64,000 nucleotides of DNA from Rhodanobacter sp. OK091 (lineage in GTDB: Bacteria; Pseudomonadota; Gammaproteobacteria; Xanthomonadales; Rhodanobacteraceae). Location of the stretch: NCBI RefSeq assembly GCF_900142825.1, contig NZ_FRCH01000004.1:62001-126000 (forward strand), given 5' to 3'. Position 1 is the stretch's first letter. Each line of letters opens with the position of its first letter. Shown piece by piece: positions 1 to 64,000 of the stretch. Both the position numbers and the translations under genes were made by a program. The notes beneath the pieces are model-generated. The model was given only the letters and a program-made list of their open reading frames with translations, ran no database searches and had not been told where the DNA came from.

Positions 1-873
<873 letters not shown>

Positions 874-903
874 TCACCGGTATCGAACGGCCGTCCATAC
901 GGC

Positions 904-941
904 CAAATGAAACGGGGCGCCTAGGCGCCCCGTTTCATTTG
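904..941. terminator. Bidirectional rho-independent terminator
   Basis: This is a perfect 38-bp palindrome with an A-rich 5' end, a GGGGCGCC/GGCGCCCC core and a T-rich 3' end on both strands. It lies between the convergent icd and LysE-family genes, 31 bp after one stop codon and 25 bp after the other. The symmetry means it can terminate transcription from both sides. Confidence 0.85.
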
Positions 942-966
942 CACGCCATCTGGCATGCCGCTGACG

Positions 967-1599
967 TCAGCGCCGCGATTGCACCGCCATATGCGCGGCC
1001 AGCCCCGCCAGCACAGTGCCCATCAGCCAGCGCTGCGCGGCCAGCCATAACGGGCGGCCGGCCAGGAAGCCGGCGATGGTTCCGGCCATCAGCACGATCA
1101 GCGCGTTCACCGTGAGGCTGATCGCCATCTGGGTGGAGCCAAGCGCCAGCGATTGCTGCAACACGTTGCCGCGGCCGGGCGTAATGAACTGCGGCAGCAG
1201 CGACAGGTACAGCACCGCGGCTTTCGGGTTCAGCAGGTTGGTGAGGAAACCCATCGCGAACAGCTTGCGCGGCCGGTCGCGCTCGAGCTGCCTCACCTGG
1301 AACGGCGAACGGCCGCCGGGCCGCAGCGCCTGCCATGCGAGGTAGAGCAGGTAGAGTGCGCCGGCAAGGCGCAGCGCGTCGTAGGCCAGCGGCACCGTGA
1401 GCAGCAACGCGGTGATGCCGAGCACGGCGCACAGCAGGTACAGCACGAAGGCCAGCGCCACGCCGCCGAGCGAGATCAACCCCGCCGCGCGACCCTGGTT
1501 GATGGAGCGGGAGATCAGATAGACCATGTTGGGCCCCGGCGTCAGCGCGAGGCCGAGGGCGACGAGGGCAAACGCGAGCAGCTTGGATGGTTCAGGCAT
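967..1599 (-). CDS. LysE/RhtB family amino-acid exporter
   Basis: This is a small polytopic inner-membrane exporter of the LysE/RhtB family, which exports amino acids or related metabolites. It has 210 residues, the family norm. The N-terminal signature TPGPNMVYLISRS is the conserved LysE motif, and five to six hydrophobic segments follow. The start at 1599 (ATG) is chosen because AGGAG (1610-1614) lies 10 nt upstream. A GTG at 1608 is open but almost touches the Shine-Dalgarno sequence. The exact substrate cannot be read from the sequence. Confidence 0.88.
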   Translation of the reverse strand: MPEPSKLLAFALVALGLALTPGPNMVYLISRSINQGRAAGLISLGGVALAFVLYLLCAVLGITALLLTVPLAYDALRLAGALYLLYLAWQALRPGGRSPFQVRQLERDRPRKLFAMGFLTNLLNPKAAVLYLSLLPQFITPGRGNVLQQSLALGSTQMAISLTVNALIVLMAGTIAGFLAGRPLWLAAQRWLMGTVLAGLAAHMAVQSRR

Positions 1600-1821
1600 G
1601 GTGGGCACACTCCTAAAAGAGAATCAGGGGGTGCCCAGGCGCGCGGCTCGTGGTCGTCCGCGTTTCCCGATGGTGATCCATCCGAGGCGCCAGTTGCGCG
1701 AACGGGTGCCATGATATCGCAGCGCGGTTGCCCAACAACAGGTGGCCGCTTCATCGCCATCGAGGCGGTCAGTCAGCTTCATCCCGGCACAATGGCGCTT
1801 TCCGTGAATGGAGCAAGATCG

Positions 1822-2856
1822 ATGCGCTGGCCTGCCATGCTGTGCCTATTAGCCCTCACCGGCCTGTCACCGGCGTTCGCGCAATCGACAGCGACCACCG
1901 CGCCGCCGCCACCGGTGCCGTCGGACGCGGCCGAACTCGCCGCCGTGGTGGTGACCGGCGTGCAGCCGGGACCAGGGCTGTGGAAGGTGACCAGGAAAGA
2001 TCCGGCGACCGGCGATCATGTGCTGTGGGTGCTGGGCACGCTGTCGCCGTTGCCGCAGAGCGTGCAGTGGCAGTCGCACGAGCTGGAGCAGGTGATCAGC
2101 CAATCGCAGCAGGTGCTGTTGTCGCCGTCGGTCACGTTCAAGGCGGACGTCGGATTTCTCGGCAAGATGTTCCTGTTGCCTTCGGCCTACAGCGCGCGCA
2201 AGAACGACGATGGCCAGACGTTGCAGCAGGTGCTGCCGCCGCCGGTGTACGCGCGCTGGCAGCTGCTGAAACAGAAATACATCGGCAACGATCGCGGCAT
2301 CGAGCGCTGGCGGCCGATCTTCGTGGCGCAGGAGCTGTACCGGAAGGCGATCAAGGCCAATGGCTTGAGCAAGACCGGCGGCATCCAGGCCAACGTCGAC
2401 GCACTGGCCAAACGCTACGGCGTCAAAGAGGTGCCGACCAGCTACCAGGTGGTCATCGAGCATCCGCGTGCGGCGCTCCAGGCCTTCAAGAGTTCCGCGC
2501 CGCACGACACCACCTGCTTCATCCGCACGCTGGACAGCATCGAACAGGACATGCCGGCGATGAAGGCGCGCGCCAATGCCTGGGCCACCGGCGATCTGCA
2601 GGCTCTGCGTGAATTGCCCGACAGCGAGCGGCGCGACGCCTGTGTTTCGGCGCTCGCTACGGCCGGCTTCGCACACACGCTGGGGCTGGACGACGTACCG
2701 GCGAAGCAGCAGGCCGTCTGGCTGGCCGCTGCGCGTACGGCACTGGGCAGCAATGCGCAGACGTTCGCGATGCTGCCGATGGCCGAGCTGCTGAAATCGG
2801 ACGGTTACCTGGCGAAGCTGCAGGCCGAAGGCTATGAAGTCGAAGCGCCGGAGTGA
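1822..2856 (+). CDS. TraB/GumN family protein, exported
   Basis: This is a 344-residue protein of the TraB/GumN family (formerly DUF153). Members often have signal peptides and their biochemical role is unclear; a link to TIKI-type metalloproteases is known for the superfamily. A signal peptide is seen at residues 1-21 (hydrophobic LCLLALTGL, cleavage after AFA). The mature part has the family opening VLGTLSPLPQ, where members usually have GTxHxLP, followed by the QVLLSPSV strand. The start at 1822 is favoured by GGAG (1810-1813) 8 nt upstream. An in-frame ATG at 1792 would only lengthen the leader. The gene is monocistronic and followed by a REP pair. Confidence 0.8.
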   Translation: MRWPAMLCLLALTGLSPAFAQSTATTAPPPPVPSDAAELAAVVVTGVQPGPGLWKVTRKDPATGDHVLWVLGTLSPLPQSVQWQSHELEQVISQSQQVLLSPSVTFKADVGFLGKMFLLPSAYSARKNDDGQTLQQVLPPPVYARWQLLKQKYIGNDRGIERWRPIFVAQELYRKAIKANGLSKTGGIQANVDALAKRYGVKEVPTSYQVVIEHPRAALQAFKSSAPHDTTCFIRTLDSIEQDMPAMKARANAWATGDLQALRELPDSERRDACVSALATAGFAHTLGLDDVPAKQQAVWLAAARTALGSNAQTFAMLPMAELLKSDGYLAKLQAEGYEVEAPE

Positions 2857-2882
2857 ATAGCGCGGGATACCTGTGGGATACC

Positions 2883-2958
2883 TGTGGGAGCGGCTTCAGC
2901 CGCGATGCTCCTGGTTTTCGGAATATCGAGAAGCGTCGCGACTGAAGTCGCTCCTACA
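2883..2958. repeat. REP pair, GTGGGAGCGRCTTCAGYCGCG family
   Basis: Two inverted copies of a REP-type palindromic unit face each other: 2883-2907 and, reversed, 2932-2958. Each unit has a self-complementary CGRCTTCAGYCG core next to a GGAGC/GCTCC head. An 11-bp direct duplication (gggatacctgt) precedes the pair. The same family occurs at 55690-55762, with a variant at 57058-57146. Confidence 0.8.
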
Positions 2959-2963
2959 ACCGC

Positions 2964-3911
2964 TCAGGCGTCGCTGGCCAGGTCCAGCTGGGCGATCTCG
3001 TCGTGGGTCAGCTGCAGCGAAGTGGCGCCGAGCAATTCGTGCAGCTGCTCCACGCTGGTGGCGCTGACGATCGGCGCGGTGAGGCCGGGGCGTGCAATCA
3101 GCCACGCCAATGCGACCTGCGCCGGCGTGGCATGGTGTGCCGCCGCGACAGCATCTAGCGCGGCGAGCACCTGCAAGCCGTGCGGATTCAGGAATTTCTT
3201 TACGGCGCCACCGCGCGCCGTGCTCTTGGAAAGATCCGCCGCGCTGCGATATTTGCCGCTGAGGAAACCGCTGGCCAGCGCGTAGTAGCTGATCACGCCG
3301 ATGTGTTCCGCGCGGATCAGCGGCTCCAGCTCCTTCTCGTAACCGGTGCGGCTGACCAGGTTGTATTCCGGCTGCAGGCTTTCGTAGCGCGGCAGGCCGT
3401 GCTGCTTCGACACCGCCAATGCATCGGCGAAACGGTCGGCAGCGTAGTTGGACGCGCCGATCACGCGCACCTTGCCGGCTTCGATCAAGCGGGCGAATGC
3501 CCCTAGCGTTTCCGCCAGCGGCACACTGGCATCATCCTCGTGCGCCTGGTACAGGTCGATGTGGTCGCACTGCAGGCGTTGCAGCGAGCCGTCGACCGCC
3601 TGCTGGATGTTGACCGGTGACAGGCCGGGTTGCTCGGTCCACTTCGCCACCTTGGTGGCGATCAGCACCTGTTCGCGCTTGCCGCTGCGCTTGAGCCACT
3701 TGCCGATGATCGTTTCCGATTCGCCACCGCGATTGCCCGGCACCCACGCCGAATAGACGTCCGCCGTGTCGATCAGGTTGCCGCCGGCATCGACGAAGGC
3801 GTCGAGCAGTTCGAACGAACGCTTTTCATCGACGCTCCAGCCGAACACGTTGCCGCCGAAGGCGAGCGGGGCGACGGACAAAGACGATCGGCCAAGTGGA
3901 CGCTTGTGCAC
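2964..3911 (-). CDS. Aldo/keto reductase
   Basis: This is an NADPH-dependent aldo/keto reductase of the TIM-barrel family, 315 residues. The catalytic tetrad can be located as D and Y in DTADVYSAW, K in LIATKVAKW and H in LYQAHEDD. The N-terminus RPLGRSSLSVAPLAFGG is typical of AKR family 11/13-like bacterial enzymes. The start is placed at GTG 3911, which has GAGGT 8 nt upstream; an upstream ATG at 3947 would add 12 residues with no family match. The substrate is unknown. The 3' end is immediately adjacent to a REP pair. Confidence 0.9.
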   Translation of the reverse strand: MHKRPLGRSSLSVAPLAFGGNVFGWSVDEKRSFELLDAFVDAGGNLIDTADVYSAWVPGNRGGESETIIGKWLKRSGKREQVLIATKVAKWTEQPGLSPVNIQQAVDGSLQRLQCDHIDLYQAHEDDASVPLAETLGAFARLIEAGKVRVIGASNYAADRFADALAVSKQHGLPRYESLQPEYNLVSRTGYEKELEPLIRAEHIGVISYYALASGFLSGKYRSAADLSKSTARGGAVKKFLNPHGLQVLAALDAVAAAHHATPAQVALAWLIARPGLTAPIVSATSVEQLHELLGATSLQLTHDEIAQLDLASDA

Positions 3912-4016
3912 GGAGCAGCACCTCGGACTATGGGGAGCGGCAAGCATGCACGGGTCTGGCTAAAAAGAGCGTGACGTATCCGGGCGATGGCGTAACGAGC
4001 ACGGGTCAACTGGGGG

Positions 4017-4205
4017 TCAGCGTGGCCCGGCCAATCGCGGCCAGACCACCGCCGCGCAGCACTTCACCGCCATAGCGTTGGCCTTTTTCTTTGCAACATC
4101 CTTGTTCCGCTCTGCCTCGGTGCGCGTATCGGCACGCCAGTCCAGGTCTTCCTTGCGTACGAGATGGCCGTGCAGGGACAGTAGATCTTTCCAGATTGAA
4201 TTCAT
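4017..4205 (-). CDS. Hypothetical 62-residue basic protein
   Basis: This is an unrecognised small protein that begins MNSIWKDLLSLHGHLVRKED and continues with a charged Arg/Glu/Lys segment. It ends with an Ala/Cys-containing tail (residues 45-62, with VKCCAAVVWPRL). It is called real because the ATG at 4205 has a textbook AGGAG 8 nt upstream and the gene is divergent from the LysR gene at 4318. A longer open frame to 4550 runs through the LysR gene on the other strand and is a shadow. The divergent layout suggests, but does not prove, that the LysR protein regulates it. No function can be assigned. Confidence 0.55.
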   Translation of the reverse strand: MNSIWKDLLSLHGHLVRKEDLDWRADTRTEAERNKDVAKKKANAMAVKCCAAVVWPRLAGPR

Positions 4206-4317
4206 GGGAATGACTCCTGGGGAAAGCACGAGTTGCTTTGGGGTGGGTTCAAGATACGCGTGCGCCAGGGCGCCAAAAAGCGATATATTCGCAAGCCAGA
4301 CTTGAGGATTATTCAAG

Positions 4318-5241
4318 ATGGGAAAGTTGCCGTTAGGCCTGCTGCAACAATTCGTGCTGGTTGCCCGGCTGGGCAATCTGTCGCGCGCCGCGACGCAGGC
4401 GAACCTCACCGTCAGCGCGCTCAGCCACCAGATGCGGCAGCTGGAAGAGCGGCTGGAGCGCCGTTTGCTGGAGCGCGGCCCGCGCGGGGTCAAGCTGACG
4501 GTCGATGGCTGCGCGCTGCTGGAAGCGGTCGGCGAGCATTTCGACGGCATCGAGCACGCGTTGTCGCATTACCAGAAGCGCCGCAACGACACGCTGACCC
4601 TCAGTGCCAGTACCGGCATCATGTCGGGCTGGCTGGTGCCGCGCCTGCCGCGGCTGGTTGCCGTGCATCCCGAGCTGGAGCTCAACCTGCAATCGGGTTC
4701 GACCCTGGTGAACTTCGAGCGCGAGCCGGTGGATGCGGCGCTTCGCTACGGTCGTGGCGTATGGGCGGGACTGCATAGCGAGCGGCTGTTCGGCGAGTGG
4801 ATTGCCCCGATTGCCGCGCCTGTCCTGGTGGCGCGGATGGCCGATGCCGACCCGAACGATCTTTCGCAGTGGCCGCTGCTCGGCGATCCCAATCCGTCGA
4901 ACCGCTGGAAGGACTGGTTCGAGAAAGTCGGCGGTACCGTGCCGCGCCGTTACGTGGCGCACTTCGACAGTTTCGAGGCGCAGCGACATGCGGCGCTGGA
5001 AGGCCTCGGGGTGGCGATGGGCCGCATGGTGATGTCGAAGTCGCTGATCGACGCCGGTCGGCTGACGGTGCTTGGCAACCGCTACCTGCCGGTGGATGAC
5101 GCGTACTGGCTGGTCTATCCCGAACGCTCGAAAGAGCATCCCGGACTGCAAGTGTTTCGCGAATGGCTGCTCGCCGAAGCGGACGATTACTGCAGCCATT
5201 TGCCGGTGCCGGGCACAGGCAACACGGCGGCCGGGGATTGA
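4318..5241 (+). CDS. LysR family transcriptional regulator (GcvA-like)
   Basis: This is a 307-residue LysR-type regulator with an N-terminal winged helix-turn-helix (residues 4-62; LLQQFVLVARLGNLSRAA, then VSALSHQMRQLEERL) and a periplasmic-binding-protein-like effector domain from about residue 90. The segments ALRYGRGVWAGL and LGVAMGRMVM are typical of the GcvA/AmpR subgroup. GAGG lies about 10 nt before the ATG, and a TATATT sequence at 4284-4289 could be its -10. It is divergent from the small ORF at 4017-4205, the obvious candidate target. The adhC/frmA gene follows 68 bp downstream on the same strand. Confidence 0.9.
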   Translation: MGKLPLGLLQQFVLVARLGNLSRAATQANLTVSALSHQMRQLEERLERRLLERGPRGVKLTVDGCALLEAVGEHFDGIEHALSHYQKRRNDTLTLSASTGIMSGWLVPRLPRLVAVHPELELNLQSGSTLVNFEREPVDAALRYGRGVWAGLHSERLFGEWIAPIAAPVLVARMADADPNDLSQWPLLGDPNPSNRWKDWFEKVGGTVPRRYVAHFDSFEAQRHAALEGLGVAMGRMVMSKSLIDAGRLTVLGNRYLPVDDAYWLVYPERSKEHPGLQVFREWLLAEADDYCSHLPVPGTGNTAAGD

Positions 5242-5306
5242 CGCGGTTTCGCAAAACCGTCGCGCACGGCATGATGCTTCGCTGTGCATCGTCTGTCCGG
5301 AGTTGA

Positions 5307-6422
<1,116 letters not shown>

Positions 6423-6439
6423 CAGGCCGTAGAATAGGC

Positions 6440-6473
6440 GCACGCGGCCAGCCTCATTCTGCTGGCCGCGTGC
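6440..6473 (+). terminator. Hairpin terminator after frmA
   Basis: A 13-bp perfect stem (GCACGCGGCCAGC and its complement) with an 8-nt loop starts 17 bp after the frmA stop codon. Only a weak T-rich tail follows, so termination may be partial. Confidence 0.6.
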
Positions 6474-6513
6474 ATCCTTGCTTGCCATGTCTGATTGTCC
6501 ATAAGGTCGTCCT

Positions 6514-7176
6514 ATGAACCGCACCGCCATCCTTGTCGACGGCGCTTTTTTTCTTGCCCGCTACCGCAAGGTATACGGCGAGCGCGATGCAGGCGACGCG
6601 CGCGCCGTGGCGAAAACCGTATTCAGCATGGCATTGGAGCATCTGAAGGCGGTCGACCGTCCGCGCGAATCGCTGTACCGGATCTTCTTCTACGACTGCC
6701 CGCCGCTGGAAAAGAGTCTCGTCAAACCGGTCAGCGGTGACAGCATCGACTTCGGGCGCACCGGTGCAGCGGCGTTCCGGCGCGAGCTGCACGATCAGCT
6801 GCGCCGCCAGCGCAAAATGGCCTTGCGGCTGGGTAGGCTGTCCGAGCGCGGCGAATGGCAATTGAAGCGCAATGCCTACCAGCAATTGCGCGACGGCAGC
6901 CTGCATTGGGATGATCTCGGCGACGAGCATTTCGAACCGGACATGCGGCAGACCCAGGTCGACATGAAGATCGGCATCGACATCGCCGCACTGACCTACA
7001 AGAAGCTGGTCGACCAGATCATCCTGATCGCCGGCGATGCGGATTTCATTCCGGCGGCGAAGCTGGCGCGCTACGAAGGCATCGACTTCATCCTCGATCC
7101 GATGTGGCAGGGCATCGCGCCGGATCTGCATGAACATATCGACGGTTTGCAGTCGGTATGCCCACGACCGTTCTGA
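6514..7176 (+). CDS. NYN domain-containing protein (LabA/DUF88 family)
   Basis: This is a 220-residue protein with a PIN-like NYN nuclease domain. Conserved acidic positions are seen in TAILVDGAFFL (first Asp), in the middle segment VDMKIGIDIAAL, and in IILIAGDADFIPAAK (the characteristic GDADFxP motif). NYN proteins are predicted RNases acting on cytoplasmic RNA. The gene is alone between frmA and an exported methyltransferase-like gene. It is probably catalytically competent because all core acidic residues are present; the target is unknown. Confidence 0.88.
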   Translation: MNRTAILVDGAFFLARYRKVYGERDAGDARAVAKTVFSMALEHLKAVDRPRESLYRIFFYDCPPLEKSLVKPVSGDSIDFGRTGAAAFRRELHDQLRRQRKMALRLGRLSERGEWQLKRNAYQQLRDGSLHWDDLGDEHFEPDMRQTQVDMKIGIDIAALTYKKLVDQIILIAGDADFIPAAKLARYEGIDFILDPMWQGIAPDLHEHIDGLQSVCPRPF

Positions 7177-7245
7177 ATACCCGGTCTACACATGGTTTTC
7201 GTGATATTGCGGGCCGATAATGGCTAATACGCCAAGGAGCAATCG

Positions 7246-8202
7246 ATGAAGCGCGAGATGGAAGCGAAGGGGACGAAGATGGCAAAGATGAAACCGGTGC
7301 GCGTGGGCGCAGCGCTGTGGCTGGCAGTCTGCCTGGGCCTGCCGATGATGGCCGGCGCCCAAGTGGTGCCGGCGGCCTCGGTCGAGCCCGATCAGCCTGC
7401 CGACCAGTTGGTACCACCGACCAGTGCCGGCGATTTCACTTCGGCGCAGCTGGACAGCGCGCTGGCCGGCAGCTGGCGCTCGCCTGCGAACCGTGCCCGC
7501 GACGCGTATCGCCATCCGAAGGCGACCTTGCAGTTCTTCGGCATCCGACCGGATCAGACGGTGGTGGAAATCACGCCCGGTGGCGGCTGGTACAGCGAGA
7601 TCCTGGCGCCGCTGCTGCACGACAACGGGCACTACATCGCCGCCGTGCAGGCGCCCGCAGGCGACGGTGAAGCGCGTCGCGATGGCGATGCCCTGCACCG
7701 GAAGTTTGCAGCCGATACGGCGCATTACGGCAAGGCGAAGTTCGTCGAATTCGATCCGAAGGCGCCGGTGTTCGGCGCGCCCGGTTCGGCCGACCTGGTG
7801 CTCACCTTCCGCAACGTGCACAACTGGGTCATGGCCGATACCGCGCCGGCGATGTTCAAGGCGTTCTTCGCGGTGTTGCGGCCCGGCGGCGTGCTCGGCG
7901 TTGTCGATCATCGTGCCAGCGATGAGGCTTCGCTGGATACGGTGAAGCAGAGCGGCTACCTGCCGACCCGTTACGTCGTGAAACTGGCCACCGCAGCGGG
8001 CTTCGTGCTGGAGGAGAGCAGCGAGATCAATGCCAACCCGAAGGACACCAAGGATTATCCGAAGGGTGTGTGGACGCTGCCACCCACACTCTCGCTGGGC
8101 GAGCAGGACAAGGCGAAGTACCTGGCAATCGGCGAATCCGACCGGATGACTCTCCGTTTCATCAAGCCGTTGCCGCCGCCGCCCGCCGCATCGGCTCACT
8201 GA
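7246..8202 (+). CDS. Class I SAM-dependent methyltransferase-like protein with signal peptide
   Basis: This is a 318-residue protein. Residues 15-38 form a clear signal peptide (LWLAVCLGLPMMAGAQ), followed by a Rossmann methyltransferase fold. Motif I is VVEITPGGGWYSEILAPLL, the acidic ligand lies in a later strand (KFVEFDPKAP), and the NVHNW and LRPGGVLGVVDH segments match the family often annotated as predicted methyltransferase, exported. GGAG lies about 8 nt before the ATG at 7246. SAM is not expected in the periplasm, so the exported location is odd: it may bind another ligand or act on the cytoplasmic face. Substrate unknown. Confidence 0.85.
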   Translation: MKREMEAKGTKMAKMKPVRVGAALWLAVCLGLPMMAGAQVVPAASVEPDQPADQLVPPTSAGDFTSAQLDSALAGSWRSPANRARDAYRHPKATLQFFGIRPDQTVVEITPGGGWYSEILAPLLHDNGHYIAAVQAPAGDGEARRDGDALHRKFAADTAHYGKAKFVEFDPKAPVFGAPGSADLVLTFRNVHNWVMADTAPAMFKAFFAVLRPGGVLGVVDHRASDEASLDTVKQSGYLPTRYVVKLATAAGFVLEESSEINANPKDTKDYPKGVWTLPPTLSLGEQDKAKYLAIGESDRMTLRFIKPLPPPPAASAH

Positions 8203-8225
8203 AGGGGTCGCGAAAAACTGGCCCT

Positions 8226-8309
8226 CGTCATCCCAGCGAAAGCTGGGACCCGGTGACTCTATTCGTTGAAACCCAGGGGCGCTGGATCCCAGCTTTCGCT
8301 GGGATGACG
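8226..8309. repeat. REP pair, GTCATCCCAGCGAAAGCTGGGA family
   Basis: Two 23-bp inverted units (8226-8248 and 8287-8309) form one large stem-loop; each unit is also a small hairpin with a GCGAAAGC tip. The pair lies between the methyltransferase-like gene and rluE. A sequence variant of the same family is found at 17615-17709. Confidence 0.85.
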
Positions 8310-8362
8310 GTCCAGAGCAAGGGTTTTTGAGGTTTCCTGATAGACACGCGAGCCGGATCGCC

Positions 8363-8899
8363 ATGCTGATCGCATTGAACAAGCCGTACGGCGTACTGTG
8401 TCAGTTCACCGATCCGGAAGGGCGCCGCACGCTGGCCGAATTCGTCAGGCAAAAAGACGTCTATGCGGCTGGGCGTCTGGATCATGACAGCGAAGGCCTG
8501 TTGCTGCTGACCGACGATGGCCGGTTGGCGCATCAGCTGACCGACCCCCGCCACAAGCAGGCCAAAACCTATCTCGCGCAGGTCGACGGCGAGATCGACG
8601 AAGCGGCCGTGCAGGCCTTGCGTCGCGGGGTGCAGTTGAACGATGGCCCGACCTTGCCGGCGGAGGCGGTACGAATTGCCGAGCCCGACTGGTTGTGGCC
8701 GCGCGATCCGCCGGTGCGTTTCCGCAAGAGCATCCCCACCAGCTGGCTCAGCCTCACCTTGCGCGAAGGCCGCAATCGCCAGGTGCGGCGCATGACCGCG
8801 GCCGTGGGCTTCCCGACCTTGCGGCTGATACGCGTGCGGGTCGGCGACTACGCGCTGGACGGGCTCGCTCCCGGCGAAGTCCGGCACCTGTCCGGCTGA
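8363..8899 (+). CDS. rluE: 23S rRNA pseudouridine synthase E-like (RluE)
   Basis: This is a 178-residue pseudouridine synthase of the RsuA/RluE group, lacking the S4 domain, which matches RluE (U2457 of 23S rRNA in E. coli). The catalytic motif is [17 protein letters not shown], where the Asp of RLD attacks the target uridine. The C-terminal motif [12 protein letters not shown] and the strand [11 protein letters not shown] are also present. The ATG at 8363 starts right at the family N-terminus ([14 protein letters not shown]). An upstream TTG is open but lies in the REP region. Confidence 0.9.
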
Positions 8900-9230
8900 G
8901 GCGAGCGGCGTTCCGCCGGCGAATGCGCACACCAACGAAGTCGGTCAATGGCAACCATTGATCGATAGGTGGTGCGAGCGTGGGCCTATGGCCGGAACCG
9001 GCCAACAACGGCCGATCGGCTGCAGCAAATGGCCGCCGCAAAGCGGTCACTCGGGAAGTATCGAGCGTCGCAGCGCAATGCGAAGGGCTCTTGGGAATCC
9101 CGGGGCGATTCAGTATCGCGTGACTGACATGGATTGGAACCTTCCGTGGCGATGGACACACCAAGCCAGGGTTCACGCAGGCATCGTCGCGCTCGCCGAT
9201 GGCATAACTTTATGGCATCGGTTTGCATGG
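8900..9230. other. Intergenic region at the left edge of the accessory island
   Basis: About 330 bases contain no convincing gene, tRNA or integrase. Codon use in the short open frames is not gene-like, and no attachment-site repeat could be recognised. It marks the change from core genes to the AT-richer island. Confidence 0.5.
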
Positions 9231-10061
9231 TTATCCGACGCGGCGGAATACCTCTATCCATGTACGCGCCGTCTTATGCGTCTTCACTAACTGCTTATCA
9301 TTTGAGAAGACGCCATCAAAGAAAGTCCCATAGGCGGCAATGAAAGCATCCACCTGATGATTTACCAACTTAGCGGTGCACGTTTTCGATTGAGCGCCTT
9401 GCGCCCCAAGATCCATCGCCAGAAGCACGTGGCAGAGACACGCTCTGAATATGAGAGTGTTTGCGACTTCCTGCCTCTTGGGCCAGCGGCCCACGTTAGG
9501 GTGCCCTCGCAGAACTCCGGTCACCTGGGTTACCAACTGATCAAACATGTGAGCCACCCCCTCGATGGACGGCACGTCACCCTTGCGGATGCTCGCGAGG
9601 TCTTCGCGTGAGAAGCCACGGGCAAATTCATCAATGCGTTCTCCCAGCCCGGAAGCCTCTTCCGCAAGGCCATCCATATGCTCCGCCGGAGATCTACTAT
9701 CGGACACGATGTGCCGGATCGCGCCCGCGTCGCCAGCCCGCGCCTGCTCAAGAAGTCGAGGGTATTCAGTAAACTCACGTGTTTGCTTCTCGGCGATCAT
9801 CCGGCGCTGAAGCCCAGCCTCGCGGCCGTGCAAGCCTGAACATACCTTTGTCGGTTTAAGGACTAGGACCTGCCGCGGAAATTCGCAGAGAACCTCCATG
9901 CTTCGGCACACTCCGTCCACCGCCCCCCTCTTATAGGCCTCCAGAAACAGAAAGTCCGGCAGGACAGCAAAGTGGGTGACCTTCTTTGCCAGATACTCCT
10001 GTAGTTTGGACGGCTTCCCGGGAAGCGGCACCAAAAAGTTGGAATCAATCACCATCCGCAC
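9231..10061 (-). CDS. PIN-like domain protein
   Basis: This is a protein of about 276 residues that begins VRMVIDSNFLVPL, the first strand of a PIN-like nuclease with its conserved Asp. It ends with DAFIAAYGTFFDGVFSNDKQL, which resembles the last acidic motif plus the S/T-N-D signature of PIN domains. The middle is helical and charged. PIN domains are metal-dependent RNases, often toxins or defence effectors. A GTG at 10061 has GGAG 7 nt upstream and an ATG at 10055 follows two codons later, so either could be the start. No antitoxin partner is seen beside it. The family call rests on the end motifs only. Confidence 0.55.
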   Translation of the reverse strand: MRMVIDSNFLVPLPGKPSKLQEYLAKKVTHFAVLPDFLFLEAYKRGAVDGVCRSMEVLCEFPRQVLVLKPTKVCSGLHGREAGLQRRMIAEKQTREFTEYPRLLEQARAGDAGAIRHIVSDSRSPAEHMDGLAEEASGLGERIDEFARGFSREDLASIRKGDVPSIEGVAHMFDQLVTQVTGVLRGHPNVGRWPKRQEVANTLIFRACLCHVLLAMDLGAQGAQSKTCTAKLVNHQVDAFIAAYGTFFDGVFSNDKQLVKTHKTARTWIEVFRRVG

Positions 10062-10429
10062 GCTATTGCTCCTCACGTTGTTGCTCCTGATATCCGCTAT
10101 GGATCGACCTCCGTCGGTCGAGCATCCCAGGTGTCGTCGAGTCAGCAAGGGCTGCGAGCGGCCAGGAGCTGTCGGTCGCGGCTCCCGCAAGTTGCCGAAT
10201 AGCAGTCGTTGGAAGCCTGCCTAGCCGGTGCTTGCGGCAGCGCGAGGAGGCGTGATTCCAGCGTCAGCCGCGTCAGGCTATACCAATTACGGTAAGCCGG
10301 ACGCAGCCCCGCCAAGTTCCTTCTACATCATGAGGTTGTGTTAACGTTCGCGGAGGCCAACACGGGATGTATAACCGGACCCACGCGTCCGTATATTCAA
10401 TAGTAAGCCCATCAAATGGAAGCCATGGC
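10062..10429. other. Region before the first integron cassette ORF
   Basis: About 370 bases separate the divergent PIN-like gene and the first cassette gene. No attI or attC site was recognised here, so the left boundary of cassette A is not defined. An open frame upstream of 10430 starts at ATG 10367 but lacks a ribosome site and a family match. Confidence 0.4.
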
Positions 10430-11029
10430 GTGAAGTGTTATCAGTGCTCATCCCAAGCCATGTACCAATTCGGCGAGGAAAATATCCCGCTGTGTCTTGA
10501 TTGCTTCTCCAAGGCTTCGCACATTCAGCAGCAAGAGCTGGAGAATCACGAGCGGATGATGGACTATCTGAGCGATGAAATATCTTCTCAATTTGGCGTG
10601 CCGGCTATTGGGCCTCGCTTCCCGCCACGACCAAAGCCCGTGCATATCGGAGACGTCAAGTTGCACAACATCTCAGTCAACAACAGCGTTGTTGGGACGA
10701 TCAACACCGGGTCAATTGGCAGCGTCGATCAGTCTATTTCTGCGCTCGTACAAATAGGCGAGCCCAATTTGGCGGAGGCAATAAAGGCCTTGTCCGAAGC
10801 TATCCTGCAAAGTGGCGATCTAACACGAAATCAAAAAAACGAACTGGTTGAGACCATAAGCGTTGTCGCAAAGGAAGCAGCAACTCCACCGGAGTCCCGG
10901 CGCAATACTGTTGCTTTGTCTCTTCTTGAAAAAGCAAGCAAGATTACAGGCATTGCCAACGACATTACTGACGTTTGTCAAAAGTGGTGGCCGGTTCTGG
11001 CCGCCGCGTTTGCATTGGCGCGCGGCTAA
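10430..11029 (+). CDS. Integron-cassette protein with zinc ribbon and SVVGTINTG motif
   Basis: This is a protein of about 199 residues. It opens with a short Cys-rich zinc-ribbon-like element (CYQC and CLDC, 21 residues apart), then a Pro-rich linker. Next comes a segment with LHNISVNNSVVGTINTG, seen in assorted uncharacterised bacterial accessory proteins, and finally a helical C-terminal half ending in a hydrophobic helix (WWPVLAAAFALA). The GTG start at 10430 is chosen for GGAAG 7 nt upstream and because it places the zinc ribbon at the N-terminus; ATG 10367 is the alternative. The stop codon lies inside attC site 1, as expected for a cassette gene. Function unknown; a membrane-linked accessory or defence role is speculation. 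Confidence 0.65.
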   Translation: MKCYQCSSQAMYQFGEENIPLCLDCFSKASHIQQQELENHERMMDYLSDEISSQFGVPAIGPRFPPRPKPVHIGDVKLHNISVNNSVVGTINTGSIGSVDQSISALVQIGEPNLAEAIKALSEAILQSGDLTRNQKNELVETISVVAKEAATPPESRRNTVALSLLEKASKITGIANDITDVCQKWWPVLAAAFALARG

Positions 11030-11080
11030 CAACACGTTCAAGGCGGACGGCTTCGCCGCCGCTTAACTCCAGCGTTTGCC
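11024..11080 (+). other. attC: Integron attC site 1
   Basis: This is a 57-bp imperfect palindrome with attC architecture. The R'' core GGCTAAC (11024-11030), an inner AAG...CTT stem with CGG/CCG and CGGC/GCCG pairs, a TTC loop and two unpaired bases (a G and an A) are all visible, and the R' core GTTTGCC is at 11074-11080. It closely matches the site at 11675, differing at 4 of the first 53 bases. The preceding ORF stops within the R'' box. Confidence 0.85.
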
Positions 11081-11097
11081 TTCAAAAGGCGCTCACC

Positions 11098-11385
11098 ATG
11101 AAGCGAAAATTTCCCAACAAATCAAAAGCCGAGGCAAAGGACCGCGTGCTGAAGGCTCTAAACAATTCGACGTACAAGTATCGCACCCTCAACGGTCTCG
11201 CACGAGACACACACCTAGATCCAGAGTTCGTCAAGACAGTTTTGGATTCGAGTACAGCAGTTAGGAAATCCTTCGTAAAGTCAAAATCTGGAAAGCAGCT
11301 GTACGCCTCAAAGGAAAAGGTATCCGCCACTGAAGATCTCTGGGTTGCTTTCCAAGCCCTAAATTCTGCCAAGTTTGGAAACTGA
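11098..11385 (+). CDS. Small winged-helix protein, cassette B first gene
   Basis: This is a 95-residue basic protein. After a Lys/Arg-rich N-terminus it reads as one winged helix-turn-helix: helix KDRVLKALNN, turn YRTLNGLARDTHLD, recognition helix PEFVKTVLDSS, then a two-strand wing ending in GKQLYASKEK. Similar wHTH modules are often fused or linked to membrane or effector domains in bacterial conflict proteins (family knowledge, not a search result). It starts 18 bp after attC site 1, and its stop precedes the next gene's ATG by one base, so translation is probably coupled. Regulatory or sensing role inferred. Confidence 0.7.
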   Translation: MKRKFPNKSKAEAKDRVLKALNNSTYKYRTLNGLARDTHLDPEFVKTVLDSSTAVRKSFVKSKSGKQLYASKEKVSATEDLWVAFQALNSAKFGN

Positions 11386-11386
11386 C

Positions 11387-11680
11387 ATGGGACTCATAGA
11401 GGGGTTCACCTTGGGTACGCTAGGTGGAATTGTCACGGAACTCTATGGCCTATATCAGCTCCGCAAACACGCCAAGGCTAAACGCCCTGATTGGCTCTGT
11501 TCTACTTTCTACTGGGTTACAACAGGGCTTATGGTCGTTGTTGGAGGGGGCGTGGTGGTTCTCTATGTTATTTCCGGCGCCGTCCTCAACCCATGGCTGG
11601 CGATCCACTTGGGAGTGGCCACCCCTGCATTGATCGGGACTCTTTCCAAGAGCGCCCCAAATGTGGATCCAGCCGGCTAA
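11387..11680 (+). CDS. Small two-TM membrane protein, cassette B second gene
   Basis: This is a 97-residue protein with a weakly hydrophobic N-terminus (FTLGTLGGIVTELYGLYQL), a basic loop (RKHAKAKR), and two strong hydrophobic segments around residues 39-65 and 68-85 (VTTGLMVVVGGGVVVLYVIS; PWLAIHLGVATPALIG). The upstream wHTH gene ends one base before its ATG. Its stop codon (11678-11680) lies within the R'' box of attC site 2, as in typical cassettes. No family was recognised. A small inner-membrane protein paired with a wHTH protein is reminiscent of compact effector-sensor pairs, but this is inference. Confidence 0.65.
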   Translation: MGLIEGFTLGTLGGIVTELYGLYQLRKHAKAKRPDWLCSTFYWVTTGLMVVVGGGVVVLYVISGAVLNPWLAIHLGVATPALIGTLSKSAPNVDPAG

Positions 11681-11731
11681 CAACTCGTTCAAGGCGGATG
11701 GCTTCGCCGCTGCTTAACTCCAACGTTAGGT
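11675..11731 (+). other. attC: Integron attC site 2
   Basis: This 57-bp attC site closes cassette B. It has R'' GGCTAAC (11675-11681), the same TTC-loop hairpin with extrahelical bases, and R' GTTAGGT (11725-11731), which fits the GTTRRRY consensus. The two C-to-T differences from site 1 within the hairpin keep pairing through G.T(U) wobbles. R'' of this site is complementary at 6 of 7 positions to GTTTGCC at the start of the same cassette, as expected for a circularised cassette. Confidence 0.88.
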
Positions 11732-11847
11732 TTTATCGTGCAGCATCGCGAAGAAACACTCCCAAAATTAAACACGCTGCCATTCACGGTGTTTGATACA
11801 CCGCTCTCAAGCGGCCGGCGCGTCCTGACCGGTGCGCGTTATGAGCA

Positions 11848-13032
11848 TTATTCCTCATAGAAAATGGCATCGAGCATTGCGGCCCTGCCATCCCAGACGG
11901 CCCCTTCAATTTTGTTCTTGGGGCGTTCGGAGTTCCACCACGGCGTATCCATGATGCGCCCGATGATCTCATCCCAATAGCGCTCGTAGTTCATGCCTGA
12001 CTGCTTAATACTAAAGTCGTCGCAGAGCGCTTTTTGGTTCTTGCCGTCCAGGCAAATGAACTGATCCGGGCGCTTGAGCGCAATGAGGCGACTGGCGATG
12101 GCTACACCGTGCTTGCCGTTGGGGAACGCCTTGATGAATTCCGCGATGTAGCTTTCGTACTGTGAACGCGTCACGGTTCCGCGTCGTGGAATGTGATCCA
12201 GTGCGCGCGAAATGTGCTCGTTGTTGTTGTTGACGGCCTGATGGTAATACCCCGCGCCCTGCATGCTGCCAAACCACCCCCAGCGGTCTTCCTCGTCGTT
12301 GGGGAGCCCTGCGATTGTTTTGCGCATGGCCAGATCCATCTCGGCGAATGAATCATTCTCGGCAAACGCCTTACGGACGATGGCGAGAATGTCGCAGCGA
12401 TTCTCAAAACCGTGATAAGGATCGGCCTTGACAGCCTTGAAGTAATCGCGCCATGCCATGGACATGACAGGCGATTCCGTCGGCGATCGAGAAGCCCTAT
12501 TAGACCCATACTGGCCATTGAGACGATCGAGCATGGCCCGCTTCTGTTCCCATATCTGCCGATATGCCTTAGCTTCGGATTTCTTGATGGTCTTGGCATC
12601 GCCCCAGTATTCCTCGATGAGGCGGCCCATTTTGTGTTCGAGGTTATTGGGCTCCCCAATGGCGCCACCGACTAGAAGCATGGTCTCGGAATTTTTGCCC
12701 AGTGCCCCATTGGTGAGATTCGCGCTTCCGATTAGGGCTTCCCAGAAGTCCCTGTTCCGGAACAGGAAGATCTTGGGATGAAAAACGCCGCTGGGCTGAA
12801 GGACGAAGCGTACCTCCTTGAGGCCATGGAACGCGTCAAGCACGTCCGGGTGCGTCTGATAAAAGTGCGTGCCAATGACTGCCCTAGATATTCTGCCGTA
12901 GTGTGTTTGCAGAAGCTCGAAAACCGAGTTGCCAGAGGTGGCCCAAGCGACCGCGAACTGGATTTCGGTATAGTCCTCGATCAGCCGCGACAGTGTGTTT
13001 ACCAACTTCTTATTGCTGGAAATCAGTTCCAA
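11848..13032 (-). CDS. Phospholipase D-like (HKD) domain protein
   Basis: This is a protein of about 394 residues with one visible HKD-type half-site: VFHPKIFLFRN (HxK) followed by ALIGSANLTNGAL (GSANLT). This is the signature of PLD-superfamily nucleases found in restriction and defence contexts. The C-terminal half (about residues 190-390) is a separate unrecognised domain with a conserved-looking ICLDGKNQKALCDDF segment. The TTG at 13032 has GGAG 8 nt upstream and gives a sensible N-terminus; an in-frame start at 13209 would add 59 Cys-rich, unsupported residues. It is transcribed opposite to the cassettes. Likely a nuclease; substrate unknown. Confidence 0.7.
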   Translation of the reverse strand: MELISSNKKLVNTLSRLIEDYTEIQFAVAWATSGNSVFELLQTHYGRISRAVIGTHFYQTHPDVLDAFHGLKEVRFVLQPSGVFHPKIFLFRNRDFWEALIGSANLTNGALGKNSETMLLVGGAIGEPNNLEHKMGRLIEEYWGDAKTIKKSEAKAYRQIWEQKRAMLDRLNGQYGSNRASRSPTESPVMSMAWRDYFKAVKADPYHGFENRCDILAIVRKAFAENDSFAEMDLAMRKTIAGLPNDEEDRWGWFGSMQGAGYYHQAVNNNNEHISRALDHIPRRGTVTRSQYESYIAEFIKAFPNGKHGVAIASRLIALKRPDQFICLDGKNQKALCDDFSIKQSGMNYERYWDEIIGRIMDTPWWNSERPKNKIEGAVWDGRAAMLDAIFYEE

Positions 13033-13360
13033 CGGGATTTCTCCAAGAGCGGTGATGACAAGGTCGACGTAGAACAACTCGGCCTTCCCGAAAGCTGCCG
13101 TTCGCGATCGGATCAAATGGGTCGAACATTGCCCATTCGCAACATAGGTGCACACTGGCAGCGCTCTGCCACATCGGCAGGATGTCTGCCATGAACACGA
13201 TCGACACATCCATCCAACGCCGCGGCCCCTGGAACGAGGGCAATCGTCACCATCGCAACACGTTAAATCTACTTGTCACGCGCATTGGTTAACGGTCTTG
13301 TTGTCGGCCGCGATTTGCGCCTGTTCTTGCTCGTTGGCAACGCCCCGCGCCCAATGGACG
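13033..13360. other. Intergenic region in the island
   Basis: About 330 bases between two leftward genes hold no supported gene. The long open frames here are antisense or N-terminal extensions without ribosome sites. No attC-like site was found despite a GTTAAAT heptamer near 13260. Confidence 0.45.
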
Positions 13361-14104
13361 CTATCGCGCCGCCCCGGTCGGTTCCGGCATACCAGGCAAG
13401 ATCTCGCGGAGCAACTTTCCGAATGCGGATGTAACGCGAAACTCCGCTCCGCCGTTACGCACTCCGTGAAGGTGTGCCGCTTGGCTAAGTGCCAAAATGC
13501 TGAAGAGCATCATGGCATTGATGAGCGCGCCTTGGGCCAATGCCCACGGGTTATGAGCAAGTACGTCGGTGAGGTAACGGCGAATGACCATCCTCCCGCC
13601 GTGCACTGCGCCGTGGAGGTCGTCCTTTTCAAGCCTGATGGCATCTGCGAAACCTTGCGCCACTGCGACACCATCCTTTCCGGTTTGTCTGATGACTTCT
13701 TCCGCCACGGTTTGCGTCAGCATATCGAACGAAATCGTGCGCGCCTTGGCATTTGGAATGTTTGGAGGCTTCCGCTTCGGCATCTCGTCATTCTCGAAAA
13801 ACGCCAATACCTCTGCGTCTGTTGAAAGCACCGACGATCCAAAAAACACTGCGCGCATGTAACGTTCCAACTGCGGACGGAACATAGCCTCAGCGGCACT
13901 GCCGTACTGAACGGGGTCGGTGGTGAGGAGTCGTGTCGCAGCGGCGGCCACATCTATCGATGACTGCAACAGAGGAAGCGCCACGAGCAGACGCTGATCG
14001 CTGTTTTCCCACGCATAGAGCGCGAGCTGCTCTGTCAACTGCTCGATCACTTTATTGGCCGAACTGGCCCGCTGTTTCGTTTGCTCAATCTCGACGTCCC
14101 ACAT
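13361..14104 (-). CDS. Hypothetical all-helical protein (DUF6988-like?)
   Basis: This is a 247-residue protein without signal peptide. It looks almost entirely alpha-helical, with a coiled-coil-like N-terminus (KQRASSANKVIEQLTEQLAL) and a conserved-looking LHGAVHGGRMVIRRYLTDVL stretch followed by a hydrophobic helix (ALINAMMLFSILALSQAAH). The HxxxHGG arrangement recalls a group of uncharacterised bacterial proteins (DUF6988-like), but this is a low-confidence resemblance. The ATG at 14104 has GAGGG about 7 nt upstream. It lies in a run of three leftward defence-type genes, suggesting an accessory or defence role by association only. Confidence 0.6.
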   Translation of the reverse strand: MWDVEIEQTKQRASSANKVIEQLTEQLALYAWENSDQRLLVALPLLQSSIDVAAAATRLLTTDPVQYGSAAEAMFRPQLERYMRAVFFGSSVLSTDAEVLAFFENDEMPKRKPPNIPNAKARTISFDMLTQTVAEEVIRQTGKDGVAVAQGFADAIRLEKDDLHGAVHGGRMVIRRYLTDVLAHNPWALAQGALINAMMLFSILALSQAAHLHGVRNGGAEFRVTSAFGKLLREILPGMPEPTGAAR

Positions 14105-14197
14105 GGTTACGCCCTCGAATATCCCTCTAGCATGGCGAGTGATGCTGAGGGTACGGTTTGCGCCACTGTTCCGCCCGCGCGTTAGGGGCGTAGACGG

Positions 14198-16093
14198 TCA
14201 TTGAGGTCCCGGATACAGATCCAAGGCGAGGCTCGCCAACTCTGCCCCACGGGCCAGGATCCCATCGACATCCCACTGGTCCAAAGCGATCAGCGCGGTG
14301 TTCAAACTGAGATTACTGTGCGCTATAAGCAGGCGCTTCTTGTCCGGGAACGCCTTGTTCTGAGCCTCGCGGTTCACGCTCAGATTCAGAAGTGTGAGGT
14401 TGCCCAGGGTACTGAGAGCCACATCCCGTCTGAGGATATCCTCCTGTCTCCCGGTGAGATCCAGTCCACTGAGTTTGGCGTTCGCTGCATGCTCCCTCTC
14501 ATCTTTTGTCGCGTGCGTCCCGTCGGTCAACGGCCAGTGCGCGTACCAACTGCGGGGCATGATGTGTTCGATGTCCAGATTGCTCAGGTTGGGCAAGACC
14601 AGCTCCTCGGTCTTTTTCCCGCGCCGCCACGCGGCCTCCAGCTCGGTGAGCAGTTGGCGAGCTTTGGGCGCGTCTAGGTTGCCGCTGTACAAGGCATAGG
14701 AGGTCAACGCGCGCAGGGATTCGGCATCGTCCGGCCACCGCGTCGTGTCGCTCTTGGAACCGGAAAGGTGCTTGCGTACTGCCGTCTCGGAGATTTCCTC
14801 CCGATTCAACTGACGCATCACCGACATGAAAATGCTGGCGTACGCCTTATTGGTCAGGCCGCAGACCGCCCGCCGGACCAAGAAGGAGACCAGCAAATTG
14901 AACATCGCGGTCTTCTCTGCGTCCGTTCGGTCGGAGGTGGAGATCAGCAACGCCAGCGGATGGAGAGTACTGGCTTCATAGGGGATGATGCGCCGCCCGA
15001 ACTGGGCAATGGGGAGCGGCCCCTCTCCGGATGTGAGGGCCTGGTAGTGCGCGGCGTATTTGGTCAGGGTATCCAGTTGCTGCGCCGCTGTAAGCGGGGG
15101 CTTGCCGCTGGGGGCGGCGTAGGCTTTGTACTGGTTGTAGAGACGAGCCAAGTCCACTTCAGCGCGTCCTTCCGCCTGCAGCATGGTGTAGAGCAACCAC
15201 TCGAGCCGGGGACGCTTGATGCGTCCGCGCGTTTCGATGTTGGTCCAAGGGGCCTGCTCAAAGGGCGTCCACTTGGTTTCGTAGAGATCAGCCGACTCAG
15301 TGTTCTCCCGTGCCGCGCGCATGAAAATGAAGTTACGCACCAGGTCGGTAGCGTTCAACGCAGCGCCCCGTCCGTTCAGGGTTTCGAAGATGGTTTGGGC
15401 ATCGTCGGCCTCTTCCAGGAAGATCATGACCAGCCGGAGGTCTTCTAGTACCGCCAGGGCCAACGCCTCGGCCCGCTGGCTAGGATCGCCTTCCTCGGTG
15501 ATCCATTCCTGGAAATGCGCGGCGAAGAACCAGATAGCCTCCAACGCTGGCGGATGCTGCCCATATGCGCGCAGATGGCCCTGCTGAGTGAAGCTGCCAG
15601 GAAAGGCCACGCGCAGATCGTTGAAGGTGGTGCAATCGAAGGCGAGTTTGAAGTTGGCCTGGTCGCGGAAGGTCGGCCAGAGTTTGTAGGCCTCCACCTC
15701 AGGGCGATTCATGGTGTCCGCCGACCCGTTCCGCATGCAGTCCTCGAAGGTGGCCACCAGCCCTGACACGTGTGCCTCGTTGAAGGCCACCACCAACCCG
15801 CGCAGGACAAACTGCAGTGTGGTCAGGCGTTGCTGGCCGTCGATAATGTGAAAAGTGTCCACACCGCGCAACCCCGATCAGGGTTGCTGCTCCACCACGG
15901 TGGCACCCAGGAAGTGCGGGGCGATCTGTTTTGGATCTAGGGCTAGCCGGTCCTCCGCCTTGGCCTTGATGTCCTCCCACAAAGCCTCCCACTGGTCAGT
16001 CCGGGACCATGCGTAGGCGCGCTGGTAGTGCGGAACTGCAAAGAGGCGGCGCCCTTGATAGACATGACGAATGTCCCACGTTTCTGACTTCAT
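14198..16093 (-). pseudogene. GmrSD-type restriction enzyme (DUF262-DUF1524) interrupted by in-frame TGA
   Basis: The frame from ATG 16093 to the stop at 14198 encodes 631 residues of a modification-dependent type IV restriction enzyme. It is broken only by a TGA at 15878-15880 (codon 72). Before the stop lies the DUF262 motif FAVPHYQRAYAW; eight codons after it is FHIIDGQQRLTTL, the catalytic DGQQR of the ParB-like nuclease domain. Further on are NGRGAALNATDLVRNF and a DUF1524/HNH-like end with LDIEHIMPRSW and LGNLTLLNLSVN. No indel is needed, so a point mutation such as CGA to TGA is likely. An internal TTG at 15871 would give a 557-residue protein lacking the PxYQRxYxW motif. It may be inactive or rely on readthrough. 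Confidence 0.8.
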
Positions 16094-16505
16094 TCCCTCG
16101 CCCCTGTATGTTCCGTTGATCGCCGGATTCTACGGGGTCGATGTGGCCAGCGTCCCATCCCGATCCCAGAGACTTTCATACGCCACGGTACGTAATGACA
16201 TGCTGCTGCGTGCCTCATCGGCTGATGTGCATGCCCTGGTTTCGGATCGCCGATGTCAAGGCTCGTCGATTAGCGGCCTGCCCTAAAGCGGACCGTCACG
16301 ACCGGCAGGTTGGGGTCGCGAACTGCCGGTCAGTGGTTGGCCAGTCGGTCGATTGCGGCGTTCGGCGGACTGATCATGACAGATCGATTCGGGGGGACGA
16401 GGACGTATGGCATTTACCGGGGCTGTCGCTGGAGGCGGAAGGGCAAGACGCCCGGCGATGCGGTCGCTGGGCGTCTTGTTCTTGTCGTGTGCAGGCTTGG
16501 GCGGG
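16094..16505. other. Intergenic region, GmrSD to XAC0095-like gene
   Basis: About 410 bases have no supported gene. The only recognisable element is the hairpin at 16444-16478. Short open frames on both strands have no start signals or family features. Confidence 0.5.
16444..16478 (-). terminator. Hairpin terminator downstream of the XAC0095-like gene
   Basis: A 10-bp perfect stem (CAAGACGCCC/GGGCGTCTTG) with a 15-nt loop begins 27 bp beyond the stop of the leftward gene at 16506. No strong T-run follows on that strand. Confidence 0.5.
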
Positions 16506-16757
16506 TCAGTCGTCGGGCTTGGCCGTGGCGGTGGGTTCCAGTGCCCGGGTGAGGCGGTCGGCGAGTTGCCGGAAGCAGTCGGCGAGCATGTTGCGGGGGA
16601 GTTCGAGGATGGCATCGTCCTCCTGATGGGTGATGGGGGCGATGCAGTGGGCGTGCAGCAGTAGCTGGTCGCGGATCTGCAGCAGCTCGTAGCAGGCGTC
16701 TTCGGACAGACAGCAGTTGTCGTCCTGGCAGAGCGGGGCGTGGTGTTTACTTTCCAT
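16506..16757 (-). CDS. XAC0095-like small helical protein
   Basis: This is an 83-residue acidic protein with a Cys/His-rich N-terminus (HHAPLCQDDNCC), then two predicted helices (LSEDACYELLQIRDQLLLHA and the ADCFRQLADRLTRAL segment). The LSEDA...LxxLRDxLxLL layout resembles the XAC0095 family of small Xanthomonadaceae proteins of unknown function. The ATG at 16757 has AGGAG 7 nt upstream, which makes the gene credible despite its size. It is monocistronic, with a hairpin after the stop. Family assignment is moderately sure; function is unknown. Confidence 0.65.
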   Translation of the reverse strand: MESKHHAPLCQDDNCCLSEDACYELLQIRDQLLLHAHCIAPITHQEDDAILELPRNMLADCFRQLADRLTRALEPTATAKPDD

Positions 16758-17345
16758 GGTGGTGCTCCTGGCGTGGCCGCGCGCGCCTTGCGCGTGCGCG
16801 CGGCGGTGCGTGATCGGGCGCGGGGTGGCTTACGCGGCGGTGCGGTCGGCGGGTGTGTGCACGGCTGCTGTTGGGCTATGGCCGGGCTTGGCCGTTGCGC
16901 GGCCGATCAGGAGCGGGAGGGGAATGGGGGTGGCGGCATGGGGATAGGTACATGCCGTATGCTTTGTCGTAGCCATGATCAACTCTCGCTTAGTTGGTTG
17001 TGGTCAGCGGGTCGTGTGGGTTCCAGCCCATGCGGCCCGCGCTTTTTTGCTTTGCCGTGGATCACCGAACAGGTCGGTAATTTGGGCAAGTAGATCATTA
17101 CGCAAATGGCGTTGTCGGTCTGTCAGGTCGGGCCGAAAATATGTAGGGAATGGACCGCATTATTTGGCGTGGGATGGCATGTACGGCGATGGTTTAAAAA
17201 AAGCGAGCTGATGATTATCAAGACCATCGGCTTTTGATAAATGGCGAATCGGTTCGGCTCGTGCAGGTAAATAAGGAAATGGAAAAGGAGCGAATCGTTG
17301 CACGATGGTGCCAACCAGCTATTCGGCAAATCACAGAGCGCTAGC
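16758..17345. other. Gene-free region with an AT-rich part
   Basis: About 590 bases upstream of the XAC0095-like gene contain no supported gene on either strand. The stretch 17090-17300 is noticeably AT-richer than its surroundings. The promoter of the leftward gene must lie in the first part; no other element could be recognised. Confidence 0.45.
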
Positions 17346-17635
17346 ATGGAATTCAAGGATCATTTCTCCAGCCACGCCGCGCTGTATCGCGCCGCCTCTA
17401 CGCCGATACGCTGGGGCCGGACTGGCCGCCCGAGCGCGCGCTGGTGGACGCCGGCTACCGCGACCTGCCGTTCCCGTTCGCGCCGGTGGGAGCGCCCAGT
17501 TTCATGATGCGCGCGGACTGGAACCTCGCGCAGTTTCTCGCCTACCTGCGCTCGTGGTCGGCCACCCAGCGGCATGCGAAGCGCACCGGCATCGATGCGG
17601 TTGAGGCGGCCACGCCGTCATTCCCGCGAAAGCGG
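17346..17635 (+). pseudogene. Fossil of a class I SAM-dependent methyltransferase gene
   Basis: An ATG at 17346 opens with MEFKDHFSSHAALYR, the standard N-terminus of a family of about 250-residue SAM methyltransferases. After about 17 codons the frame shifts (from 17396 it continues in another frame) and reads LYADTLGPDWPPERALVDAG, then YRDLPFPF and LAQFLAYLRSWSATQRH, the C-terminal part of the same family. The central roughly 135 residues, including the SAM-binding motif, are missing, and the 3' end runs into a REP unit. An internal deletion plus frameshift therefore left only the two ends. It cannot be functional. Confidence 0.75.
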
Positions 17636-17709
17636 GAGTCCACAGGTTTTGAGATCACTGGATGATCAGACAGTCGTCTGTTGAAAACCTCGTTTTCGCG
17701 GGAATGACG
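17615..17709. repeat. REP pair, GTCATTCCCGCGAAAGCGGGA family
   Basis: Inverted units occur at 17615-17637 and 17691-17709, each with a GCGAAAGC-type tip or its eroded form (CGTTTTCGCGGGAATGACG). The left unit forms the 3' border of the methyltransferase fossil, and the pair separates it from tatD. Confidence 0.8.
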
Positions 17710-17767
17710 AGCAAAAATACTCGGCTGGAGAGCGTGAGCGTTCCAGCCGTTTAAAGACGAATGGATA

Positions 17768-18562
17768 TCAGAGCCTTGGCAGCCCGAAGAACGCCTCGGC
17801 TGCCGCCGTGCTGTTCGCTGCAGTGACTTCCACCGGTTCGCCGCGGTCGCGGGCGATCTCTTCGCAGATGTGCTTCAGGTACATCGGCTCGTTGCGCCGA
17901 TGCGCGGGCGGCGGTCGCACCGTGCGCGGCAGCAGGTAGGGCGCGTCGGTCTCGATCATCAGCCGGTTGGCCGGAATCTCGCGCACCAGTTCGCGCAGAT
18001 GGGTGCCGCGGCGCTCGTCGCAGATCCAGCCGGTGATGCCGATGTGGCAATCCAGCGCCAGGTACTCGCGCAACGCTTCGCCGGTGTCGGTGAAGCAGTG
18101 CACCACCGCGGCCGGCACTTTGTCGCGATAGCGCTTGAGCAGCGCCACGAAATCTCCATGCGCGTCGCGCTGGTGCAGGAACAGCGGCATCTGCAGGTCG
18201 ACGGCGATCTGCAGCTGGCGTTCGAACACCTGCAGTTGCACGTCGCGCGGCGAATAGTTGCGGTTGTAGTCCAGGCCGGTTTCGCCCACGGCGCGCACCG
18301 CAGCATGGTGCACCAGTTCGCGCAGTGCGGCGTCGGTGGCATCGTCGTAATCGACAGCGTGGTGCGGATGCACGCCGGCCGTGGCGAAAAGCAGGCCAGG
18401 GTGCGCTTCGGCCAGCGCCGCGGCGTGACGGCTGCCATCGCGCGAGGCACCGGTCACCATCATGCGCGTCACGCCATGCTCGCCGGCCCGCTGCAACACC
18501 GCGTCGAGGTCGTGGTGAAACGATTCATGAGTGAGATTGGCGCCGATATCGAGGAGCTGCAT
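17768..18562 (-). CDS. tatD: TatD family 3'-5' deoxyribonuclease
   Basis: This is a 264-residue metal-dependent hydrolase of the amidohydrolase superfamily. It belongs to the TatD proper subgroup: the N-terminus is LLDIGANLTHESF, not the HxH form of the paralogues, and AGVHPHH, VGETGLDYNRNYS, IGITGWICDERRG, LMIETDAPYLLPR and RRNEP follow in order. TatD enzymes degrade DNA 3'-5' and have roles in DNA repair and nuclease-mediated turnover. The ATG at 18562 matches the family start; the longer frame to 18619 is unsupported. It is divergent from the type II secretion operon. Confidence 0.93.
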   Translation of the reverse strand: MQLLDIGANLTHESFHHDLDAVLQRAGEHGVTRMMVTGASRDGSRHAAALAEAHPGLLFATAGVHPHHAVDYDDATDAALRELVHHAAVRAVGETGLDYNRNYSPRDVQLQVFERQLQIAVDLQMPLFLHQRDAHGDFVALLKRYRDKVPAAVVHCFTDTGEALREYLALDCHIGITGWICDERRGTHLRELVREIPANRLMIETDAPYLLPRTVRPPPAHRRNEPMYLKHICEEIARDRGEPVEVTAANSTAAAEAFFGLPRL

Positions 18563-18861
18563 GGGTTTTTCCGTGTCGGGAAACGTCATTCTCGCAGACA
18601 GCATCCCGCTGGGGCCCATCGCCGGCGTATGACCTTGCGACCGCGCTGCCAGTTTTTGAACAGGGGGAAATATTCCTAGATGGCGTATTGTCTTTATCGC
18701 TGGTCAACCCGGCACAATGTCGGGCTATCCCGAGCATGAACGGCATAGGGCCGAACTCCGGGGAGATTCGCGTGTGCCCGGGTGGATGTGATAACTATGG
18801 ATTTCACCGTCTCGCGGTCGATCGCGCAGCGGTGTTGGCACGTACCTAGCGGGGTGGATGG

Positions 18862-20595
18862 ATGTCGGCAGCGATTGAGCCGGTAACTGGCGGGGCAGAC
18901 CGGATGCTGGACGGCCGCGAAGCGGAAGTCTGCGCATGGCTGGTTGCGCGTGGTCGCCTGAAAGACAGCGATCTGGGTCGTGCGCGCCGTTTGCATGAGG
19001 AATCGGCCGAGGGCACGCTGACGACCTTGATGGCGCGGCTCGGGCTGGTGTCCGAGCGCGATCTGGCCGAGGCGTGGGCGGAATTGCTGCAGGTGCCGCT
19101 GCTGTCCGCGCGCGATGCGCCGGAACTGCCGCCGGCCGAGCTCGAACTGTCGCTGCGTTTTCTCAAGCAGCAGCATGTGGTGCCGGTACATGACGACGAG
19201 CACGGGTTGGCCTTGATCGTGGCCGATCCTGCCGATCCGTATCCGCTGCAGGCTGTCGAACTCGCCGCCGGCCGACCGGTGGCGTTGCGGGTCGGGCTGC
19301 GCTCGGAAATCGACGGCTTGATCGAACGTTATTACGGCAGCGGCCGCTCGGCGATGGGCACCATCGTGGAGAACCTCGACGGCAGCGCCGCGGAAGAGGA
19401 CGACGTCGAGCATCTGCGCGACCTGGCCTCCGAGGCGCCGGTGATCCGGCTGGTCAACCTGATTCTTCAACGCGCGGTCGAGCAGCGCGCCTCCGACGTG
19501 CATATCGAACCGTTCGAAAACCGCCTGAAAGTGCGCTATCGCATCGACGGCGTGCTGCACGAAGTGGAAGCGCCGCCATCGTCGTCCACGGCAGCGGTGA
19601 TCTCGCGCGTGAAGATCATGGCGCGGCTCAACATCGCCGAGCGCCGCCTGCCGCAGGACGGCCGCATCCAACTGCGCGTGCAGGGCAAGGAACTCGACCT
19701 GCGCGTGTCGACCGTACCGACCAGCTTCGGCGAATCGGTGGTGATGCGCATCCTGGACCGCGAATCGGTGGTGTTCGACTTCGCGTCGCTGGGCTTCACC
19801 GACAGTTTCCAGCAGCGTTTCGTCGATGTGCTGGAGCGGCCGCACGGGATCCTGCTGGTGACCGGCCCCACAGGTTCCGGCAAGACCACCACGTTGTATA
19901 CCGCGCTGTCGAAGATCAATACCAACGACGTGAAGATCATCACCGTCGAGGATCCGGTCGAATACCAGCTCGAAGGCATCAACCAGATCCAGGTGAAGCC
20001 GCAGATCGGGCTGGATTTCTCCGGCGCGCTGCGCTCGATCATGCGCCAGGATCCGGACGTGATCATGATCGGCGAGATGCGCGACCTGGAAACCTGCCGC
20101 ATCGCGATCCAGTCCGCGCTCACCGGCCACCTGGTGCTGTCCACGCTGCACACCAACAGCGCGGCCGGCGGCATCACGCGCCTGCTCGACATGGGCGTGG
20201 AGGATTACCTGCTCGGCTCCACCATCAACGGCATCCTGGCGCAGCGGCTGGTGCGCCGGCTCGATCCGGAGACCGCGACGTCTTATGAGGCATTGCCGGA
20301 AGTGATCGAACAGTTCGAGCTGGAGAAATACACCGACGAGCGTCCGATCCGGCTGTGGAAGCCGGGCAGCAGCGCGGCCAACCCCACCGGCTACCGCGGC
20401 CGCCGCGCCATCATGGAGTTTCTGACCATGAGCGATCCGCTGCGCCGGCTGGTGATGCAGCGTGCCAATGAAGGCGAGATCGAAAGGCAGGCGCGCGCCG
20501 AAGGCATGCGCACGATGTACGAGGACGGCATCGCCAAGGCCGTGGCCGGCATCACCACACTGGAGGAGGTGCTGCGTGTCACTCAGGAGGGCTAA
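18862..20595 (+). CDS. gspE: Type II secretion ATPase GspE (XpsE)
   Basis: This is the 577-residue cytoplasmic hexameric ATPase that powers the type II secretion pseudopilus. The N-terminal domain (1-150) binds GspL. Motifs seen are Walker A GPTGSGKTTTLYTALSK, Asp box EDPVEYQLEGINQIQVKP, Walker B RSIMRQDPDVIMIGEMRD and His box TLHTNSAAGGITRLLDMG. The C-terminal CM domain has no tetracysteine zinc site: where CxxC pairs are usual, the sequence reads DPETATSYEALPEVIEQF. It is the first gene of the operon in xps order. The 193 bp between it and gspF hold a repeat pair, unlike the tight joins from gspH to gspM. Confidence 0.96.
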   Translation: MSAAIEPVTGGADRMLDGREAEVCAWLVARGRLKDSDLGRARRLHEESAEGTLTTLMARLGLVSERDLAEAWAELLQVPLLSARDAPELPPAELELSLRFLKQQHVVPVHDDEHGLALIVADPADPYPLQAVELAAGRPVALRVGLRSEIDGLIERYYGSGRSAMGTIVENLDGSAAEEDDVEHLRDLASEAPVIRLVNLILQRAVEQRASDVHIEPFENRLKVRYRIDGVLHEVEAPPSSSTAAVISRVKIMARLNIAERRLPQDGRIQLRVQGKELDLRVSTVPTSFGESVVMRILDRESVVFDFASLGFTDSFQQRFVDVLERPHGILLVTGPTGSGKTTTLYTALSKINTNDVKIITVEDPVEYQLEGINQIQVKPQIGLDFSGALRSIMRQDPDVIMIGEMRDLETCRIAIQSALTGHLVLSTLHTNSAAGGITRLLDMGVEDYLLGSTINGILAQRLVRRLDPETATSYEALPEVIEQFELEKYTDERPIRLWKPGSSAANPTGYRGRRAIMEFLTMSDPLRRLVMQRANEGEIERQARAEGMRTMYEDGIAKAVAGITTLEEVLRVTQEG

Positions 20596-20601
20596 TGCTC
20601 T

Positions 20602-20731
20602 TTCTCCCTCTCCCCACCGGGGAGAGGGCTGGGGTGAGGGGTCACTCTTGCGGCAAGGCTATTTCGAAGCGCGGCTTGAGCTTGCTTCATGGCAAGCCCC
20701 CACCCCTCTCCCCGACGGGGAGAGGGGGCGA
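20602..20731. repeat. Inverted CTCTCCCC/GGGGAGAG repeat pair inside the T2SS operon
   Basis: Two hairpin units, CCCTCTCCCCACCGGGGAGAG (core at about 20606-20627) and CCTCTCCCCGACGGGGAGAG (about 20705-20724), sit in opposite-looking contexts between gspE and gspF. This dispersed repeat type is common in proteobacterial intergenic regions. It interrupts an otherwise compact operon and could adjust the stability of the gspE versus gspF-D transcript segments. Confidence 0.75.
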
Positions 20732-20790
20732 ACGTGCCGTGCGGGTTCGCATGTGTTTGAGTTTGTCGAGGCTCGGAGGCATCGAGTCCC

Positions 20791-22008
20791 ATGAGTCAGT
20801 TTCGATATCGTGCGGTCAACGATGCCGGCGAGATGCTGCAAGGCCAGATGGAGGCTGCCAGCGTCGAGGAAGTGATCGGCCGCCTGCAGGATCAGGGCCA
20901 CACGCCGCTGGAAGCGCGGCCGGCCGATGGCGCGGCCGGCGGCAGCGGTCTTGCGGGGCTGTTCAAGCGCGGTCCGTTCACCGGCGATCAGCTGGCCCAG
21001 TTCACCCATCAGCTGGCGACTCTGCTTGGTGCCGGCCAGCCGCTGGATCGCGCACTCAGCATCCTGCTCGACCTGCCCGAGGGGGAGAACGCGAAGAAGC
21101 TGATCGAGCGCGTGCGCGACCGCGTGCGGGGCGGCAACACTTTGTCTTCGGCGTTGGACGAGGAACACGGCGTGTTTCCCAAGCTGTACGTCAGCCTGGT
21201 GCGCGCCGGCGAGGCAGGCGGTTCGCTGGAGGAGACGCTGCGCCGGCTCGCCGATTATCTGGAACGCGCGCAGGCGATGCGCGGCAGCATCGTCAACGCG
21301 CTGATCTATCCCGCCTTCCTGATGGTCGGCGTGCTGGGTTCGCTGGTGCTGCTGCTGGCCTACGTGGTGCCGCAGTTCGTGCCGATCTTCGAAGACATGC
21401 AGGTGCCGATCCCATGGATCACCCAGGCCGTGCTGGTGGTGGGCAATACGCTGCAGTCCTGGTGGTGGCTGATCCTGCTGCTGCTCGGTGGCGGACTGTT
21501 CGTGTGGCGCGGGCGTCTGCGCGATCCGGCTGCGCGGCTGGCCTGGCATACCCGCTTGCTGAGCATGCGGCTGGTCGGCCCGTTGCTGTTGAAAGTGGAG
21601 ACCGCGCGGATCGCGCGCACGCTGGGTACCTTGCTGAAGAACGGCGTGCCGCTGCTGAGCGCGCTGACCATCGCCCGTCAGGTCACTGGCAATCTTGCGC
21701 TGGATACGGCCTTGAGCGCGGCGCACGAACAGGTCAAGGGCGGCTCCGGCCTCAGCCTCGCGCTGGGGCAGTCGAAACTGTTTCCGCGGCTGGCGATGCA
21801 GATGGTGCAGGTCGGCGAGGAGGCCGGTCAGCTCGACACCATGCTGCTGAAAGTGGCCGACACGTTTGAACTTGAGTCCAAACGCGCGATCGATCGTTTA
21901 CTCGCTGCGCTGGTGCCGGCGCTCACCATCGTGATGACGGTGATGGTGGCGATCATCATGGCGGCGATCCTGCTGCCGCTGCTCAGCCTGACCAGCAATA
22001 TCCAATAG
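20791..22008 (+). CDS. gspF: Type II secretion inner-membrane platform protein GspF (XpsF)
   Basis: This is a 405-residue polytopic inner-membrane protein of the GspF/PilC family. It has two homologous cytoplasmic helical domains (about 70-190 and 270-390) each starting with a FTxQLAxLLxAGxPL-type segment (AQFTHQLATLLGAGQPLDRA; ARTLGTLLKNGVPLLSALT) and three transmembrane helices. It forms the platform core that couples GspE to the pseudopilus. The ATG at 20791 (MSQFRYRAVNDAG) is the usual family start. Confidence 0.95.
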   Translation: MSQFRYRAVNDAGEMLQGQMEAASVEEVIGRLQDQGHTPLEARPADGAAGGSGLAGLFKRGPFTGDQLAQFTHQLATLLGAGQPLDRALSILLDLPEGENAKKLIERVRDRVRGGNTLSSALDEEHGVFPKLYVSLVRAGEAGGSLEETLRRLADYLERAQAMRGSIVNALIYPAFLMVGVLGSLVLLLAYVVPQFVPIFEDMQVPIPWITQAVLVVGNTLQSWWWLILLLLGGGLFVWRGRLRDPAARLAWHTRLLSMRLVGPLLLKVETARIARTLGTLLKNGVPLLSALTIARQVTGNLALDTALSAAHEQVKGGSGLSLALGQSKLFPRLAMQMVQVGEEAGQLDTMLLKVADTFELESKRAIDRLLAALVPALTIVMTVMVAIIMAAILLPLLSLTSNIQ

Positions 22009-22039
22009 ACATCCCATCCGCAGATTTGAGGTGATTCCC

Positions 22040-22465
22040 ATGCAGTACAGGCAACCGCGACGTATCGGCTTGAATGCCGGTTTCACCCTGCTGGAAATGC
22101 TGGCGGTGATCGTGCTGATCGGCATCATCGGTGCGGTGGTGGTGACGCAGGTCGGCAAGAACGTCGACAAGGGCAAGTACGGCGCCGGCAAGGCGCAGCT
22201 GACGACGCTGAGCCAGAAGATCGAGAACTACGCGCTGGACAACGGCTCGCCGCCGCAACAGCTGCAGGATCTGCTGGTGAAGCCGGCCAACGCAACGAAC
22301 TGGCAAGGGCCTTATGCGAAGGAGTCCGAGCTGAAGGATCCGTGGGGACATGCATTCGGCTATCAGTATCCGGGCCAGAACGGCCGCTTCGACCTGGTCT
22401 TCTACGGCCAGGACGGCAAGCCCGGCGGCGACGGCTACAGCAAGGACGTGGGTAACTGGCAGTAA
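22040..22465 (+). CDS. gspG: Major pseudopilin GspG (XpsG)
   Basis: This is the 141-residue major pseudopilin. The prepilin cleavage site is NAGFTLLEMLAVIVLIG (after Gly, mature N-terminus FTLLEM with Glu5). The C-terminal part has the conserved DPWGHAFGYQYPG and FDLVFYGQDGKPGGDG motifs that bind calcium in this family. The start at 22040 (MQYRQPRR) has GAGGT 6-7 nt upstream; a GTG at 22031 overlaps that site. It needs a prepilin peptidase (GspO/PilD) that is not in this window. Confidence 0.95.
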   Translation: MQYRQPRRIGLNAGFTLLEMLAVIVLIGIIGAVVVTQVGKNVDKGKYGAGKAQLTTLSQKIENYALDNGSPPQQLQDLLVKPANATNWQGPYAKESELKDPWGHAFGYQYPGQNGRFDLVFYGQDGKPGGDGYSKDVGNWQ

Positions 22466-22467
22466 GC

Positions 22468-22926
22468 ATGCGACCCTCGCGCGCCATCGGCTTCACCTTG
22501 CTGGAAATGCTGGCGGTGATCCTGCTGGTCGGCATTGCCGCGGCGGCGGTGTCGATCTCGGTGACGCAGGGTTTGGCCAGTGCACGCGTGCGCGCGGCCG
22601 GCAGCGAGCTGGCCGGCGCGTTGCGGGCCGTCCGTGCCCAGGCGATCGTGCGCGGGCAGGACCAGCACTTCGACGTGGACACTCAGGCAAACAGCTATCG
22701 CAACGTGAAGCAGCAGGAAGTGCTCCTGCCGAAAGGCATGCGCGTGAGCATCACCAGCGCGAAGGAAGACCGGCCGAACGATCATACCGGGCGCATCCGC
22801 TTCTTTCCCGACGGGAGTTCCACCGGCGGGCGCATCACCTTGCAGAGCGGCAAGCGCGAGTGGCATGTCAACGTGTCGTGGCTGACCGGCGAAGTGCGTG
22901 TGGTCGACGCGGTAGCGCAGCGATGA
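22468..22926 (+). CDS. gspH: Minor pseudopilin GspH (XpsH)
   Basis: This is a 152-residue minor pseudopilin with type IV prepilin signal AIGFTLLEMLAVILLVGIAA near the N-terminus and a short beta-rich globular part with the LVARVRAAGSELAGALRAVR-like helix extension typical of GspH (FimT-like). It follows gspG by two bases and its stop overlaps the gspI start (ATGA). Confidence 0.93.
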   Translation: MRPSRAIGFTLLEMLAVILLVGIAAAAVSISVTQGLASARVRAAGSELAGALRAVRAQAIVRGQDQHFDVDTQANSYRNVKQQEVLLPKGMRVSITSAKEDRPNDHTGRIRFFPDGSSTGGRITLQSGKREWHVNVSWLTGEVRVVDAVAQR

Positions 22927-23336
22927 AACATCAAGGCGGCTTCAGCCTGCTCGAAGTCATCGCGGCGATCATGCTGCTGGCGATCGCGTTCACCGCATTG
23001 ATGAAGGTGGCCGGCGCGTCGATCAACCTGACCCAGAACGCGGCCGAACACAGCCAGGCGGCGATGCGGGCGCGCAGCCTGCTCGACAGCGTGTTCGTGG
23101 GCGAGCCGATCAGATTGGGCAGCAGCTCGGGCCGGTTCGACCAGCAGTACCGCTGGCAGCTCGACGTGACGCCATGGAACGAGGCCGGCAATGCTGCACC
23201 GGGGACGCCGCTGCGGCTCTATCAGCTTGACCTGGACGTGCTGTGGGGGCCGCTGGCGCATCCGCGTTCGGCGCATTTCCGCACCTTGCGGCTGGGCGGT
23301 CCGGACGTTGCCAACAATGCGCAGGCGTCTCCGTGA
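22923..23336 (+). CDS. gspI: Minor pseudopilin GspI (XpsI)
   Basis: This is a 137-residue minor pseudopilin. The prepilin site is QGGFSLLEVIAAIMLLAIA with cleavage before Phe. It starts with ATG 22923 overlapping the gspH stop by four bases. GspI nucleates the pseudopilus tip complex with GspJ and GspK. The stop overlaps the next start (GTGA), consistent with translational coupling. Confidence 0.92.
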   Translation: MKHQGGFSLLEVIAAIMLLAIAFTALMKVAGASINLTQNAAEHSQAAMRARSLLDSVFVGEPIRLGSSSGRFDQQYRWQLDVTPWNEAGNAAPGTPLRLYQLDLDVLWGPLAHPRSAHFRTLRLGGPDVANNAQASP

Positions 23337-23992
23337 AGCGCGCGGCCGGCTTCACCTTGCTGGAAGTGCTGGCCGCGCTGGTGCTGCTGGCGCTGTTGCT
23401 GGTCGGCGTGTATTCGGGCATTCGCACCGCCACCCACAGCGTGCGTTCGGGCACGGCCGCGATCGAACGGCTTGATCAGATCCGCTCGGCCCAGCAGTTC
23501 CTGCGCCGCGAGCTGGCGCAGAGCCTGGCTCAGCCGATCGGCCACACCGATCAGGGCGAGCCGATCTTTTTCGTGGGTACCGCGCACGAGATGCGCTATG
23601 TCGCGCCGCTGCCCGGTTACCTCGGCAAGCTCGGGCCGCAATTGCAGCGACTGCAGCTGGTCGACGACGGCCACGAGGGGCTGCGGCTGGAGCTGAGCCT
23701 GGTCTTGCTGCCGCCTGACGGCAAGCCGCCGCAGCCGTTGGGCGAACCCCAGGTGCTGCTCGATCACATCCGCGACGGCGGCTTCAATTATCGCGGTATC
23801 GATGCCCGGGGCGCCGCCGTGCCGTGGGCACCGACATGGGCCGATGGCCGGCTGCTGCCGCAGCTGGTGAGCATCACGCTGCGGTCGCGAGACGGTGCCG
23901 ACTGGCCGCAGCTGGACGTGCCGTTGCGGGTCAACCCGGTACAGACCGGTTTGTTGCAGCGGATGGGCTTGCGCGGCGGGAGCCTGCGATGA
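23333..23992 (+). CDS. gspJ: Minor pseudopilin GspJ (XpsJ)
   Basis: This is a 219-residue minor pseudopilin with GTG start (VKRAAGFTLLEVLAALVLLA) that overlaps the gspI stop. The prepilin cleavage motif G/FTLLEV is intact. A helix with RLDQIRSAQQFLRRELAQ follows and the C-terminal part is beta-rich. It assembles with GspI and GspK at the tip of the pseudopilus. Confidence 0.92.
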   Translation: MKRAAGFTLLEVLAALVLLALLLVGVYSGIRTATHSVRSGTAAIERLDQIRSAQQFLRRELAQSLAQPIGHTDQGEPIFFVGTAHEMRYVAPLPGYLGKLGPQLQRLQLVDDGHEGLRLELSLVLLPPDGKPPQPLGEPQVLLDHIRDGGFNYRGIDARGAAVPWAPTWADGRLLPQLVSITLRSRDGADWPQLDVPLRVNPVQTGLLQRMGLRGGSLR

Positions 23993-24861
23993 GACGTCGG
24001 CCACTGCCGCCGCATGGCGATCAGCGCGGGGTTGCGCTGCTGCTGGTGCTGTGGGCATGCACGTTGCTGGCGATCCTGCTCGGCGGCTATGCCGCGCTGG
24101 CGCGCACCGAAGGTCTGCAGGCGCGCTACCTGTTTGCGCAGACCCAGGCGCATTACGCCGCGGAAGCCGGCCTGATGCGTGCCGTCTACGGCTTGCAGGA
24201 TCCGGTGGTGAAGCAGCGCTGGATCGGTGACGGCAGGGTTTATTCGTTCCCCTACGACAACGCCAAGATCACGCTGTCGGCGATCGACGAGAGCGGCAAG
24301 GTCGATCTCAACACCGCCACGCCCGAGGTGCTGCAGGCGCTGTTCCGTGCCACCGGTATGAAGCCGGCCGAGGCGCAGGTGTTGGCTGACCGTGTGGTGG
24401 ATTGGCACAGCCCGGCCGGTCCCGCCGGCGAGGCCGACACCGACCGGGCGGCGTATGTGGCGGCCGGGCGCGATTACGGCCCGCGCCATGGGCCGTTCGT
24501 CAGCATCGAGGAATTGCAGATGGTGCTCGGCATCACGCCGGCGCTGTATCGGCAGCTGGCGCCGGTGGTCACGATCTGGTCGGGTACCGCGAGCCCCAAT
24601 CCGAATACCGCACCGCCGCTGGCGCTGGCCGCGATTCCGGGCATGACGCCGGAACAACTGGCGGCGATCCAGGCCGCGCGCGCCAGGCAGGCGACGGACC
24701 CGAGTCTGGTTCTGGGCAATGGAACAACGCATAGTATCCAGTCTGAGGCTACGCTGGCCGACGGCACGCATGCCGTTCTGCGTGCCACGATTCGCTTGAC
24801 GGGGCAGGGGGGCGCACAGCCGTACACGGTGCTGCGCTGGCAGGAGGGAGAGAAGGAATGA
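23989..24861 (+). CDS. gspK: Minor pseudopilin GspK (XpsK)
   Basis: This is a 290-residue largest minor pseudopilin, which caps the pseudopilus tip. The N-terminal hydrophobic helix (GVALLLVLWACTLLAILLGG) follows a short basic leader. The conserved DESGKVDLNTATPEVLQALF and the SAM-like helical domain segment FVSIEELQMVLGITPALYRQL are both present. It has an ATGA overlap with gspJ. As in other GspK proteins, Glu5 of the mature helix is absent. Confidence 0.93.
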   Translation: MRRRPLPPHGDQRGVALLLVLWACTLLAILLGGYAALARTEGLQARYLFAQTQAHYAAEAGLMRAVYGLQDPVVKQRWIGDGRVYSFPYDNAKITLSAIDESGKVDLNTATPEVLQALFRATGMKPAEAQVLADRVVDWHSPAGPAGEADTDRAAYVAAGRDYGPRHGPFVSIEELQMVLGITPALYRQLAPVVTIWSGTASPNPNTAPPLALAAIPGMTPEQLAAIQAARARQATDPSLVLGNGTTHSIQSEATLADGTHAVLRATIRLTGQGGAQPYTVLRWQEGEKE

Positions 24862-26051
24862 GTACGGCAACGCAGTCGCTGCGGCCGCTGATGGATCGCC
24901 TGCGCCGCGCCTGGCGTGCTTCGCCGATGCCGGGATTTTTCCGCTGGTGGGGCGGCGAGCTGCTTCGCTTGTTGCCGCTGCGCTGGCGCGGCTGGTTCGG
25001 CAGTGGCGCGGACTGGTATCTGCTGCAGCACTCCGATACACAATGGACGTTGCGCCGCAGCGGCTACGCCGAACTGCTGGCGAATTGGGACGACAGCGTC
25101 GACAACCCGGCCGGCGATGCGCGCATCGCGCCGGTGGCACTGGACGCGGCGTTGCACCACGTCGATCGCGAAGATAGGCGACTGGCGCTGCTGTTGCCGG
25201 CCGCCGTCGTGTTGCGCCGGGAACTGGCGTTGCCGCTGGCTGCCCGCGACAACCTGCTGCAAGTCATCGCGTTCGAGATGGATCGGCAGACGCCGTTCAA
25301 CGTGGCGCAGGTGTATTATTCCGCGCGCGAGCTGACCACGTCCGCGGCAGCGGGCCGGTTCAATGCGGAACTGGTTGCGGTCACCCGCGGCACGCTGGAT
25401 CCGTTGCTGGCGCGCCTGCGCGCGCAAGGTATCTCGATCGACGCGGTGGACGTGGCAGTAGCGAACGATCGCCTCGGCGTCAACCTGTTGCCGCCGGAAC
25501 AGATACCGCATCGCGTGCGCCCGCGGCGCCGCCTGAATCTGGCGTTGGCCGCTGCCTGCGTGCTGTTGCTGGTATCGGTGCTCGGCGCATGGCTGCACAA
25601 CCGGCAGACTGCACTCAGCCAGATGCAGACCGAGGTCGACGGCATGCGCGGTGAGGCGCAGCAAGTGGTCGCGCTGCGCCAGCAGCTGCAGGACAACGCC
25701 GGCGCGGCCGGTTTCCTGGCCCAGCGCAAGAAGAACACCGTCAGCATGCTCAGCCTGCTGCAGGAAGCCACCACGCGGCTGCCCGACAGCGCATGGCTGG
25801 AGCGCTTCAGCGTCGACAACACCGGTCAGATCGGTTTTCAGGGGCAGAGTCAGCAGGCGGCGAAACTGCTCGACACGCTGAAGGATTCCACGTTGATCAC
25901 CGACGCCAGTTTCCAAGGCAGCATCCAGCCCGATCCGACCACCGGCAAGGAACGTTTCTACCTGACCGCGCGCGTGCACCAGCCCACGACCGGCAAGCCG
26001 AAGTCGCCGGCCCCGGCGACGGGCCCGGCAAATGGCGGGAGCGCGCCATGA
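24858..26051 (+). CDS. gspL: Type II secretion assembly protein GspL (XpsL)
   Basis: This is a 397-residue bitopic inner-membrane protein. The cytoplasmic actin-like domain (about 50-215) recruits GspE and contains the conserved LLPAAVVLRRELALPLAARD segment. One transmembrane helix at about 225-245 (LNLALAAACVLLLVSVLGAW) is followed by a periplasmic PilN-like ferredoxin-fold domain with a coiled-coil entry. The start overlaps the gspK stop (ATGA). The C-terminal tail is Pro/Ala-rich. Confidence 0.92.
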   Translation: MSTATQSLRPLMDRLRRAWRASPMPGFFRWWGGELLRLLPLRWRGWFGSGADWYLLQHSDTQWTLRRSGYAELLANWDDSVDNPAGDARIAPVALDAALHHVDREDRRLALLLPAAVVLRRELALPLAARDNLLQVIAFEMDRQTPFNVAQVYYSARELTTSAAAGRFNAELVAVTRGTLDPLLARLRAQGISIDAVDVAVANDRLGVNLLPPEQIPHRVRPRRRLNLALAAACVLLLVSVLGAWLHNRQTALSQMQTEVDGMRGEAQQVVALRQQLQDNAGAAGFLAQRKKNTVSMLSLLQEATTRLPDSAWLERFSVDNTGQIGFQGQSQQAAKLLDTLKDSTLITDASFQGSIQPDPTTGKERFYLTARVHQPTTGKPKSPAPATGPANGGSAP

Positions 26052-26707
26052 AGATGACCGCGCTCAATCCGCGCGACAGCCGCATCGCGGCGATCGCATT
26101 GCTGCTGCTGGCGCTGCTGCTGGCTTATTTCGTGTTGCTGCATTGGTGGTTCGTGGCGCCGCTGCAGCAGATCCGCAGCGACATGGCCGACCTGCGCGAC
26201 ACACACAGTCGCTATGCCGCAGCGATCGCCGAGAAGCCGGCGTTGCAGCAGCGCATCGCCGCGCTCGGTGCAGGCCAGGCTGCCAGCAGCGCGTTTCTGG
26301 CCGCGGACGACCCGAACACCGCCGCGGCTGATCTGATGCAGCGCGTGGTCGACGTGGTGGCCGGCAACACGCAAAGCGGCAGCTGCGTGGTAAGCCAGAA
26401 GATGCCGCTGCCGAATCCGCCGGTCAGTGCCGGCGAGCCGTACCGCAAGGCCGCGGTGAGCATCAGCCTGAGCTGCGACATCGAACCGTTGGCGGCGGTG
26501 CTGCAAGCGCTGGAGCAGGGCACGCCGTATCTGTTTGTCGACGATCTCGGCATCTACCGCAACCCGGTGGCGGCGCAGCAGAACCACGCGGCGCCGCTGG
26601 AGGTGCAGTTCACCTTGTCCGGCTATGTGCGGCCGGCCCGCGGTGCGGCGTCGCCCGCGCCGTCCGGCACCAACGCGACGTCCGCCACCGCGGGAGGCGC
26701 GCTATGA
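26048..26707 (+). CDS. gspM: Type II secretion protein GspM (XpsM)
   Basis: This is a 219-residue inner-membrane protein with one N-terminal transmembrane helix (IAALLLLALLLAYFVLLHWW region), a coiled-coil segment (LQQIRSDMADLRDTHSRYAA) and a periplasmic ferredoxin-like domain. It partners GspL in the inner-membrane platform. It overlaps gspL by four bases and xpsN by four bases. Sequence conservation in this family is low; the call relies on operon position, size and topology. Confidence 0.88.
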   Translation: MKMTALNPRDSRIAAIALLLLALLLAYFVLLHWWFVAPLQQIRSDMADLRDTHSRYAAAIAEKPALQQRIAALGAGQAASSAFLAADDPNTAAADLMQRVVDVVAGNTQSGSCVVSQKMPLPNPPVSAGEPYRKAAVSISLSCDIEPLAAVLQALEQGTPYLFVDDLGIYRNPVAAQQNHAAPLEVQFTLSGYVRPARGAASPAPSGTNATSATAGGAL

Positions 26708-27423
26708 ACGCCGCGAACCAGCGTCAGCTGACGCCTATCCTGGTTGCGCTGGTAGTGCTGCTGAGTGCCGTGCTGCTGGCGTTGCTGAGCGGTGTCGGCC
26801 GCGAAGCGAAGTGGGATGCGCCGCGCTCGCTGGCCGCGCTGCCGCCAACCGGCAATCCTGCCGATCTGCCGCAGCCGTTGCCGCTGCAGAGGTTTGCGCT
26901 GGTCTGGCAAAAGCCCTTGTTCAGTCCCGACCGCAAACCGGTGGCCCGCGCGGCCGACGGCGGCAGCAATCTAGGCGATCTCGAACTGACCGGCATCATT
27001 CTCACGCCCGGCTTGCGCATGGTCTTGTTGCACGACAAGAACGGCGACAAGCAGGTGCGCCTGCACGAAGGCGAGGCGCTGCCCGACGGCAGCGTGAAGC
27101 TGGTGGAGGTGCGCCCGCGTTCGGCGCTGTTCGATTCGTCGGCGGGCCGCACCGAACTGAAGTTGCCGGCCGGCGCTCCGATCGACAACAAGCCCCCTGC
27201 GACGGCGAACACCGCTCCGGGTACCGGCACGATCATGCAGATCGAACCGGGCGCTGCCCGCCCGGGCGAGCCGGGCCCCCAGCCCGGCGGCAGCAATATG
27301 AGCGTGCCGCAGCAACGGCCCGCACCGAACCCTGCGGTGGAATCGGCCGCCCAGCGGCTGCGCCAGAATATTCAGAAACGTCGGGCCGCTCGCGCCGCCG
27401 CGGCCAATGAAGGAGTACGTTGA
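26704..27423 (+). CDS. xpsN: XpsN-type type II secretion protein (GspC-like)
   Basis: This is a 239-residue bitopic protein: a TM helix at about 10-31 (PILVALVVLLSAVLLALLSG), a periplasmic HR-like domain with FALVWQKPLFSPDRKPV and DLELTGIILTPGLRMVLLHD (typical of the GspC/PulC homology region), and a Pro/Gly-rich C-terminus without PDZ or coiled-coil. In Xanthomonas XpsN takes the position of GspC and interacts with the secretin XpsD and with XpsL/M; the operon here has no separate gspC, which fits. It ends 3 bp before gspD. Confidence 0.85.
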   Translation: MNAANQRQLTPILVALVVLLSAVLLALLSGVGREAKWDAPRSLAALPPTGNPADLPQPLPLQRFALVWQKPLFSPDRKPVARAADGGSNLGDLELTGIILTPGLRMVLLHDKNGDKQVRLHEGEALPDGSVKLVEVRPRSALFDSSAGRTELKLPAGAPIDNKPPATANTAPGTGTIMQIEPGAARPGEPGPQPGGSNMSVPQQRPAPNPAVESAAQRLRQNIQKRRAARAAAANEGVR

Positions 27424-27426
27424 TCC

Positions 27427-30039
27427 ATGTTCCGCATGCTCACCCAGCAAGTCCTGCGCACCGCCACACTTGCCGTCGTCGTGGGCATGGCCGGTTGCGC
27501 CAGCCTGCCGCCTGCACCTGACAACGGCGCGCTGCAGCGCGAAGCGATGGCCGGCACTCGCAACCCCGTGCCCGCACCGCTGCCGTTGAACAACGACATC
27601 AACAACGAAAGCGCGGCCACCGTGAAAACCGAGGTCAGCCACGGCAGCGGCCAGTTCATCCGGCCCGGTGCTCTGACCACGCCGCGTCCGGCGGCCAGCG
27701 GCAATGGCGCGGTGACGTTCAACTTCGAGAACCAGCCGGTGCAGGCGGTAGTCAAGGCGATCCTCGGCGACCTGCTCAAGCAGAACTACACGATCGTGCC
27801 GGGCGTACAGGGCAACATCTCGTTCTCCACGTCCGAGCCGGTCGATTCGAGCCAGGCGTTGCCGATCCTGGAAACTCTGCTGTCGTGGACGCACAACGCG
27901 CTGGTGCGGCGCAATGGCGGCTACGTGGTGGTGCCGGAGAAGGAGGCCGTCCCCGGCAACCTGGTGCCCAGCCTCGGCGCGGCGTCGCCGCAGGGCGGCA
28001 TGCAGGCGCGGCTGTTTTCGCTGCACTACATTTCGGCCACCGAGATGCAGAAGTTGATCAAGCCGTTCGCGCGAACGGATTCGATCCTGCTGGTGGATCC
28101 GGCGCGCAATCTGCTGGTGATGTCGGGCACGCCGGAGGAGCTGGCCAACTACCAGAGCATGGTGCGCACCTTCGACGTCGACTGGCTGCGCGGCATGTCG
28201 GTGGGCGTGTTCAACCTGCAATACGCCAACGTGGGCGAGCTGATGCCGAAGCTGGACGGGATGTTCGGTGCGCACGGCGATACCCCGTTGGCCGGCATGC
28301 TGCGCTTCATCCCGATCGAACGCACCAATGCGCTGGTGGTGATCAGCACCCAGCCCGAATACCTGCAGGAAGTCGGCGACTGGATCACCCGCATCGATCG
28401 TGGCGGTGGCAACGAGCCACAGTTGTTCGTCTACGACGTGCGCAACATCAAGGCGTCGGACCTGGCGAAGTATCTGGCACAGATCTATACCAATGGCGCC
28501 GGCAACGGCGGCGGCGACAACGGCGGCCAGGTCGGTCCGGGCCTGAGCGGCGGCACGCTGGGCAGTGCCAACAATGCCAGCGCGACCAGCATGGGCAGCA
28601 CCGCGGGCAGCTTCGGCAGCTCGGCTGGCGGGACCAGTGGCGGCCTGGGCAGCGGCGGGCTGGGTGGCGGCCTCAACGGAAAATCCGGCGGCTCCGAAAC
28701 CGGTGAAAACGCTGGTGCGGCAGGTGGCCTGGGCGGAACGTCGTCCGGTTTCGGCAACACCGGCACGGGCGGCGGCAACAATGCCGGCGCGTCGAGCGAC
28801 CAGCAGTACAGCTCCAGCGACGGCAGCGTGAAGATCAGTTCGGTCGACAGCAACAACCAGCTGCTGGTGCGCGCACGGCCGTCGCAGTGGGAGGAGATCA
28901 AGGCGGCGATCCACAAGCTCGACAACGTGCCGATGCAGGTGCAGATCGAGACGCGCATCCTCGAGGTCAGCCTCACCGGCGAATTCCAGTTCGGCGTGCA
29001 GTGGTATCTGGAAGGGCTGACCGGCAGCACCACCGACAGCAACGGCAACATCGTGCCCGGCGAACCGTACCGGCACCGGCAGATCGCGCTGGGCCAGGGC
29101 GGCAATGTCTTCAAGGGCCAGCCGTTCTTCTACTCCTTCCTCAACAGCCAGCTGCAGGTCGCCGTGAATGCGATGGAGACCAGCGGCAACACCAAGACGC
29201 TGTCGGCGCCGTCGATGGTGGTGATGAACAACCAGTTGGCGAGCATCACGGTCGGCGACCAGATTCCGATCAACCAGACCAGCGTCAACACCGGTATCGG
29301 CACGGCCACCAGTTACAGCCAGGTGACCTACCTCAACACCGGTGTGATCCTCAATGTGCAGCCGCGTATCAATCCCGGCGGCCTGGTCTACATGAACATC
29401 AGCCAGGAGGTCAGCCAGCGCGACACGTCGGTAGCGCTGGTCAACGGCAATCCGGCCATCTCGCAACGCAAGCTGGCCACCCAGGTGGCGGTGCAGAGCG
29501 GGCAGACCGTGCTGCTCGGTGGCCTGATCCAGCAGGCCGAAGGCAACACCGACACCGGCATTCCGGGAATCAATCGGGTGCCCATCTTTGGCCGTCTGTT
29601 CGGCAACACCAACCGCAGCCGCAACCGCACCGAGCTGATCGTGCTGATCACGCCGCGAGTGATTCGCGGTGGCGAGGATGCGCGCCAGGTCACCGACGAC
29701 TACCAGAGCAAGTTCGAGTCGCTGGCGCCACTGCGTGCATCCGCCGATCGTGCCGGCACGGCGCCGGCAGTCGTCGCACCGTTGCCAGCCACGGCACCGG
29801 CGCCGGGCTGGCCGGAGCAGTTGCAGCAGCATGCCGAGACCGCGCTGCAGCACTCCGACTACACCACCGCGCAGGATCTGGCGATGCAGTCATGGAAGCA
29901 GGGCTCGCGCCACGGTGCCCTGTGCGAGCGCAACTGGCAGGTCATCATCGAAGCGCGCCAGCACAGCAACCGTCTGGGCAGCGTCGACGCCGCGCGCAAG
30001 CAGCAAGCAACGTGTCTGCAACAGGCGCCATCGCCATGA
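27427..30039 (+). CDS. gspD: Type II secretion secretin GspD (XpsD), lipoprotein
   Basis: This is the 870-residue outer-membrane secretin channel. The signal peptide ends in a lipobox (VVVGMAGC, Cys at about residue 19), so it is probably self-targeting as a lipoprotein like XpsD. The N0 domain is at about 95-170 (VTFNFENQPVQAVVKAILGD). N-domains follow with VFNLQYANVGELM and IPIERTNALVVIS. A Gly/Ser/Asn-rich linker occupies about 358-460. The secretin barrel (about 490-755) ends with VAVQSGQTVLLGGLIQQ and LIVLITPRVIRG. A roughly 100-residue C-terminal extension with two Cys follows the secretin domain. It is the last gene of the operon. Confidence 0.96.
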   Translation: MFRMLTQQVLRTATLAVVVGMAGCASLPPAPDNGALQREAMAGTRNPVPAPLPLNNDINNESAATVKTEVSHGSGQFIRPGALTTPRPAASGNGAVTFNFENQPVQAVVKAILGDLLKQNYTIVPGVQGNISFSTSEPVDSSQALPILETLLSWTHNALVRRNGGYVVVPEKEAVPGNLVPSLGAASPQGGMQARLFSLHYISATEMQKLIKPFARTDSILLVDPARNLLVMSGTPEELANYQSMVRTFDVDWLRGMSVGVFNLQYANVGELMPKLDGMFGAHGDTPLAGMLRFIPIERTNALVVISTQPEYLQEVGDWITRIDRGGGNEPQLFVYDVRNIKASDLAKYLAQIYTNGAGNGGGDNGGQVGPGLSGGTLGSANNASATSMGSTAGSFGSSAGGTSGGLGSGGLGGGLNGKSGGSETGENAGAAGGLGGTSSGFGNTGTGGGNNAGASSDQQYSSSDGSVKISSVDSNNQLLVRARPSQWEEIKAAIHKLDNVPMQVQIETRILEVSLTGEFQFGVQWYLEGLTGSTTDSNGNIVPGEPYRHRQIALGQGGNVFKGQPFFYSFLNSQLQVAVNAMETSGNTKTLSAPSMVVMNNQLASITVGDQIPINQTSVNTGIGTATSYSQVTYLNTGVILNVQPRINPGGLVYMNISQEVSQRDTSVALVNGNPAISQRKLATQVAVQSGQTVLLGGLIQQAEGNTDTGIPGINRVPIFGRLFGNTNRSRNRTELIVLITPRVIRGGEDARQVTDDYQSKFESLAPLRASADRAGTAPAVVAPLPATAPAPGWPEQLQQHAETALQHSDYTTAQDLAMQSWKQGSRHGALCERNWQVIIEARQHSNRLGSVDAARKQQATCLQQAPSP

Positions 30040-30062
30040 TCGTGGCGCGGGGCTGAGAGTTT

Positions 30063-30093
30063 GCCGCGGGCGACCGTACAGGCCGCCCGCGGC
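30063..30093 (+). terminator. Hairpin terminator after gspD
   Basis: A 10-bp perfect stem (GCCGCGGGCG/CGCCCGCGGC) with an 11-nt loop followed by TCGTTAT lies 23 bp after the gspD stop. It probably ends the secretion operon before hrpB. Confidence 0.6.
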
Positions 30094-30111
30094 TCGTTAT
30101 CATCGGCGCGG

Positions 30112-32637
30112 ATGACTGCATCTCCGCCGATATTTCCCATTACGCCGCTGTTGCCGCAGATCCGCGCATCGCTTATCGCGCATCCGCGGCTGGTACTGGA
30201 GGCGCCGCCTGGCGCCGGCAAAACCACCCAGGTGCCGCTGGCCTTGCTCGACGCGGCGTGGCTGGCGGGGCGGAAGATCGTAATGCTGGAGCCGCGCCGC
30301 ATCGCCGCACGCGCCGCCGCGCAATTCATGGCGCAGCAACTCGGCGAAGCGGTAGGCCAGACCGTCGGCTACCGCATCCGCTTCGAATCGAAGGTGAGCG
30401 CGGCGACCCGGATCGAGGTGGTCACCGAAGGCATCCTGACCCGGCTGATCCAGCACGATCCGGAACTGAGCGGCATCGGTGCGATCGTGTTCGACGAATT
30501 TCACGAGCGCCATCTGGCCGGCGATCTTGGTGCTGTGCTGGCGCTGGACGTGCAGGCCACGCTGCACCCCGAACTGCGCCTGCTGGTGATGTCGGCCACG
30601 CTGGATGGCGAGCGCATTGCGCAATGGCTGGATGCGCCGCGCATTTCCAGCCCCGGGCGCAGTTTTCCGGTGCGCATCGAGCATCCGCCCGCCCGCACGC
30701 AGGAAAGCATCGAGCATCATCTGGCCCGCATCGTGCGGCAGGCACTGGAGGAAAACGACGGCGACGTGCTGGCGTTCCTGCCCGGCCGGCGCGAGATTGC
30801 GCGTGCGCAGACCGTGCTGGCGCAGACGCTGACGCGTGACGACGTCGAAGTGCTTGCCCTGCACGGCGAACTCTCGCTGGCCGAACAGCAGGCCGCGCTG
30901 GCACCGGCCGAGCCAGGCACGAGACGTGTCGTGCTGGCGACCAACGTGGCCGAGTCCAGCATCACCTTGCCGGGCATACGTGCGGTGATCGATGCCGGCC
31001 TCGCGCGCGAGCCGCGCTTCGATCCGAACTCCGGCTTCACCCGTTTGGAGACCGTCAGTATCTCGCAGGCTTCGGCCGACCAGCGTGCTGGCCGCGCAGG
31101 CCGCGTGGCGGCGGGCACGGCGTATCGGTTATGGCCGCAAAGCAAGCGACTGGAACCGGCGCGCAGCGCGGAAATCGCCCAGGCCGAATTGTCCGCGCTG
31201 GCGCTGGAATTGGCCGCCTGGGGTGTTCCACCCGACGGCATCGCCGCGATGCGCTGGCTGGATCCGCCGCCGACCGGTGCGCTGGCGCAGGCACGCGAGC
31301 TGCTCACGCGACTCGGGGCACTGGGCGCCGATGGCCGCATCACCGCGTTGGGCCGGGGCATGTTGGAGCTGGGCGCCGCTCCGCGGCTGGCCGCGGCGGC
31401 ATGGCGTGCGCCGGTCGAGCTGCGTGCGTTGATCGCCGATCTGCTGGCGTTGATGGAAGCCCGCTCGCCGCTGCGTGGCGAACAGGCGCGCAGCGATGAT
31501 TTCCGGGTGCGGGTGGCGGCCTTGCATGCGTGGCGCGATCGTCGCGGCAGCACCGCGCGTGGCGAGGTGGACGCCGGCGCGCTGGCGGCGATCGAGCAGG
31601 CCAGCAAGGGCTGGCGCCGGCGTCTTGAGATGCGTACCGCGGCCAGCGGCATGCCGGACAGCCACAGTGTGGGCGAGCTGCTACTGCACGCGTTCCCCGA
31701 CAGAGTCGCGCGCCGCGACGACAGCAATCCATTGCGCTACACGCTGGCCAATGGCCGCGGTGCGCGTCTGCACGAAAACACCGCCTTGCACGGCGAGCCG
31801 TGGCTGGTCGCGCTGGATATCCGCCACGAGGCGCGCGACAGCCTGATCCTGGCCGCCGCGCCGCTCGATCCACGCGTGCTGGAACGCGACTATCCAGCCC
31901 AGTTCAGGCGCGAACGCACGCTGCGCTGGAACGCCGAACGCGCCGCGGTCGAGGCGTTCGACGAACGGCGCTTCGGCGCCATCGTGCTGGAGCGGCGCAG
32001 TGTGCCGGTGCAGCCGCAGGATGCGTTGTCGGCCCTGCTCGCTGCGGTGCGCGCCAGCGGGATCGGCGTACTTCCCTGGAGCGAGCATGCGCGACGCTTG
32101 CGGGCGCGCATGCAGGCGCTGCGTGCATGGATGCCTGAGCTGGGTCTGCCCGATGTTTCCGATGCCGCGCTACTGGCCTCGCTGGATGACTGGCTGGCGC
32201 CGTATCTGGATGGCAAGCACCGGCTCGATGCGTTGAGCGCGGAAGAACTGTCGCAGGCGCTGACGGCATTGTTCGACTACGAGCAGCGTCGCCTGCTCGA
32301 TGCGCAGGCGCCGGAAAGTCTCCTGGTGCCCAGCGGCCAGAGCCGACGTCTCGAATACGCCGAAGGCGAGCCGCCGGTGCTGGCGGTGAAGCTGCAGGAA
32401 CTGTTCGGTCTCGCCGATACCCCACGCGTCGGCAGTGGCCGCATTCCGGTCACGTTGCATCTGCTCTCGCCGGCGGGCCGGCCGATCCAGGTAACTCAGG
32501 ACCTGAAAGGCTTCTGGGAGCGCACCTATCCGGAAGTGAAGAAGGAACTGAAAGGACGTTATCCGCGCCATCCGTGGCCGGACGATCCGTGGACCGCCAC
32601 GCCCACGCATCGCGCCAAGCCGCGTCTGCGCCATTGA
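30112..32637 (+). CDS. hrpB: ATP-dependent helicase HrpB (DEAH/RHA family)
   Basis: This is an 841-residue DExH helicase. Walker A is EAPPGAGKTTQVPLALL, the DExH box is VFDEFHERHLAGDL, motif III is LLVMSATLDG and motif VI is QRAGRAGRVAAG. The C-terminal HrpB-specific region ends in the RYPRHPWPDDPWTA segment seen in HrpB proteins. Despite its name it is not the type III regulator; roles in RNA metabolism are proposed. The ATG at 30112 is used; a TTG at 30061 lies in the terminator hairpin. Confidence 0.94.
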   Translation: MTASPPIFPITPLLPQIRASLIAHPRLVLEAPPGAGKTTQVPLALLDAAWLAGRKIVMLEPRRIAARAAAQFMAQQLGEAVGQTVGYRIRFESKVSAATRIEVVTEGILTRLIQHDPELSGIGAIVFDEFHERHLAGDLGAVLALDVQATLHPELRLLVMSATLDGERIAQWLDAPRISSPGRSFPVRIEHPPARTQESIEHHLARIVRQALEENDGDVLAFLPGRREIARAQTVLAQTLTRDDVEVLALHGELSLAEQQAALAPAEPGTRRVVLATNVAESSITLPGIRAVIDAGLAREPRFDPNSGFTRLETVSISQASADQRAGRAGRVAAGTAYRLWPQSKRLEPARSAEIAQAELSALALELAAWGVPPDGIAAMRWLDPPPTGALAQARELLTRLGALGADGRITALGRGMLELGAAPRLAAAAWRAPVELRALIADLLALMEARSPLRGEQARSDDFRVRVAALHAWRDRRGSTARGEVDAGALAAIEQASKGWRRRLEMRTAASGMPDSHSVGELLLHAFPDRVARRDDSNPLRYTLANGRGARLHENTALHGEPWLVALDIRHEARDSLILAAAPLDPRVLERDYPAQFRRERTLRWNAERAAVEAFDERRFGAIVLERRSVPVQPQDALSALLAAVRASGIGVLPWSEHARRLRARMQALRAWMPELGLPDVSDAALLASLDDWLAPYLDGKHRLDALSAEELSQALTALFDYEQRRLLDAQAPESLLVPSGQSRRLEYAEGEPPVLAVKLQELFGLADTPRVGSGRIPVTLHLLSPAGRPIQVTQDLKGFWERTYPEVKKELKGRYPRHPWPDDPWTATPTHRAKPRLRH

Positions 32638-32739
32638 TCGCCTCGAACGCACGGACTGACCGGAAGCGTTACTTCGCGCACGCCATGGCCGCTGCATGGT
32701 TGTGTACCCTTGGTCGCAACGGTTTCGCCCGGGGGTACC

Positions 32740-35394
32740 TTGCCAGAGAAATCTGATTCCCATCATTCCGCGATTCCGGTGTCCTCGCCGCGCCATCTGA
32801 CGGCGCTTCTGTGGAGTCTGCTGGCGCTGCTGACAGGACTGGCCGTGACGCTGGCCGTCCATGGCCAGCAGGTGCAGGCCCGGGAAGCGGAGCGAACCTT
32901 TGTCCGCAATGAGCTTGCCAACAAGAGCTATGCGGCGCTGCAGGCGAAGTTGCATTCGGCCGAGGCGCTGCTGCGTGCCGTGCAGACGCTTTTTCTTGTC
33001 TCGGCGGAAGTCACCCCGGCGGATTTCGGCACGCTCTATCTCAACATGCGCCCGCGCGAACAATTTCCCAGCCTGCTTGCGCTGGCGTATGCGCAACGCG
33101 AGGTACGGCCCGGCGGCGAGCATTACATAACCCGTTGGGTCAATCCGCTGACGGGGAACGAGGCGGTGGCAGGGCTCGACGTCGGTGCGCAGCCCCGAAA
33201 TCTGGCTGCCCTGCTGGCTTCGCGCGACACCGATCAAGTCGCGCTTTCGGCGCCGTTCCGCCCGGTGCAGCAGGTCTCGTCCAATGCGCCGGACGACGGC
33301 ATCACGATGCGGCTGCCGATCTTCAGTCCGGGCAATCCGCCGCGCACGGTCAACGAGCGGCGCGAACGCATGCGCGGCTCGATCGCGATGTCGTTTCGAG
33401 TGAGCCACCTGATCGGCGATGCCATCCCGGAGCAGTTGATCCGCGAGCTGCATGTGCGCATTACCGACGCCAGCGATCCGATAGCGCTGCCGCTGTTCGA
33501 TTCGCATCCGGGCCCGGGCCCGGCCATCCCGGCAAGCGGCTACCGCTTCGAGCGCAGGCTCATCTATGGCGGCCGCATGTGGGACATCTCGATGCAGCCG
33601 TTGGACTCCGGTGCCACGCGGATCGCATGGAGCCAGTCCACCTTGCTCGCCGGCTCGCTGATGAGCGTATTGCTGGCGATGCTGGTTTTTTCCGTGGTCA
33701 GCACGCGCCAGCGGGCGCTCGATCTGGGTTGGCGGATGAGTCGCCGTTACCGCGAGAGCGAGGAGCGTTTTCGTGCGCTGAACGACCTTTTGCCGATGCT
33801 GGTGTTGCTGGCCGAGGTCGAGGGCGGACGGATCACCTACACAAACCGGGCTGCGCGCGATCGTCTCGGTGAACATGTGGGCGAACGGGATATGCCCGAT
33901 CTGTTCGAGGATCAGTATCTGCGTACGTGGTTGCGCAGCGCGGATACCCGCGGCTGCAGCCGGTTCGAAGCGCAGCTGCGTATCGGCGACGGTGCCAGTT
34001 TCTGGGCCAGCGTGGCGATCTCGCGGATCGTGTTGAGCGGCCGCGACAAGCTGCTGGTGGTGGCGAACGACATCAGCGAGCAACGGCAACTGACCGAGCT
34101 GCTGAGTCACCAGGCCAGCCATGATGCCTTGACCGGGCTGTACAACCGGCGCGAGTTCGAGCGCCGGCTGCAGGCTGCGCTGACGCTGACCGACAGCGAC
34201 ACACCGCCCGCGGTCCTGCTGTATCTCGACCTCGACCAGTTCAAGCTGGTCAATGACACTTCCGGCCATCTGGCCGGCGATCAGCTGCTGGCGCAGCTGG
34301 CCATCGTCGTGGGCAGGCAGCTGGCCAGCACCGACGTGCTGGCGCGTCTGGGCGGCGACGAGTTCGGTGTGTTGATCGCCGATGTGGCCGATCGCGCCGC
34401 CGCCGAAGAGATAGCCGAACGCGTGCGCCGTAGCATCGACGGCTACATATTCATCTGGGAGCGGCGCAGCTACACCGTCAGCGCCAGCATCGGCGGCGTG
34501 ATGATCGATCGTCCGGACATCCTGGTGAAGGACCTGCTCACGCAGGCCGATACCGCCTGCTACATGGCCAAGGAAGTGGGCCGCAACCGGGTGCATTTCT
34601 ATTCCGAACGCGACGACGAAACCCTGCGGCGCCACGGCGAGATGGAATGGGCCAACCGGCTGCGCTGGGCGGTCGACGAGCATCGCCTGGTGCTGATGTA
34701 CCAGGAAATCTGGCTGCTGCCGCTGACCTCCGGTGGTGAGGCCGGGATCGAGATGCTGCTGCGGTTCCGCGACGAGTCCGGTCAGTTGGTGGTGCCGGGC
34801 GTGTTCATGCCGGCGGCCGAGCGCTACGGCATGATGCCGGTGGTGGATCGCTGGGTGGTCGAAACTACGCTGGCCAACTTCGACCGCTTGCATCCGGCCG
34901 GCGCCGAGCTGCGCATGGTGGCGATCAACCTCTCCGGTGCCAGTCTCGAGGATGAGGCGCTGGCGGGGTTGATCATCCGCTGGCTGCGGCAGTATCGGGT
35001 CGAGCCGTCGAGGGTCTGCTTCGAGATCACCGAGACCGTGGCGGTGCGAAATCTGTCGCAGGTAGTTCGCTTCATGGAGCAATTGCGCGCCGCGGGCTGC
35101 CGCATTGCACTGGATGATTTCGGCGCAGGCATGTCCTCGTTCACTTATTTGAAGAACCTGCCGCTGGACATCATCAAGATCGACGGCAGCTTCGTGCGCG
35201 ACATGCTCAGTGATCCGGTCAGCCACCTGATGGTCAGGGCCGTCACCGACATCGGCCATCGGCTCGGCCTTGAAGTGGTCGCCGAATGGGTGACCGACCT
35301 GGAAACGGTGCAGGCGCTGACGGTGCTTGGAGTCAATTGCGTGCAGGGCTTCAGCCTGCACCATCCCGAACTGGCCGTGTTCCAGAGCGATTGA
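32740..35394 (+). CDS. CHASE-PAS-GGDEF-EAL cyclic-di-GMP enzyme
   Basis: This is a protein of about 884 residues. It has a TM helix (LLWSLLALLTGLAVTLAVHG), a periplasmic CHASE-type sensor to about residue 300, a second TM helix (SLMSVLLAMLVFSVVS), a PAS-like domain, then GGDEF and EAL. The cyclase motif LARLGGDEFGVL is intact, but the product-inhibition RxxD is replaced by ASTD. The EAL motif reads EMLLR, so ExLxR is kept, and NLSG, EITETV, DDFGAGMSSF, KIDGSF, AEWV and QGF retain the phosphodiesterase ligands. Both activities are possible, and extracellular signals probably set the balance. Starts at TTG 32740 or TTG 32710 are both possible; no good ATG exists. Confidence 0.9.
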   Translation: MPEKSDSHHSAIPVSSPRHLTALLWSLLALLTGLAVTLAVHGQQVQAREAERTFVRNELANKSYAALQAKLHSAEALLRAVQTLFLVSAEVTPADFGTLYLNMRPREQFPSLLALAYAQREVRPGGEHYITRWVNPLTGNEAVAGLDVGAQPRNLAALLASRDTDQVALSAPFRPVQQVSSNAPDDGITMRLPIFSPGNPPRTVNERRERMRGSIAMSFRVSHLIGDAIPEQLIRELHVRITDASDPIALPLFDSHPGPGPAIPASGYRFERRLIYGGRMWDISMQPLDSGATRIAWSQSTLLAGSLMSVLLAMLVFSVVSTRQRALDLGWRMSRRYRESEERFRALNDLLPMLVLLAEVEGGRITYTNRAARDRLGEHVGERDMPDLFEDQYLRTWLRSADTRGCSRFEAQLRIGDGASFWASVAISRIVLSGRDKLLVVANDISEQRQLTELLSHQASHDALTGLYNRREFERRLQAALTLTDSDTPPAVLLYLDLDQFKLVNDTSGHLAGDQLLAQLAIVVGRQLASTDVLARLGGDEFGVLIADVADRAAAEEIAERVRRSIDGYIFIWERRSYTVSASIGGVMIDRPDILVKDLLTQADTACYMAKEVGRNRVHFYSERDDETLRRHGEMEWANRLRWAVDEHRLVLMYQEIWLLPLTSGGEAGIEMLLRFRDESGQLVVPGVFMPAAERYGMMPVVDRWVVETTLANFDRLHPAGAELRMVAINLSGASLEDEALAGLIIRWLRQYRVEPSRVCFEITETVAVRNLSQVVRFMEQLRAAGCRIALDDFGAGMSSFTYLKNLPLDIIKIDGSFVRDMLSDPVSHLMVRAVTDIGHRLGLEVVAEWVTDLETVQALTVLGVNCVQGFSLHHPELAVFQSD

Positions 35395-35489
35395 AAACAC
35401 CACCGGCATGGCCGCCCACGCTGCGAGTTGCCGCGGATGTTTCGTCGGCCGCCGCAACGTGCACATGTCGGCCTCGCTAGACTGCAGGC

Positions 35490-36176
35490 ATGGACGATAC
35501 CGCACCCCTCAATCGGTACCAGCTGGCCGAGCTAGGCAGCCTGTTGGCCGAGCCGGCGCGCGCCGCCATGCTGCTGGCGCTGGTCGACGGCACGTCCCGC
35601 CCGGCCGGTGAGCTGGCCCATGCGGCCGGCGTCACACCGGCCACCGCCAGCGCGCATCTGCGCCGGTTGCTCTATGGCGGCCTGTTGGCGGCGTACGCGC
35701 AGGGTCGTCATCGCTACTATCGGCTGGCCGATGAGCGGGTCGCCGCGATGCTGGAATCGCTGTCGCTGGCACGTGCAACCGCGCCACGGCCGCTGCCGAC
35801 CCGGGCCGATGCGAAGCTGAGGCGGGCGCGTTGCTGTTATCGGCATCTGGCCGGAACGCTGGGCGTTGCCTTCTGCGCCACCTTGCTGCGGCGCGACTGG
35901 CTGCAGACCGGATCGCGCGGCCTGTTCCTGCAGCCGGACGGTGCGGAAGCACTGGCCGCCACCGGGCTGGAACTGACCGATGTCTCGCAGCTGTTTGGCC
36001 GGAGCTGCCTGGACTGGACCGAACGCCGCATGCACCTGGGTGGCCCGCTCGGGGTGATGCTGACCTCGGCGATGCTGCAAGCCGGCTGGTTGCGCCCGCT
36101 GCCGCATAGCCGCGTCCTGCAACCCAGCGCTGGTGGCCTGCGCCAGCTTGGCATCCTGGGCGTACCGCTCGATTGA
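35490..36176 (+). CDS. ArsR-like winged-helix transcriptional regulator
   Basis: This is a 228-residue regulator. The N-terminal ArsR-type winged helix (residues 8-85) has LAEPARAAMLLALVDGTSRP, AGVTPATASAHLRRLLYGGL and the wing GRHRYYRLAD. No metal-binding ELCVCDL motif is present. The C-terminal half (105-228) contains two Cys (CCYRH) and another Cys (GRSCLDW) in a conserved RxCxxxHLAGxLGVxxxxxL-type arrangement found in ArsR-family proteins with an extra domain. The ligand is unknown. It is alone, with no obvious target beside it. Confidence 0.85.
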   Translation: MDDTAPLNRYQLAELGSLLAEPARAAMLLALVDGTSRPAGELAHAAGVTPATASAHLRRLLYGGLLAAYAQGRHRYYRLADERVAAMLESLSLARATAPRPLPTRADAKLRRARCCYRHLAGTLGVAFCATLLRRDWLQTGSRGLFLQPDGAEALAATGLELTDVSQLFGRSCLDWTERRMHLGGPLGVMLTSAMLQAGWLRPLPHSRVLQPSAGGLRQLGILGVPLD

Positions 36177-36428
36177 CGTTGTCTACGGGTGTGCGGAGAG
36201 AAATGGACGTCCAGGCGTCCATATGCGGAAAAGCTCGTTACGTATTTATTCGCACGTAATCGTTTTCTTTTTTCCGGATATAGATCCATCGCGCCGTACA
36301 TTAATGTTTGGAAGCATCAGCAGCATTAATTATTAAATCGCAAGATTTTAAAGAAAGATACGCAAAATAATGCGCAAATCAGGCAATTACTAAAATTGCG
36401 ACCGTAATCACATAGGATTAATTCCGGG
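36177..36428. other. AT-rich region upstream of the first secreted-protein unit
   Basis: This stretch is strikingly AT-rich for this genome, with runs such as TTTTCTTTTTT and ATTAATTATTAAATCG and no gene. It immediately precedes the promoter at 36429. A comparable AT-rich stretch (about 38700-38880) precedes the second unit and shares short words (ATCGCAAGAT, TAATGT). It may hold UP-elements or sites for nucleoid-associated or transcription factors. Confidence 0.5.
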
Positions 36429-36457
36429 TTGACACCCACTACCCGCACCACTAGTTT
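36429..36457 (+). promoter_or_regulatory. Sigma70-like promoter, copy A
   Basis: A perfect -35 TTGACA (36429-36434) is followed after 17 bp by TAGTTT (36452-36457) as a weak -10. The same pair is conserved in copy B (38884-38913) with an 18-bp spacer, which supports it as the promoter of the duplicated unit. Confidence 0.55.
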
Positions 36458-36714
36458 CCACCCGTCCGTCGTGGGGATACATCAGGCGGATGGTTCCGTA
36501 ACAGCATATGGATCGGGGGATCCATGCGCCGTTCAAGCAGTGGCTCGATGCCGTCCTCTAGGCAAGACAGGGGGAGCGACGGTTCACCGGGTATCGCGGA
36601 ATCGCAAGGCAATTGATCGAAATACCAGAGTCGTGCGAGGGCGCGACATGTCATTGCCACGGGGTCTGGGCGGCCGTGTTAGGCCCGCTCGTCCTCATTT
36701 CGGGGAACACATTC
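36458..36714 (+). promoter_or_regulatory. Conserved structured 5' leader, copy A
   Basis: This leader of about 257 nt precedes the PKD-containing secreted protein and is highly similar to 38914-39173 upstream of the paralogue. Visible stems are GGATC/GATCC with a GGGG loop (36510-36523), CCGTC (36551-36555) with GACGG (36578-36582), and GTCGTGC (36630-36636) with GCGCGAC (36641-36647) around a GAGG loop. Substitutions between the copies keep these stems paired. Two small open frames, 36524-36616 (30 codons) and 36648-36725 (25 codons, overlapping the main start), are also present in copy B. It may be a cis-regulatory RNA (riboswitch, thermosensor or translational control); no known class matched. 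Confidence 0.6.
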
Positions 36715-38547
36715 ATGAAGCATAAGTTTTTATTGAGCACTCTTGCAGCTTGCACGTTGCTCGGCATTGCCGCAGCGCCGGTGTCCGCTTCGGAGACCAA
36801 CCCGTATTCGCCGGCCAACGGCCACGCCTATCGTCACGGTGTGCTGCCGACCCGCGATGTATTGAACAAGATGAACCATTGGAAGGCCCAGCACGCGCTG
36901 ACCTCACAGACGGCGGCCACCGGCATCGAAACGCTGAGCTACGGCGGTGCCCTGGACAGCGTGGGTGTGATGAGCGGCAAGGTGAAGGTCTACGTCGTGT
37001 ACTACGGCACCCAGTGGGGCACGCGCTCGACCAATAGCTCGGGCGACTCCGTGTTCACTGGCGACTCCAGTGGGGCCGCGGCGAAGGCCGAGGAAATGTT
37101 CAAGGGTATCGGTACCAACAGCGAACTGTGGTCGGCCGACCTGACCCAGTGGTGCGACGGTCCCAATGTCACCAGCGGCGCCACCAGCTGCCCGTCGAAC
37201 GCCAACTTCGTGCCTTACCAGAGCGGCGGCACGCTTGCCGGCGTCTGGTACGACAACACCAAAGCGTCGCCCGCCACCGCCACGCAAGCCCAGTTGGCTG
37301 CCGAGGCGGTTTCCGCCGCGGCTCACTTCGGCAACACCGCGGCGGGTTCGAACCGCTACACCTACTACATCATCATGTCGCCGCACGGCACCAACCCGGA
37401 CAGCTACCAGGGTTCGTACTGCGCATGGCATGACTACACCACTTCGTCCTATGGCGATATCGCGTACAGCAACCAGCCGTACAACATTGATTCGGGCCAG
37501 GGCTGCGGCGTGAACTTCGTCAACTCGGGCAGCGCCGGTACGCTGGATGGCTGGACCATGACACTCGGCCACGAGTGGCACGAAATGATGTCGGATACGT
37601 ATCCGGCAGGCGGCTGGACCAACCATACCGGCAATGCGACCTACAACGGCCAGGAAAACTCCGACGAGTGCGCCTGGATCGCGGCGGGTTCACCCGGCGG
37701 TGCGGCCAACATCACGTTCGCCACCGGCACGTTTACCGAGCAGGCCAGCTGGTCCAACGACACCAACGCTTGTGCGATCTCGCACCCGATCGTGGGTGGT
37801 GGCACCGGTGGCGGCACGCCGGTCGCGAACTTCACTGACACGATCAGCGGCTTGACGGTGAACTTCACCGACAGCTCCACCGATACCGGCGGTACCATTT
37901 CGTCGCATGCGTGGACGTTCGGCGACGGCGGCACTTCGACGGCCACCAGCCCGAGCCACACCTATGCGGCAGCCGGCACCTACAGCGTGACCGAAACGGT
38001 GACCGACAGCGTCAGCGGCGCGACCAACTCCAAGACGGCATCGGTGACGGTCTCCGGCGGTGGTGGTGGTTCGTCGCAGTTGCTCGGCAACACCGGCTTC
38101 GAAAGCGGCACTGCCTCGCCGTGGTCGATGAGCTCCGGCGTGCTGTGCAGCAACAGCACCTGCTCGGGCGAAGTCGCCCATGCCGGCACCTGGTTCGCAT
38201 GGCTGGATGGCTACGGTTCTGCGCACACCGATACGGTGTCGCAGTCGGTGGCTATTCCGAGCGGCAAGACCTCGGCCACTCTGTCGTACGCTCTGCATAT
38301 CGACACAGCAGAGACCGGCTCGACGGCGTATGACAAGTTGAACGTGCAGGTCCTGAACAGCTCGGGCACCGTGCTCGCGACCTTGGCGACCTACTCGAAC
38401 GTCAACGCCGCCAGTGGTTACACCGTGCATACCGCGAACCTTGCCGCGTACATCGGCCAGACGGTGACGATCAAGTTCACTGGTACGGAAGATTCGTCGC
38501 TGCAGACCTCGTTCGTGCTGGACGATGTCACGCTGACCGTGCAGTAA
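36715..38547 (+). CDS. Secreted HExxE protein with PKD and C-terminal beta domain
   Basis: This is a 610-residue exported protein. A signal peptide ([20 protein letters not shown]) is followed by a domain of about 340 residues with the metal-site-like motif [18 protein letters not shown] (HExxE), plus paired Cys (QWCDGPN, TSCPSN, SYCAWHD, GCGVNF). Next comes a Gly-rich linker, a PKD domain (about 365-450; [20 protein letters not shown]) and a carbohydrate-binding/MAM-like beta sandwich (about 460-610; [14 protein letters not shown]). The N-terminal domain recalls EXORDIUM/phosphate-induced-like and peptidase-like secreted proteins. Protease activity is inferred from the motif only. It is probably exported by the type II system. 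The next unit is its shorter paralogue. Confidence 0.8.
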
Positions 38548-38556
38548 GCCACACCG

Positions 38557-38583
38557 ACGGCAGCGGCCTCGCGCGGCTGCCGT
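38557..38583 (+). terminator. Hairpin after the PKD-containing gene
   Basis: An 8-bp stem (ACGGCAGC/GCTGCCGT) starts 9 bp after the stop codon. A related, longer GC-rich hairpin follows the paralogue at 40335-40363. Confidence 0.5.
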
Positions 38584-38646
38584 CAACGGTTCAGGGATCA
38601 GGGATGCGCAAGTCGCGTCTCCGGTTTCGACCAAGGAAGTACTCCG

Positions 38647-38675
38647 GCCCGATCGGCAACGATCGGGCTTTTTTT
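38647..38675 (+). terminator. Strong rho-independent terminator, copy A
   Basis: A 9-bp stem GCCCGATCG/CGATCGGGC with a GCAA tetraloop is followed by seven T. The identical hairpin occurs at 40420-40446 after the paralogue, so the terminator belongs to the duplicated unit. Confidence 0.9.
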
Positions 38676-38883
38676 GCGCGTGTGCTGCAGCGACAGAAGC
38701 AGGCCGACAGGCGTAGACAGGGATAAGAATTCTTCTACCGTCGGATAATCTGAGGATTGACGAATGCAGTAGATCGATTCGCTAGCACGCATTAATGTGT
38801 TGATTCGATTTTATCGCAAGATAATACGATTTGCGCAATGTCACATTATCTGTGTTCCGTAATCGTCTAGGACTAATTCCAGG

Positions 38884-38913
38884 TTGACAGCCATTACCAA
38901 ACGCCACTAGTTT
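38884..38913 (+). promoter_or_regulatory. Sigma70-like promoter, copy B
   Basis: A perfect -35 TTGACA (38884-38889) and TAGTTT (38908-38913) are separated by 18 bp, matching copy A at 36429-36457. The preceding CTAATTCCAGG is also shared. Confidence 0.55.
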
Positions 38914-39173
38914 CCACCGGTCCGTCGCGGGGAAACATGGGGCGGATGGTTCCGTAGCGGCGTCGTGGATCGGGGGATCCATGCGCCGTTCAAGCAATGA
39001 CTCGACACTGTCCTCTAGGCAAGACAGGGGGAGTGATGGTTTATCGGGTATCGCGGAATCGCAAGGCAAATGATTGAACTACGAGAGTCGTGCGAGGGGC
39101 ACGACATGTCATTGCCACGAGGTCTGGGCGGCCGTTTTAGGTCCGCTCGTCCTCATTTCGGGGAAATCAATTC
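38914..39173 (+). promoter_or_regulatory. Conserved structured 5' leader, copy B
   Basis: This is the second copy of the leader of about 260 nt. Stem changes relative to copy A are structure-preserving: CTGTC (39008-39012) with GATGG (39035-39039) replaces two Watson-Crick pairs by wobbles, and GTCGTGC/GCACGAC (39087-39105) has a T-A pair where copy A has T.G. The small frames 38981-39073 (30 codons, same length as copy A) and 39106-39177 (23 codons, overlapping the main ATG) are kept. In the first frame most differences change the amino acid, which favours selection on RNA rather than on the peptide. Confidence 0.6.
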
Positions 39174-40247
39174 ATGAAGTCCAATTTTCTGTTGAACACT
39201 GTTGCCGCCTGCGCCTTGCTCGGCTTTGCCGCCGCGCCGGCGTTCGCTTCAACTTCGGAGACCAACCCGTATTCGCCGGCCAACGGTCACGCGTACCGTC
39301 ACGGTGTGCTGCCGACCCGCGACGTGCTGAACCAGATGAACCACTGGACGGCTTCGCATGCGGTTACCGCGGTCAATGCGCTTACCGGTGCGAACACGCT
39401 GATCTACGGTGGCGGCACCAGCGGCGTGGGCGTGATGGACAGCCACGTGAAGGTCTACATCGTGTACTACGGCAACCAGTGGGGCACGCGCACCACCAAT
39501 GCCAAGGGCGACTCCGTGTTCACCGGCGACGCCGACGGCGCCGCGGCGGTGGCTGAGGAAATGTTCAAGGGGATCGGTACCGGCAGCGAGCTGTGGTCGG
39601 CGGATCTGACCCAGTGGTGCGACGGCCCCAACGTCGCCACGGGCGCGACCAGCTGCCCGTCGACTGCCAGCTTCGTGCCGTACCAGACCGGCGGAACCCT
39701 GGCCGGCGTGTGGTACGACAACTCCAAGGCCTCGCCTCGCGCCGCCACGCAAGCCCAGTTGGCTGCCGAAGCGGTCGCTGCCGCGGCGCACTTCGGCAAC
39801 ACCGCGCCAGGCTCGAACCGCTACACCTACTACATCATCGCGTCGCCGCACGGCACCAACCCGGACAGGTACCAGCGTCAATACTGCGCATGGCACGACT
39901 ACACCACCTCGTCCTACGGCAACCTCGCATACAGCAATCAGCCGTACAACATGGACTCCGGCGCCGGCTGCGGTGTGAACTTCGTCAACTCGGGCAGCGC
40001 CGGTACGCTGGACGGCTGGACCATGACGCTCGGTCACGAGTGGCACGAAATGATGTCGGATACGTATCCGGCCGGTGGCTGGACCGCCAGCAGCGGCCAG
40101 GAAAACTCCGATGAGTGCGCCTGGATCGCGGCGGGCTCACCCGGCGGTGCGGCCAACATCACGATGGGCACCGGCACGTTCACCGAGCAGGCCAGCTGGT
40201 CCAACGACACCAACTCGTGCGCGATCTCGCACGCGATACTCCACTAA
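39174..40247 (+). CDS. Secreted HExxE protein, short paralogue
   Basis: This is a 357-residue exported protein nearly colinear with the N-terminal 340 residues of the protein at 36715-38547. It has the signal peptide (LNTVAACALLGFAAAPAFAS), [20 protein letters not shown], the HExxE motif [38 protein letters not shown] and the end segment SWSNDTNSCAISHAILH, where it stops instead of entering a PKD domain. The tandem copy includes promoter, leader and terminator. It therefore defines the minimal catalytic or binding unit of the family. Function as for its neighbour; a secreted hydrolase role is inferred. Confidence 0.8.
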   Translation: MKSNFLLNTVAACALLGFAAAPAFASTSETNPYSPANGHAYRHGVLPTRDVLNQMNHWTASHAVTAVNALTGANTLIYGGGTSGVGVMDSHVKVYIVYYGNQWGTRTTNAKGDSVFTGDADGAAAVAEEMFKGIGTGSELWSADLTQWCDGPNVATGATSCPSTASFVPYQTGGTLAGVWYDNSKASPRAATQAQLAAEAVAAAAHFGNTAPGSNRYTYYIIASPHGTNPDRYQRQYCAWHDYTTSSYGNLAYSNQPYNMDSGAGCGVNFVNSGSAGTLDGWTMTLGHEWHEMMSDTYPAGGWTASSGQENSDECAWIAAGSPGGAANITMGTGTFTEQASWSNDTNSCAISHAILH

Positions 40248-40334
40248 TAAGTGGCGAGAGCTTGGCACGGTAAAAAGACGGAATCGATGGCTGTAAAACG
40301 GCATTGATGACAGTCTCCAGCAGTAAGTAACCCC

Positions 40335-40363
40335 GGCGGCAGCCGCTTAGCGCGGCTGCCGCC
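40335..40363 (+). terminator. GC-rich hairpin after the short paralogue
   Basis: A 12-bp perfect stem GGCGGCAGCCGC/GCGGCTGCCGCC with a 5-nt loop sits about 90 bp after the stop codon, with no T-run. It is the counterpart of the hairpin at 38557 and may protect the 3' end. Confidence 0.5.
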
Positions 40364-40419
40364 TCGGTTATTCGAAATGCCCAGAACCGCATCTCAGGTT
40401 TCACAGCAGAAATCCTCCG

Positions 40420-40446
40420 GCCCGATCGGCAACGATCGGGCTTTTT
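40420..40446 (+). terminator. Strong rho-independent terminator, copy B
   Basis: This has the same GCCCGATCG-GCAA-CGATCGGGC hairpin as 38647-38675, followed by five T. It closes the second copy of the duplicated unit. Confidence 0.9.
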
Positions 40447-40474
40447 CATGCGGGCGGCATGCGACCATGCACGG

Positions 40475-41710
40475 ATGACTTCGACAACACCTCCTCGACT
40501 GGCGATCATCGGCGGCGGCCCAGCGGGCCTGATGGCAGCCGAAGCGGCGTGCGCGGCGGGCGTGGCCGTCGACCTGTACGACACGATGGGTTCGGTCGGA
40601 CGAAAATTCCTGCTGGCCGGCAAGGGTGGGCTCAACCTGACTCACAGCGAGCCGTTGGCGCGTTTTGTCGAACGCTACGGTGCGCGCCGCACGGAGATCC
40701 GGCACTGGCTCGACGCGTTCGATGCGGATGCGCTGCGCGCATGGGCGCGCGGGCTCAGCGTGGAAACCTTTGCCGGCAGTTCCGGGCGGGTATTTCCGGT
40801 CGATCTGAAGGCGGCACCGTTGCTGCGTGGCTGGCTGCGCCGCTTGCGCGAGTCCGGCGTGACGTTTCACATGCATCATCGCTGGCTGGGCTGGCAGGCG
40901 CATGACACCTTGCATTTCGCCACGCCACAGGGCGCGCGCGCGGTGCCGGCCAAGGCGGTGATCCTTGCGCTAGGCGGTGCCAGTTGGCCGCAGCTCGGCT
41001 CCGATGGCGCCTGGATAAAACCGCTGCAGGAAGCGGGTGTCGACTTGGCACCGCTGCAACCGGCAAATTGCGGGTTTGACCTTGAATGGAGCGAACATCT
41101 GTCCAGCCGCTTCGGCGGTTCACCGCTCAAACCGGTGGTGGCGCACTGGGTCGATCGCCGCGGGGTGGCCCACGCGCGCCAAGGCGAATGCGTACTCAGC
41201 GAATACGGGATCGAGGGCAGTCTGATTTATGCGATCGGCGCGGAGCTGCGCGAACAGATTGCCGAACGTGGTGAGGCGACGCTGATGCTCGACCTGGTGC
41301 CCGGCTATACCGAATCGGCACTCGCCGATCGTCTCGCGGCACCGCGCGGCAAACACAGCATCGGCGACTGGCTGCGCCGTCGTGCCGGGCTGGATGCGGC
41401 GAAGTGCGCGCTGGTGTTCGAGCTGACCGACAAACCCACCCTGGCCGATCCGTCGGCGCTGGCGAAACGGCTCAAGGCGTTGCCGCTGCGGTTGCGCGCG
41501 CCGCGACCGGTGGCCGAAGCGATCAGCACCGCCGGTGGCGTACGGCTGGAGGCGCTGGATGAAAACCTGATGCTGCGTGGCCGTCCCGGCGTGTTCTGCG
41601 CCGGCGAGATGCTCGATTGGGAGGCTCCGACCGGTGGCTATCTGCTGACCGCATGTTTCGCCAGCGGCCTGATCGCCGGTCGCGGCGCGGCTCGCTGGTT
41701 GCGGACGTAA
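40475..41710 (+). CDS. FAD-dependent oxidoreductase, YhiN/HI0933 family
   Basis: This is a 411-residue flavoprotein (BaiN/HI0933-like, TIGR03862-type). The FAD-binding GxGxxG is LAIIGGGPAGLMAAEAA; GRKFLLAGKGGLNLTHSE and the C-terminal GGVRLEALDENLMLRGRPGVFCAGEMLDWEAPTGGY region (with AGEMLDWEAPTGGYLL) are diagnostic. The physiological substrate is unknown. ATG 40475 fits the family N-terminus; an in-frame ATG at 40448 overlaps the upstream terminator. Confidence 0.88.
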   Translation: MTSTTPPRLAIIGGGPAGLMAAEAACAAGVAVDLYDTMGSVGRKFLLAGKGGLNLTHSEPLARFVERYGARRTEIRHWLDAFDADALRAWARGLSVETFAGSSGRVFPVDLKAAPLLRGWLRRLRESGVTFHMHHRWLGWQAHDTLHFATPQGARAVPAKAVILALGGASWPQLGSDGAWIKPLQEAGVDLAPLQPANCGFDLEWSEHLSSRFGGSPLKPVVAHWVDRRGVAHARQGECVLSEYGIEGSLIYAIGAELREQIAERGEATLMLDLVPGYTESALADRLAAPRGKHSIGDWLRRRAGLDAAKCALVFELTDKPTLADPSALAKRLKALPLRLRAPRPVAEAISTAGGVRLEALDENLMLRGRPGVFCAGEMLDWEAPTGGYLLTACFASGLIAGRGAARWLRT

Positions 41711-41725
41711 ACGAACCGGCCTCAG

Positions 41726-42706
41726 TCAGCGGCCACGCTTTGCCGTGCGGGCCGGCTGCACATTTTCGGCGAGCACGCCCAGTTGCGTGCGACGCAGCAC
41801 CTGCGGCATGTGTTGCCCCACGAAATCGATGAAGCTGCGCAGCGCCGGCGTGTGGCCGTGACGGGACGGATAGACCGCGTGCACGTTGCCCGACGGTAGC
41901 GACCACGCCGGCAGCAGCGGAATCAGCCGGCCTTTGGCGATCGGTTCGCGGCAGACGAACTGCGGCAGTTGCGCCGCGCCGATACCGCCGATCACGGCTT
42001 GATACAGCACCTGCAAATCGTCGCTGACCAGGCTGGGATGATGCTCGACCTGCTGGGCCCGTCCATCGCTGTCCCGCAGGTGCCAGAAATGCCGGCCCTC
42101 GGCGCTGATCACGCCCACACTCGAGAGCCGCTTGAGTTCCAGCGGCTGGGTCGGCTGGCCTTGACGCTGCAGCAAGTCGGGGCTGGCTACCAGTACCTGC
42201 GGATCCATGCCGTAGCTGCGCATGACCAGACTGGAATCCTTGACCGAATCGCGCACCCGGAACGCGATGTCGTAACCGCCGGCGATCACGTCCGCCTGAT
42301 GATGGCAAATGTCCAGGTCGACCTGCACGTCGGGGTGCTGCTTCAGGAAATCGACCAGGACCGGCGCCAGCAGCAACTGCGCGAACAGCACCGGACACGC
42401 CACGCGGATGCGTCCCCGCGGAGTCGCCTGGGCATCGTCGATGACGCGTTGGGTCTGCGCGGCGGCGGCCAGCAGCAGCCGGCATTGCTCGTAGTAGCGC
42501 CGGCCGATCTCACTGACATGCGAACGCCGCGTGGTGCGCTGGATCAGACGCACACCCAGGCTCGCCTCCAGCCGGGCCACGCGGAAGCTCAGCTGTGACT
42601 TGGCCACGCCGAGCGCCTTGCTGGCGGCGGTGAAGGAACCCAGTTCCACCACCTGCACGAAATAGTCGATGTCGTTGAGGTCCTGCACGGCATGTCCTTG
42701 CGTCAT
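41726..42706 (-). CDS. LysR family transcriptional regulator
   Basis: This is a 326-residue LysR-type regulator with N-terminal wHTH (DIDYFVQVVELGSFTAASKA, KSQLSFRVARLEASLGVRL, QRTTRRSHVSEIG) and an effector-binding domain with IAFRVRDSVKDSSLVMRSYG, close to the DsdC/AaeR-like group. It is divergent from the decaheme cytochrome operon, with 234 bp in between that must carry both promoters. It is therefore the best candidate regulator of that operon. The ligand is unknown. Confidence 0.9.
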   Translation of the reverse strand: MTQGHAVQDLNDIDYFVQVVELGSFTAASKALGVAKSQLSFRVARLEASLGVRLIQRTTRRSHVSEIGRRYYEQCRLLLAAAAQTQRVIDDAQATPRGRIRVACPVLFAQLLLAPVLVDFLKQHPDVQVDLDICHHQADVIAGGYDIAFRVRDSVKDSSLVMRSYGMDPQVLVASPDLLQRQGQPTQPLELKRLSSVGVISAEGRHFWHLRDSDGRAQQVEHHPSLVSDDLQVLYQAVIGGIGAAQLPQFVCREPIAKGRLIPLLPAWSLPSGNVHAVYPSRHGHTPALRSFIDFVGQHMPQVLRRTQLGVLAENVQPARTAKRGR

Positions 42707-42940
42707 ATCCGGCAGGCTAGCGCAGCGCGCCGCAATGTCTTGCTGCAGCGCGCAATGTGGAGCTATTGTTCTTGTATCTTGGACATTAAACGCAAGGCGA
42801 AGGGCTTAATCCTTTGCGGTTTCGGGGTGAAGATTCCACATCGTGGCAAGGTTGGATGCGCTGGGAAAGGCGCGTACCGGAGCGGGGCGGTTCCAGCCTG
42901 TCGTCGTTGACTGTTCACGCTAGCCAAGGGGCTCCAAGCC

Positions 42941-44080
42941 ATGCGTGCGATTTCATTGTTTCTTGCGATCCTGTTATGCATGGCATTGAGCATCGGTGGC
43001 ATGTTGCTGGCTTCCAGAAGCGCACAGGCCCAGCAAGCGGCGGCGAGCAGCGCCAGCCCAGCGGATGCCGGGCACAGCCCGTCCAGCGGACTCAGCCAAA
43101 GCGACATCGCGAAGATGTTGCCAGCCACCGACATGGGCGCGAACGCGGCGCGGCAGAACAATCCGCATTTGCCGCCGGTAGACGACACTGCAGCCACGCC
43201 ATTCGACGCCGCCTCGATTCCGCCCAACCCGCTGGCGCCGAATGCCGACGCGGTCGGTGCGAAGACTTGCGTGGCCTGCCACGCACAGGAAAACATGCAG
43301 GCCTCGCACAGCCTGCACGTCGCCTCGTTCCGCGCCGGTGCGGCGAACAGCGGCCCGCAGGCCGCGTGCGAAAGCTGCCACGGACCGGGCTCCGAGCACG
43401 CCAGGAACCCGACCGCGCCGGGTTCGATCATCGCGTTCACCCACGATGCGAAAACCCCGCCTCAAGTCCAGGCTGGCGTATGCCTGAGCTGCCACGCCGG
43501 CGGCGCGCGACAGCACTGGGTCGGTTCGATCCACCAGAACCGCGGGCTGTCCTGCACCGACTGCCATAACCCGATGGCGCGGCTGTCGCCCGAAGGCGTG
43601 CTGGCGAAATCGTCGATCAACGAGGTCTGCGCGACCTGCCACCAGGACATCCGCGCCAAGTTCAACCGCCGCTCGCACATGCCGCTGCCGGAAGGGCAGA
43701 TGGCCTGCACCGATTGCCACAATCCGCACGGCAGCATCACCAAGCCGTTGCTGAAGACCGATACGGTCAACGAGACCTGCTACACCTGCCATGCCGAGAA
43801 ACGCGGGCCGTTCCTGTTCGAGCATGCGCCGGTGCGCGCGAACTGCCTCAACTGCCATGACGTGCACGGCTCCAACCAGCAGGCCTTGCTGGTCGCGCCG
43901 GTTCCGATGCTGTGCCAGCAGTGCCACACCATGACGCTGCATCCGAACGATCTGCAGACCGCGGCCGGGCTCGGCACCGGCCCGCATCCGGACGAGCGGC
44001 TGATCGGGCGCGGCTGTCTGACCTGCCACAGCAATATCCACGGCTCCAACAATCCTTCCGGACCGAAGTTCCACAAGTGA
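42941..44080 (+). CDS. DmsE/MtrA family decaheme c-type cytochrome
   Basis: This is a 379-residue periplasmic multiheme cytochrome. After the signal peptide (ALSIGGMLLASRSAQAQ) and a linker of about 70 residues, ten CxxCH heme sites occur in order: CVACH, CESCH, CLSCH, CTDCH, CATCH, CTDCH, CYTCH, CLNCH, CQQCH, CLTCH. This count and spacing match MtrA/PioA/DmsE proteins, which sit in an MtrB/PioB porin and pass electrons across the outer membrane. The next gene encodes that porin, 12 bp downstream. No outer-surface MtrC-type cytochrome follows, so the arrangement is closer to PioAB or DmsEF. Confidence 0.93.
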   Translation: MRAISLFLAILLCMALSIGGMLLASRSAQAQQAAASSASPADAGHSPSSGLSQSDIAKMLPATDMGANAARQNNPHLPPVDDTAATPFDAASIPPNPLAPNADAVGAKTCVACHAQENMQASHSLHVASFRAGAANSGPQAACESCHGPGSEHARNPTAPGSIIAFTHDAKTPPQVQAGVCLSCHAGGARQHWVGSIHQNRGLSCTDCHNPMARLSPEGVLAKSSINEVCATCHQDIRAKFNRRSHMPLPEGQMACTDCHNPHGSITKPLLKTDTVNETCYTCHAEKRGPFLFEHAPVRANCLNCHDVHGSNQQALLVAPVPMLCQQCHTMTLHPNDLQTAAGLGTGPHPDERLIGRGCLTCHSNIHGSNNPSGPKFHK

Positions 44081-44092
44081 CGGAGGCGGACG

Positions 44093-46708
44093 ATGCTTGC
44101 GCTGAAAGGAAATCGCACGACTCCGAAAGCCCTGGCTCTGGGCCTGCTGTGCGGAATATTCGGTACACAGGGCGTGCTGGCGAGTGATACCAGCGGCACC
44201 ATGCGTGTGGGCGACATGCAGTTCGGCAATGCGCTCGACCTGCGCGGCTGGACACCGATGCTGCAGCCGGCCGATCCCGACGGCATGTCGTATCTGCATG
44301 CGGGCATGCTGCGCACGCCGACCGGCGCGCTGTATCCGTATCCGCCGATGGTCGATCCGGGCAAGCCGCTGGGCCAGGGCGACTGGACTTACACCGGGAT
44401 GCTCGAACTCGGCTACCTGCATGTCGGCGGCGACCGCAACGCGGAATATTTCCGCCAATATGCGGATTGGCGCAGCGGTGCCGTGCTGGGCCTGCTAGCA
44501 CTCAATGTCGACAATCGGAAAACCGGCGAATACGTCGAATTCCGCGGCAGCCACCTCAGCGGCGACGACCAGTTCTATCGCCTGCGCGGCGGACGCTACG
44601 GAAGTTACCGAATAGAAGCGTTCTACCGCGACATGCCGCATACCGTGTCGACCAGCGCCTACCCGATCTGGAATGGCATCGGCAGCACCGACCTGACCTT
44701 GCCTGCACCGCTGGTCGCCGGTGCCAGCACGCCGGCGCAGGTGGCCGCCGCATCGGCCGCCGCGCCCCGGCGCAATGTCGGGCTCACCCGCACACGCGAA
44801 GGGCTCAGCTATGAAGGCGTGCTGTATCGCAACTGGATAGGCTCCGCCTCCATCACCAACGAGAAGCGCACCGGCACCCGCCTGTGGGGCGGCTCGATGT
44901 TCTTCAACTACCCATTCCCCGACAACGGCGGCATTCTGGAAACGGTGCGGCCGATCGACTTCCGCACCACCGACATCAACCTCAGTGTGCGCAACGTCGG
45001 CAAGATCTGGCACTTCCTCGCCACCTACAACGGCTCGTTCTTCCGCGACCACAAGAATCACCTGAACTTCGAAAGTCCGTTCGCCTTGTCCAACCTGGCC
45101 GGCGTGCCGCAGGTGGCCGACATCAAGGACGGCCAGTTCTCGCTGGAGCCCGACAACGACTACCACAATGTGCGGCTGGATCTGTCGCGCGAGCTGAAGT
45201 GGAACGGCCAGTTCACCGTGGCCGGCGCGTGGGGCACGATGCGCCAGAACGATGCGCTGCTGCCACCGACCACCTGCACCGGCACCGGCGGCATCTTCAT
45301 CGCGCCGCCGGCCGACTACACCTTCCAGTGCGCCAACTGGAACACCACCGCCGCGCTGTCGCAGAAGAGCGCGAATGCACGCATCGACACCGGCTTGTTC
45401 GATGCGCGGATTACCTTCCATCCCACGCCGGCGTTCGGCTGGCACGCCGGTTTGCGCTGGTATCGCGAAGACAACAAGACCCGCTACCTCGCCTACAACC
45501 CGCTCACCGGCCAGTACGGCTACATCTCCGAGAACGGCTCGCAGGGCAGCGTGGTGCCGGGCGAGACCGGCATCTTCGACCCGACCAACCCGCTGTACCG
45601 GTCGGCCAACGTCACCGTGCGCAACGTGCCGTTCGGCTATACCGACGCGATTCTCGAACTGGGCACCGACTGGCAACTCGGCCGCAAGACCTCGCTCGGC
45701 GTCACCTATACCTTCGACCACAACCTGCCGAAGTATCGCGAGCGCAAGCGCGTCGACGACCAGCGCATCAAGTTCGACTGGGTCAGTCGCGATGTTATCG
45801 GGGCCACTGTACGGTTGAGCTGGGAGTTCGCCAAACGCGACGGCGACAAGTACAACTACGATCCGTACGTGCAGTTCTTCTCCGAGTCGCTGCCTGGTTT
45901 CGTCGATCCGGCCACCGGCCTGCCGGCGCACACTGTCGCCGACATGCGCAAATACGACCTGTCCAATCGCACCGAGAGCAAGGCGCGCGCGATCGTCACC
46001 TATCCATGGGGCGATTCGGCCACGTTGTCGGCCACGTTCTACGGCAATCGCGACCGTTACGATGCGCTGATCGGCCGGCAGAACACCCAGACCACCGGCA
46101 GCACCGTGCAGTGGGACTGGCAACCGACGCCGGCGACCACGATGAATGCCTACCTCGGCGCGGAAAGCTCGCGCATGGGCATCTCCAACGTCAACGATGC
46201 GGACGGGCCGGACAACGGCAAAGCCTTGGGCACGATAGGCCAGACCGACCCCAATCTTGGCGGCCCGCTGTATCCGTACGCGAACCAGTGGTGGGAGTTC
46301 GACCGCGAGCGCAATCGCAATGCGGGCTTGAGCTTCAGCCACGATTTCGGTCGCGCGCGTGCCGACATCAGCTACAACTACACCGGCTCGCTCGGTCATG
46401 TCGGCTACACCTACGCCACCATCGGTGCGCTGGCTTATCGCGATGCCGCCGGCGTGGCCGCGGCCGGCGCCGGTTTTCCCGACAACAAGTACCGTACCAA
46501 CACGCTGGACCTGGGCCTCAGCTTCCGCGTCAATCGCAATGTCGGCGTGCGCCTGTACGGCCGCTACGAGACCGGCGCATTCAGCGACTGGCATTACGCC
46601 GGGCTCGACAACACGCTCAGCTACGACCACCGCCTCTACACCGACAAGGGCGGCCAGCTGCACTACAACGTGAGCCTGGTCGGCGTCATGTTGAACCTGA
46701 AGTTGTGA
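44093..46708 (+). CDS. MtrB/PioB family decaheme-associated outer-membrane beta-barrel
   Basis: This is an 871-residue porin-like protein with signal peptide ([19 protein letters not shown]). Long alternating aromatic beta strands end at a C-terminal aliphatic Leu (VGVMLNLKL). Family segments include [33 protein letters not shown] and [19 protein letters not shown]. The N-terminal CxxC found in Shewanella MtrB is absent, as in PioB-like members. It forms the sheath around the decaheme cytochrome encoded just upstream. GGAGG lies 5-9 nt before the ATG. It ends a few bases before the diheme cytochrome gene. Confidence 0.92.
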
Positions 46709-46716
46709 GCGCCGTG

Positions 46717-47424
46717 ATGACCTATCGCACAAGTCTCCTGCTGGCTTGCCTGCTGATGTCGACCGCTATGCTCGACGTCGCCGCACAGCAACCCGCCACC
46801 CGTACGTCCGCCGCGCCCGCCAGCGTGCTGGACCAGCGCCGCATGCAGCCGATCAGTGGCGACGCCCAGGCCGGGGCCGGCAAGGCGGCGGTGTGCGCGG
46901 CGTGCCACGGTGCGCAAGGGGTGGCGATCGCGCCGAACTTCCCGAACCTGGCCGGGCAGTCGGCGACCTATCTTTACGCGCAGCTGAAAGAATTCCACGA
47001 CGGCCAGCGCACCGATCCGGTGATGAGCGGCCAGGCCGCCGCGCTGAGCGATGCCGACATGCGCAACCTGGCCAGCTACTACGCCTCGCTGGCGCCGAAG
47101 CCGGCGGGACGAGCCGATGGCAGTTCGCGCGGCGCGCAGTTGTATCTGGCCGGCGATCCCGCGCAAGGCATTCCACCCTGTCAGGGTTGCCACGGTCCGG
47201 CAGGGCTGGGTCCGCAGCCGTATCCAAGCAGCGCACCGCAACCGCCATGGGCTACGTTTCCGCATCTGCGCGGCCAGTCGGGCCTGTACCTGACCAAGGA
47301 ACTGAGCGACTTCAAGCGCGGCGCGCGTGCCGGCAGCAGCAATGCCAAGGTCATGCATGGCATTGCGTCGACGCTGAGCGACGACGACATGCAGGCGTTG
47401 TCGGCTTATCTCAGCAGCTGGTGA
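46717..47424 (+). CDS. Diheme cytochrome c (c4-like)
   Basis: This is a 235-residue periplasmic cytochrome with signal peptide ([18 protein letters not shown]) and two class I cytochrome c domains: CAACHGAQG with axial Met region [11 protein letters not shown], and CQGCHGPAG with [15 protein letters not shown]. This is the cytochrome c4 layout. As the third gene of the operon it is the likely soluble shuttle between inner-membrane oxidoreductases and the decaheme/porin conduit. The start is ATG 46717; a GTG directly before it (46714) is also possible. Confidence 0.9.
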
Positions 47425-47448
47425 TGCCTGTCGCCGCGCCGTGATGCG

Positions 47449-48231
47449 TCAAGGCGTGGGTCGCTTCACCAGCTTGATCTCGAACAACTTCGGCCAGCGC
47501 TTGCCGGTGACGAACAGGCGATCGTGCGCGGCGTCGTAGGCGATGCCGTTGAGCACGTCGTTGCCGGGATCCGGCAACTGGCTGATGTCGAACAGACCGC
47601 CGAGATCGATCCAGCCCACGACGTGCCCGTTCGCAGGGTCGATCCGCGCGATGCGGTTGGTCAGCCACACGTTTGCGTAGAGCTCGCCCTTGATCCACTC
47701 CAGCTCGTTGAGATTGGTGACCGGCACACCGTCGGCCGTCACCGTGATGCGGCGGGTCGTGGCCAGCGATTCCGGATCCAGCACACGCAGCACCGGCGTG
47801 CCATCGCTCATGTAGAGGTGGTGATCGTCGCGGGTCAGCGCCCAGCCTTCGCCCGCATAGCTAAACGTGTGCCGCAGCTTGAAGCTGGCCAGGTCGTAGA
47901 CGAAACCGGTCTGCGTCTGCCAGGTGAGCTGCACCAGCCGGTCTTTCCAGTTCACGATGCCTTCGCCGAAGTACTGCGACGGCAGCTTGTAGCGCTGCAC
48001 CGTCTCTCCGCTCTGCAGCTCGACCTTGCGCACGGTCGAGGTGCCGGCCTGGCCGGTGCTTTCGTAGAGATAGCCGTCCTTGTAGAACAGGCCTTCGGTA
48101 TAGGCGCCCGCATCGTGCGGGTAGGTGCGCACGATCTTGTAGCCATAAACCGGTATGGCTGCCTGCGCGACGGCGCTGCCCAGCAGCAGGACGAGAGCGA
48201 AGATCGAGGTGAGGCCGGGCGATCGCATCAT
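47449..48231 (-). CDS. Glutaminyl-peptide cyclotransferase (bacterial/plant type)
   Basis: This is a 260-residue exported five-bladed beta-propeller enzyme that converts N-terminal Gln to pyroglutamate on secreted proteins. The signal peptide is FALVLLLGSAVAQA. Family segments are RTYPHDAGAYTEGLFYKDG, YLYESTGQAGTSTVRKVEL, LNELEWIKGELYANVWLTNRI and NDVLNGIAYDAAHDRLFVTGK; the conserved Glu in TEGL and NELE are expected active-site residues. It converges with the cytochrome operon. Confidence 0.92.
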   Translation of the reverse strand: MMRSPGLTSIFALVLLLGSAVAQAAIPVYGYKIVRTYPHDAGAYTEGLFYKDGYLYESTGQAGTSTVRKVELQSGETVQRYKLPSQYFGEGIVNWKDRLVQLTWQTQTGFVYDLASFKLRHTFSYAGEGWALTRDDHHLYMSDGTPVLRVLDPESLATTRRITVTADGVPVTNLNELEWIKGELYANVWLTNRIARIDPANGHVVGWIDLGGLFDISQLPDPGNDVLNGIAYDAAHDRLFVTGKRWPKLFEIKLVKRPTP

Positions 48232-48276
48232 CGGGTCAACTTTCTGGTCGGTGAATAATGTCGGGGCCAGTAACCG

Positions 48277-49656
48277 TCAGCCCAGTGGACGCACGCGGAA
48301 GTTGCGGCCCTTGATCTTGCCCGCGCGCAGGCGCTCGAGTGCCTTGTTCGCCAGCGCGCGGCTGATCGCCACGTAGGCACGGGTGGCGAACACGTCGATC
48401 TTGCCGATGTCTTTCGCGTCGAGCCCGGCGTCGCCGGTGAGTGCACCCAGGATGTCGCCGGGACGCAGCTTGTCCTGCCGGCCGGCATCGATCACCAGCG
48501 TCTTCATCGGCGCCAGATGCAAGGTCTTGCCGCGTGACGGCGCCACTTTCAGCGGGCGCCACGGCAGCGGCGCGCCGGCCAGCTCTTCGATGTTCGCCGC
48601 CTTCGGCCGCTCGCGCGGCGTGCACAGCGTGATCGCAAGGCCGGTCTGGCCGGCGCGGCCGGTGCGGCCGATGCGATGGGTGTGCGTTTCCGGATCGTGG
48701 GCGATGTCGTAGCTCACCACCAGCGGCAGCGCGACGATGTCCAGACCGCGCGCGGCCACGTCGGTGGCGACCAGCACCGCGCAACTGCGATTGGCGAAAC
48801 GCACCAGCACCTCGTCGCGGTCGCGCTGCTCCATGTCGCCATGCAGCGCGAGCGCGGAGAAGCCGCGGCGGTCCAGCTCCTGCGCTACCGCATCCACTTC
48901 GCGGCGCATGTTGCAGAACACCAGGGCATGCTCCGCGTGCGCGCCGCTCAGCAGTTGCGCCAGCGCGTCGGGCTTCTGCGCCGGCTCCACTTCGTGGAAG
49001 CGCTGCTCGATCGCCGGCTGTTCATGCACCGGCGCGTCCACTGTCACCTCGACCGGATGCTTCTGCACGCGCTGGCTCACCGCACGGATTTCGTCCGGAT
49101 ACGTCGCCGAGAACAGCAGTGTCTGATGGTGCTTGGCGATGCGCCCGATGATGTCGTCGATTGCTTCGGTGAAACCCATGTCGAGCATGCGATCGGCTTC
49201 GTCCAGCACCAATACCTTGATGCCGCCGCCATGCAGGCTTTCGCGCTTCAGATGTTCCTGCACACGGCCGGGCGTGCCCACCACGATGTGCGGGTCATGC
49301 GTGAGCGAGGCCAGCTGCGGGCCCAGCGGCATGCCGCCGCACAGGGTCAGCAGCTTCACGTTCGGGATATTTGCCGCCAGCTTGCGGATCGCCTTGCTGA
49401 CCTGGTCGGCCAGTTCGCGGGTCGGGCACAGCACCAGCGCCTGCAGCCGGATCGTGTCCACGTCGATCGATTGCAGCAGGCTCAAGCCGAACGCCGCGGT
49501 CTTGCCGCTGCCGGTCTGCGCCTGCGCGATCACGTCGCGGCCCTCCAGCATCGGCGGCAGGCTTTGCGCCTGCACCGGCGTCATCGTGGCGTAGCCGAGC
49601 GTTTCGATGCTGGCAAGCAAGGCGGGTTTGAGCGGGAGCGAGCTGAAGGCGGTCAT
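48277..49656 (-). CDS. dbpA: ATP-dependent RNA helicase DbpA
   Basis: This is a 459-residue DEAD-box helicase for late 50S ribosome assembly. Motifs: Q motif YATMTPVQAQSLP, Walker A AQTGSGKTAAF, PTRELADQV, TPGRVQEH, DEADRMLDMGF, SAT, ATDVAARGLDI and HRIGRTGRAGQ. The C-terminal DbpA domain (about 385-459, GDILGALTGDAGLDAKDIGK, then AKIKGRNFRVR-like end) binds hairpin 92 of 23S rRNA. Length and C-terminus separate it from RhlE/RhlB. Confidence 0.95.
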   Translation of the reverse strand: MTAFSSLPLKPALLASIETLGYATMTPVQAQSLPPMLEGRDVIAQAQTGSGKTAAFGLSLLQSIDVDTIRLQALVLCPTRELADQVSKAIRKLAANIPNVKLLTLCGGMPLGPQLASLTHDPHIVVGTPGRVQEHLKRESLHGGGIKVLVLDEADRMLDMGFTEAIDDIIGRIAKHHQTLLFSATYPDEIRAVSQRVQKHPVEVTVDAPVHEQPAIEQRFHEVEPAQKPDALAQLLSGAHAEHALVFCNMRREVDAVAQELDRRGFSALALHGDMEQRDRDEVLVRFANRSCAVLVATDVAARGLDIVALPLVVSYDIAHDPETHTHRIGRTGRAGQTGLAITLCTPRERPKAANIEELAGAPLPWRPLKVAPSRGKTLHLAPMKTLVIDAGRQDKLRPGDILGALTGDAGLDAKDIGKIDVFATRAYVAISRALANKALERLRAGKIKGRNFRVRPLG

Positions 49657-49755
49657 CTGCGTATGATCGCATGCTTGCCGCCATGCCCCGCGGCGGCTTG
49701 CATCCGGACGCCAGCTCGCCGACCCTGTATGGCTACCACCCCAGTGATTACCGCC

Positions 49756-50115
49756 ATGGATATCGTTTTCATCGAAGACCTGCGCATCGACACCGTCATC
49801 GGCATCTACGACTGGGAGCGCCGTGTGCGGCAGACGCTGTCGTTCGATATCGAGATGGCGTTCGACAACACGGTGCCGGCGGCCAGCGACGACATTGCGC
49901 TGACGCTGAACTACAAGGACGTTTCCAAGCGGCTGATCGGCTACGTGGGTGAGTCCAGCTTCGGTCTGGTCGAGACGCTGGCCGAACGTTGCGCGGCAAT
50001 CATCCGCGAGGAGTTCGGGGTCGGCTGGGTACGCCTGAAATTGTCCAAGCCTGGCGCGGTGCGGGGTGCGAAGGCGGTGGGCGTACGGATCGAACGCGGC
50101 ACGCGGCCAGACTGA
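49756..50115 (+). CDS. folB: Dihydroneopterin aldolase
   Basis: This is a 119-residue FolB enzyme of folate synthesis that cleaves dihydroneopterin to 6-hydroxymethyldihydropterin. Seen: IEDLRIDTVIGIYDWERRVR with the catalytic Glu region, LNYKDVSKRLIGYV, the LVETLAERCA pterin-binding Glu segment, and the C-terminal LKLSKPGAVRGAKAVGV. ATG 49756 gives the usual N-terminus; ATG 49729 would add nine residues. Its stop overlaps the folK start (TGATG). Confidence 0.94.
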   Translation: MDIVFIEDLRIDTVIGIYDWERRVRQTLSFDIEMAFDNTVPAASDDIALTLNYKDVSKRLIGYVGESSFGLVETLAERCAAIIREEFGVGWVRLKLSKPGAVRGAKAVGVRIERGTRPD

Positions 50116-50603
50116 TGGCGCGGGTTTACCTGAGCCTGGGCTCCAATCTGGAGCCGCAGCGTTATCTGCCTGCGGCGATTGCCTCTTTGCGCAAGCGCTT
50201 CGGTGCCATCACGGTGTCGCCGGCGTATCGCAGCCGGTCGGTGGGTTTCGACGGCGCGGACTTCGTCAATCTGGCGGTAGGGCTGGATACCGAGCTGTCG
50301 CCCGAAGCGCTGAACGATTGGCTGCACGCGCTGGAGGATAGTCATGGCCGCCGCCGCGACCTGCCGCGCTATTCCGATCGCACTCTGGATATCGACATCG
50401 TGTTCTACGACGCGCTGGTACTCGACGGGGCGGGGCATCTGCAGATTCCCCGCAAGGAGCTGCAGCATGCTTTCGTGCTGCGGCCGATCGCGGATATCGC
50501 ACCTGTGTTCCGGCATCCCCAGAGCGGCCTCAGTATGGCGGAGCTGTGGGCGGCGTTTCCGGCGGGACTCGAGCCTCTGGTCGTCGAGCCGTTGCCGGAT
50601 TGA
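50115..50603 (+). CDS. folK: 2-amino-4-hydroxy-6-hydroxymethyldihydropteridine pyrophosphokinase
   Basis: This is the 162-residue HPPK that pyrophosphorylates the FolB product. The N-terminal LSLGSNLEPQ, the VSPAYRSRSVGF strand and the signature RDLPRYSDRTLDIDIVFYD (with the Mg-binding DxD) are all intact, and PRKELQHAFVLRPIADIAP closes the domain. It is translationally coupled to folB by a TGATG overlap. It continues the folate pathway together with the pteridine reductase nearby. Confidence 0.95.
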   Translation: MARVYLSLGSNLEPQRYLPAAIASLRKRFGAITVSPAYRSRSVGFDGADFVNLAVGLDTELSPEALNDWLHALEDSHGRRRDLPRYSDRTLDIDIVFYDALVLDGAGHLQIPRKELQHAFVLRPIADIAPVFRHPQSGLSMAELWAAFPAGLEPLVVEPLPD

Positions 50604-50680
50604 GCATTCTGCACTGTCGCGCGTGGACGGCTGGTGCTAGAAAGGCACCTTCATAATCCACGGACGAGGGGGCGACGCAC

Positions 50681-51541
50681 ATGGCTGGAAAATTTGCACG
50701 CAGTTGGGCCTTGATGAAGGCGAGCGCGGCGGTGTTGCGCTCGGACAAGTCATTGCTGGTCTTTCCGTTGCTGTCGGGGCTGTGCACGCTGCTGGTGGCG
50801 GCGAGCTTCCTGATCCCGGTCGCAGTGATGATGGTCGGCGGCGAACATGCCGGGCAGGATTTCAATCAACGCATGTCGGCAGGTGCGTATCTGCTGATGT
50901 TCGCGTTCTATCTGGTGCAGTACTTCGTGATCATCTTCTTCCAGACCGCGTTGACCGGTGTGGCGCTGATGCATCTGCGCGGCGAACCCACCAGCGTGGC
51001 GGCAGGGTTTGCACTGGCGCGTTCCCGCTTGCCGCACATCTTTGGCTACGCGCTGATTGCGGCCACCGTCGGCCTGGTGCTGCGGATGATCCAGGAACGC
51101 CTTGGCCTGATCGGGCGGCTGGTGGTCGGTTTCCTCGGATTGGCCTGGACGGTTGCCACGTTCCTGGTCGTTCCGATCCTGGCCAGCGAGGATGTCGGCC
51201 CGGTCGATGCGGTGAAGCGCAGCGTGGAGTTGCTCAAGCGCAGCTGGGGCGAAAACCTGATCGGCAACGGCGGCATCGGCGTGGTGTTCGGTTTGCTGAT
51301 GGTCGTGGCCATGCTGGTGGGCGCGGTGCTGATTGGCGGTGCGGTGGCGCTGCAATCGGTCGTTGCGATCGTGCTGGCGGTGACCGTGGTGGTGCTGGGC
51401 TTCATCCTGCTCGGCCTGGTCCAGTCGTCGCTGCAAGGCATCTACTCGGCCGCGCTGTATCGTTACGCGGAAGCGGGCGAGGCCAGTGTCGGTTTCGACC
51501 AGGCTTTGCTGGAGCAGGCGTTCGCTCCCAAGAAGAAATAG
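50681..51541 (+). CDS. DUF6159-like integral membrane protein
   Basis: This is a 286-residue polytopic membrane protein with about six hydrophobic segments. The N-terminal SWALMKASAAVLRSDKSLLV-type helix, the amphipathic GFALARSRLPHIFGYALIAA and the PILASEDVGPVDAVKRSVEL segment recall the DUF6159 family and, more loosely, proteins of the YesL/DUF4013 type. No catalytic residues are evident. It is monocistronic, with a perfect palindrome after the stop. Confidence 0.75.
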   Translation: MAGKFARSWALMKASAAVLRSDKSLLVFPLLSGLCTLLVAASFLIPVAVMMVGGEHAGQDFNQRMSAGAYLLMFAFYLVQYFVIIFFQTALTGVALMHLRGEPTSVAAGFALARSRLPHIFGYALIAATVGLVLRMIQERLGLIGRLVVGFLGLAWTVATFLVVPILASEDVGPVDAVKRSVELLKRSWGENLIGNGGIGVVFGLLMVVAMLVGAVLIGGAVALQSVVAIVLAVTVVVLGFILLGLVQSSLQGIYSAALYRYAEAGEASVGFDQALLEQAFAPKKK

Positions 51542-51591
51542 CCGGCTCGCGAGCACACACGCAGGTGTGATGCACGAGCGCACGCGAATAC

Positions 51592-51613
51592 GCTCCCCTG
51601 CATGCAGGGGAGC
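51592..51613. terminator. Palindromic hairpin between convergent genes
   Basis: A 22-bp perfect palindrome built on CTCCCCTG/CAGGGGAG lies between the DUF6159-like gene and the pteridine reductase gene. There is no T-run, so terminator function is only suggested by its position. Confidence 0.45.
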
Positions 51614-51638
51614 CCTGGAGTGAAATTCTTCGCGAAAC

Positions 51639-52385
51639 TCACACCGACAGCGTGCGGCCACCATCGATATGGATGATCTGGCCGGTGACGAACGTGGCAT
51701 CGCGCAGCAGCCACAGCACCGCGCCGGCTACATCGTCCGGCGCGCCCGCACGTTGCAGCGGCGTGCGCGCCAGCATCGCCTGCTGGTCGGCATACGGCTT
51801 GCCGTCGCTGGGCCACATCACGGCACCGGGGGCGATGCCGTTGACGCGGATGTCCGGACCCAGATCCAATGCGAGCGAACGGGTCATCGCGGCGAGCGCC
51901 GCCTTGGCCATGCAGTACAGCGGGTGTTCCGCCAGCGGCCGTTCGGCGTAGATGTCGATCATGTTGACGATGCCGCCATGCGCTTCCCGCAGGGCGGGGA
52001 TCGCTGCCTGACTGAGGAAGAACGGCGCCTGCGCATTGGAGGCGAACAACTCGTTCCATTGCTGCGGTGTCGCGGTGCCCAGCGGCGTGGGATAGAACGC
52101 CGAGGCATTGTTGACCAGCGCATCGAGCCGGCCGTAGTGCGCCAGCAACCGCTCGATCAGCGCGGGCAGTGCGGGGATGTCGGCCAGTTCGGCTTGCAGC
52201 AGCAGCGTGCTGCCGCTGCGCTGCTGTTCCAGTTCATCGGCCAGAGTGCGCGCATCGTCGGCGGAGCGACGATAGTGCAATGCCAGGTCGTAGCCGGCCG
52301 CATGCAGCGTGCGCGCGATCACCGCACCCACGCGGCGCCCGGCACCGGTGATCAGCACGACGGGCCGGTCATGGCGTGGCTTCAT
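51639..52385 (-). CDS. Pteridine reductase (short-chain dehydrogenase)
   Basis: This is a 248-residue SDR with the pteridine-reductase variant of the cofactor motif, TGAGRRVG (TGxxxRxG). It also has NNASAFYPTPLG, an Asp/Tyr/Lys active site in MIDIYAERP and YCMAKAAL, and the C-terminal GQIIHIDGGRTLSV. It reduces dihydrobiopterin or dihydrofolate with NADPH, as in FolM. Location near folB-folK supports a folate role. It converges with the membrane-protein gene. Confidence 0.92.
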   Translation of the reverse strand: MKPRHDRPVVLITGAGRRVGAVIARTLHAAGYDLALHYRRSADDARTLADELEQQRSGSTLLLQAELADIPALPALIERLLAHYGRLDALVNNASAFYPTPLGTATPQQWNELFASNAQAPFFLSQAAIPALREAHGGIVNMIDIYAERPLAEHPLYCMAKAALAAMTRSLALDLGPDIRVNGIAPGAVMWPSDGKPYADQQAMLARTPLQRAGAPDDVAGAVLWLLRDATFVTGQIIHIDGGRTLSV

Positions 52386-52457
52386 GCATCGACTCCTGTG
52401 GCGATCCAGCGGACAGCTTGCCGCAAAGCATGCGATGCGTCATCCGCCGGCGAGTGA

Positions 52458-53240
52458 TCACTCCGTCTTCGGCTTGCGCGGTTTCTTGCTTGCGGCCTTG
52501 CGCGCGGCATGGACGATCTTGCGTGCGGCGCCGGTGGTCGCCTTGTCGGCCAGTTTGTCCATCGCGCGACGCACCGGCGACGCTTTCTTGCGCGGTGCAG
52601 GCTTGACCGGTTCTGCAACGGGCTCCTCGCTCTCGTCCACCATCACGGCGTCGCTGCTGAACAACGCGATCGCCGTGCTGGCGACTTGTCCGGTGTCGTA
52701 ATACGCGTAAGCGCCGACGCCGAGGGCACCGATCACCGGCAGCCAGCGCGAGAGGCCCTCGCTCACCGTGCGCCGGGTCAGTTTTACGCCGACCTGCTTG
52801 GCCACTCTTTGCGCGACGGTGTAGGACATCCGGCGGAACACCAGCCGGTCGCCCATCTGCACGACCAGATCGCGGAACGCCTGCGCCGCGGTATGGCGAA
52901 ACAGACACCACAGCATTTGTTCGCGGCCCAGCGTGTGATTGCGGCCATAGGCGGCGGCGATGTCGCTGACCATCTGGCCCTGGATCTTCCAGATCGCGAT
53001 CAGCTCCGGCAGCAGGGTCAACCAGCCCAGCGGTCCCGGCGGTAGCGCCAGCGAGCCGGCGGTAAGCGCGGCTCGCTGGGCGGCGCGCTGGGCCAGCCGG
53101 CGTGCCTCGCTGGCGGGATCCTTGCTGCTGCCGATCTTGCTGTCCGGCACCTCGCTGACGAAATCGAGGATCGCCTGGGTGACACGGCCGTGCTCGACCG
53201 GTGCGATGACGGCCGGAACGTGCTCGCTGTGCTTGGCCAT
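52458..53240 (-). CDS. EcsC family protein
   Basis: This is a 260-residue protein resembling the EcsC family. The segments GSLALPPGPLGWLTLLPELI and AIWKIQGQMVSDIAAAYG form the central helical region, and a possible membrane-inserting stretch occurs at WLPVIGALGVGAYAYYDTGQ. The C-terminal 60 residues are Lys/Arg/Pro/Ala-rich, like a nucleic-acid or membrane-surface tail. ATG 53240 has GGAG 6 nt upstream. The role of EcsC proteins is unclear; in Bacillus EcsC accompanies an ABC transporter, which is not seen here. Confidence 0.8.
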   Translation of the reverse strand: MAKHSEHVPAVIAPVEHGRVTQAILDFVSEVPDSKIGSSKDPASEARRLAQRAAQRAALTAGSLALPPGPLGWLTLLPELIAIWKIQGQMVSDIAAAYGRNHTLGREQMLWCLFRHTAAQAFRDLVVQMGDRLVFRRMSYTVAQRVAKQVGVKLTRRTVSEGLSRWLPVIGALGVGAYAYYDTGQVASTAIALFSSDAVMVDESEEPVAEPVKPAPRKKASPVRRAMDKLADKATTGAARKIVHAARKAASKKPRKPKTE

Positions 53241-53393
53241 GTGTTGCTCCGCGGAATCGCCGCCATCGGCAGGCGGGCGTCCAAGCAGTCTAGAGGAGCC
53301 GCGTGAAGCCAGCCTCAATGGTGGACGCGGGCCGATCGGCAGCGAGTTTCATCTCGGGCATGACTTTTGGCGCAGGTGCGAGAGACGGGAAAT

Positions 53394-53415
53394 ATGAGAT
53401 GTTATAACATTACAT
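53394..53415 (+). promoter_or_regulatory. Zur-box-like operator upstream of a TonB-dependent receptor
   Basis: An AT-rich inverted repeat lies about 40 bp before the receptor ATG. The core ATGTTATAACAT (53399-53410) is a perfect 12-bp palindrome, and the extended 22 bp match at 9 of 11 positions per arm. TGTTATA/TATAACA half-sites are typical of Zur (zinc uptake regulator) operators, although spacing varies among lineages. Confidence 0.5.
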
Positions 53416-53451
53416 AAATTCATTTCCCCACATCCCCCGCTGGAGCCCCTG

Positions 53452-55623
53452 ATGAAGCCATCCCTGCTCGCCCTGAGTCTTGTCGCTGCGCTGGCCACTA
53501 CCGCCGCTCGTGCAACCGATACGCCTGTGGCGTCCGCCGCTGCACCGGCAGGCACGGACACTCCGGCGGACAGCGGCACCGGCAACGATCAGCCCACGAC
53601 CAAGAATCTGAGCGCGATCGACGTGTCCGCCAAGCTGGATCAGGCGCGCAATGCGTTGTCGCCGGACACCGGCAGCAGCCAATACGTGATCGACCACAAG
53701 GCGATCGCCCAGTTGCCGCTGGGCGCGGCCACACCGATGAACCAGGTGCTGCTGCAGGCGCCCGGCGTGGTGCAGGATTCCTACGGCGGCCTGCACGTGC
53801 GCGGCGACCACGCCAACCTGCAATACCGCATCAACGGCGTGATCATTCCCGAGTCGATCGGCGGCTTCGGGCAGAGTCTCGATGCGCGCACGATCGAAAA
53901 CGTGAAGCTGCTCGATGGCGCGCTGCCGGCCCAGTATGGCCTGCGCACGGCAGCCGTGGTCGACATCACCACCCGCAGCGGACATGAGCTCGGCAATGGC
54001 GGCAGCGTCGGCATCACCGGCGGCTCGTATGGCACGCTCAACCCGAATGCATCGATCTGGGGCGGCGATGATCGCTGGAGTTATTTCCTCACGGCCAATT
54101 ACCTGGAGAGCGACGTCGGCATCGAGAACCCGACGGCCAGCAAGAAACCGATCCACGACCATACCAACCAAGTGAAGAGTTTCGGCGACATCAGCTACCT
54201 GATCGACAACGACACCCGCTTGAGCTTCCTGTTCGGCCTGGCCAACAACCGCTTCCAGATTCCGAACAATCCGGGCCAGACGCCGCGGTTCGGCTACTTG
54301 GACACGGTCGACTTCAACTCCACCGACCTGAACTCGAATCAACGCGAGAACACCCGCTTCGGCGTGCTCGCGTTGCAAGGCAAGCTGGGCCAGACCGACT
54401 ACCAGGTGTCGGTAGGCCAACGCTATAGCAGCGTCACCTACACACCCGACCGGATCGGCGAGCTGATGTTCAACGGCGTCGCCTCGAACGTCACCCGCGG
54501 CAATCGCGCCAGCACGTTGCAGGCGGATTTCGCCATGCCAATGGGCGGAAGCCACACCTTGCGCTACGGCGTCTACGGCAGCTTCGAACGCGCCGTCAGC
54601 GGCAACGATGCCTGGGTGTTCCCGGCCGATGCCGATGGCAACCAGGCCAGCACCGCACCGATCAACATCCTCGACAACAGCCGCCTCATCGCGAAGACCT
54701 GGTCGGCCTACGTGCAGGACGAATGGAGCATCAACGACAAGTGGACGCTGAACTACGGTCTGCGCGGCGATCAGTACAAACTGGCGCGCACCGAAAGCCA
54801 GCTGAGCCCGCGTCTAGGCCTGGTCTGGCAGGCGACCGACAGCACCACTGTGCACGCCGGCTACTCGCGCTACTTCACGCCACCGTCGACCGAGATGATC
54901 GCCAGCTCCAACATCGCCAAATTCGACGGCACCACCAATGCCGTGTCGGACACGGGCAACAACACGCCGCTGGCGGAACGTTCCGATTATTTCGACGCAG
55001 GCATCTCGCAGAACATCGGCAGTGCCTTGACGGTCGGCATCGACGCCTACTACCGCAAGGTTCGCCGACTGCAGGACGAAGGCCAGTTCGGTTCGGCGCT
55101 GGTGTACTCCACCTTCAACTACGCGCAGGGTCGCGTCAAAGGGCTGGAGTTCACCGCCAATTACCAGCTAGGTCCGTTGTCAGCCTATTTCAACGCGTCG
55201 GTCGGCAAGGCCATCGGCGAACACATCATCACCAGCCAGTACAACTTCGCGCCGGAAGACCTGGCCTATGTCCAGAATCACTACATCTTCCTCGACCACG
55301 ACCAGAAACTGACCTCGTCCGGCGGCATCAGCTACGCACTGAACGACAGCACTAAGGTCGGCGCGAATTACCTGTTCGGCAGCGGTCTACGCAAGGACGG
55401 CGCGGTGCCGAACGGCGCATCGCTGCCGGCGTACTTCCAGCTGAACCTCAACGTGTCGCACGACTTTGCCTTCAGCGGTTTCGGCAAGCTGCATACGCAA
55501 CTGGCGGTACTCAATGCGCTTGATCGTACCTATGAGCTGCGCGACGGCACCGGCATTGGCGTCGGCGCGCCGCAGTTCGGCCCACGCCGTGGCTTGTATC
55601 TGAGTGTGCAGAAGGACTTCTGA
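53452..55623 (+). CDS. TonB-dependent outer-membrane receptor
   Basis: This is a 723-residue TonB-dependent receptor. It has a signal peptide (LLALSLVAALATTAARA), an unusual Thr/Ala/Pro-rich spacer (residues 22-52), then a TonB-box-like KNLSAIDVSA. The plug domain includes LPLGAATPMNQVLLQAPGVV and GGLHVRGDHANLQYRINGV. The 22-stranded barrel ends in Phe (LYLSVQKDF). The region DHDQKLTSSGGISYALND is typical of receptors annotated for small substrates. With the Zur-like palindrome upstream, zinc (ZnuD-like) uptake is a reasonable inference, but the protein itself has no obvious His-rich loop. Confidence 0.9.
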   Translation: MKPSLLALSLVAALATTAARATDTPVASAAAPAGTDTPADSGTGNDQPTTKNLSAIDVSAKLDQARNALSPDTGSSQYVIDHKAIAQLPLGAATPMNQVLLQAPGVVQDSYGGLHVRGDHANLQYRINGVIIPESIGGFGQSLDARTIENVKLLDGALPAQYGLRTAAVVDITTRSGHELGNGGSVGITGGSYGTLNPNASIWGGDDRWSYFLTANYLESDVGIENPTASKKPIHDHTNQVKSFGDISYLIDNDTRLSFLFGLANNRFQIPNNPGQTPRFGYLDTVDFNSTDLNSNQRENTRFGVLALQGKLGQTDYQVSVGQRYSSVTYTPDRIGELMFNGVASNVTRGNRASTLQADFAMPMGGSHTLRYGVYGSFERAVSGNDAWVFPADADGNQASTAPINILDNSRLIAKTWSAYVQDEWSINDKWTLNYGLRGDQYKLARTESQLSPRLGLVWQATDSTTVHAGYSRYFTPPSTEMIASSNIAKFDGTTNAVSDTGNNTPLAERSDYFDAGISQNIGSALTVGIDAYYRKVRRLQDEGQFGSALVYSTFNYAQGRVKGLEFTANYQLGPLSAYFNASVGKAIGEHIITSQYNFAPEDLAYVQNHYIFLDHDQKLTSSGGISYALNDSTKVGANYLFGSGLRKDGAVPNGASLPAYFQLNLNVSHDFAFSGFGKLHTQLAVLNALDRTYELRDGTGIGVGAPQFGPRRGLYLSVQKDF

Positions 55624-55689
55624 TCGAGCCACGATCCGTGGGAGCACATCCTGTCCACAAGGACTCCCTTCGATTGTGCGCGATGCTTT

Positions 55690-55762
55690 TGTGGGAGCGA
55701 CTTCAGTCGCGATAGCTTTTTGGGAGACTACCAAGAGCATCGCGACTGAAGTCGCTCCCACA
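55690..55762. repeat. REP pair, GTGGGAGCGACTTCAGTCGCGA family
   Basis: Two inverted units (55690-55714 and 55737-55762) with TGTGGGAGCGACTTCAGTCG heads face each other. This is the same family as 2883-2958. The pair lies between the TonB receptor and the MidA-like gene. Confidence 0.85.
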
Positions 55763-55866
55763 TTGGGTTCGCGCACAGGGTGCGCTCCTGCAGGCATGCG
55801 ATGCGGGACGCAGAGCGTATCCCGTCCGTTATGCTTGCCGCGCTTCTTTCACTACCGGCAAGACCG

Positions 55867-57060
55867 ATGCCTTCCCGCCTCCCCGAACCCAGCGCCGACG
55901 AGCGCGCGCATTCCGACCGCCTGCTGCAGCTGCTGCGCGAGCAGATCGCCTCGCACGGGCCGCTGCCGTTCTCGCAATACATGGAGCGTTGCCTGTATGC
56001 GCCGGGATTGGGTTACTACAGTGCGGGCAAGACCAAGTTCGGTGCGGCCGGCGATTTCGTCACCGCGCCGGAACTGGGCGAGCTGTTCGCGCGCTGTGTG
56101 ATCAACGCGGTGCAGCCGGTGCTGGCCATGCTAGGCAACGACGCCGATTTTCTGGAGCTGGGCGGTGGCAGCGGCGCTTTTGCCGAGGCGGCGCTCAAGG
56201 CGCTGGATGCTGGCGGCACGCTACCGCGGCAGTATCTGATCCTGGAACCCAGCGCCGACCTGCGCGAGCGTCAGCGCGAACGGCTGCGCGCGAATCTTCC
56301 GGCCGAACTCAACGCCCGCGTGCAATGGCTGGATCGGCCGCCCGAACCGGACTGGCGCGGCGTGCTGTTCGCCAACGAAGTGATCGACGCCTTGCCGGCC
56401 ACGCGTTTCAGCCTGCGCGATGGCGAGGTTTTCGAGGAGTACGTGGCGCTGGATGGCGAGGGTCGTCTGCGCCGTACCGATCGTCCAGCCGATGCGCTGG
56501 TCGCCGCTGCCGTGCGTCACGTCGAACGCGACCTGGGCAGTGAATTTGCCGATGGCTACCGTTCGGAAATCCTGCCGCAATTGCCGTACTGGATCCAGGC
56601 GGTCGCCGGCTCGCTGGTCGCCGGACTGGTGCTGTTCATCGACTACGGCTACGTGCGCCGGGAGTTCTATCTGCCCGAACGCGACGACGGCACCTTGATG
56701 GCGCATTACCGCCATCACGCGCACAACGATCCGCTGTATCTGCCGGGCCTGAACGACCTGACCGCCTCGGTCGATTTCACCGCTCTGGCCGAGGCCGGCA
56801 ACAGCGCCGGCTTCGGTGTGGCCGCGTATCTGCCGCAGGCCCAGTTCCTGATCGGTGCCGGCCTGCAGGACATTTTCGAAAGCGAGCAGGCGAAGATCGC
56901 CGACGAACACGGTCGCTATCGACTGGCCCAGGAAGTGAAGAAGCTGATGCTGCCCGATCAGATGGGCGAGCGCTTCCAGGCGATGCTGCTGGCGCGCGGT
57001 CTCGACGTGCTGCCGCTGCCGGCCGAACTGCTGGCTGCCGACCAGGGCGGCCGGCTGTAG
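55867..57060 (+). CDS. MidA/NDUFAF7-type SAM-dependent methyltransferase
   Basis: This is a 397-residue methyltransferase of the DUF185/MidA family; the mitochondrial member methylates an arginine in complex I. Seen: PLPFSQYMERCLYAPGLGYY, the KFGAAGDFVTAPELGELFA signature, the SAM motif FLELGGGSGAFAEAAL, FANEVIDALPATRF, and LVLFIDYGYVRREFYLPER with GTLMAHYRHH. ATG 55867 starts directly before the family N-terminus. The TAG stop codon lies in the first bases of a REP unit. Confidence 0.9.
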   Translation: MPSRLPEPSADERAHSDRLLQLLREQIASHGPLPFSQYMERCLYAPGLGYYSAGKTKFGAAGDFVTAPELGELFARCVINAVQPVLAMLGNDADFLELGGGSGAFAEAALKALDAGGTLPRQYLILEPSADLRERQRERLRANLPAELNARVQWLDRPPEPDWRGVLFANEVIDALPATRFSLRDGEVFEEYVALDGEGRLRRTDRPADALVAAAVRHVERDLGSEFADGYRSEILPQLPYWIQAVAGSLVAGLVLFIDYGYVRREFYLPERDDGTLMAHYRHHAHNDPLYLPGLNDLTASVDFTALAEAGNSAGFGVAAYLPQAQFLIGAGLQDIFESEQAKIADEHGRYRLAQEVKKLMLPDQMGERFQAMLLARGLDVLPLPAELLAADQGGRL

Positions 57061-57146
57061 GAGCCCGCTGGCGGGCGATGCTCTTGCTTTGATGGTTGGC
57101 TAGGAAAAATCAAAAACAAAAGCATCGCCCGCTAGCGGGCTCCTAC
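57058..57146. repeat. REP pair, GTAGGAGCCCGCTGGCGGGC variant
   Basis: Inverted units at 57058-57082 and 57121-57146 each have a self-complementary GCCCGCTRGCGGGC core with GGAGC/GCTCC heads. The first unit supplies the stop codon of the MidA-like gene. It is a variant of the family at 2883 and 55690 with a different palindromic core. Confidence 0.85.
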
Positions 57147-57163
57147 CAGTGCCGTCGCGCTTG

Positions 57164-59344
57164 TTACAACGCCGCGCTGCTGGCGGGCGCCGGTGTCGAC
57201 GTAGCGGGTGCCGGCAGCGGCAACGGCTCCACCGCCGTCGAATCGGCCGGTCGGCGCGCCAGCCCGCCATGCCGGAACAGCTCGCTGGCCACCTGGTAAT
57301 ACGCAATCGCCTGGTCGATCTGGTTCTCGTTCTGCGGGGTGATCGGGGTGGCGTCGCCGGTGGCGTAGTCGGGCTTCATCTGCTCCAGCTTGCGCTGCGG
57401 CTCCAGCACGGTGAGCACATCATGGTGCAGGTAGCCGAGTTTCTCGTAGGTGGCCGGGAACGCGCGCTCGCGGCCGGGCTCCAGCTGAAACAAGTCGTAG
57501 CCGAAGAAGCGCGAGCGGTAGCTGAAGTTGAGCAGGCCGAGCACGGTCGGCGCGATGTCGACCTGGCCCATCAACCGCTCCACGCGCTGCGGCTGGATAT
57601 GTTTCGGCGCATAGATCCACAGCGGGACGTGGTAGCGGTTGATCGGCACGCTGGTCTTGCCGGCACTGGAGGCGCAGTGGTCGGCGGTGATCACGAAGAC
57701 GGTGTCGTCGAAGTACGATTTCTCGCGCGCGCGCTTGATGAAATCGCTGATCGACCAGTCGGTGTAAGCCACCGCACCTGCACGGGTCTGGTTGGCCTGG
57801 CTGACCCGTCCGGCCGGGAAAGTGTACGGCCGGTGGTTGGAGGTGGTCATGATGTGCAGAAAGAACGGTTTGCCCGCGGCCTGCGCGTCGTCCATCTGCT
57901 TCAGTGCCAGCGTGTACAAGTCCTCGTCGGCCACGCCCCACACGTTCTCGCTGTGGATCGTGGCGCCCTTCGGAATGTCGCGACGGTCCACCGTGCGATA
58001 GCCGTTGTGGCTGAAGAAATAATTCATGTTGTCGAATTCGCCGTAGCCGCCGTAGACGAAATCCGACTGGTAGCCGCGGTCGTTGAAGATGTCCGCCAGC
58101 GATAACAGGTTCTCGTTGTTGTGCTCCTTCAGCAGTGAGTCGCCCGGGGTCGGCGGTACCGACAACGAGAGCGCTTCCAGCCCGCGCACGGTGCGGGTGC
58201 CGTTCGCGTAGAGGTTGTCGAAGAACAGGCTCTGGCTGACCAGCGAATCGAGGTACGGCGTGATGTTTTCCTTATTGCCGAACGTGCCCAGATAGTCGCC
58301 GGACAGGCTCTCGACGCTGATCAGCACCACGTTGAGATGCCGCTCGGGGCCGACGCGGCGGATCGCGCGGGTGAGATCGTGCGGGTCGTCGTTGATGTAG
58401 GTGGCATCCGGTGTCTTGAGGCCTTCGCGCACCAGGCGGAACGCCTGATCGTCCGGCAAGGTGCGGTAGAACTTCGCGTAATCGAGATGGCTGCTGCGGA
58501 ATGCGTTGAAGAACTGGTAGATGCCGTTGCCGGCCAGTTCGTTGACGTAATTGTTGCTGGTGCGATCCTTCACGCCCCCATTGACCGCGGCCAGCGAGAC
58601 CGCGGTCAGCACCAGCCACAACAGCACGATCCTGCCGCGCTGCCAGAAGCGGCTGCCGTCGTCGCGCGCACGCAGGCCGCGCCGGCCGATCGCAAACACC
58701 ACCAGGGCGCCCACGACCAGCAGCGCCAGCCAGCGGCCGATCGGATAGGACTCGCGGATGTTGCCGATCACCTCGGTGGTGTAGACCAGATAGTCCACCG
58801 CGATGAAATTGAAGCGCACGCTGAACTCGTTCCAGAACACCAGCTCGGATGCCGCCACGAACAGCAACCCGTACAGCAGTACCAGCGCCAGTCCGTACAA
58901 TGCCCATTGACCGCCGCGCGAGACGTAGGCGAAACCTGGAATCGGCAACACCAGCAGGAACAGCACCACCAGCGGCCAGGTCATGCCCAGGTGCGCGCGA
59001 TACAGCGCGTACAGCACGCCCAGGCACAGCGCATACACCAGCGCCAGCGCCAGCGCCCAAAGCAGCCATTGCCCCAGTCCAGAAACAGTGGCGCGCCGGG
59101 TCGGCACCAGCCACAGGAACAGCACCAGCGGCCAGGCCACGTAGATGTACGTGATCAGGTCATAGCCGAAACCTACGCCGAACGCGTACAGCAGGTTCAA
59201 CGGCGTGTGCGGCACTTCGTGGCCGGACATGATCAGCAACACCACGCGGGTGACGAATGAAATCGCCACGAAGGTGATGGCCAGCCACAGCAGCGGACGG
59301 AAACGCTGACGCAACGGAGAAGTCGGGGTGAATGCACTCGACAC
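57164..59344 (-). CDS. LTA synthase-like membrane sulfatase (phosphoglycerol transferase family)
   Basis: This is a 726-residue protein with five N-terminal TM helices (about 15-240) and a periplasmic alkaline-phosphatase-fold domain. The nucleophile Thr lies in NGTRTVRGLEALSLSVPPTP; metal and substrate residues are expected in VVLISVESLSGDYLG, GGYGEFDNMNYFFSHNGY, HIMTTSNHRPYTFP and TDWSISDF with VITADHCA. In Gram-negatives such proteins transfer phosphoglycerol or phosphoethanolamine-like groups to periplasmic glycans or lipids. The GTG start at 59344 has GGAG 6 nt upstream. The Pro/Ala-rich C-terminus is unstructured. Confidence 0.9.
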   Translation of the reverse strand: MSSAFTPTSPLRQRFRPLLWLAITFVAISFVTRVVLLIMSGHEVPHTPLNLLYAFGVGFGYDLITYIYVAWPLVLFLWLVPTRRATVSGLGQWLLWALALALVYALCLGVLYALYRAHLGMTWPLVVLFLLVLPIPGFAYVSRGGQWALYGLALVLLYGLLFVAASELVFWNEFSVRFNFIAVDYLVYTTEVIGNIRESYPIGRWLALLVVGALVVFAIGRRGLRARDDGSRFWQRGRIVLLWLVLTAVSLAAVNGGVKDRTSNNYVNELAGNGIYQFFNAFRSSHLDYAKFYRTLPDDQAFRLVREGLKTPDATYINDDPHDLTRAIRRVGPERHLNVVLISVESLSGDYLGTFGNKENITPYLDSLVSQSLFFDNLYANGTRTVRGLEALSLSVPPTPGDSLLKEHNNENLLSLADIFNDRGYQSDFVYGGYGEFDNMNYFFSHNGYRTVDRRDIPKGATIHSENVWGVADEDLYTLALKQMDDAQAAGKPFFLHIMTTSNHRPYTFPAGRVSQANQTRAGAVAYTDWSISDFIKRAREKSYFDDTVFVITADHCASSAGKTSVPINRYHVPLWIYAPKHIQPQRVERLMGQVDIAPTVLGLLNFSYRSRFFGYDLFQLEPGRERAFPATYEKLGYLHHDVLTVLEPQRKLEQMKPDYATGDATPITPQNENQIDQAIAYYQVASELFRHGGLARRPADSTAVEPLPLPAPATSTPAPASSAAL

Positions 59345-59421
59345 GGGGAACTCCAGCGAAAAGACATGAAATCAGCGGGCGCCGACGCGGGCGCGACATG
59401 ATCCGGGCTTTATACCGCGGA

Positions 59422-60657
59422 TCAGCTTGGCGAATGGTTAGTTTTCAACGCGGTGATGGCGTCGGTCCGGGCCGCTTCCATCGCCGCGCCGATCGCCGGC
59501 CCGGCCAGGCCCTGGGCGACAAAGGTCGCCGAGTCGACCGCCGCTGCGGCAGCACGGGCTTCGCGCAGGTAGGCTGCCTGCGGGTAGTCGTCGTGCTCGT
59601 GGCCGAGCCGGCCGAGCTTGTCGGCTTCGCAGGCGGCAAGGAATGCGTCCAGCCGCACGGGGCGACGCAATGCGTCGAGCGCACTCAGCAGCTTCAGCAC
59701 GGTGGCCGGCTTCAGCTCGAACGCGCGATGCGCATTCAGATGCTCGCGACATACCAGTTCGGCCAGCGCGGCATGCTCGGTCGGCACTTTCAGGCGCGCG
59801 GCCAATACGCGCAGTGGCGCCACGCCACGATGCTCATGGCCGACATGGCGCGGCAGTTCGTCGGCCGGCGTCAATGCCTTGCCCAGGTCGTGCGTGAGCG
59901 CGCAGAAGCCGACCAGGTCGTCGCCCGGCGCGATGCGCGCCGCCGCATCCAGCACCATTTCCAGATGCACGCCGGTATCGATTTCGGGATGGAATTCGGC
60001 ACGCTGCGGCACGCCGTACAACGCATCGATTTCGGGAAACAGCACAGCCAGCGCGCCGCATTCGCGCAGCACGCGCAGGAACGCCGACGGCTGCGGCTCG
60101 CCCAGCGCCTTGCGGGTTTCCGCCCACACGCGCTCAGGCACCAGATGATCGATCTCGCCATCGCGCACCATCTGCCGCATCAGTGCCATGGTTTCAGGTG
60201 CCACAGTGAAACCCAGCGGTGCGAAGCGCGCGGCAAACCGCGCTACCCGCAGCACGCGTACCGGATCCTCGACAAACGCCGGCGACACATGCCGCAGCAC
60301 CCGCGCCTCGATATCGCGCACGCCGTGGTACGGATCGGTCAGCGCGCCGTGCTCGTTCTGCGCGATCGCGTTGATGGTGAGGTCGCGCCGCGCCAGATCC
60401 TGCTCCAGCGTCACCGTCGCATCGGCCTGGAACACGAAGCCGTGATAGCCGCGCCCGGTCTTGCGCTCGGTGCGCGCCAGCGCGTACTCCTCGCCAGTCT
60501 TGGGATGCAGGAACACGGGGAAATCCTTGCCCACCGGCTTGTAGCCCAGCACCAACAATTCCTCGGGCATCGCGCCGACTACCACATGGTCATGGTCGAC
60601 CACGGGACGGTTCAATAGTTTGTCGCGGACCGCGCCGCCGACCAGGTAGGTTTGCAT
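59422..60657 (-). CDS. cca: Multifunctional CCA-adding enzyme
   Basis: This is a 411-residue tRNA nucleotidyltransferase that adds or repairs the 3' CCA. The head domain motifs are [15 protein letters not shown] with [21 protein letters not shown] and [16 protein letters not shown]; the class II nucleotidyltransferase recognition region is [16 protein letters not shown]. The C-terminal HD domain has LTHDLGKAL, which gives the phosphatase/phosphodiesterase activities of the bacterial multifunctional type. ATG 60657 ([12 protein letters not shown]) is the family start. Confidence 0.95.
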
Positions 60658-60931
60658 GGGGGGATTCTGCCATGCCGGCAAGCCGCCTCAGCAGGACCCG
60701 GCTACTCGATGTGCTTGGCGTGAAGTCCCGGCAAACGGGCTCGCTCGTCGCGGCGATCGGCATTCGACAGCCCTAGGCGCCTCCGTTGGTCACCAGTCGG
60801 CGCAAAAGCGAACCGCGACAAGACCACGCGCGACGCCACTTGCATCCGGCCATACTGCGACTTACCGAGCGAACGTGACCTGTTCGCTTTATGCCGCCGT
60901 CCTGCTCACGTAAGCTGGCAGGCGAAAACCG

Positions 60932-62497
60932 ATGGCGGACAGGGGGCCTTCGATCATGGTGGCAAAGCAGGGGCATCCGCTGCTGCGGGATCGTGCCGCG
61001 GGTTTGTCGCCGGCGGCGGCGCAGCGGCTGGACGAGGCGACTACCGCGTTGAGCCGCAACGAGCTGAGTGCCGCCGAGGCTAGCCTGCTGAGTGTGCTGG
61101 ACCAGGCGCCGGACTGCGTGGAAGCGCGGCGCCTGCAGGGCTTGGTGAAACAGTTGCGTGGCGATCACGCACAGGCCGTGGCGATCCTGCGGCAGGCGCT
61201 GGCGTTGAGTCCGGACCACGCGCTGATCCACATGAACCTGGGTATTTCGCTGCATGCTGGCGGTGAGCCTGATGCGGCGCTGGCGTCCTTGCAGCGGGCC
61301 TGCAAACTGGCCACCGATTTCGCACCGGCCTGGTTCAACCTGGGGCGGGTGTTGAGCATGCAAGGTCGTCCCGCCGGCGCGGTTACCGCCTTGCATCGCG
61401 TGCTGGATATCGATCCGGATCATATTGAAGCGCGGATCATGCTGGCGGAGGCGCAGGCCCGACTCGGTGCGCTGGAGCCGGCGAGCGCGAATTACCGCGA
61501 GGTGCTGCGTCGACAACCCGGTCACGCCGATGCGTGGATCGGCTTGACGCACCTGCCGGCCGTGCGTTTCGACAAGGACGATGTCGCCTGGTTGCAGCAG
61601 GCCTTGCAGCTGTCGCAGACGCCGCAGGCGCGTGTTTCGCTGGGCTTCGCGCTGAGCAGGGCGCTGGAGGATCAGGCCGACTACCGCGGGGCTTTTCGCG
61701 CGCTGTACAAGGCCAATTCGCAGAAGCGCCGCCTGGTGGGGTGGAATGCCGCGGTCGCTCGGGCAAAAGTCAGCACGATGCTCGATGTGTTCGCCACTCC
61801 TTTGTCTGGGGCGCCGGATGCCGCGCTGGGCGAGCAGGTGATCTTTCTGGTGTCGCTGCCGCAGTCCGGTGCCGACGCAACCGCGCAGATTCTTGCCGCG
61901 CGTCCGCAGGTCGGCGCGGTCGACGTGCTGCCCGACTTGCAGCAGGTCGTTGGCGCCGAGTCCAGGCGACGCGGACAGCCGTTCGCGCAATGGGCTCGTG
62001 CAGCCACCGCCGCGGACTGGGCGCGACTGGGACAGGACTATCTCGCGCGCACGGCACAGGCACGCGAAGGCAAGCCGCGTTTCGTCGATGCCAATCCGCT
62101 CAATTGGCGGCTGGCGGGTGCGGCGCTGGCGATGTTGCCCGGTGCGCGCGTGGTGAACAGTCGTGGCGACGCGCTGGAAACCAGCTTCGCCTGTTACCGC
62201 CAGCTGTTCGACAGCGGCAACGAGTTCAGTTACGACCTCGACCATATTGCCAGCTACTGGCGCGACTACGACAGGCTTTGCCGACACTGGCAGCGCCTGT
62301 TCCCGCAGCGCTTCCTCGATCATGTCCACGAGTCGTCGCAGGCCGACCCCGAAGCCCGGGTCCGGCGCCTGTTGGCGTTCTGCGGCTTTGAATACGATCC
62401 GGCCTGCCTGGCGATTCATTGCCCGCAACCCATCGCGCGCAGTGCGCCGTACGGCAGCGAGTTGAATCGATTGCGGATGTTGCTTGGTGCTGCCTGA
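60932..62497 (+). CDS. TPR protein with C-terminal sulfotransferase-like domain
   Basis: This is a 521-residue protein. TPR repeats occupy about 35-210 (LSRNELSAAEASLLSVLDQA, ALALSPDHALIHMNLGISLH, FAPAWFNLGRVLSMQGRPAG). The C-terminal half aligns in layout with TPR-linked sulfotransferases common in this order: IFLVSLPQSGADATAQILAA, ARVVNSRGDALETSFACYRQ, FSYDLDHIASYWRDYDRLC. The 5'-PAPS loop normally reads PRSGTT but is PQSGAD here, and the 3'-phosphate site RDPxDxxxS is GDALETS, so PAPS binding may be lost. ATG 60932 or ATG 60956 (after GGGGG) could be the start. Confidence 0.82.
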   Translation: MADRGPSIMVAKQGHPLLRDRAAGLSPAAAQRLDEATTALSRNELSAAEASLLSVLDQAPDCVEARRLQGLVKQLRGDHAQAVAILRQALALSPDHALIHMNLGISLHAGGEPDAALASLQRACKLATDFAPAWFNLGRVLSMQGRPAGAVTALHRVLDIDPDHIEARIMLAEAQARLGALEPASANYREVLRRQPGHADAWIGLTHLPAVRFDKDDVAWLQQALQLSQTPQARVSLGFALSRALEDQADYRGAFRALYKANSQKRRLVGWNAAVARAKVSTMLDVFATPLSGAPDAALGEQVIFLVSLPQSGADATAQILAARPQVGAVDVLPDLQQVVGAESRRRGQPFAQWARAATAADWARLGQDYLARTAQAREGKPRFVDANPLNWRLAGAALAMLPGARVVNSRGDALETSFACYRQLFDSGNEFSYDLDHIASYWRDYDRLCRHWQRLFPQRFLDHVHESSQADPEARVRRLLAFCGFEYDPACLAIHCPQPIARSAPYGSELNRLRMLLGAA

Positions 62498-62511
62498 TCG
62501 GGTGTTGTCGG

Positions 62512-63450
62512 TCAGCGCCGCAGCGAACGCGCCGCGGCCAGCCGCCGCTGTCGCGCCGATGGGTTGAGCAGCACCGGCAGCCAGGGAGAGAACGGTTGCG
62601 GCGTGATGCCGAGCGCGACGTAACCGTCGACCGTGCCCACCGAATCGGTGTGCAGCGAGCGGAAATTGTCGAGCGAGAAGGGTTTGCCTGGCAGCAGTTC
62701 GGCGAACTGCGCCTGCAGCCGGCCGAGGCTGTCGGGCAGCGCGATGATGGGCGTGCGCAAGCCGGCGGCCGTGCGGATTTTCCGCACGATCTCGCCCAGC
62801 GTGAGCACTTCGGGGCCGTACAGTTCGAAGCTGCGCCGCCGCCCGAGCTTGTCGCTGCCGACGCAACGTGCAATCGCCTCGGCCACGTCGCCGACGAAGG
62901 TGGGCGCCATCCGTGCCTTCGCGCGCGCCAGCGGCAACACCGGCATGCGTCGCAGCAGCGCGGCAAAGCGGCTGACCAGTCCATCGCCCGCGCCGAATAT
63001 CACGCTGGGCTGGTAGATCGTCCAGTCGAGTCCGGATGCCTTGGTCAGCACCTCGGCCTCGCCGCGGGTCTTCAGGTATTGCGACAAACCCTGGCCGGCT
63101 TTCAGCGAGCTCATCTGGTGCAGGCGTGGGATGCCGCTGGCGTGACAGGCTGCGATCAGGCGACGGGTCAGCTCCACGTGGGTGCGCTGGAAGGTATTCG
63201 GACCGCTCGGGTTGAGGATGCCGACCAGATTGATCACCGCGTCCGCGCCGACGAGGTGCCGGCGCAGCGTGTCGTCGTCGTAGACGTTGGCGCTGCGTAC
63301 GCTCACACCGGGCAACACGCCCAGTTCGCGGTGCTGCTCCCGATTGCGCGACAGCAGCACGATGCGATGGCCGTCGGCGGCCAGCCGCGGCAGCAGATGG
63401 CTGCCGACGAAACCGGTACCGCCGAGAATGACGAGTTGCTGTGCGGCCAT
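62512..63450 (-). CDS. NAD(P)-binding NDUFA9-like epimerase/reductase
   Basis: This is a 312-residue extended short-chain dehydrogenase of the complex I NDUFA9 type. The cofactor motif is LVILGGTGFVGSHLLPRL; DDDTLRRHLVGADAVINLVG, RLHQMSSLKAG, YLKTRGEAEV, then LDWTIYQPSVIFGAGDG and FVGDVAEAIARC follow. The usual YxxxK is represented by YLKTRGEAE, so catalysis is uncertain; many members bind NADPH structurally. ATG 63450 matches the family start. It lies 25 bp downstream of slt on the same strand, so they are likely co-transcribed. Confidence 0.9.
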   Translation of the reverse strand: MAAQQLVILGGTGFVGSHLLPRLAADGHRIVLLSRNREQHRELGVLPGVSVRSANVYDDDTLRRHLVGADAVINLVGILNPSGPNTFQRTHVELTRRLIAACHASGIPRLHQMSSLKAGQGLSQYLKTRGEAEVLTKASGLDWTIYQPSVIFGAGDGLVSRFAALLRRMPVLPLARAKARMAPTFVGDVAEAIARCVGSDKLGRRRSFELYGPEVLTLGEIVRKIRTAAGLRTPIIALPDSLGRLQAQFAELLPGKPFSLDNFRSLHTDSVGTVDGYVALGITPQPFSPWLPVLLNPSARQRRLAAARSLRR

Positions 63451-63475
63451 GCGGATCTGTCCTGGATAGGCAGCG

Positions 63476-64000
63476 TCAAGGCGACGCGTTGGGCGCGCTG
63501 GATGTCGCTGCCGGAACACTGGCCGGCTCCACGGCCGGACAGCTGATCGCGCGGCGCACCGTCGACGCGTTTGGCAGTCCATACGGCTGGCCGATCGCAC
63601 TCATGCGCGTGGCCAGCGGCACGGCATTGCCATGCAGGCGCCAGTCGTAGATCACGCTGAACGCCATCACCCGCGCCACATACTCGCGGGTTTCCTTGAA
63701 CGGGATGGTCGCCACGAACAGGTCCGGCGTCAACGTGCCGCGCGCGGCCAGCCACTGGTCGACGCGGTTCGGGCCGGCGTTGTAGGCAGCGCTGGCCAGC
63801 CACGGCGAACCGTTGAAACGCTCGGCCATCTGCGCCAGATAGCGGGTGCCCAGCACGATGTTGGTGGCCGGGTCGTACAGCGTGTCGCCACCGCCCCAGT
63901 CGAGGCCATTGCGTTTGGCCACCAGCGCGGCGGTGGCGGGCACCAATTGCATCAGGCCGCGGGCGTCTGCGCCGGAGCGCGCATCGTCCATCCATGCGCT
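63476..64000 (-). CDS. slt: Soluble lytic murein transglycosylase (3' part)
   Basis: These are the C-terminal 174 residues of a periplasmic lytic transglycosylase, open to the window edge. The catalytic Glu (usually RQESAW) is just outside; SAW is the first visible sequence. ARSGADARGLMQLVPATA, TRYLAQMAERFNGSPWLASA and AAYNAGPNRVDQWLA are the family 1 lysozyme-like motifs, and DLFVATIPFKETREYVARVM follows. A Ser/Pro/Ala-rich tail ends the protein. It cleaves peptidoglycan to 1,6-anhydro-muropeptides. Confidence 0.92.
   Translation of the reverse strand, partial: SAWMDDARSGADARGLMQLVPATAALVAKRNGLDWGGGDTLYDPATNIVLGTRYLAQMAERFNGSPWLASAAYNAGPNRVDQWLAARGTLTPDLFVATIPFKETREYVARVMAFSVIYDWRLHGNAVPLATRMSAIGQPYGLPNASTVRRAISCPAVEPASVPAATSSAPNASP

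What the first reader, a model, noticed from the sequence alone, without database searches (positions are those of the whole stretch)
36429..39173. Long conserved leader RNA duplicated upstream of two secreted-protein genes
Leaders of about 250 nt (36458-36714 and 38914-39173) are almost as conserved as the coding sequences. Differences keep predicted stems paired: CCGTC/GACGG becomes CTGTC/GATGG, and GTCGTGC/GCGCGAC becomes GTCGTGC/GCACGAC. In a conserved 30-codon open frame inside the leader (36524-36616, 38981-39073), 7 of 9 altered codons change the amino acid, so selection seems to act on RNA. A GAGG Shine-Dalgarno-like sequence sits in the loop of the last hairpin directly before a second small frame that overlaps the main start codon. 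This suggests a new cis-regulatory RNA controlling secreted-protein expression.
Basis: partly seen in the sequence, partly recalled or inferred. Interest (0 to 1): 0.68.

Follow-up and report, generated by a model that had tools for sequence, protein, structure and literature searches.

The report
New RNA leader of secreted proteases
A long folded RNA sits in front of two secreted-protein genes here and in front of unrelated secreted protein-digesting enzymes across one bacterial family, so it looks like a previously undescribed RNA control element for protein digestion outside the cell.

Summary
The two leaders are real: 89% identical, each between a TTGACA/TAGTTT promoter and a secreted-protein ATG. 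They match no Rfam 15 family. A covariance model of the 3' half gave 113 hits in 81 of 233 genomes of the window's family (Rhodanobacteraceae by a named relative). A model of the 5' half hit 92 of 233. No hit fell outside the family in samples of the order, class and phylum. Covariation is strong: 23 of 29 pairs in the 5' domain and 15 of 22 in the 3' domain show changes on both sides; 0/500 shuffles reach the score.

Of 113 hits, 106 precede a classified secreted protein: 55 S53, 33 M4, 18 window-type. In 40 further loci the count is 21, 14 and 5. The small open frames are not conserved. The 3' domain keeps two exclusive pairings near the ribosome-binding site; no + strand terminator lies in the leader. 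I read it as a translation-level RNA switch. Ligand and direction are unknown, SD sequestration is not above a composition control, and CsrA remains a rival.

The parts
36429..36457 (+). promoter of copy 1: TTGACA 36429-36434, 17 nt, TAGTTT 36452-36457
   Evidence: read directly; similar layout in homologues; the strict consensus scan found no promoter-like site
36462..36714 (+). structured leader RNA, copy 1 (transcription start inferred)
   Evidence: R2 hit 36462-36605 and R1 hit 36598-36717
36464..36491 (+). P1 hairpin (36464-36470 with 36485-36491), loop with GGGGA
   Evidence: covariation; best P1 pair E=0.33 under the phylogeny null
36492..36603 (+). P2 long-range helix GGTTCCG 36492-36498 / CGGAATC 36597-36603 closing the 5' domain
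   Evidence: CG 40 / UA 31 / UG 6 at one pair of 78 sequences; E=0.70
36500..36533 (+). P3: model stem 36500-36506 with 36527-36533 (two A-C mismatches in copy 1, none in copy 2), topped by ATGGATC/GATCCAT (36508-36514 with 36519-36525)
   Evidence: P3 helix 7 of 7 pairs with changes on both sides; best pair E=0.20; mismatches read
36545..36590 (+). P4a (36545-36547 with 36588-36590) and P4 (36551-36554 with 36579-36582) with the conserved CAGGGGGAG (36568-36576)
   Evidence: P4a pair CG 41 / GC 27 of 78, E=0.05
36608..36658 (+). P6 GGCAA/TTGCC (36608-36612 with 36654-36658) enclosing hairpin P5 (36630-36636 with 36641-36647)
   Evidence: P5 7 of 7 pairs with changes on both sides, 97.1% paired; P6 weaker, 86.9% paired; P5 pairs E=0.000, 0.13, 0.20
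36659..36679 (+). hairpin A (36659-36661 and 36663-36666 with 36672-36675 and 36677-36679), alternative to P7/P8
   Evidence: 94.7% of cells paired though not in the model; UA 72 / CG 16 at one pair, E=0.10
36662..36695 (+). P7 (36662-36664 with 36693-36695) around P8 (36670-36675 with 36682-36688, one bulge)
   Evidence: 95.1% of cells paired
36702..36706 (+). Shine-Dalgarno GGGGA of gene 1
   Evidence: read directly
36715..38547 (+). gene 1: secreted 610-aa protein with PKD domain, catalytic type unassigned
38646..38669 (+). intrinsic terminator after gene 1
   Evidence: the same 24 bases at 40419-40442
38884..38913 (+). promoter of copy 2: TTGACA 38884-38889, 18 nt, TAGTTT 38908-38913
38918..39173 (+). 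structured leader RNA, copy 2
   Evidence: R2 hit 38918-39062, R1 hit 39055-39176
39174..40247 (+). gene 2: secreted 357-aa protein of the same family, no Pfam, NCBIfam or PDB sequence match
40419..40442 (+). intrinsic terminator after gene 2

Best explanation
Each leader is a structured cis-regulatory RNA of about 250 nt that starts at the promoter and ends at the ATG of one secreted-protein gene. Supported by comparison: a 5' domain (hairpin P1; long-range helix P2 around P3 and P4, with conserved G-rich loops), a middle hairpin P5 inside helix P6, and a 3' domain that can form either P7/P8 or hairpin A. Inferred: the 5' domain is a sensor, and its state decides between hairpin A and P7/P8, which changes how well ribosomes reach the Shine-Dalgarno sequence. 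The same switch would set the output of the S53, M4 and window-type secreted proteins that carry it, in answer to one shared signal, perhaps a product of protein digestion. The signal and the direction (on or off) are unknown.
For: 113 hits in 81 of 233 family genomes with R1; 92 of 233 genomes with R2. 5' domain: 23 of 29 pairs with changes on both sides, score 0.443 against 0.267 shuffled (0/500), slid versions at most 0.165. On the 30-sequence MAFFT alignment: 0.416 against 0.285 (0/500). Under my phylogeny-preserving null the top 6 of 8128 column pairs (at least 3 apart) are all pairs of the structure, from P4a, P3, P1, P4 and P2. 3' domain 0.314 against 0.200 (0/500). Mutually exclusive hairpin A 94.7% and P7/P8 95.1% paired. 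Targets: 55 S53, 33 M4, 18 window-type among 113 R1 hits; 21, 14, 5 of 40 loci from R2 hits. No + strand terminator-like site inside the leader. Small frames not conserved.
Against: No expression or binding data. The Shine-Dalgarno is no less accessible in the hairpin-A state than with a shuffled tail (0.34 against 0.32 unpaired, 89 leaders), so sequestration is not specifically supported. For hairpin A and P7/P8 the covariation score beats every shuffle, but the number of pairs changed on both sides does not stand out (2 against 1.1, reached by 65/500; 2 against 1.4, reached by 202/500), nor do further pair types (486/500 and 500/500). Pair 69-79 could also be a pseudoknot pair. Single-sequence folds are not unusually stable. 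A5 and A9 were fitted to the models, and the A7 structure came from A7 itself. In my phylogeny null one pair in each domain has E at or below 0.05, and 11 of 29 structural pairs are in the top 40. On the unfitted MAFFT alignment the best structural pair has E=0.57 and a promoter-region pair outranks it. The RNA was found in one family only.
Confidence: 0.55

Rival explanations
1. CsrA/RsmA-controlled leader: the conserved GGA/GGGGA loops in P1, P3, P4 and the Shine-Dalgarno are protein sites, and the structure only presents them; a protein, not a ligand, represses or protects the mRNA.
For: GGGGA occurs 2.11 times per leader against 0.66 in dinucleotide shuffles, GGA 6.62 against 5.51, A.GGA 1.76 against 1.08, over 103 leaders; CsrA is encoded in the genome. 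That RsmA governs exoenzymes in related bacteria is recalled, not looked up.
Against: The GGA excess is small. CsrA leaders as recalled need no long-range P2, P4 arm and alternative 3' pairings. The RNA was found in one family only although CsrA is widespread (recalled).
Confidence: 0.2
2. The structure is a passive or general device (mRNA stability, ribosome standby, temperature or Mg2+ response of the fold) without a specific ligand or protein.
For: Long structured 5' UTRs can stabilise mRNA (recalled). SD-like G-runs recur. Some leaders of S53-type genes carry a small self-complementary stretch right at the SD (my reading of the sequences).
Against: Conserved loops and long-range pairs and presence on only a subset of homologous genes point to a specific recognition.
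Confidence: 0.17
3. Leader-peptide control: translation of the 30-codon frame or of the frame overlapping the ATG governs the gene.
For: Both frames are open in the two window copies; the second is also open in four of five near relatives (L092, L003, L004, L009; not L090).
Against: Of those five, four lack the first frame and one has it shortened; none of the nine more distant copies listed has either peptide sequence. 7 of 9 codon changes are nonsynonymous.
Confidence: 0.03
4. Similarity is only recent duplication or transfer of an upstream region, with no RNA function.
For: The whole unit promoter-leader-gene-terminator is tandemly duplicated. Leader and signal-peptide start can be shared between unrelated genes: up to 90% identity over 20 residues between M4 and S53 proteins.
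Against: Compensatory changes in a set drawn from R1 hits that span 13 of 26 genera are not expected without selection on pairing.
Confidence: 0.03

Closest known systems
Orphan riboswitch candidates (conserved 5' leader RNAs with a sensor-like domain and an expression platform)
   Same: 5' UTR position, long-range closed multi-helix domain with conserved loops, alternative pairings next to the ribosome-binding site, one to four copies per positive genome
   Different: no ligand known; the targets I classified are secreted peptidases and window-type secreted proteins, whereas known classes mostly serve metabolism, transport or stress genes (recalled); found in one family only; no Rfam match
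CsrA/RsmA-bound leaders
   Same: GGA motifs in loops and at the SD
   Different: much larger conserved architecture with long-range helices; binding untested
Rfam 15 families
   Same: none reached a gathering score on the leader
   Different: sub-threshold matches in 36200-39200 lie outside the leaders; 20 diverse loci gave only microRNA matches far below cut-off

Membership tests
riboswitch (as a kind) | conserved structured domain in a 5' UTR | tested here: met
riboswitch (as a kind) | alternative, mutually exclusive structures next to the expression signal | tested here: inconclusive
   hairpin A and P7/P8 both conserved, with mixed covariation measures; SD pairing not above composition
riboswitch (as a kind) | direct binding of a small ligand | not testable with these tools
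   no ligand known
any Rfam 15 family | score at or above the gathering cut-off | tested here: not met
   whole window: only ZMP-ZTP at 1626-1707; permissive scans of 36200-39200 and of 20 loci
CsrA-regulated leader | GGA/ANGGA sites in hairpin loops, one over the SD | tested here: inconclusive
   modest GGA excess, clear GGGGA excess; their place in loops read by eye
CsrA-regulated leader | CsrA binds the leader | not testable with these tools
   CsrA gene present
uORF / leader-peptide attenuator | conserved coding frame in the leader | tested here: not met
transcription attenuator | intrinsic terminator in the leader | tested here: not met
   on the + strand terminator-like sites only after each gene (window copies; other genomes not scanned)

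The most novel reading that the evidence does not exclude
A new riboswitch class, found so far only in the window's family (Rhodanobacteraceae), that senses an amino acid, peptide or other product of protein digestion and sets, at translation, the output of exoproteases from unrelated families: a direct RNA feedback loop on extracellular digestion.
Probability: 0.38. Interest if true: 0.87.

Novelty: new variant of a known kind. Interest (0 to 1): 0.72.

Why it matters
Many bacteria secrete proteases, and how they match secretion to need is usually told through transcription factors. Here one RNA appears to tie three unrelated secreted protein families into one regulon, and its models make a ligand or protein search directly possible. 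It also gives the window's unassigned secreted proteins a functional hint: they share their control element with S53 and M4 peptidases, so they are probably secreted hydrolases too (inference).

Tried and rejected
Coding explanation of the leader: rejected because neither small frame is conserved. L006 looked like a chance blastn match inside coding sequence, judged from its sequence, and was dropped. A specific SD-sequestering stem with the freed tail: tested and not above a composition control. A universal pairing of the P6 5' strand with the SD region: weak overall (6 or more contiguous pairs in 49 of 110, against 27-44 of 110 in five shuffles), though a CTAGAC(A) pairing with (T)GTCTAG is plain in 23 of those 110 by my count, mostly M4-type. 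Fold of the window-type protein: the AlphaFold model was poor (mean pLDDT 51.5) and gave no PDB match at E <= 0.001. Sequence search of the PDB gave none at E <= 1.

Literature: searches (listings and abstract starts only; no paper was opened) showed nothing on this RNA. The paper I recall as the 2017 survey of 224 candidate structured RNAs is not held; that its motifs are in Rfam is recalled.

Rows dropped: of the 113 R1 hits, three (L186, L194, L197) have no secreted-protein gene at the expected place and are probably false. L183 ends at a contig end after an M4-type start. L097, L114 and L125 stand before short decayed frames. My hit file held 114 rows because L015 repeats L114; L015 is not counted. 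The first 5'-domain alignment (tested) used 104 of those 114 rows, leaving out ten listed ids. R2 was built on 30 chosen sequences. The R2 scan was given 93 sources; it gave 79 matches, one locus seen twice. Of the R2 hits that R1 had not listed I fetched 40; some others were not fetched. The 20 genomes were my choice, all with a leader; the 36 leaders typed there are the hits in these genomes listed at E <= 0.001. The genome searches over 40 genomes used stricter filters that lose weak matches, so absence outside the family is absence at that sensitivity and in those samples.

Full report
What is there. The window carries two head-to-tail units, each with a promoter (TTGACA-17-TAGTTT at 36429-36457; TTGACA-18-TAGTTT at 38884-38913), a leader of about 250 nt, a gene for a secreted protein and an intrinsic terminator with the same 24 bases. 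The leaders are 89% identical. The consensus scan found no promoter-like site; I read the promoters by eye, and a similar layout recurs in homologues. The genes encode a 610-aa protein with a PKD domain and a 357-aa protein without a Pfam match. Relatives of the second occur in Rhodanobacter and allied records and in Streptacidiphilus, Streptomyces and other actinobacteria. R1 found no leader at E <= 1 in the six actinobacterial loci scanned, nor in L016, L027, L035, L047, L063 and L087.

Search for more copies. By blastn the full leader appears in two further genomes, and shorter pieces lie before a different kind of gene. I built model R1 from ten 3'-half sequences. It gave 113 hits in 81 of 233 family genomes and 13 of 26 genera. 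Model R2, built from thirty 5'-half sequences, hit 92 of 233 genomes and 14 of 26 genera. In samples of the order (46 of 398 with R1; 44 of 328 with R2) every listed positive is in family f1. In the class (1 of 303, the window's own genome) and the phylum (2 of 299, both f1) there is nothing else. These searches used Infernal's stricter filters. The two halves go together: R2 gave 79 matches on 93 R1 sources, one locus counted twice. R1 at a relaxed E of 0.05 gave 20 matches on 40 loci fetched from R2 hits, so the 3' half diverges faster or is poorly reached by a model built from ten seeds.

Structure. The 5' domain has P1, the long-range helix P2, P3, P4a and P4. On the 30-sequence MAFFT alignment 96.6% of cells pair, 14 of 29 pairs change on both sides, and the score is 0.416 against 0.285 in shuffles (0/500), with slid versions at most 0.179; that structure was derived from the same alignment. 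On 79 CM-aligned sequences it is 95.7%, 23 of 29 pairs, and 0.443 against 0.267 (0/500). Because the shuffle ignores relatedness I wrote a null that replays each column's substitutions on a tree. On A9 the six highest of 8128 column pairs at least 3 apart (count) all belong to the structure, with E of 0.05, 0.20, 0.33, 0.62, 0.70 and 2.2; 11 of 29 structural pairs are in the top 40. On the unfitted alignment the best structural pair has E=0.57 and a promoter-region pair ranks above it. The 3' domain scores 0.314 against 0.200 (0/500), strongest in P5 and weaker in P6 at 86.9% paired, with P5 pairs at E=0.000, 0.13 and 0.20. A5 and A9 were fitted to the models, which favours them. In window copy 1 the model stem of P3 has two A-C mismatches; copy 2 pairs throughout.

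Expression platform. A pair that was not in the model, columns 63 and 81, ranked second on A5 (UA 72, CG 16; E=0.10). It belongs to hairpin A, which takes strands from P7 and P8. Hairpin A pairs in 94.7% of cells and P7/P8 in 95.1%, both with covariation scores that none of 500 shuffles reached; but the counts of pairs changed on both sides (2 each) and of further pair types do not stand out from shuffles. So two exclusive folds are kept, with moderate evidence. Pair 69-79 might instead be a pseudoknot; I find that sterically hard, since no linker is left (inference). The next step, sequestration of the Shine-Dalgarno by the freed strand, is not supported beyond base composition (0.34 against 0.32 unpaired over 89 leaders). 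No + strand terminator is in the window leaders, so control at translation is the likelier level.

Targets. Of 113 R1 hits, 106 stand before a protein that I classified: 55 with the pro-kumamolisin domain (S53) and 33 with Peptidase_M4; the other 18 are window-type proteins by sequence. Three more stand before decayed frames with a window-type gene further on, one runs into a contig end after an M4-type start, and three have no such gene and are probably false. Of 40 further loci fetched from R2 hits, 21 are S53 and 14 M4, and the other 5 are window-type by sequence (two compared directly, 47-49% identity). The leader is not a constant companion of these families: in 20 chosen genomes 16 of 86 S53 and 12 of 24 M4 genes have it, and the 36 leaders listed there divide into 16 S53, 12 M4 and 8 others. 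The start of the signal peptide is shared between M4 and S53 proteins (31 and 53 proteins picked by motif: 35% mean identity over 20 residues, up to 90%, against 7-8% beyond residue 40), so leader and signal start seem to have moved as a cassette.

What it is not. Small frames are not conserved. No Rfam family matches. A CsrA leader remains possible: GGGGA occurs 2.11 times per leader against 0.66 in shuffles, GGA 6.62 against 5.51, and CsrA is encoded.

Judgement. That this is a conserved structured RNA with a role tied to secreted-protein genes I hold at about 0.93. That it works as a translation-level switch with a sensing 5' domain, 0.55. That the sensed thing is a small molecule linked to protein digestion, 0.38. 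I found no description of it in the searches named in Tried and rejected, which cover open-licence papers only.

Noticed in passing
1626-1707 (minus): ZMP/ZTP riboswitch, 62 bits, above its gathering score.
   Followed up: no
36413-36425 and homologous sites: A box resembling TAGGAnnAAnTC lies just upstream of the -35 in the window and in a number of M4 and S53 units (my reading); perhaps a shared transcription-factor site.
   Followed up: no
L108, L118, L130, L131 and others, 23 of 110 by my count: Mostly in M4-type leaders CTAGAC(A) after GGGATCG is complementary to (T)GTCTAG at the SD (AGGAG), a possible long-range lock on the ribosome site.
   Followed up: partly
L161, L170, L185, L198 (also L147, L150): Leaders with a matching 3' domain but a different-looking 5' domain before S53-type genes; perhaps an exchanged sensor domain, which would be a good handle on the signal.
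   Followed up: no
L093: Leader before an S53 gene with a well-kept 3' domain and a 5' domain that looks degenerate.
   Followed up: no
L015 1894-2009, L017 2083-2197, L014 1-105: Leaders left in front of decayed short frames, followed by an intact window-type gene without its own leader.
   Followed up: partly
36715-38547 and 39174-40247: Secreted family with a conserved GHE..E...D...AGGW motif and several cysteines, shared with actinobacteria; no Pfam match apart from PKD, no NCBIfam match above cut-off, no PDB sequence match.
   Followed up: partly
32710-35394: CHASE-GGDEF-EAL gene upstream of the units; no sign that it is linked to the leader, not tested.
   Followed up: no
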